Origin: a virus
DNA: 21,778 nucleotides
IMG/VR virus record: IMGVR_UViG_3300000364_000059
Coordinates: 1-21,778 of that record
Direction: 5' to 3' (one strand)
The notes beneath the pieces are model-generated. The model worked only from the letters and a program-made list of their open reading frames with translations. It searched no databases and was not told where the DNA came from. Shown one piece after another: positions 1-21,778 of the stretch. The position numbers and the translations under genes were made by a program. Every line of letters starts with the position of its first letter. Position 1 is the first letter of the stretch.

Positions 1-349
1 GGGCGGTGTTGTAGATCGCCGGCTTGTCCACGATGTGCTTGGGATCCATGCCGTGCTTCTGGAGCAAGTGCAGCGTCAGCAGACCAGCAAACTCCGGCAG
101 CGTCGCGGTACCGGTCGGGTTTTCGCCCACCGGAAACGCATCGTGCGGGTAAGACGCGGTCACGTTGGCGTAAAGTACCCCATCGGCACTTTCGGAAGTT
201 TCACCATTCTCGGGCGTCTCGGTCGTCTCGGGCGTTTCCGGGGTTTCGGGGGTGGTGTCCGGTTCCGGGGTTTCGGGTTGTGGGGTACTGGTCGGGGTGG
301 CCGGTGCGGTCATCTCGAACAGTTCATCGAGTGCACTGGGCTGTGTCAT
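1..349 (-). CDS. Unrecognised protein with Thr/Pro/Glu linker, truncated by the window edge
   Basis: The reading frame is open from an ATG at 349 to the left edge, giving about 116 residues with no stop. An AAGGAG site lies about 10 nt upstream. Residues 1-13 form a short acidic segment. Residues 14-55 are a disordered linker of TPE/TPET repeats. After it a folded-looking domain begins (LYANVTASYPHDAFPVG), rich in His, Leu and Gly. The third-position GC looks higher than in the small genes to its right. I do not recognise the family, and the C-terminus is missing. It could be a virion, replication or enzyme subunit with a flexible N-terminal tether. Confidence 0.7.
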   Translation of the reverse strand, partial: MTQPSALDELFEMTAPATPTSTPQPETPEPDTTPETPETPETTETPENGETSESADGVLYANVTASYPHDAFPVGENPTGTATLPEFAGLLTLHLLQKHGMDPKHIVDKPAIYNTA

Positions 350-615
350 GATCTTGATACTCCTTGAGTTTGTGAACCTTGTAGCTCTTACACTACCTCA
401 AACGCTGAAGTTTGGCAACTTGTTCCCTGTTGAAATCAAGATCTTTATACTGGTGAGTAACATTTTTTGGTGGTCTGTTGTTAGTTGATCTTGGATGAAA
501 GGAGTTGATCTTGGAGATTGGGTTTGGGTTTGGGTTTGGGTTTGGTGCAGGGAGAATAAGGAACAAGTTGTTGATCTTGAAGTTTTGGGTGGGAGGATGG
601 AATGATCTTGAAAAT
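350..615. other. Leader region with G-quadruplex-type tract and GTTGATCTTG repeats
   Basis: This intergenic stretch lies between two leftward genes. It holds four GGG runs separated by TTT (520-540), and three or four copies of GTTGATCTTG or a close variant (484, 504, 570, 603). On the leftward transcript it would form a C-rich 5' leader of the gene starting at 349. No convincing gene was found in it, although a short Met-initiated frame of 21 codons exists on the - strand. Confidence 0.5.
520..540 (+). repeat. (GGGTTT)n tract, canonical G4 motif
   Basis: Four consecutive GGG runs with 3-nt TTT loops fit the G3N3 quadruplex pattern on the + strand. A fifth GG follows at 544-545. It resembles telomere-type hexamer repeats but is only about four units long. 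A related G-rich tract with three runs of four to five G lies at 2133-2151. Confidence 0.85.
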
Positions 616-1473
616 TTAGGATGGGGGAGTGGCGTTCGGCGGCTGAGTAATCGATGGATAGTTGGATTTGGTCCGCGACTCTTCCTCCATAGTCCACTCC
701 GCAACCATGGCCCGTTCCTGCTGAATTTGTGGATCAAACTGATTTGCGTACAGTTGGTAAAATTTCCGGCCGACTGGCGTGATCCGGGCCGCCACAGGAT
801 GCCGGCCGCGCTGCCGAACGTCCGGCTTGGGCAGGTTGACCAAATCAACAAAGCCATACTGCACCAATTTTTCAAAGGCATACCGCTCAGTTGGCCTATT
901 TCGTAAGAATGCAGTAGATAGCAACTTCTCAGTTGGGCTGTCTTCGGTGTCCTTTAGCCGAATTTCGGCGATTTGTTCGACTATTTCCGCAGATAGGGTT
1001 GGCGTCACGCCAATTGTCATACCGGCCAAATGTGCAATGATTCGGAAATATTTGATTGCCTTTGGCGATAACTTACCCTTTAGGATGAATCTATCCATTT
1101 GGTTAGTTTCAGCCAAAAAAATTGGATCTGCCGGATTTGGCAGCTTTTCCCCAGTCTGTTGCATATGCAGGGTCAGTGCCTGGTAAATCCGCTTGACATC
1201 TGCATAAACCTCTTGCCCGACTGGCATGAGTTGACCAAGATCACTGACTAAATATGCGCCGTAAGCACTTTTTCGGGTAGCAATGGTGAGGCACCGTTTG
1301 TCACTCGGGTTAGCTTCGTCCGGTAGATAGCCTAAACCAGTACGATTGATGAATCTGGCAAACTCAGCCGAATAGTCAAATTCCCGGTTTGCAATGTTGG
1401 CCATCCACCAATCCTGGGTGATTGCAGGGTGTTGAATTAGAATTTCTGCATCGCCGTTTGTCCACAAAGGCAT
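616..1473 (-). CDS. Probable winged-helix DNA-binding protein, function unknown
   Basis: A leftward gene of about 285 residues. I prefer the ATG at 1473 because GGAG sits 5 nt upstream. An in-frame ATG at 1527 would add 18 residues but has no good ribosome site. The C-terminal third (about FEKLVQYGFVDLVNLP through HPVAARITPVGRKFYQLY) reads like a winged-helix fold: a recognition helix, a wing and a closing helix ending in a hydrophobic segment. The last 25 residues are polar and Pro/Asn-rich. This fits a phage replication-initiation or regulatory protein, but I cannot name a family. The function is inferred from fold-like pattern only. Confidence 0.7.
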   Translation of the reverse strand: MPLWTNGDAEILIQHPAITQDWWMANIANREFDYSAEFARFINRTGLGYLPDEANPSDKRCLTIATRKSAYGAYLVSDLGQLMPVGQEVYADVKRIYQALTLHMQQTGEKLPNPADPIFLAETNQMDRFILKGKLSPKAIKYFRIIAHLAGMTIGVTPTLSAEIVEQIAEIRLKDTEDSPTEKLLSTAFLRNRPTERYAFEKLVQYGFVDLVNLPKPDVRQRGRHPVAARITPVGRKFYQLYANQFDPQIQQERAMVAEWTMEEESRTKSNYPSITQPPNATPPS

Positions 1474-1692
1474 CGGTTCTCCATAGATTGATCTTGGTTC
1501 ATCGATAGATGTCTCTGATGGTATCATACCGGACTTAGCAGGTCAAGCTGACATATAGGATAAATGTGTGGCAAGAGTAGTTGATCTCCAGGTTGTGACG
1601 CGGTTTTTGTCGAACCGCAATATCAATTCGCTAGGCTAATTGAGTTTTTAAAACATGAATTGATTCAATCGCGAATTATGTGTAAAAGATTT

Positions 1693-1714
1693 TTGACAAA
1701 TCGGGGTGATTTGT
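1693..1714. promoter_or_regulatory. Inverted repeat overlapping a TTGACA box
   Basis: ACAAATC (1696-1702) and GATTTGT (1708-1714) form a perfect 7-bp inverted repeat around GGGGT. TTGACA (1693-1698) overlaps the left arm. No good -10 box lies at the right distance, so an operator is more likely than a complete promoter. No gene clearly depends on it. Confidence 0.3.
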
Positions 1715-1957
1715 ACGTGAGGATCGTATTCTCTTGTTTTTTTCATAATTGGTAATAAAAAAGTAATAAATTCTTGTATGTTGAAAAATTTGCTCTTGTT
1801 ACAAAGGTATATGTGACATAGTTCATGTGTATCCATATGGATATGTTTCTATAAGTCTGTGACGTGCTGAAACAATTGTCGACCAAGTTGGTTGGAATAC
1901 TGGGCCCCCGGTTCGGGTCCGAAAAATACTAGGTTATATCATTAAAATCGAAATGTA

Positions 1958-1992
1958 CCCGTTTGTCGTACCGTATACGGGGATTTTTTTTT
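1958..1992 (+). terminator. Candidate rightward intrinsic terminator
   Basis: CCCGT (1958-1962) pairs with ACGGG (1977-1981) across a 14-nt loop, and nine T follow at 1984-1992. The stem is short and the loop long, so it is a weak candidate. No rightward gene is seen before it; if real, it would end an untranslated RNA or read-through transcript. Confidence 0.35.
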
Positions 1993-2093
1993 CAACTGAA
2001 ATGTTTGTTAAGAGATTGGTTTGGCATGATCTGGATTTTTGGTGATTGGAAATGGAATGTTTGAGTTCAGACCTGTTGATCTTGGACATGCCA

Positions 2094-2123
2094 AAAAGGG
2101 CCATCGCGATCGATGGCCCTTTT
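2094..2123. terminator. Bidirectional intrinsic terminator
   Basis: Perfect 13-bp arms AAAAGGGCCATCG and CGATGGCCCTTTT flank a CGAT loop, with A-runs on one side and T-runs on the other. It can therefore act on both strands. On the leftward transcript it would end the accessory operon after the gene at 2271-2615 and insulate the gene at 616-1473. Confidence 0.85.
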
Positions 2124-2189
2124 GGTGATTTTGGGGTTTGGGGTTTGGGGGTTAGCTGGCATATTTTGTGTTGATCTTGAGGAAGAACA

Positions 2190-2250
2190 GCCCCACCGCT
2201 GTGGAGGCAGATTCCCTAGGCCCCGTTGAAAAACGGTCTAGGATGGAAGC
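2190..2250. other. Folded intergenic segment, possible small RNA or attenuator
   Basis: CCAC-CGCT-GTGG (2193-2204) is a small hairpin. Just downstream CCTAG...CCGTT pairs with AACGG...CTAGG in a second, longer hairpin with a GAAA-type loop. It lies between the stop of the gene at 2271-2615 and the terminator at 2094-2123, so it would be the 3' end of the leftward transcript. It is not a tRNA: no T-arm or acceptor pairing is present. Confidence 0.35.
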
Positions 2251-2270
2251 TGGCGAGGTTGATTATGGGG

Positions 2271-2615
2271 TTAGGTAGCGACTCTAGGGTCTGGAAGTTG
2301 ATCAAGTCCTGGAGCCACTGAGACGGTTGTTCTCAAGATCACTTCTTCGAGGAGTTGATCAAGACAGTGGCAGTCGGTTTTGGTGTGAATTGCGATAAGA
2401 AAATGCATAATGTCCGGATTGGACACTTTGCTATGATCTAGTAAATCTAGGTCAGCTTTCACCCAATCCAACCAATGCGGTTGTTTGCACAACAGTGCGG
2501 CTTTTCGGAGAACTGCGTTCTCATGGGCATTATGCCACTTTTGGCAATACTCGCACTGAGGTCCCCAAAGTGTCGGAAACTCGATGGTTTTGAAATCAAC
2601 GTCCCTGATGTCCAT
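2271..2615 (-). CDS. Small protein with CxxC...HxxH cluster, unknown function
   Basis: 114 residues. The start at 2615 is supported by AAGAGGG about 5 nt upstream; the upstream in-frame extension runs into a repeated regulatory element and is not chosen. C21, C24, H28 and H31 (CEYCQKWHNAH) form a compact potential zinc site. A second part is rich in Leu, Asp and His (WLDWVKADLDLLDHSK). It is the last gene before the bidirectional terminator and lies directly downstream, in its own direction, of a regulatory element shared with the control region. I do not recognise the family. Confidence 0.7.
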   Translation of the reverse strand: MDIRDVDFKTIEFPTLWGPQCEYCQKWHNAHENAVLRKAALLCKQPHWLDWVKADLDLLDHSKVSNPDIMHFLIAIHTKTDCHCLDQLLEEVILRTTVSVAPGLDQLPDPRVAT

Positions 2616-2774
2616 TTTTGCCCTCTTTTTTCCTATTTTAAGTCCGATTTGTTCGGAAAGTGCAAGATAATTCAAACATGAAAAGGGGAAGCGACCCCAC
2701 AGTGGAAACTTTTTATGATCATTTTGTAGTACATTCATGTTGATCTTGCACAAACCTGACGAATCGGGCGATAT
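2616..2774. promoter_or_regulatory. Intergenic copy 1 of the duplicated TGATCATTTTGT element
   Basis: The segment 2669-2733 matches 10118-10182 over about 65 bp with one single-base gap. Shared blocks are ATTCAAACATGAAAA, GACCCCA, GGAAA and ATGATCATTTTGT. A GTTGATCTTG decamer follows at 2739. The only gene it could control on the - strand begins at 2615. Confidence 0.6.
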
Positions 2775-2987
2775 TCAAACAAAGAAGACCACTGACAGGA
2801 AATGGAACATTTGCTCCCATTCTGCTCTAAAAGCCTCAAATGCCAAGATTGGCGGAAGTCCACTCATAGTGAAGATCACCGAATGCAAGATATGCTGGAA
2901 TGCTATTTCTTTTGCGGTTTGTCCCTTACTGGGCATCTTGTTTCGGTGTCGACCAATGTGCTCATGCGTGACGATATGCTTTGCCAT
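2775..2987 (-). CDS. Small hypothetical protein
   Basis: 70 residues. The ATG at 2987 is preceded by AAAGGGGACTAGAAA, the shared start-site sequence of this arm. The N-terminus is His/Arg-rich (MAKHIVTHEHIGRHR) and the C-terminus is hydrophobic (FHFLSVVFF). It ends 40 bp before the duplicated regulatory element and starts 3 bp after the stop of the ParB-like gene, so the two are likely cotranscribed. No family is recognised. Confidence 0.6.
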   Translation of the reverse strand: MAKHIVTHEHIGRHRNKMPSKGQTAKEIAFQHILHSVIFTMSGLPPILAFEAFRAEWEQMFHFLSVVFFV

Positions 2988-2990
2988 TTT

Positions 2991-3395
2991 CTAGTCCCCT
3001 TTTCCCCAATTGTCCCAATCAATTGCGGTTTCTACCATATTCGCCAGCTTTTTGGCACCTATTCCGTCTTCTGGCTTTTCATTGAGTTCTAGGACTCTCC
3101 GGCCGTCCCAACCGGATGATTCGAAAACGTTGTCAGTTGTCGGAATTTCTTCCATTCCGAGCAAAATGGCAATCGCGAGCCGATGATGCCCATTTCCGAT
3201 TTCTTGGTAACCGTACCGAATAGGTACAGTGAAACCTTTTTCTTGAATTTCCCGAATGAGCGCTGGCACCCAAGGGTCGGAAAGCTTGTTTTTGAGCAAT
3301 TTTTTCCATTGCTCCGGCGATCCATCGAAAGTGTAGAGATCTACTGATTCTTGGGCTTCTCGGATGATTTCGGCAACCTTGGTCATCTTTGGCAT
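2991..3395 (-). CDS. ParB/sulfiredoxin-fold domain protein
   Basis: 134 residues. The start at 3395 is preceded by AAAGGGGACAAATC. The segment YQEIGNGHHRLAIAILLG (about residues 63-80) matches the ParB N-terminal domain signature, a Gly-x-His-Arg loop followed by a helix, which in that family binds or hydrolyses nucleotides (CTP in ParB, ATP in sulfiredoxin). No helix-turn-helix DNA-binding domain follows, so a classical partition role is unlikely. Phages carry many such stand-alone domains with ATPase, nuclease or unknown roles. The fold call is good; the function is open. Confidence 0.75.
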   Translation of the reverse strand: MPKMTKVAEIIREAQESVDLYTFDGSPEQWKKLLKNKLSDPWVPALIREIQEKGFTVPIRYGYQEIGNGHHRLAIAILLGMEEIPTTDNVFESSGWDGRRVLELNEKPEDGIGAKKLANMVETAIDWDNWGKGD

Positions 3396-3409
3396 GATTT
3401 GTCCCCTTT

Positions 3410-3712
3410 TTAATAAAGTTCGTAATTGGTAACGACCGACTGATGGTGAGTAGTGGTAACTGAATAATTGACCTTGGGAATAACCCAATCTTGGTCAAAT
3501 GTCCATGCTATCGGAGTTCGATAGGAAAAGATCACATAGACGTCTTTGTCTGCGAGGTCCTTTTTGAGCTTTTCCTGGTATTCTACTGGCAAATATCCGA
3601 AACTAGGAATATTCACCTCACCAATCCAACTGCCAGAAATGTTGCCATGAGTGAAATTTGTCCGATTTCTCATGTTTTTGGCAACAATGTGTCGACCACT
3701 CCGAAGAGCCAT
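3410..3712 (-). CDS. Small protein with YSYxTPIAW motif (DUF8033-like)
   Basis: 100 residues. AAGGGGACAATC precedes the ATG at 3712. The central and C-terminal part reads VIFSYRTPIAWTF...DWVIP...YSVTTTHHQS. This resembles a short phage protein family (DUF8033-like) with the same TPIA and YSVTT-x-HQ order; the family name is from memory and tentative. No enzymatic motif is visible. It sits in the tightly spaced leftward accessory operon. Confidence 0.6.
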   Translation of the reverse strand: MALRSGRHIVAKNMRNRTNFTHGNISGSWIGEVNIPSFGYLPVEYQEKLKKDLADKDVYVIFSYRTPIAWTFDQDWVIPKVNYSVTTTHHQSVVTNYELY

Positions 3713-3736
3713 GATTGTCCCCTTTTGTCCCGTTTG

Positions 3737-4057
3737 TTACTTTTTGCGGTAGATTTCCACGCTATCGAACCGATTCCAGGAAGTTTCCCACCAATTGTAC
3801 AAATATCTCCGATCTTCCGGAATGACCGGCTTGTGCAGAAATCGCCATTCCGTGCGAGCTAGCTGGTTTGACCACAGTTTCCGCTCGAATGTCGGATATG
3901 TGGAAATGGCGACAACTTCGACCGGAATGTGCTTAGTTGGGAAGGAAGTGAGGTCTTCAAGTAGAATAATGTCACCTTCCCGGACATGCCACGGTTTAAG
4001 CTCTTTTTTCTTAAGGTCTGGATTGTCCCGCTCGAAAGAATCCTGATACATGTGCAT
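3737..4057 (-). CDS. Hypothetical protein
   Basis: 106 residues. AAAGGGACAAAGCC precedes the ATG at 4057; a second ATG two codons later is also possible. It is charged at the N-terminus (ERDNPDLKKKELKPW), with a beta-rich middle (REGDIILLEDL, VEVVAISTYPTF) and a Trp-rich tail (YNWWETSWNRFD). The pattern suggests a small beta-barrel, but no family is recognised. Confidence 0.6.
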   Translation of the reverse strand: MHMYQDSFERDNPDLKKKELKPWHVREGDIILLEDLTSFPTKHIPVEVVAISTYPTFERKLWSNQLARTEWRFLHKPVIPEDRRYLYNWWETSWNRFDSVEIYRKK

Positions 4058-4135
4058 GGCTTTGTCCCTTTCTGCGTCGATTTGTGAAGCTATGGCTGGA
4101 CTTCCGCCCGACTGGGCGAAAATCCGCCATATGCC

Positions 4136-4177
4136 TTACAAGTCGAATTCGAGAAAATCGTCCTCAAACCGTGGCAT
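4136..4177 (-). CDS. Possible 13-residue acidic peptide
   Basis: An ATG at 4177 overlaps the end of the gene at 4164-4550 and reads MPRFEDDFLEFDL, then stop. AAAGGG lies 6 nt upstream of the ATG. The spacing and overlap suggest translational coupling, but so short a frame may be chance. Confidence 0.25.
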   Translation of the reverse strand: MPRFEDDFLEFDL

Positions 4178-4550
4178 AATTCACCCTTTCGGCGACATTG
4201 AGGCTGATTCCACCAGCAACATCGTAAATTGCCTGCTGGTCATGCTTTCGCGCCAAAAGAACGGCATCAACCAAATTGTCCGATTTGACTGAGACGTCCA
4301 AATACACGGTATCGTCAGCAGGATCGTGCCAACCACCCAGGAATGCGCCATTTTGGAGTAAAATGTCCAGGTTGGCCACGATGTACTGATTGAGGTCATG
4401 CTGGGTAAAGGAAAGGATGTGCGACTTTTGCTCCCGTTCCGGGTAGATTGACACCATAAATCCCGATTTTGGGGAATGTCCGGTTTTGACGTCAATGCTA
4501 AACCCGCCATCTTTGTCCCAGAGACTGTCGGTTAGCGCCTTTGTGTCCAT
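4164..4550 (-). CDS. Conserved phage hypothetical protein (GFMVS/LGGWxD/YLDVS family)
   Basis: 128 residues starting at 4550, with a weak upstream site (TATGGACAA). Ordered motifs are GGFSIDVKTG, SGFMVSIYPE, LGGWHDPADDTVYLDVS and a C-terminal LLARKHDQQAIYDVAGG. This order recurs in many small phage accessory proteins from actinobacterial and other hosts, from general familiarity with the family. Biochemical function is unknown. It lies among the leftward accessory genes. Confidence 0.65.
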   Translation of the reverse strand: MDTKALTDSLWDKDGGFSIDVKTGHSPKSGFMVSIYPEREQKSHILSFTQHDLNQYIVANLDILLQNGAFLGGWHDPADDTVYLDVSVKSDNLVDAVLLARKHDQQAIYDVAGGISLNVAERVNYATV

Positions 4551-4652
4551 TTGTCCATAGGGAAGTGGTTTTGGCCACCTTCAGACAAATTATGATTATT
4601 TGTCCGCTTTATGTCTTCAATGTCTGAAGATGACCAGAATTGCCGGAGTTTG

Positions 4653-4835
4653 CTACATTTCGTCGAAGAAAACGGTGAGTTCGGGCTTAAATCCACCCTT
4701 AGCGAACCATTCGAGCAAATTGTCCACGTTAAATTGCAATGCGAACAATTCGATGTCGAGGTCTGGCTTTGTCAGCGGTTGTCCAATTCGCTGAACTGTG
4801 AGCAGAATTTCGCGAAGAGTCTGCTTTGGGTCCAT
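4653..4835 (-). CDS. Small helical hypothetical protein
   Basis: 60 residues. GACGGGAGC lies before the ATG at 4835, and the ATG overlaps the stop of the DUF2637-like gene (TAATG), so translation is probably coupled. Composition is amphipathic: REILLTVQRI, then ELFALQF and LLEWFAKGGF. No family is recognised. Confidence 0.6.
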   Translation of the reverse strand: MDPKQTLREILLTVQRIGQPLTKPDLDIELFALQFNVDNLLEWFAKGGFKPELTVFFDEM

Positions 4836-5386
4836 TACTTTGCTCCCGTCAGAATTTTGGCATTTGTCTGAATTTTGCCATTTGTGTGAATTGTGTTATT
4901 TGATTTTGGGGTCGGCTGAGGGAGCGGAGTCCGATTTGCCGCATTTGCCCTAGATTGCCGCGTTGCCTTCGCTGTGGGGGCATTTGTCCTAGGGGTTGGC
5001 GTTTTGTGATCGATCAGTGACTTTCCGGCAAGAAGCATCGGAATATCTACTGAAAGTGGCAATAACCAGGCAAATAGTGCCGCAGTGTGATGATCTAGGG
5101 CAAGTGTGGCAATGTGGTACCAACTTGTTCCAAGCGACACAATCAAGGCCAAAACGAACCCAACCACCACATACCAGGAAAATTTCCTCATTCGCTCAAG
5201 TAGGCTACTTGAGATGAAAAGGGAAATAGCCGGCAATCCGGACAGCGACAACGCAATGGGGTCTTTCCCATATTTCAGGGCAGACAGGATGTTGGCGAGC
5301 AAACTCACCAAAAGCATCACAACGATGACAATATATGCCCAAATTCGGGCAATCCGGTCATCTCGGATTTGTGCCTTAGTAGCCAT
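4835..5386 (-). CDS. DUF2637-like four-helix membrane protein
   Basis: 183 residues from the ATG at 5386 (AAGGACGGGACA just upstream; a 35-codon upstream extension runs through a palindrome and is rejected). Four hydrophobic segments lie at about 17-36, 44-63, 70-88 and 101-122. The stretch SLGTSWYHIATLAL...AWLLPLSVDIPM matches the DUF2637 pattern, an integral membrane family of actinobacterial plasmids, integrative elements and phages, some called SpdB-like spread proteins. A basic, Pro/Thr/Asn-rich cytoplasmic tail of about 60 residues follows. The family assignment gives the main hint of an actinobacterial host. Its role in the phage is unknown. Confidence 0.7.
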   Translation of the reverse strand: MATKAQIRDDRIARIWAYIVIVVMLLVSLLANILSALKYGKDPIALSLSGLPAISLFISSSLLERMRKFSWYVVVGFVLALIVSLGTSWYHIATLALDHHTAALFAWLLPLSVDIPMLLAGKSLIDHKTPTPRTNAPTAKATRQSRANAANRTPLPQPTPKSNNTIHTNGKIQTNAKILTGAK

Positions 5387-5419
5387 TGTCCCGTCCTTTC
5401 GGTCCTTAAAGGTCCAATC

Positions 5420-5445
5420 GGTGGCATATCTGTAGATATGCCACC
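5420..5445. promoter_or_regulatory. 12-bp perfect inverted repeat in leader of DUF2637-like gene
   Basis: Arms GGTGGCATATCT and AGATATGCCACC surround two bases. Outer GGTCC (5411) and GGACT (5451) could extend it. It lies 34 bp upstream of the start at 5386. It may be an operator for a dimeric regulator or an RNA hairpin; no T-run follows on either strand, so a terminator is unlikely. Confidence 0.55.
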
Positions 5446-5689
5446 TCTTTGGACTTTCAAGCCAAAAGGTACTTATGGAATTCTCAACCAACGTGTCCGG
5501 CGAGATCCGAGCTTTCGCTACGGCCTGAAACTTCCGTGTCCCGCAAGATCTTCAGTTATCCTAACCGAGAAAGCCCCAACTTTATGCCCTCTCGGCTAAG
5601 ATAGAGTATTGTCCGTTTGTTACTCAGGAAATCGGTTGAGAGCCATTTTCCCGATGATCAAATTAGGTGCTTAGCTTCTAGCGAGGGTG

Positions 5690-5710
5690 CCGCTGATCAT
5701 GGCTCAGCGG
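5690..5710 (-). terminator. Hairpin after the gene at 5714-6169
   Basis: A 7-bp stem CCGCTGA/TCAGCGG with a 7-nt loop begins 3 bp beyond the stop codon of the leftward gene. It lacks a U-run, so it may stabilise the 3' end rather than terminate. Confidence 0.35.
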
Positions 5711-5713
5711 GGC

Positions 5714-6169
5714 CTACAACGGGTTTTGGCTAGCCAGCAGCCATTCCTTAAAAGGCCTCGAATCCTGCTCAGAAAGGTACTCTTGATACAAATGGTACAT
5801 GTCCTCCAAATCGAGCCTTTCGTCCGAATTCCAGAGAATGTCCGTTTCGCCCAGAACTGCGGTACCTATCCTATCTTTCCCAAACGTCCGGAGTTCGTCC
5901 TCAATGTCCGGATTGTCGAAGTTTGGGTTGAATGACCACTCTTGCAGCTCGATGTCCCAAATGCCCAGATCGAACACACTTGCGTAAAACTCCCGATTTG
6001 CCCGATTTGGGTAGAAAGGTGCGCCATTGGGATCATTGTCCCAAGTAACGTACAGTTTGCGGGGATGCGTCACAGATTGGAAAATCCATGGCTCATTGTC
6101 CCGAGTTGTCCGGATTTCCGCACCTTTGGAGAGAATGTGCCCGGTTTTGTCGACTGCGAGGAATCTCAT
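5714..6169 (-). CDS. Conserved phage hypothetical protein
   Basis: 151 residues. GAGAGGACAAAGGCT precedes the ATG at 6169. The N-terminal 70 residues look like a small beta-barrel (MRFLAVDKTGHILSKGAEI, PWIFQSVTHP, KLYVTWDN) ending in REFYASVFDLGI, a pattern familiar in short actinophage proteins. The C-terminal half is acidic and helical (DIEDELRTFG, LDLEDMYHLYQEYL). The two-part architecture is seen; function is unknown. It is probably the last gene of an operon, given the 327-bp gap after it. Confidence 0.65.
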   Translation of the reverse strand: MRFLAVDKTGHILSKGAEIRTTRDNEPWIFQSVTHPRKLYVTWDNDPNGAPFYPNRANREFYASVFDLGIWDIELQEWSFNPNFDNPDIEDELRTFGKDRIGTAVLGETDILWNSDERLDLEDMYHLYQEYLSEQDSRPFKEWLLASQNPL

Positions 6170-6236
6170 AGCCTTTGTCCTCTCTTGTTAGGCTAAGGGT
6201 GACTTTCGGGCAAATGTCCGAAAATCCCCTTACGCC

Positions 6237-6461
6237 CTACAAGCCCGATTTGCCAGACATCTGCATGAATCTGGCAAATGCCCGATTCCAACCATCATTG
6301 AATTTGTAGTAGTAATGTCCCCAATACCACTCTTTGTCCGAAAGATTCTTCATTCGGGCCACTACGTAGTCATTGCGCCATTTGAGCAGAACGACATAAT
6401 CTTCCCATTCGTTATCTTTGCCAGACATCAGTAGTTCTGCCCCTTTTGCGAACTGTCCCAT
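6237..6461 (-). CDS. Small aromatic-rich hypothetical protein
   Basis: 74 residues from the ATG at 6461, with AAAGGGGCAAGTC upstream. Aromatic clusters are striking: WEDYVVLLKWRNDYVVARM and EWYWGHYYYKFNDGWNRAF. This suggests a compact beta-sheet or ligand-binding surface. No family is recognised. Confidence 0.6.
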   Translation of the reverse strand: MGQFAKGAELLMSGKDNEWEDYVVLLKWRNDYVVARMKNLSDKEWYWGHYYYKFNDGWNRAFARFMQMSGKSGL

Positions 6462-6472
6462 GACTTGCCCCT

Positions 6473-6721
6473 TTACTGATAGATACGTCCGATTGCTTCG
6501 ATTGCCGCTTCTGCGGTCAGTTGTCCGTCTTTGTACGACTCGTACAAATTGTAGGCTTTGTCCGATTTCTGCCACTCTTCCCTAATTGCGGCTCTTGCGG
6601 TGTTGAGATTCACACGTGCCCTTTCCCGATAATCGTCCCGTTCTGGATTTTCGCCCCAATCCTGCATGTTGTAGCCAAATGCCTCAACAATGCCAATGAG
6701 CCGATATGCTGACATGCCCAT
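6473..6721 (-). CDS. Small helical hypothetical protein
   Basis: 82 residues. A canonical AGGAGG lies 5 nt before the ATG at 6721, unlike the GGGGACAA sites of its neighbours. The protein is nearly all helical and polar (RERARVNLNTARAAIREEWQKSDKAY, LTAEAAIEAIGRIY). No family is recognised. Its stop is 11 bp from the next gene. Confidence 0.65.
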   Translation of the reverse strand: MGMSAYRLIGIVEAFGYNMQDWGENPERDDYRERARVNLNTARAAIREEWQKSDKAYNLYESYKDGQLTAEAAIEAIGRIYQ

Positions 6722-6775
6722 GCTTCCTCCTGGTTTATTGGGTCTTATCCGCCTTTGTCGTTGATGTCCGAATTG

Positions 6776-7267
6776 TTACTTGGTCAAGTCCACGATGTCC
6801 GTTTTGTCGTACATGTTGGAATAATCCTGATTGTTCGCGAAATCCTCGGCTTCCGCTTTCGTCCGGAATAGGAACAATGCCGGCCAAATGGCCGAACCGT
6901 CCGGAGCTTCCGCAATGTCCGGAAGGTGGGCAAGGTCGGACTTGTCCCATTCTGCGGCGGGAATGCCCATAATGTGCCAAACGACCCACACCCAGCCGGT
7001 TTGGCCGATAAAGAACCACTCACGGCGTTCTTCCGAAGTGTCCGATTTGTCGACTTGCTGAAGAATGCTCAGGAATGTAGCCATCGACACCGATTCGGGC
7101 AGGTCATCCTTGATTTCCCGAATTCCCACATTGAGTTCATTTGTCCCAATGAACCCAAGCTTGTACGTTTGATACAACTCGTCCAGAGCTTCCCGAATGC
7201 CCTCAATGTCCCTTTCGTGCCGATTGGACCGCTCTTCCGCATAATCCCGTTCGTCGGTGTTGTTCAT
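6776..7267 (-). CDS. Hypothetical protein, helical N-terminus
   Basis: 163 residues from the ATG at 7267, with GAAAGGGACAAAA upstream; an in-frame extension to 7318 crosses the shared leader and is rejected. The N-terminus is a charged coiled-coil-like helix (ERDYAEERSNRHERDIEGIREALDEL has heptad-like spacing). The C-terminal half contains Trp-rich segments (EWFFIGQTGWVWVVWHIMG) and PALFLFRTKAEAEDFAN. No family is recognised. Confidence 0.65.
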   Translation of the reverse strand: MNNTDERDYAEERSNRHERDIEGIREALDELYQTYKLGFIGTNELNVGIREIKDDLPESVSMATFLSILQQVDKSDTSEERREWFFIGQTGWVWVVWHIMGIPAAEWDKSDLAHLPDIAEAPDGSAIWPALFLFRTKAEAEDFANNQDYSNMYDKTDIVDLTK

Positions 7268-7357
7268 TTTTGTCCCTTTCGTCGCGACAAAGGCGGGTAA
7301 CACCCAATAAAAGCGCACGTATCCGATTATGTCCTGCCATGTCCGGTTTTTAGCTAA

Positions 7358-7555
7358 TTAGCAGGTCTTGTCCATGTTGGGGTTGGGGTTGCCACGATGT
7401 ACCGAAACGAGGTACTCGCGGTATTCTTCCCGAATTTCCGGTTTCACATAGCTTGCGTGAATAAGGCGCTCAATGAGCCTTATCGTCAGAACGCCCAACC
7501 TTGCTGGGTATTGCCGCTTCCAGGCTGAAACGTCTGGATTGTCCCACTTAGCCAT
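7358..7555 (-). CDS. Small hypothetical protein
   Basis: 65 residues from the ATG at 7555, with ACAAAGGGAGCAAATC upstream. It is basic with two helices (LTIRLIERLIHASYV, EIREEYREYLVSVH) and an Asn/Pro tail ending in Cys. No family is recognised. Confidence 0.6.
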   Translation of the reverse strand: MAKWDNPDVSAWKRQYPARLGVLTIRLIERLIHASYVKPEIREEYREYLVSVHRGNPNPNMDKTC

Positions 7556-7661
7556 GATTTGCTCCCTTTGTCCGTTTTGGCTGGACATGGCAAGGCATAA
7601 TCGGATACGCCCGGAAATATGTGGACTTAACCTGCTTTGTCGGAGTTTGTCCGTTTTTACC

Positions 7662-7760
7662 CTAGTTGCGGTAGGAAAGTACCAGGATGTTGAAGAGTAT
7701 GACATTCAGGCAGATTGCCCAGAATGTCGGATGCGTGAGGATCTGCTCAGCTTTGCGCAT
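7662..7760 (-). CDS. Possible single-helix membrane peptide
   Basis: 32 residues. The ATG at 7760 overlaps the last codons of the gene at 7747-8100, an arrangement that permits translational coupling. After MRKAEQILTHPT comes a hydrophobic stretch (FWAICLNVILFNILVLSY) of membrane-spanning length. The ribosome site is weak (AGAAG). It fills an otherwise unexplained 190-bp gap. Confidence 0.45.
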   Translation of the reverse strand: MRKAEQILTHPTFWAICLNVILFNILVLSYRN

Positions 7761-8100
7761 TTTCGGGCTTCTTTGCGTTGGTACGCGGCTTACGCGCTGC
7801 TTTCGGAAGTTGGTCAGCATTCACCTGGAACGTGATGGTTTGCTCCGGAATGTCAATGATGTCCGAAGTGTCCGAAGTGTCCGAAGTGTCCGAAAGGTAC
7901 TCGAAGTTCGCCTTGTCCAGCTTGCGCAGCTTGTCCGATTTCACCCATTCGACCTCATTGGTGTCATCCCAGCTGATTCGCACCTTTCCAGCCAGTTCGC
8001 GCCCGTACGTCCCGGTACGGAAGTCATTGTCCGATTCGAACGTTTCGGCGTTTTTGCCGTTTAGCCACTGGATGACAGTGATTTCCGCAAACTTGTTCAT
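7747..8100 (-). CDS. Hypothetical protein with SDT repeats and basic tail
   Basis: 117 residues from the ATG at 8100, with AAAGGGGACAG upstream. The first half is mixed alpha/beta (FAEITVIQWLNGKNAETF, KVRISWDDTNEVEWVKSDKL). Then come three SDT units encoded by tandem copies of a 9-base unit (7859-7895), followed by a beta strand and a Lys/Arg/Pro tail. The repeat is the TGTCCG motif of this arm in tandem. No family is recognised. Confidence 0.65.
   Translation of the reverse strand: MNKFAEITVIQWLNGKNAETFESDNDFRTGTYGRELAGKVRISWDDTNEVEWVKSDKLRKLDKANFEYLSDTSDTSDTSDIIDIPEQTITFQVNADQLPKAARKPRTNAKKPENAQS
7859..7895 (+). repeat. Tandem TGTCCGAAG repeat, four units
   Basis: Four consecutive 9-bp units of the form TGTCCGAAG lie inside the gene at 7747-8100 and encode SDT triplets on the - strand. 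The last unit changes to TGTCCGAAA. It is an expanded version of the motif scattered throughout this arm. Confidence 0.9.
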
Positions 8101-8196
8101 TTCTGTCCCCTTTGTCTTGGACAAAGCAGGATAGGCCCACATATTTCCGTCTTCGCCATGGTATGTCCAGTTTTGTCTGGATTTGCCGCGCATGTC

Positions 8197-8457
8197 CTAT
8201 TTCACGTGGTTTGTGATTTTCGCGTAGTCGATCCCATAACGTCCAGGGATGTGCGGATCTGTCCACGTTGCCACCGAATTGTCCGGAAGGATGTAGCTCA
8301 GGGTGAATCCGCACGAATCGCAGCGATACTCCCATATGCCCGGAAACATCCGATCCTTACAAATGTGGCAGCTCATCCGGATACGGTCGGAATTGTCCGA
8401 TTCGACCGCAAAGGCCCACTTTAGCCAGTTTTCGTCGTTCACCCGGTTAAGACTCAT
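8197..8457 (-). CDS. Small zinc-ribbon protein
   Basis: 86 residues from the ATG at 8457, with CAAGGGGACAAA upstream. C30-x2-C33 and C46-x2-C49 (MSCHICKD, YRCDSCGF) form a zinc ribbon of usual spacing. The rest has helical N-terminal and beta-like C-terminal segments. Such ribbons mediate nucleic-acid or protein contacts; the partner is unknown. A perfect hairpin GATTTGCC/GGCAAATC lies just upstream in its leader. Confidence 0.65.
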   Translation of the reverse strand: MSLNRVNDENWLKWAFAVESDNSDRIRMSCHICKDRMFPGIWEYRCDSCGFTLSYILPDNSVATWTDPHIPGRYGIDYAKITNHVK

Positions 8458-8581
8458 TTTGTCCCCTTGTGTCCGATTTGCCGAGGCAAATCCAGACAAA
8501 GCTGGACACACCATAGCGGAATGTGCTATCGCATCACATGTCAGGACTTACCCAGATATCACCCGCTATGTCCGAAATGCC

Positions 8582-8857
8582 CTACTTAACCGTCAATTTC
8601 CCGGTAGGCCCGACATGTAGCTGCGCGTACCAAAGGCGCGCAGTATACGGATTCGGCCCAGTAACGATGTAAACGTCCGCTTTGTAAAGTTTGTCCGCAG
8701 TGGTGTCGATTGCGTCGTTATACGGCGAAACCGTCTTGATGTGCACCTTGTCCGGATGGTTGGCGATAAATCGCCTGAATCCCGCTTTGCTCCGAATGTC
8801 CGTTTTGCGGGAATCTTCCTCAATGTGCCGTGCGTACAGTTCAGCCCAGCTTGCCAT
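8582..8857 (-). CDS. Hypothetical protein
   Basis: 91 residues from the ATG at 8857, with AAGAGGGACAAACC upstream. The N-terminal helix (ASWAELYARHIEEDSRK) is followed by a compact alpha/beta part (FRRFIANHPDKVHI, DVYIVTGPNPYTARLWYAQLHVG). No family is recognised. The leader carries the palindromic TGTCCGGACA. Confidence 0.6.
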   Translation of the reverse strand: MASWAELYARHIEEDSRKTDIRSKAGFRRFIANHPDKVHIKTVSPYNDAIDTTADKLYKADVYIVTGPNPYTARLWYAQLHVGPTGKLTVK

Positions 8858-8961
8858 GGTTTGTCCCTCTTGTCCGTTTTGTCCGGACATAGCGGGTCAT
8901 ATCCAGGTAAGTCCCAAAAATCGGCTCATATCCTCACATGTCCGTTCGGTCCGGGTTTACC

Positions 8962-9207
8962 CTAAAGTACCTTGATGTCCAACATGTCCGAATTGACGGT
9001 AACTCTCCTCGAATCTACCGGAATGTCGCCTTCCTCATCAGTTGCGGTCAATTGCAGCATTTGTACAGGAAGTTCGCTTTCTTCCCACATGATGTCGTTT
9101 CGGTAGATGTACCACGTTTTGTCCGTTTCGCCCGGAACGGTGCATTCGACGTAAATGCCCGGCATGTACAGTTCTACCGTCATAAACCCTAGGTCCAGAT
9201 TTGCCAT
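8962..9207 (-). CDS. Hypothetical beta-rich protein
   Basis: 81 residues from the ATG at 9207, with TAGGAGACATACC upstream. It is strongly beta-patterned (FMTVELYMPGIYVECTV, TWYIYRNDIMW, PVQMLQLTATD). No family is recognised. It could be a small barrel-type binding protein. Confidence 0.6.
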   Translation of the reverse strand: MANLDLGFMTVELYMPGIYVECTVPGETDKTWYIYRNDIMWEESELPVQMLQLTATDEEGDIPVDSRRVTVNSDMLDIKVL

Positions 9208-9403
9208 GGTATGTCTCCTATGTCCGCTTTGTCCCGACTGGTTGGCTTTGGGCAATGAGTACCCTTTGCACCGGTCCGAGCGGACATGAGAGGATATGTC
9301 CGATTTGTCAGCACCCTGTGGAATTGTCAAGATACAACCGGAATATGGCGCTTTGTCGTAGGAAATCTGGAGATGTCGCCCATATCACGACATGTCCGAT
9401 TTG

Positions 9404-9490
9404 TCAGGACACCACAGCACTGAGGATGACAATCCACCCCAAAGCGACATTCATCACGACTTGTAGGATAATTGCCGACAAAAGCCTCAT
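9404..9490 (-). CDS. Possible 28-residue membrane peptide
   Basis: An ATG at 9490 opens a 28-residue frame that is almost wholly hydrophobic (LLSAIILQVVMNVALGW) and could span a membrane once. It starts 8 bp after the stop of the gene at 9498-9611. The upstream site is weak (GGGAC, 10 nt away). It may be a small membrane toxin or regulator, or chance. Confidence 0.4.
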   Translation of the reverse strand: MRLLSAIILQVVMNVALGWIVILSAVVS

Positions 9491-9497
9491 GTCAGCA

Positions 9498-9611
9498 CTA
9501 GTCCCACATGTACGTAATAGCCTGCAAAATCGTGATTTGTCCGTTTTGGACGTGGGTGCGCAGTCTGCGCACTTTGCCCCAAAAGCCGAGCTTGCGGTGT
9601 TTGCCTGACAT
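9498..9611 (-). CDS. Small basic peptide, first gene of the leftward arm
   Basis: 37 residues from the ATG at 9611. AAAGGAGG, the best ribosome site in this arm, lies 10 nt upstream. The N-terminus is strongly basic (SGKHRKLGFWGKVRRLRTH), then comes a helix NGQITILQAITYMWD. The basic-then-amphipathic pattern suits nucleic-acid or membrane binding. As the first gene after the leftward promoter region it may be expressed earliest. Confidence 0.55.
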   Translation of the reverse strand: MSGKHRKLGFWGKVRRLRTHVQNGQITILQAITYMWD

Positions 9612-9950
9612 GTCCGTTTTGCCTCCTTTGGCTGTTGACCTTGTTCTCTCTTCCTTCAAGGTCCACTTTACCAGGGGGCCTAGAGCCCGACAAAAGGGAC
9701 ATAGCGGCAGAAGTCAGCATTTAAAACCCCTTACATTGGGGTGCTAAGGCAGGACATAGCAGCATAAAAGGGACATGTCAGCATATTCTGGGCAGCTCTG
9801 GCTTGGCACAAGATCGGGCTATTGGTGCATGTCAGTACTTAAGCGACATAGGAGGCATAGGGTACAAGCCTGACATCTACACTAAACGACGACAAAGCGT
9901 AAAAAAGCGACATATCCCCTATGTCCGAAAAGGGGGACATGGTAGGAAAA

Positions 9951-9979
9951 ACTATATTAATTCAGGAAAATTGTTGAAA
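9951..9979 (-). promoter_or_regulatory. Candidate leftward promoter
   Basis: On the - strand TTTCAA (9974-9979) and TATAGT (9951-9956) are separated by 17 bp, fitting a sigma-70-type promoter with a near-consensus -10 box. It points toward the leftward accessory genes. The palindrome at 10018-10046 begins 39 bp upstream of the -35 box. Confidence 0.4.
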
Positions 9980-10017
9980 TAACGGGCGCTAGCCATGAAT
10001 GTTTCGAAAGTGCTTTA

Positions 10018-10046
10018 TTTAATTGTAAGGTTACCTTACAATTAAA
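10018..10046. promoter_or_regulatory. 29-bp near-perfect palindrome, probable operator
   Basis: TTTAATTGTAAGGT and ACCTTACAATTAAA are exact reverse complements around a single T. Its length and lack of an adjacent T-run argue for a protein-binding operator rather than a terminator. It lies between the two divergent transcription units. Confidence 0.7.
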
Positions 10047-10104
10047 AATTGGGAAAGCTTGAGTTAGAAATGGAGAAAAGCTTGAAAGTGACCAAAAAAT
10101 TGAG

Positions 10105-10202
10105 ACTTTGTTAGAAAATTCAAACATGAAAAACATAAAAAGACCCCAAGCTGGAAAAATTTGATGATCATTTTGTCTAACAAAGTGTCGAATCGTCGAC
10201 AC
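10105..10202 (+). promoter_or_regulatory. Copy 2 of duplicated element with inverted repeats, upstream of TerS-like gene
   Basis: ACTTTGTTAGA (10105-10115) and TCTAACAAAGT (10176-10186) are perfect inverted repeats enclosing the 65-bp block also found at 2669-2733. TGATCATTTTGTCTAAC (10164-10180) is one copy of the recurrent module. GTGTCGA-ATCG-TCGACAC (10185-10202) is a perfect hairpin that recurs, slightly shorter, at 17902-17916. The TerS-like gene begins 54 bp downstream. Confidence 0.6.
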
Positions 10203-10256
10203 CGTTTACAACATGGCATAATAAGGAATAGAATTTGTCCACCTTGGGAGGTAACA

Positions 10257-10577
10257 ATGGCTGATTGGGAAGAGTGGGTCCCACAAAAGGCCGTCGAAGA
10301 GTTGACACTCAAGCGGGCTTTGCAGGATGTCGAAGACCCACTGAAGATGGCCAACGACCTGTTCAAAGAGTCTTTGCCGCTGGCCGTAATGGGCTTGACG
10401 CACACCGCTATCCATGAGCCAAATCCGGTCATTCGGCTGGCTGCCCAGCGATACGTGATTGACCGGTCCATGGGCACCACGACCAGCCCGACCAAGATCG
10501 CCGAGGACAAGCCGGTCTGGGAGCGCATTTTCGATTCGGTTGCTGTCGAGACGGAGAAGTTTTCTCGTTCTGAATAA
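10257..10577 (+). CDS. Probable small terminase-like protein
   Basis: 106 residues. GGGAGGT lies 5 nt before the ATG at 10257. It is helical throughout: an acidic N-terminus (ADWEEWVPQKAVEELTL), then LPLAVMGLTHTAIHEPNPVIRLAAQRYVIDRSMG. The latter matches a pattern common in small phage packaging proteins, a short helix, then RLxAAxxxxDRxxG. As the first gene of the rightward packaging operon it is a reasonable TerS candidate, whose role is to bind packaging sites and guide the large terminase. The large subunit is about 2.7 kb downstream rather than adjacent, and no helix-turn-helix is obvious, so the call is moderate. Confidence 0.5.
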   Translation: MADWEEWVPQKAVEELTLKRALQDVEDPLKMANDLFKESLPLAVMGLTHTAIHEPNPVIRLAAQRYVIDRSMGTTTSPTKIAEDKPVWERIFDSVAVETEKFSRSE

Positions 10578-10584
10578 TGGACCC

Positions 10585-10606
10585 GGCTCCCACCGCTGTG
10601 GGAGCC
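10585..10606 (+). other. 9-bp stem hairpin in the intergenic leader
   Basis: GGCTCCCAC and GTGGGAGCC pair around CGCT, just after the stop at 10577. No T-run follows. It may protect or process mRNA between the TerS-like and Fn3-like genes. Confidence 0.5.
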
Positions 10607-10654
10607 CTTGTCCAGCTTCATCAAGATCAAAATGTACGACAAAAGGGAGGTAAT

Positions 10655-11167
10655 ATGCCAACTCGCGCGGGGAAATTACGCCGCAACGATACGGTTGCTT
10701 ATCGCAATGCGGTAGGTCAGACGTTCAATGGTCGAGTTATTGGCGATCAACGCCCGGCTCCTGGTGCACCGTCGATGTCCACTTCTACCAGCGGTGGCAC
10801 CCTTGCGGCCGCAACCTATAGTTACCGGGTTTCCGCAGTAATCAAGGGAATTGAAACGCCTGCCTCAACGGCCGCAACTCAGGTAACTACCGGGTCAACC
10901 TCCACGGTTACTGTCGATTTCACGGCTACTGCGGTGGCAAATGCTACCTCGCACAAGGTGTATGGTCGTACTGGCGGGTCGGAACTGTTAATGGCCACCG
11001 TGACCATGCCGACCACCACGTTTTTGGATACTGGTTCGGTAACCCCATCTGGTGCGCTGCCGGCTGTTTCAACGAACGTCAGCATTGATGTGCCGGGTAT
11101 GCCGGTGTTCACCAACAAAGCTAAGGCGACCTCCTACAAACAGACCGATGTGTATTTTTTGCGTTGA
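10655..11167 (+). CDS. Small beta-barrel protein with fibronectin-III-like insert
   Basis: 170 residues. AAAGGGAGGT precedes the ATG at 10655; an upstream in-frame ATG at 10577 lacks such a site. The N-terminus (RRNDTVAYRNAVGQTFNGRVI) and C-terminus (NKAKATSYKQTDVYFLR) resemble the two ends of a short phage barrel protein. Between them, from about residue 36 to 140, is a Thr/Ser-rich Fn3-like domain: YSYRVSAVIKGIETPAS, HKVYGRTGGSELLMATV, FLDTGSVTPSG. Fn3-type domains often decorate phage heads or tails and bind carbohydrate. I infer a surface-exposed or decoration role. The insertion view is an inference. Confidence 0.6.
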   Translation: MPTRAGKLRRNDTVAYRNAVGQTFNGRVIGDQRPAPGAPSMSTSTSGGTLAAATYSYRVSAVIKGIETPASTAATQVTTGSTSTVTVDFTATAVANATSHKVYGRTGGSELLMATVTMPTTTFLDTGSVTPSGALPAVSTNVSIDVPGMPVFTNKAKATSYKQTDVYFLR

Positions 11168-11258
11168 GCTTCGTTAGTTAACTGACTTTTTGGGCCGAGT
11201 TTCGTTGGGTTTGTCGACTTTTTGGGTTGAATTTTGTTGGTTTACCGACTTTTTTTGG
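11166..11258 (+). repeat. Three imperfect tandem repeats of about 31 bp
   Basis: Copies at 11166-11196, 11197-11228 and 11229-11258 share GAxTTxGTT...GACTTTTTGGG. The first begins within the stop codon of the Fn3-like gene. They form the start of the long leader of the Acb2-like gene. Runs of T after each GAC could affect transcription. Confidence 0.75.
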
Positions 11259-11286
11259 AAAAAATTTTCCGGCACCAGCATACTAG

Positions 11287-11304
11287 CAAGATCATTTTGT
11301 AATA
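11287..11304 (+). promoter_or_regulatory. TGATC-type module copy (AAGATCATTTTGTAATAC)
   Basis: GATCATTTTGTAATAC matches the recurrent TGATCWTTTTGTNNTAC word found at 2716, 10164, 17850 and 17878. It lies about 95 bp before the Acb2-like start. A GGAAAAAATTTTCC palindrome (about 11256-11270) is just upstream, as GGAAA is in the two longest copies. Confidence 0.5.
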
Positions 11305-11346
11305 CACCTACCATTCCACCAAAACCACCCCCACCACCACCTCCCC

Positions 11347-11392
11347 TCCAATTCTCCGAAAGGACCAAGTCCAATTCTCCGAAAGGACCAAG
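11347..11392 (+). repeat. Perfect 23-bp tandem duplication carrying the ribosome site
   Basis: Two identical 23-bp copies (11347-11369, 11370-11392) each contain CCGAAAGGACC, an SD-like sequence. The second copy is the likely ribosome site for the GTG at 11398. A C-rich CCACC tract precedes them. Confidence 0.85.
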
Positions 11393-11397
11393 ATCAG

Positions 11398-11631
11398 GTG
11401 ATTGCAAATTACGATTTGGCAAATCGGTTCACCTACCACTCCCCGACCGACGAACAAGCCGAAACTTATAACCTGGTCCGCAGTATTGCGCACAGTTACG
11501 CGACTTACTTGAACGATGTTTGTCCGGACGGTCGAGAAAAGGATATCGCCATGACCAAACTTGAGGAGGTGGTCATGTGGTCGAACGCCGCGATAGCCAG
11601 GAATACCCAGCCGGCGCCAGCCAACAGTTAA
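11398..11631 (+). CDS. acb2: Acb2-family anti-CBASS cyclic-nucleotide sponge
   Basis: 77 residues from a GTG at 11398. The sequence contains the family signature in order: RFTYHSPTDEQAETYNLVR (about 10-28), then PDGREKDIAMTKLEEVVMW (43-61), then NAAIAR (63-68). This matches the Acb2/Tad1 helical-hairpin domain (T4 Vs.4 type). Acb2 proteins form hexamers that bind cyclic di- and trinucleotides made by CBASS cyclases and so stop effector activation. Only the hairpin domain is present, as in Acb2. A short Asn/Pro-rich tail follows. It sits amid packaging genes but has its own repeat-rich leader, suggesting separate control. Ligand choice cannot be read from sequence; binding gcADPR, as Tad1 does, is an alternative. 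Confidence 0.85.
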   Translation: MIANYDLANRFTYHSPTDEQAETYNLVRSIAHSYATYLNDVCPDGREKDIAMTKLEEVVMWSNAAIARNTQPAPANS

Positions 11632-11861
11632 ATACAGCTCGGTTGTTGGTTGAGAATGAAGATTTCCGATTGTTATTATTGACCGAGGAGTGCCCGGCCT
11701 GTGGCAGCACTCGAATTTTGCTACGGCAATTGAAAATCATTACCCCAAGTAACACCATTCGCTACCTGGCGGAACGAAAGATTTGTGTGAGCTGCAAACA
11801 GGAGGTTCTACATGAAACATCTCCTGATGTGCCCGGTTTGTCAAACTCAGCACGTGATTGA
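11577..11861 (+). CDS. Small zinc-ribbon protein
   Basis: 94 residues from a GTG at 11577, overlapping the end of the Acb2-like gene by 55 bp in another frame. GAGGAGG lies about 8 nt upstream, inside that gene. C39-x2-C42 (CPACG) and C70-x2-C73 (CVSCK) form a zinc ribbon with a 27-residue loop. The C-terminus overlaps the next gene. Overlaps on both sides suggest coupled translation. Function is unknown; nucleic-acid binding is the usual role of such ribbons. Confidence 0.55.
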   Translation: MVERRDSQEYPAGASQQLNTARLLVENEDFRLLLLTEECPACGSTRILLRQLKIITPSNTIRYLAERKICVSCKQEVLHETSPDVPGLSNSARD

Positions 11862-12027
11862 TGCGCATGATTCGCAAATCTTCCAGATTACCCACTTGAA
11901 TCCAAATCCAACCGAGGCTGGAATGACCTTCATTTGCGCAAAATGCCAGCAAGATCAACATGATGGTTGTGCCGGCGAAACCTGGTGTGATTGTCAGCAC
12001 CGGCCAACCACAACCGATGGGGAGTAA
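11812..12027 (+). CDS. Cys/His-rich small zinc-binding phage protein
   Basis: 71 residues; AGGAGG lies 7 nt before the ATG at 11812. C7/C10, C42/C45, H50, C53, C59, C61 and H63 are present (CPVC; CAKCQQDQHDGC; WCDCQH). The C-terminal part (CxxCxxxxHxGCxG..WCDCQH) is typical of small proteins frequent in actinobacteriophage genomes, from general familiarity. The role is unknown. It belongs to a group of three Cys-rich genes between Acb2 and terminase. Confidence 0.65.
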   Translation: MKHLLMCPVCQTQHVIDAHDSQIFQITHLNPNPTEAGMTFICAKCQQDQHDGCAGETWCDCQHRPTTTDGE

Positions 12028-12029
12028 TG

Positions 12030-12179
12030 ATGGCTGTTTATAATCCGTCTGGATCTGGGGAGGTGCACATGGCGAAGATGATGTCCGGTGGCAAAAAGGC
12101 GATGCCGAAGAAAATGCCGCCACCGCTAGTCAAAAAAGCAGCGAAGAAAGCTGCCAAGAAGGCCAAAGGCGGATACTGA
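12030..12179 (+). CDS. Lys-rich peptide sharing the major capsid N-terminus
   Basis: 49 residues from the ATG at 12030 (GGGGAG upstream). The first residues MAVYNPSGSGEVH nearly repeat the start of the major capsid protein at 19906 (MAVYNPSGAGNVH). The rest is a Lys/Ala/Pro tail (KKAAKKAAKKAKGGY) of histone-like type. An internal ATG at 12069 has its own GGGGAGG site and would give only the basic 36-residue tail. The basic part suggests DNA or RNA binding, perhaps DNA condensation in the head. The shared N-terminus suggests duplication and fusion or capsid incorporation; this is inference. Confidence 0.6.
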   Translation: MAVYNPSGSGEVHMAKMMSGGKKAMPKKMPPPLVKKAAKKAAKKAKGGY

Positions 12180-12196
12180 AACTGTGGTCGAGTCGG

Positions 12197-12212
12197 ATTA
12201 CATAACTGTAAT
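12197..12212 (+). promoter_or_regulatory. ATTACA/TGTAAT inverted repeat
   Basis: A 6-bp perfect inverted repeat around TAAC lies in the 68-bp gap before the gene at 12248. It may be an operator or weak hairpin. Confidence 0.3.
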
Positions 12213-12247
12213 GGGACTTGGCGTAATCATGACAGGTGGGAGGAATC

Positions 12248-12484
12248 ATGGGTTGGGTAGCCAAGACGAATCGGCACGTGGTCTATCTACAACAGAAAAC
12301 GGTCGGCGGCAACACTGCCTATGTGAAACGGCGTCCGGCCATCATTACCGGCTTTGCTGCTGATTCGACGCCACGGCTCCGTGTCCGGCATTCCGGTGAA
12401 GTTTATGGAAATGCCTCAGTTGGCATAGTTCGGAAGACTGGTACCACCGGTGATGCTACTGTTGCTAGATTTGTGAGTTGGTAA
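12248..12484 (+). CDS. Small beta-barrel-like hypothetical protein
   Basis: 78 residues. GGGAGGA precedes the ATG at 12248; an earlier in-frame GTG at 12236 is not chosen because it lies inside that site. Pattern: HVVYLQQKT, YVKRRPAIITGFAADSTPRLRVRHSGEVYGNASVG. The RPAIxTGF and LRVxHxGExYG motifs recur in short actinophage proteins resembling the barrel ends of the Fn3-like gene. Function unknown; a minor virion protein is possible. Confidence 0.55.
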   Translation: MGWVAKTNRHVVYLQQKTVGGNTAYVKRRPAIITGFAADSTPRLRVRHSGEVYGNASVGIVRKTGTTGDATVARFVSW

Positions 12485-12651
12485 TGGCGAAGGCCCTCAT
12501 GGAAACCCCACACGTGTATCTATCTACGGCATGCTTACACGGATACCATGATTACTGCAAACGTGCGGTAAATCCTAATGGGATTTCTAAGAAGCCGGGT
12601 ACCTGTAAGTTTTGCGCAGTGAATTGTATTTGCGATTGTCATACGCCATGA
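12484..12651 (+). CDS. Cys/His-rich small zinc-binding protein (CxHGxHxxC)
   Basis: 55 residues. The ATG at 12484 overlaps the previous stop (TAATG), and its stop overlaps the next start (ATGA), so it is coupled on both sides. Metal ligands: C17, H19, H22, C25, C41, C44, C48, C50, C52 and H53 (CLHGYHDYC; CKFCAVNCICDCH). This CxHGxHxxC...CKFCxxxCxCxCH pattern is common in small actinophage proteins near packaging genes. Function unknown. Confidence 0.7.
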   Translation: MAKALMETPHVYLSTACLHGYHDYCKRAVNPNGISKKPGTCKFCAVNCICDCHTP

Positions 12652-13079
12652 AGTTCCGGAACCGCACGGGTGAAAAAATCACGGTTCTGGATCACGTTAT
12701 TGCCTTACTCGCCGAAATGGACCTCCGTTACCAACAACGTTTTGATGCGCAAGGCCAAGCTTTGACGGCTGCTCTGTTAGCTGCCGAGAAAGCTGTGCAA
12801 ACTGCGTTGATTGCGGCCGAAAAAGCGGTGGCCAAGGCCGAAACCGCAAATGAAAAACGTTTCGAATCGGTTAACGAGTTCCGGAAAACCCTATCTGATC
12901 AAACCGCGACATTTCCATCTAGGGTTGAGTTGGATGCGTTAGCCGACCGGTTGCGGGATTTGGCTACTAGAATGGACAAAACCGAAGGTAAATCCACCGG
13001 ACTCAATGCGAGTTGGGGTTATTTGATCGGTGCAGTGGCGTTAATCGGTGGAATTATTGCGATAGTTTTGAAGATTTGA
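12648..13079 (+). CDS. Coiled-coil protein with C-terminal membrane segment
   Basis: 143 residues from the ATG at 12648. An N-terminal MKFRNRTGEKITVLDHV is followed by a long Ala/Glu/Lys coiled coil (AALLAAEKAVQTALIAAEKA, KAETANEKRFESVNEFRKTL) at about 25-85, then RVELDALADRLRDLATRMDKTEG, then one hydrophobic segment WGYLIGAVALIGGIIAIVL near the C-terminus. The same architecture occurs in widespread phage proteins of unknown role, some annotated as holin or XhlA-like. Membrane anchoring is clear; a lysis function is not. Confidence 0.65.
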   Translation: MKFRNRTGEKITVLDHVIALLAEMDLRYQQRFDAQGQALTAALLAAEKAVQTALIAAEKAVAKAETANEKRFESVNEFRKTLSDQTATFPSRVELDALADRLRDLATRMDKTEGKSTGLNASWGYLIGAVALIGGIIAIVLKI

Positions 13080-13083
13080 AACG

Positions 13084-13329
13084 ATGAAAACCGCCAAGAA
13101 ACTCATGTATTTTAATCTATCGTGTACCGTCGTGTGGTTGTTATTGGGAATTCCGTCGCTCATCTGGTGGAAAGATTCTATTCTCTGGGTAATCATAATC
13201 TCGCTTTGGGCCAACATTGTTGGTCATTTCAGTGCGTACATTTCCTCACGTGGCGAAGTGGCGCAAACTGAAGGACATAATCTCACCAAAGCTGACAAAG
13301 AGTGGATGAATAGGAGAACCAATGAGTAA
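13084..13329 (+). CDS. Two-helix small membrane protein
   Basis: 81 residues from the ATG at 13084. Two hydrophobic segments lie at about 9-28 (NLSCTVVWLLLGIPSLIW) and 32-50 (SILWVIIISLWANIVGHFS), with a short WWKD loop. The C-terminus is polar and overlaps the terminase start by 8 bp. Similar small proteins occur beside coiled-coil membrane proteins in actinophages. A holin role is possible but unsupported. Confidence 0.6.
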   Translation: MKTAKKLMYFNLSCTVVWLLLGIPSLIWWKDSILWVIIISLWANIVGHFSAYISSRGEVAQTEGHNLTKADKEWMNRRTNE

Positions 13330-15781
13330 GTTGGAAAAGTTGTACTCGATTGATAAGTGGCGCTATTTTGACCTCATTGATTACCAACCACACCCAAAGC
13401 AACGACTGTTTCACAAATCTGAAGCAAGGTTCAAAATTGCCATTTGTGGGCGTCGGTTCGGGAAAGCCATAGATATTCATCAATTGATTCCAACCCCACA
13501 GGGCATGCGGAGGATGGCAGAGCTGCAAGTTGGTGACCAAGTATTTGACGAGCTTGGATATCCCATCAATATTGTCGCAGTTAGTGAAATTATGGAGCTA
13601 CCGGCGTATGAAGTAATATTTGACGATAAAACCAGTGTTATTACGCATGGAGAGCATGAATGGTTAACTTATGACAAAAAGGCTCGCAAAACCCGTGAAT
13701 CCTGGTTTGCTAGTCATCCGTCTGACCAACGTCGTAATTTGATTTCACCGGCCATTCGAACGACTCGCGAAATTTCCCAAACGCTTATCATCAATGGTGA
13801 GACAAACCATGCTGTTCAACTCACCGAACCCGTTGATTTTCCAAAACAAGACTTGCCAATTGATCCATACTTACTTGGCGTGTGGTTGGGTGATGGCTCA
13901 AGTAATTCTGGATATCTTTGTATTTCCAACCAAGATGAATGGATTGTTCAGAAACTTACAGATCGCGGACATAAACTTATTGTCAAGCGAATTGAGAATG
14001 GTTGTAAGTCTTGGCAAGTAATTGGATTTAGCCAAATACTCAATAAATGTAATCTTATCAACAACAAACACGTACCAGTGCAATATTTGTACGGTTCAAT
14101 TGAACAACGTCAAGAACTGCTCTTTGGTCTTATGGACACCGATGGAACCGTTTCCCCCAACCACGTAGATTTTGACAACACTAACAAAAATCTTGCGGAC
14201 GCCGTCAATTACCTTGTATGCTCACTTGGTGGAAAAGTTACTAGATCACAGCGAATAGGAAAATTGTACGGCGTCGACAAGAAAATGTGTTATCGAGTGC
14301 ACACCGGCGGGCTTGTTGATGTATTTAGCCTACCTCGTAAGCTAGCCGCTCAGCAACAACTTCCAAAACGGCAGCACTATTACCGGTTTATCCGAGAAGT
14401 TCAATCTGTCGGCTTTCGTCAGGTCAAATGTATCGAGGTAGCCACACCTTCACACTTGTATTTGGTTGGCGCATCTTTCATTCCAACCCACAACTCGCAA
14501 ATGGCAGCTAAAGAGTTCGAACCGATGCTGCTGATTCCGAACCGACGTTATTGGATTGTTGGTCCAACTTATGATCTTGGTGAAAAGGAGTTCCGGATTA
14601 TCTGGAACGACATGATGATTAAGCTCGGGTTGGCCAAAGAACGGAACATTAAACGGTCCTATGCCAAGAAGCAAGGCGATTTAAGCATTGAGTTTCCCTG
14701 GAACACTCGGATCGAAGTTCGGTCAGCCGACCGGCCGGAGAACCTGGTTGGTGAAGGGCTGCATGGGGTGATTATGTCTGAGGCAGCCAAACACACCGAA
14801 GACACCTGGGACAGATTTATTCGGCCGGCGCTGACCGACTTTCGTGGTACGGCAGTTTTTCCCACTACCCCAGAAGGCCAGAACTGGCTATATCAGATGT
14901 GGAAAATGGGCCGCGACCCGAACGAGCCGGATTTTGAATCTTGGCAATTTCCGTCTTGGGACAACCCACATGTCTATCCCGGTGGGATCAATGACCCTGA
15001 GCTAATTTTGACCAAGCGCACCACCCCAGAAGAAAGCTTCCTGCAAGAGTATGCCGCCGACTTTACCTCGTTCTCGGGTAAGATCTATCAAGAATGGGAC
15101 GAGGCGGTGCACGTCCAGGCGGTGCCGTTCCTGCCGCAATTGCCCAATTACATTGCTTTCGACTGGGGTTTTGCGGCACCGATGGCGGCCATCGAGTTCC
15201 AGATCGATGCGTTTCAGCGGGTTCGGGTTTGGCGGGAACACTATAAGAGTCGGATTCGGCTCCGGGATTTCCTCTACGAACTGAAGAGCCGAGTCCAGCC
15301 ACCCGGCTACCACTTGGACTTGACCTTTGGGGATGCCGCTGACCCGGAAGCCGTGATTACCGTTTCTGAAGATTTTGCTCCCTGCTTTGCCGATCCTCGG
15401 TCGAAACAAGGTACTGGCGGCGGCACGCTGGAGTCCGGCAAGCGGGAAGGTGTCGAGTTGGTGAAGGGTTGCCTGAAGCAGCAAGAAGTCGACGTCGATG
15501 AATCTGGTGCACCGATTGAGCAACCTTGGCTTATCGTCGACCATTCTTGCGTAAACCTGATTCGCGAATTCAACAACTACCGAATTGCCGACGCCGTTGG
15601 CGGTCGAGACCCCCTAGAGAAGACGTTCCGGCGCGACGATCACGCCCTTGATGCGCTTCGATACGGATTAATGCACGTATTGAAGTTAGGGGCAACCATG
15701 AAACTTTCCGATGTGATGGACATTGGTCCATCTGGTGGTTCAGATGCTGGGTTCTTCGTTTCTGGTCGTAATTTTGTTTAG
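13322..15781 (+). CDS. terL: Terminase large subunit interrupted by an intein
   Basis: The 819-residue precursor would splice to 476 residues, normal for TerL. It packages DNA as the motor ATPase and cuts concatemers. Extein 1 ends in the P-loop GRRFGK (43-48). After the intein, extein 2 resumes with S392. The Walker B-like strand VIMSEAA (483-489) keeps the catalytic Glu but has Ser where Asp is usual. FPTTPEG (513-519) is a coupling motif. The RNase H-fold nuclease has IAFDWGF (D614), GDAADPEA (D671/D674) and RRDDHALDALRYGL (D772/D773, D777). The start at 13322 overlaps the preceding gene. Without splicing the P-loop is broken, so splicing is probably essential. Confidence 0.95.
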   Translation: MSKLEKLYSIDKWRYFDLIDYQPHPKQRLFHKSEARFKIAICGRRFGKAIDIHQLIPTPQGMRRMAELQVGDQVFDELGYPINIVAVSEIMELPAYEVIFDDKTSVITHGEHEWLTYDKKARKTRESWFASHPSDQRRNLISPAIRTTREISQTLIINGETNHAVQLTEPVDFPKQDLPIDPYLLGVWLGDGSSNSGYLCISNQDEWIVQKLTDRGHKLIVKRIENGCKSWQVIGFSQILNKCNLINNKHVPVQYLYGSIEQRQELLFGLMDTDGTVSPNHVDFDNTNKNLADAVNYLVCSLGGKVTRSQRIGKLYGVDKKMCYRVHTGGLVDVFSLPRKLAAQQQLPKRQHYYRFIREVQSVGFRQVKCIEVATPSHLYLVGASFIPTHNSQMAAKEFEPMLLIPNRRYWIVGPTYDLGEKEFRIIWNDMMIKLGLAKERNIKRSYAKKQGDLSIEFPWNTRIEVRSADRPENLVGEGLHGVIMSEAAKHTEDTWDRFIRPALTDFRGTAVFPTTPEGQNWLYQMWKMGRDPNEPDFESWQFPSWDNPHVYPGGINDPELILTKRTTPEESFLQEYAADFTSFSGKIYQEWDEAVHVQAVPFLPQLPNYIAFDWGFAAPMAAIEFQIDAFQRVRVWREHYKSRIRLRDFLYELKSRVQPPGYHLDLTFGDAADPEAVITVSEDFAPCFADPRSKQGTGGGTLESGKREGVELVKGCLKQQEVDVDESGAPIEQPWLIVDHSCVNLIREFNNYRIADAVGGRDPLEKTFRRDDHALDALRYGLMHVLKLGATMKLSDVMDIGPSGGSDAGFFVSGRNFV
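13466..14494 (+). mobile_element. Class 3 intein with LAGLIDADG endonuclease, in Walker A of TerL
   Basis: Codons 49-391 (343 residues). It starts with Ala49 instead of Cys/Ser and ends PTHN before Ser392. The class 3 WCT set is visible: Trp114 in HGEHEWLT, Cys370 in VKCIEV, Thr389 in PTHN. Class 3 inteins use that internal Cys as first nucleophile. Two LAGLIDADG-type motifs, LLGVWLGDGS (184-193) and LLFGLMDTDG (266-275), keep Asp191 and Asp274, so the homing endonuclease looks intact. The insertion point is between Lys48 and Ser392 of the P-loop. The intein reads visibly more AT-rich than the exteins, consistent with transfer. Confidence 0.92.
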
Positions 15782-15784
15782 CCA

Positions 15785-15913
15785 ATGGCACTTTTTGTCT
15801 TAGGTATTGCCTGCGGCCTGGTGCTGGGGGTAGTGGCAGTATTTGCTTTAATAAGTTGGTACTACGCAGAAAGTCCAGATGACCAGAAGGACGACCAGAA
15901 ACCCGACGTTTGA
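15785..15913 (+). CDS. Single-helix membrane peptide
   Basis: 42 residues, starting 3 bp after the terminase stop. Residues 3-25 are hydrophobic (LFVLGIACGLVLGVVAVF), followed by SWYYAESPDDQ and an acidic tail. It is likely an inner-membrane peptide with an acidic cytoplasmic tail. No strong ribosome site is seen, so it may depend on coupling to terminase translation. Confidence 0.5.
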   Translation: MALFVLGIACGLVLGVVAVFALISWYYAESPDDQKDDQKPDV

Positions 15914-15927
15914 GAGGATTATGGGAA

Positions 15928-16065
15928 ATGTCTCACCGGAAGTCCAAAGTCGCCGTCGCGGCCACCGTCTGTGGAGCCGTTGGCGCGCTGCTGGCCTTAT
16001 TGATAATTGTCAATAAGCGGAAACCAGCAAAGCACCAACGGGAGGTGAAGAATGCCAACAGTTGA
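15928..16065 (+). CDS. Basic single-helix membrane peptide
   Basis: 45 residues from the ATG at 15928, overlapping the portal start by 14 bp. A basic MSHRKSKV head precedes a hydrophobic segment (AVAATVCGAVGALLALLIIV) and a basic NKRKPAKHQR tail. GAGAGG lies upstream. With the preceding acidic-tailed peptide it forms a pair of opposite-charge one-helix proteins. Function unknown. Confidence 0.5.
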   Translation: MSHRKSKVAVAATVCGAVGALLALLIIVNKRKPAKHQREVKNANS

Positions 16066-17626
16066 GACTGACGAAGGCAAAATCCAGGATTTGGCGGATT
16101 ATGCTAGAGAAAAGCAGATATCGTTCGCCGAGGCAATGGAGAAATTTGATGTAGTATCTGCAAATCATGATCCTGTCCATGGTTCCTATGTGATCATGGT
16201 AGACAAATCCAAAAATCTTGCACCTGGCTTCGCCACAGCGGAGCTAGGATATGCGTCGCCTAGTCCTTTCACGGCCTGGATGCGGGAGGAAAGGGTCCCA
16301 GAGCTTCGGGACAAGTTGGGCTTGCGGGTCTTTTATGACATGAAACGGGCGGACGGCACCGTCCGGGGTGCCTTGCGACTGCTCAAAACGCCCATCCAGG
16401 CTGCTCGATGGTTCATTGAGCCAGCTACTGATTCCACCATAGACAAGACCATTGCCAAATTCGTCGAGAAGAACCTGTTTGAGGAATTATCCCAACCTTG
16501 GTCGCGATTCATCGAAGACGCCTTACTCATGTGTGACTTCGGGTACATGGCATTTGAGAAGGTTTGGGACTACAACAAAGAGGGCAAACTCATCATTTCC
16601 AAGTTGGCTCCTCGGCACCCGCTGGATATTCAGGAATGGCTTTGGGACGACAACGGTGGGCCAAATGCCTTTGTGATGGAACCAATTGGGCTCGCGTTTG
16701 ACTATAATCAGAACTTCCGGTTACCCAGCAATAACACCTCAGCCAATACCTACAGCATTGGCATTGACCCCAAGGTGGTCATTCCGATCGAGAAGGCCGT
16801 CATTTTCACCTTGGAACAAGAGGCCGGCGACCTACGTGGTATTTCCATTCTACGGTCAGCCTACAAGCATTACTTTTACAAGGACACGCTGTACAAAATC
16901 GATGCCATTCAAAAGGAACGGCATGGGATTGGCGTGCCGATTATCAAGATGCCGATGGGCTTTTCCAAGGCGGATCGCGACTTGGCGGACAACCTCGGTC
17001 GCAACTTGCGGACCAACGAGCGTGCCCATATCACCATTCCGATGAACTGGGAAGTCGGATTCGCCAAGCTCGAAGGCCAGCCAGTGGATTGTTTGCGGTC
17101 TATTGAGCACCACGACATGAAGATCAAGTCCAACATTCTGGCACCATTCATGGATGAGGCCAACGTCAATCCGGATTCACTCGACGTATATTACAAAGCC
17201 ACCCGGTATATTGCCAACACGTTGTGCGATACGGTGAACAAATATCTTATTCCGCAACTTGTTGGGATGAACTTCGCCCGGGGCAACAATCCACTGCTTC
17301 GGGTTCGGCGAATTGGCGAAGAGGAAGCGCTCCGGACCTTGTCGTTTGCGTTCCGGAACTTCGTGGGTGCTGGTGCCATTCGACCGGATGACCCGCTGGA
17401 GAAATTCCTTCGCTCTGAACTTGATTTGCCGCCAGCCGACCCGGATACCGCCCGAATGCCAATTCAAAACCAAGGACAACCTGGTCAAGAATCCGCTCAG
17501 CCTGGGTCCGGCCCGAATCCGCCGACCCCACCTAGTGCCCCAAAAGTTGGTTTGCCTCGGCAAGCCGCCAGCCCGCCAGTACACACTGGAAAAAATAACA
17601 CTGGTAACGATACGAGTGGAGGATAA
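16052..17626 (+). CDS. Portal protein, DUF935-like (Mu gp29 type)
   Basis: 524 residues; GGGAGGT lies before the ATG at 16052. The portal forms the dodecameric ring for DNA entry and head-tail joining. Supporting blocks include MKRADGTVRGALRLLKTPIQAARWFIEPA, FIEDALLMCDFGYMAFEKVWDYN, DLRGISILRSAYKHYFYKDTLYKI and PFMDEANVNPDSLDVYYKATRYIANTL, in the order expected of DUF935 portals; the length is also usual. The C-terminal 70 residues are a Pro/Gln/Gly-rich tail. The N-terminal segment AREKQISFAEAME (18-30) resembles a motif at the C-terminus of the scaffold. Position next to terminase is standard. Confidence 0.85.
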   Translation: MPTVETDEGKIQDLADYAREKQISFAEAMEKFDVVSANHDPVHGSYVIMVDKSKNLAPGFATAELGYASPSPFTAWMREERVPELRDKLGLRVFYDMKRADGTVRGALRLLKTPIQAARWFIEPATDSTIDKTIAKFVEKNLFEELSQPWSRFIEDALLMCDFGYMAFEKVWDYNKEGKLIISKLAPRHPLDIQEWLWDDNGGPNAFVMEPIGLAFDYNQNFRLPSNNTSANTYSIGIDPKVVIPIEKAVIFTLEQEAGDLRGISILRSAYKHYFYKDTLYKIDAIQKERHGIGVPIIKMPMGFSKADRDLADNLGRNLRTNERAHITIPMNWEVGFAKLEGQPVDCLRSIEHHDMKIKSNILAPFMDEANVNPDSLDVYYKATRYIANTLCDTVNKYLIPQLVGMNFARGNNPLLRVRRIGEEEALRTLSFAFRNFVGAGAIRPDDPLEKFLRSELDLPPADPDTARMPIQNQGQPGQESAQPGSGPNPPTPPSAPKVGLPRQAASPPVHTGKNNTGNDTSGG

Positions 17627-17628
17627 TC

Positions 17629-17853
17629 ATGGGACGCAACCGAGAACACATTGTTTCCTTGCGGCTGAACGGTCAGCAATACGCGGAATTGTTAGAACGG
17701 GCGAAAAAGGATGGCGTTACTGTTTCGGAGTTCATTCGTCGTGAGGTGTTTGCAGCCAGTGAGAAGCCGATTTACTACACCCCAGTTACCCACACCAACA
17801 GTTATACTGTGACCCAGAACGAAGGGCATTTTGTGTACTGGAATATGCCATGA
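17629..17853 (+). CDS. Ribbon-helix-helix protein, possible regulator
   Basis: 74 residues; GGAGGATAATC precedes the ATG at 17629. Residues 6-43 (HIVSLRLNGQQYAELLERAKKDGVTVSEFIRREVF) fit a ribbon-helix-helix fold: a short beta strand, helix, turn and second helix. Such proteins bind DNA as dimers and are common in phage regulators. The C-terminus is Thr/Tyr-rich. The stop codon lies within the first of two tandem repeats of the TGATCTTTTTGT module, suggesting that it may bind its own downstream sequence. Confidence 0.65.
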   Translation: MGRNREHIVSLRLNGQQYAELLERAKKDGVTVSEFIRREVFAASEKPIYYTPVTHTNSYTVTQNEGHFVYWNMP

Positions 17854-17895
17854 TCTTTTTGTAGTACTCATATGCCATGATCTTTTTGTCATACT
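17843..17895 (+). promoter_or_regulatory. Two tandem TGATCTTTTTGT modules, period 27 bp
   Basis: The copies at 17843-17868 and 17870-17895 share TATGCCATGATCTTTTTGT and differ mainly at two bases before TAC/TACT. The first overlaps the last codons and stop of the ribbon-helix-helix gene. They match single modules at 2716, 10164 and 11289. They lie just before the gene at 17908. Confidence 0.75.
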
Positions 17896-17901
17896 AGGGG
17901 G

Positions 17902-17916
17902 TGTCGAATGTCGACA
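17902..17916 (+). promoter_or_regulatory. Hairpin with the start codon in its loop
   Basis: TGTCGA-ATG-TCGACA is a perfect 6-bp stem whose 3-nt loop is the ATG start of the gene at 17908. A related hairpin (GTGTCGA/TCGACAC) follows the same module at 10185-10202 but is not at a start codon. Tight pairing could restrict ribosome access. Confidence 0.6.
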
Positions 17917-18261
17917 AGAGGAATACAGAGCGTTCGGCAACGTCGAAACGCTGACATGGCGCAGATTCGGGCTGAAGCCGGGCATACTATTGCCCAACCT
18001 CGGTCAATTGGTTATTATGGCGCTAACCAAGATCCCGTTCAGCTTGCCGAACTCACTGCGAAGGCCCGGAAAAAGTTGGCTAAGTCCACATTTGCCATTC
18101 CAGAGGACCGGGCTTATCCAATTCCCGATGAATCGCACGCTCGTAATGCGTTGGCTCGGGTCAGTCGATTCGGTACTCCTGAAGAAAAGGCTCGGGTACG
18201 AGCCGCAGTTGCCCGTAAGTTTCCTAATATCGGTAAGCCGAAGGGAGGGAAAACCAAGTGA
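17908..18261 (+). CDS. DUF6582-like phage protein
   Basis: 117 residues. GGGGGTG precedes the ATG at 17908. The C-terminal half FAIPEDRAYPIPDESHARNALARVSRFG...EEKARVRAAVARKFPNIG (about 62-108) matches a widespread small domain (DUF6582-like) found as a short phage protein and as a tail of head proteins. The N-terminus is basic and polar. It is translationally coupled to the protease (stop TGA overlaps GTG start). Function is unknown; head assembly is inferred from position. Confidence 0.65.
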   Translation: MSTRGIQSVRQRRNADMAQIRAEAGHTIAQPRSIGYYGANQDPVQLAELTAKARKKLAKSTFAIPEDRAYPIPDESHARNALARVSRFGTPEEKARVRAAVARKFPNIGKPKGGKTK

Positions 18262-19430
18262 ATCACGACGTACTCTATTTGATAGACGCCAATACCCTGC
18301 AACTCTCCGAGGGAGACACACCTTCCGGTTGGGTGCATGCGCTGCCGGTTGGCGAATACAAGCATCCGGTTTTTGGTAAATTGTCGATGACTCCGGAAAA
18401 AATTCGGCAGTTCGCCGACAACATTACCAATAAGATTCGGGGAATCGACCCAAGCATCAACATGATTCATGGCGTCCCGGGGACCGCAGGCGATGGTGAA
18501 GCGGCTGGCTGGGTAAAATCCGCTGAGGCACGGCCTGATGGACTTTGGGTTTTGGTAGAATGGACCAAAACCGCCGCCGCTAAAATCAAGGAAAAGGCTT
18601 GGCGGTATTTCTCGGCTGAGTATCAGGACAGTTGGACCGATGCTACCGGTAAAGAACACAAAAACGTGTTCTTTGGTGGTGCACTGACCAACCGGCCCTA
18701 CATGAAAAACTTGCTGCCGATTAACCTTTCCGAAAACACTATTGAAACCGCCTTGGAGCTGGCTTCGGTGGTAGCTCAGGGTAAAGCTGATCTCGCAACT
18801 ACCCCCCAGGAGGGTGAGATGGATCTGAAGACGCTGTGTGAGCGTCTCGACCTGCCTGACGGGACCACGGAAACGCAACTCCTGGCCAAGCTGAGCGAAC
18901 TTAACCAAGGCAGCAAAACGGAGCCGCCCAAGACTCCGGAAGTGCCGAAGGTCAGCCTGTCTGCGGAACTGCGTAAAATGGCCGAGGAAAACCCGTTGGT
19001 CAAGACGCTGATTGACACCGTTGATGCGCAGAACAAGGCGCTCACTGATTTTAATGGTCAGCTCCGGGAAGCTGAGGTGGCCCGGCGGCTTTCTGAGTTC
19101 GACCGGTCCAAGATTGTGCTGACCCCGATTGTCAAGGATCTGGTGCACGATTTTGCCCTTGACCTACCGGTGAAGCTGACCGATCGGTTCTGGGACATCT
19201 TGGAGAAGATGCGGAACAACTCCGGTCTGATGGTGGAGTTGGGCGAGCGGGCCGGTACTTCGGTGCGTTATGGCCGGGCAAAGGACGCCACCGCCCAGCT
19301 TATGGACGAGGCCAACCGGATTGCCACCGAACGGCAAATCAGCCTCACTGAGGCAATGGAAATCGCAGCCCGGGAAAACGTGGAGTTGTACGACAATTAC
19401 CGGCACGACAACTACGCGTTCAAAGAGTAA
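18258..19430 (+). CDS. Mu I-like head maturation protease fused to scaffold
   Basis: 390 residues from a GTG at 18258 preceded by AGGGAGGG. Residues 1-165 match the Mu I-like protease: GWVHALPVGEYKH, then MIHG (His71), GEAAGWVKSAEARPDGLWVLVEWT, YFSAEY (Ser119) and GGALTNRP. His71 and Ser119 are the candidate catalytic pair. Residues 188-390 are helical, charged and linker-rich (KTEPPKTPEVPK), as expected for a scaffolding domain. The protease processes scaffold and capsid after prohead assembly. An internal ribosome site at 18808-18814 could express the scaffold alone. It precedes cement and capsid genes in standard order. Confidence 0.85.
   Translation: MNHDVLYLIDANTLQLSEGDTPSGWVHALPVGEYKHPVFGKLSMTPEKIRQFADNITNKIRGIDPSINMIHGVPGTAGDGEAAGWVKSAEARPDGLWVLVEWTKTAAAKIKEKAWRYFSAEYQDSWTDATGKEHKNVFFGGALTNRPYMKNLLPINLSENTIETALELASVVAQGKADLATTPQEGEMDLKTLCERLDLPDGTTETQLLAKLSELNQGSKTEPPKTPEVPKVSLSAELRKMAEENPLVKTLIDTVDAQNKALTDFNGQLREAEVARRLSEFDRSKIVLTPIVKDLVHDFALDLPVKLTDRFWDILEKMRNNSGLMVELGERAGTSVRYGRAKDATAQLMDEANRIATERQISLTEAMEIAARENVELYDNYRHDNYAFKE
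18819..19430 (+). CDS. Nested scaffold start within the protease gene
   Basis: In-frame ATG (Met188 of the full protein) with a perfect AGGAGGG 4 nt upstream, placed exactly at the boundary between protease and scaffold domains. The product would be about 203 residues of scaffold. This is known from lambda C/Nu3 and Mu I/Z. The spacing is slightly short, but the site is the only strong internal one noticed in the gene. Extra scaffold copies relative to protease would make sense for head assembly. Confidence 0.65.
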   Translation: MDLKTLCERLDLPDGTTETQLLAKLSELNQGSKTEPPKTPEVPKVSLSAELRKMAEENPLVKTLIDTVDAQNKALTDFNGQLREAEVARRLSEFDRSKIVLTPIVKDLVHDFALDLPVKLTDRFWDILEKMRNNSGLMVELGERAGTSVRYGRAKDATAQLMDEANRIATERQISLTEAMEIAARENVELYDNYRHDNYAFKE

Positions 19431-19446
19431 TTGAGGGGGTGTAACA

Positions 19447-19881
19447 ATGGCTGGTGCTTCCTATGTCCTTGACAAGCCTTTTGTAGTGTTGTCGACCTAC
19501 AACTCGTCCAGCACAAACGGCGTGCAGCAGTACCGAGTGGTCAAAGTCGCTGCTACTGGCAAGATTGACCTGGCCACCAACGCCACTGCTACCTCGGGTA
19601 ACATTGGCGTTGTTCAGGATAACATCGATGCAGTCAAGGTTGCCACTGGTAACGTTGCCGTTGATGTTCGGGTGTTGGGCATTACCAAGGTAGTTTGCCA
19701 AACAGCGGCTTCTGTTGCGGTTGGCACTCGGGTGATGTGTGGCTCGGCTGGTGGCGCAATTGCGGCGGCTACCACTGGTTCTGAGGTGCTGGGGATCGTG
19801 GTTGGGTCTAACTCGGCCTTTGGCACCATTGCCGATGGCGATATCATTGACGTGCTGTTGACCCCCAAGGTGCTCTTCTAA
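19447..19881 (+). CDS. Capsid cement/decoration protein (DUF2190-like)
   Basis: 144 residues; GAGGGGG lies upstream of the ATG at 19447. It is Ala/Val/Gly/Thr-rich with regular beta pattern: VVKVAATGKIDLATNAT, GVVQDNIDAVKVATGNVAVDVRV, VAVGTRVMCGSAGGAIAAATTGSEVLGIV. This fits the DUF2190 class of small proteins that stabilise the capsid surface. It lies directly before the major capsid gene, the usual place. Confidence 0.75.
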   Translation: MAGASYVLDKPFVVLSTYNSSSTNGVQQYRVVKVAATGKIDLATNATATSGNIGVVQDNIDAVKVATGNVAVDVRVLGITKVVCQTAASVAVGTRVMCGSAGGAIAAATTGSEVLGIVVGSNSAFGTIADGDIIDVLLTPKVLF

Positions 19882-19905
19882 TTTTAGAAAGGAGGGAAAA
19901 CCTAA

Positions 19906-20865
19906 ATGGCTGTTTACAACCCGTCTGGTGCTGGTAACGTTCACGTTGACCAGATTCTCACCCAGATTAGTGTGGGTTGGCCAGTTGCTGGTTTAGCTGG
20001 TGCCACGCTTTTCCCGGCCGTTACGGTTCGTAAGCAATCGGACAAATACTACGTGTTTGGTCGAGAAGGTTGGCTGCCGGAGGACGACGTTCGGGCGCCG
20101 GGTACCGAAGCGAACGAAATCGAGTCGGCGGCAGTTTCCACCGACACTTATTACGCCCAAGAGCACTCGCTACAAACTGCGGTCACCGATGAAGAGCGGG
20201 CCAACGCTGATTCTCCGCTTTCGCCGGATCGGGATGGCACCAACATCGTGACCAGCAAAATCATGCTTGGCCGGGAACGGGCCTTCCAGACCATTTCCAC
20301 CACCGCTGCTAACTACGCTTCTGGCCACTCGACCACCCTTTCTGGCACGTCCCAGTGGAATGACTACGCCAACTCCGACCCGATTTCGGATCTCCGGACC
20401 GCCAAGCTCACCATTCACTCGAAGATCTTCACCGAGCCGACGGTTGCCATCATTCCTTACCAGGTTATGACGAAACTGGAAGACCACCCGGACTTCCTGG
20501 AGCGGATTAAGTACTCCGAGCGCGCGATTTTCTCGCCTGAACTGCTGGCGTCGGTGCTCGGCTTCGATCGGGTCGTTGTGCCGGGTGTTGGTATCAACTC
20601 GGCAAACCTTGGCCAGACCCCATCGTTGGGCTATCTGTGGGGCAAAGACGTGGTTGTGGCGTATGTCCCGCCCTCGCCTGGCCTGAAGATCCCGGCCTAC
20701 GGTTACGAGTTTGTTTGGGGTCAGCAGTCGGTGGACCGCTGGCGCGAGGAGAAGCGTAAGTCCGACGTTATTCGGGTTTGTCGCTACTACGACAAGAAGC
20801 TAGTTGCCTTGGACTCGTCGGGTAAGTCGATCGCTGGCTACGTTATTAAAGCAGCCGTCGTCTAA
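19906..20865 (+). CDS. Major capsid protein
   Basis: 319 residues; AAAGGAGGG lies 11-12 nt before the ATG at 19906. It follows protease and cement genes. Sequence features expected of an HK97-fold capsid are seen: N-terminal MAVYNPSGAGNVHVDQILTQ, VRKQSDKYYVFGREGW with D/E-rich loop, a helical middle (LGRERAFQTISTTAANYA), TVAIIPYQVMTKLEDHPDFLERIKYSERA and a C-terminal KSDVIRVCRYYDKKLV. The N-terminal 13 residues recur in the Lys-rich peptide at 12030. Identity is based on pattern and gene order; no exact family is claimed. Confidence 0.85.
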   Translation: MAVYNPSGAGNVHVDQILTQISVGWPVAGLAGATLFPAVTVRKQSDKYYVFGREGWLPEDDVRAPGTEANEIESAAVSTDTYYAQEHSLQTAVTDEERANADSPLSPDRDGTNIVTSKIMLGRERAFQTISTTAANYASGHSTTLSGTSQWNDYANSDPISDLRTAKLTIHSKIFTEPTVAIIPYQVMTKLEDHPDFLERIKYSERAIFSPELLASVLGFDRVVVPGVGINSANLGQTPSLGYLWGKDVVVAYVPPSPGLKIPAYGYEFVWGQQSVDRWREEKRKSDVIRVCRYYDKKLVALDSSGKSIAGYVIKAAVV

Positions 20866-20880
20866 TAGGGGGGTTTTCTG

Positions 20881-21126
20881 ATGGCTAAGGTTGTGCGCGC
20901 CGTTACCGCGATCGATCACGGTAACGATACCGGCAAGTACCACTACGAACCGGGTGACCCGCTGGAAATTAAGCAGTTCACCAAGGAGCAATTGAAGGAC
21001 CTGTTCGACTCGGGCGCCATCGAAATGGAAGACGCCCCGGATGCCCCCGCTGTGGGGCCAGATACTTCCGTTACCCAAGATCAAGAGGAAACCAAGCAGC
21101 AAGAAGAGGAAAACCCGGAGCAGTAG
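20881..21126 (+). CDS. Small acidic head-region protein
   Basis: 81 residues; GGGGGG lies before the ATG at 20881. N-terminal AKVVRAVTAIDHGN...YHYEPGDPLEIKQFTKEQLKDLFDSGAIE resembles short post-capsid phage proteins with a small barrel and helix. The C-terminal 30 residues are a disordered acidic tail (QDQEETKQQEEENPEQ). A head-completion or minor capsid role is inferred from position. Confidence 0.6.
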   Translation: MAKVVRAVTAIDHGNDTGKYHYEPGDPLEIKQFTKEQLKDLFDSGAIEMEDAPDAPAVGPDTSVTQDQEETKQQEEENPEQ

Positions 21127-21137
21127 AAAGTTGAGCC

Positions 21138-21587
21138 ATGACACTGATTACTGTTGAAGATGTGCGTGGCTGGGTGGAAACCACGAAACTTAACATCAAC
21201 TCGTTAGATCTGAACTTCTTACCACAACTCGAAGCTGAAATCCTAGCCCAAATTGGCACGGTCTATGACGTTACGGGATGGGTGGATCCAACTTCCACCC
21301 CTCCGCTCATCAAAGTCATTATCACCAAAGCCTATGCCGCCTGGATTTACGATCGAGCGTATAGCGAAAATCAAGGGATAAACAACGAGTACGCCGATAT
21401 GCTCCGGATGAACTCAGATATGTTGATCGCTGGTTTACTAGATGGTACCATCGAGCTACCCGGTATTATTCCAATTTCCGCCCCTGACCCAAGCTTTTAC
21501 CCAACTGACGCGTCAAGTGCCCAAGAACCAACTGTTGATGATCCGTCCCTTGGTCCAGCCCGCTTCTCGCTTGGTAAAGTATTCTAA
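21138..21587 (+). CDS. Probable head-tail connector
   Basis: 149 residues from the ATG at 21138, with a weak upstream site. Pattern: ITVEDVRGWVETTKLNINSLDLNFLPQLEAEILAQIG followed by helices (LIKVIITKAYAAWIYDRAYSENQG, YADMLRMNSDMLIAGLLDG). This is the shape of gp6- or Mu gp36-type connectors that join portal to tail: several helices, about 140 residues, after the capsid gene. The C-terminus is Pro/Asp-rich. Family call moderate. Confidence 0.65.
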   Translation: MTLITVEDVRGWVETTKLNINSLDLNFLPQLEAEILAQIGTVYDVTGWVDPTSTPPLIKVIITKAYAAWIYDRAYSENQGINNEYADMLRMNSDMLIAGLLDGTIELPGIIPISAPDPSFYPTDASSAQEPTVDDPSLGPARFSLGKVF

Positions 21588-21778
21588 TGGTAGATGCGGA
21601 ATTACCGAGAATTACTATTGGTGAAACGTTTTGGCGACAAATTACCGTTACCGAAACGGTCATTGGTGTCCTCGGTGAACGACTGAGCAACTTTTACGAA
21701 CCCTTAAAATTTGCCTTAGAGTACATTGTTTTACCGTCAGTAGAAATGAACTTTGCCCGAGGTGGCCGACCGGCCTGG
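21587..21778 (+). CDS. Virion-morphogenesis-like protein, truncated by the window end
   Basis: The ATG at 21587 overlaps the previous stop (TAATG). About 64 residues are seen: VDAELPRITIGETFWRQITV, a helical region and SVEMNFARGGRPAW. The NFxxGGxPxW block recalls the phage virion morphogenesis (Mu G-like) family, involved in tail completion. Truncation prevents certainty. Confidence 0.5.
   Translation, partial: MVDAELPRITIGETFWRQITVTETVIGVLGERLSNFYEPLKFALEYIVLPSVEMNFARGGRPAW

Follow-up and report, generated by a model that had tools for sequence, protein, structure and literature searches.

A mobile class 3 intein with a LAGLIDADG homing endonuclease appears to split the large terminase subunit (TerL) of a tailed phage between the Lys and Ser of its Walker A motif, a reading to which we give a probability of about 95% on the basis of sequence comparisons and a predicted structure, and against which no observation speaks. 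The window analyzed here is the full 21,778-base IMG/VR virus record; no further inteins were found in it. The features that we discuss are listed below, all on the plus strand, with intein residues numbered from the first residue of the intein.

13322..15781, plus strand: TerL precursor (from the open reading frame list; PHROGs phrog_2, E=6.6e-35; TerL relatives up to 83% identical)
13322..13465, plus strand: N-extein, 48 aa, ending in GRRFGK, the first part of Walker A
13466..14494, plus strand: predicted class 3 intein with homing endonuclease domain, 343 aa, precursor residues 49-391
13466..13468, plus strand: intein residue 1, Ala, in place of a Cys/Ser nucleophile
13655..13663, plus strand: block B His64-Glu65-Trp66 (HxW, with the Trp of the WCT triad); among relatives, His64 in 96/96 and Trp66 in 95/96
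13871..13903, plus strand: first LAGLIDADG motif (block C, LLGVWLGDGSS), predicted catalytic Asp143
14120..14152, plus strand: second LAGLIDADG motif (block E, LFGLMDTDGTV), predicted catalytic Asp226
14429..14431, plus strand: block F Cys322, proposed splicing nucleophile; Cys in 96/96 relatives
14486..14494, plus strand: block G Thr341-His342-Asn343 (WCT-triad Thr, then the penultimate His and the predicted cyclizing Asn)
14495..15781, plus strand: C-extein, 428 aa, starting with Ser+1, the Walker A Ser

The insertion interrupts the Walker A motif of TerL

The frame at 13322-15781 encodes an 819-residue precursor in which N-extein, intein and C-extein are all read in a single open frame. PHROGs terminase large subunit matches span both the N- and C-exteins, and a Pfam Terminase_3C match was weak and under the cut-off (E=0.003). 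Because genes for a portal (Portal_Mu, P23-45-like), a Mu-like head protease and a major head protein lie 3' of it, the setting is a tailed-phage head-gene cluster. The PHROGs matches and these head genes together place the protein in the TerL family, which is characterized by a Walker A ATPase, a C-terminal RNase H-like nuclease and a position in such a cluster. The portal gene (16052-17626) strongly matches models of both the Mu portal (E=9e-33) and the Thermus phage P23-45 portal (E=2e-27). Elsewhere in the window, the minus strand at 7250-9620 holds a series of small open reading frames with a similar leader recurring near their starts (repeat families D1, D4 and D6), suggesting repeated ribosome-binding or regulatory leaders.

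The Lys48 codon is at 13463, followed by Ala49 (Ala1 of the intein) at 13466; the intein reads AIDIHQLIPTP...FIPTHN and gives way to Ser392 at 14495. To place these boundaries, we fetched TerL relatives with the C-extein alone, which made the sampling independent of intein presence. At least 65 relatives from viral contigs span the P-loop, and in these the motif GRR[FYM]GK is unbroken and runs on into Ser (62) or Thr (3); an intein at the P-loop was found in 0/65 of these sampled close relatives. The nearest intein-free relative, L002, shares 83% identity over the C-extein and 89% over 46 residues of the N-extein, and in DNA alignments to empty alleles the two flanks join at the lysine codon. 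Since the empty alleles read through, the junctions Lys48-Ala49 and Asn391-Ser392 are fixed without recourse to intein motifs. A preliminary description of this DNA had placed the insertion between Lys48 and Ser392 of the terminase Walker A motif, ending in a PTHN-Ser junction, with coordinates that give the intein 343 residues and with 476 residues for the joined exteins; the empty alleles bear out the site and the junction (His390-Asn391, then Ser392), and both sizes are exact. The search for intein-free alleles in metagenomes that it had called for is likewise answered by these 65 or more sequences. A chance match is excluded by full-length tblastn alignment to phage inteins (E of about 1e-58), with the 65 empty alleles setting the exact insertion point.

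Residues predicted to carry out class 3 splicing

The intein aligns with class 3 inteins over its full length. Class 3 DnaB inteins were the top phmmer matches in the PDB (MchDnaB1, 6rix, E=9e-15; MsmDnaBi1, 6bs8, E=2e-13), and their chemistry has been described (PMC7664689, PMC6195587). NCBIfam gave only weak matches to intein-containing proteins. The MsmDnaBi1 triad consists of Trp67, Cys118 and Thr137, with Asn139 (PMC6195587), and the phmmer alignment brings Trp66, Cys322, Thr341 and Asn343 of the present intein onto these residues; the spacing from Cys322 to the final Asn, 21 residues, equals that from Cys118 in MsmDnaBi1. Across a 19-member phage intein alignment, His64, Cys322, Thr341, His342 and Asn343 are invariant and Trp66 nearly so, and in a 97-member alignment the Cys, Thr, His and Asn are found in 96/96 relatives and the Trp in 95/96. 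The triad residues proposed earlier (Trp114, Cys370 and Thr389 of the precursor, equivalent to Trp66, Cys322 and Thr341 of the intein) and the Ala at position 1 were thus correctly placed: the WCT residues fall in aligned columns, and the predicted nucleophile stays at Cys370. With Ala1 in place of Cys or Ser, an aligned WCT triad, block B His64, penultimate His342, terminal Asn343 and Ser+1, the intein agrees with class 3 in every defining feature that can be read from sequence.

As position 1 is Ala, the first step of class 1 splicing is unavailable. Instead, Cys322, aided by His64 and Thr341, would attack the Lys48-Ala1 peptide bond; the N-extein would then move onto Ser+1, Asn343 would cyclize, and the exteins would be joined into a 476-residue terminase with its P-loop restored. 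It would follow from the position of the insertion that the packaging ATPase depends on splicing. We consider it very improbable that the element is instead an intein of class 1 or class 2, or an insertion domain that does not splice. Such readings could draw on a weak phmmer match to gp41-1 related inteins and on the class 1 intein PI-SceI being the best full-length fold match, but the latter stems from a common intein-plus-endonuclease architecture. Ala1 rules out the chemistry of class 1, the WCT triad and its block F Cys speak against class 2, and both the precise empty alleles and the Asn-Ser junction count against a retained domain; all three readings were rejected on these residues and alleles.

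The intein departs from the class 3 consensus at His61, where Asp is most common, and at Ala326 and Lys55, where Asp and Gly, respectively, are usual. Block B at 13646-13657 (His61-Gly-Glu-His64) therefore reads HxxH, while most class 3 inteins have DxxH; within the 96-member sample, His61 recurs in only three others (L180, Porphyromonas phage 005b and Bacteroides phage BK649P1). His61 and Ala326 lie near the active site, and these departures, together with a long branch in the intein tree, might indicate an element in decay, with endonuclease or splicing partly impaired and heading for loss. This seems unlikely to us, as the frame is fully open, the catalytic residues of the splicing blocks and both endonuclease Asp residues are kept, and the structure model is confident throughout; moreover, packaging should be lost if an intein in the P-loop could not splice. 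Mild impairment from the departures at His61, Ala326 and Lys55 is nevertheless conceivable from the sequence.

Endonuclease domain and predicted structure

The 343-residue length of the intein is explained by a domain that lies between blocks B and F and holds the two LAGLIDADG motifs. The block D lysine, K201, is present, and both motifs and K201 vary little or not at all among relatives. Two Pfam families matched above their cut-offs (LAGLIDADG_3, 31.5 bits against 22.5; Hom_end, 25.5 against 21.1), and each motif carries a catalytic acidic residue, as in LAGLIDADG endonucleases generally. An intact two-motif endonuclease with both catalytic Asp residues had been proposed beforehand, and Asp143, Asp226 and the Pfam matches agree with this.

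We also built an AlphaFold2 model of the intein with 39 relatives from viral contigs (mean pLDDT 95.5, pTM 0.92). Foldseek matched PI-SceI over the whole model (E=2.7e-20, query TM 0.76) and, over the splicing part, the class 3 DnaB inteins 6bs8, 6rix and 6riy (target TM 0.80-0.86), and the model thus has the horseshoe beta fold of HINT splicing domains. I-DmoI, a free-standing LAGLIDADG endonuclease, was matched as well. The predicted structure is that of a PI-SceI-like intein-endonuclease. The earlier class 3 identification is accordingly upheld by alignment, empty alleles and structure model together.

PI-SceI (the VMA intein) shares the architecture of an intein with an inserted two-motif LAGLIDADG endonuclease, but it is larger, splices by the class 1 route with Cys1 and is 16% identical to the present intein. 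MsmDnaBi1 (6bs8) and MchDnaB1 (6rix) have in common with it the splicing-domain sequence and fold, the P-loop site and the 21-residue distance from the block F Cys to the final Asn; they differ in having a helicase host and in being without an endonuclease domain.

Related inteins at the TerL P-loop

Class 3 inteins at the TerL P-loop are common and already described, and the present intein is one more example. Kelley et al. (2016, PMC5050341) described TerL P-loop inteins and class 3 members among TerL inteins, and reported that five TerL inteins splice and two cleave DNA. The mycobacteriophage inteins TerL1-a to -e (PMC5050341) likewise lie in the TerL ATPase domain, TerL1-a at the classic Lys-Thr P-loop site; they belong to mycobacteriophage TerL1 families and their activity was shown by experiment, whereas the present intein is known from sequence. 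The same TerL Lys-Ser/Thr site is occupied in Mycobacterium phage Sassay, Stenotrophomonas phage SOVA965, Escherichia phage Makalu_002, Klebsiella phage RaK2, Methanosarcina virus MetMV and Porphyromonas phage 005b, whose inteins also share WCT, THN and LAGLIDADG. Compared with these and the IMG/VR TerL inteins, to which it is at most about 40% identical, the present one is distinguished by a GRRFGK-type host TerL beside a Mu/P23-45-like portal and by His61 in block B.

More broadly, tblastn with the intein matched 751 phage records, in 522 of which the match extended over at least 80% of the intein, and an alignment-based scan of IMG/VR gave at least 571 relatives. From the best 80 of these 571 or more we took 78 well-delimited inteins, a sample biased toward endonuclease-bearing inteins because the search patterns were derived from LAGLIDADG motifs. 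Within this sample, HxW, the block F Cys and THN are present in 78/78, a P-loop-like GK before the intein with Ser/Thr at +1 in 50/78, and the first residue is Ala in 42/78 and Cys in 1/78. A single-sequence pattern search of IMG/VR for close relatives of the intein gave one distant match, at 29%, to a RecA P-loop intein on viral contig L082. That element (L082:2547-3599) is of class 3 type (A1, HLW, block F Cys and THN before Thr), has a LAGLIDADG domain and sits in the RecA P-loop after GPESSGK and before Thr.

Origin of the intein

Identity between the intein and any relative found is at most 41%, and in a quick maximum-likelihood tree it forms a long branch of 1.59 changes per site. Its GC3 is 0.385, compared with 0.592 for the C-extein and 0.594 for the portal gene. 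This contrast fits separate ancestry but is only suggestive, as GC is also low in the N-extein (0.424). Descent of the intein together with its own TerL type found no support: L142, whose host is the other GRRFGK-type TerL, is placed elsewhere in the tree, although this tree is a quick one in which the present intein is a long branch. Intein-free close relatives, tree placement and GC3 fit horizontal gain by homing; the alternative is that the intein has been lost repeatedly from TerL relatives. To spread, the intein would cleave the P-loop sequence of terL alleles that lack it, after which recombination would copy it in; L002, L003 and L004, all intein-free, are candidate cleavage substrates. 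The P-loop location could then be explained by a conserved homing target and the cost of imprecise loss, with no need for a regulatory role.

Splicing as a possible control point

The preliminary description had suggested a possible link between packaging and conditions that affect splicing. On such a reading, the intein would be a conditional switch through which splicing, and with it the packaging ATPase, responds to redox state or metal ions. There is precedent in MsmDnaBi1 of M. smegmatis, a P-loop class 3 intein inhibited by H2O2 via a Cys118-Cys48 disulfide (PMC6195587), and the present intein uses a block F Cys equivalent to Cys118. The position of the disulfide partner, however, where relatives most often have Cys (52/96), is occupied by Ala47, and the remaining five cysteines of the intein are all in the endonuclease region; the intein thus lacks the second Cys that defines MsmDnaBi1-type redox sensing. 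Its absence from the close TerL relatives gives no sign of conserved regulatory use, and TerL inteins that have been tested spliced readily upon expression (PMC5050341). We therefore regard a redox- or metal-responsive switch as improbable. The block F Cys could still undergo direct oxidation or bind metal, but that the intein is kept as a switch delaying active packaging ATPase, by chemistry other than a Cys118-Cys48 disulfide, strikes us as slightly less probable again. The argument for conditional packaging is thus one of precedent; Ala47 replaces the trap cysteine here, and the apparently intact endonuclease is sufficient to account for maintenance of the intein through homing.

The present intein leaves knowledge of inteins and of packaging unchanged. 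What it adds is a divergent class 3 intein in a TerL family whose sampled close relatives carry none, and with it a clean intein-plus/intein-minus pair usable for homing assays. It supports the view that class 3 inteins invade the TerL P-loop repeatedly.
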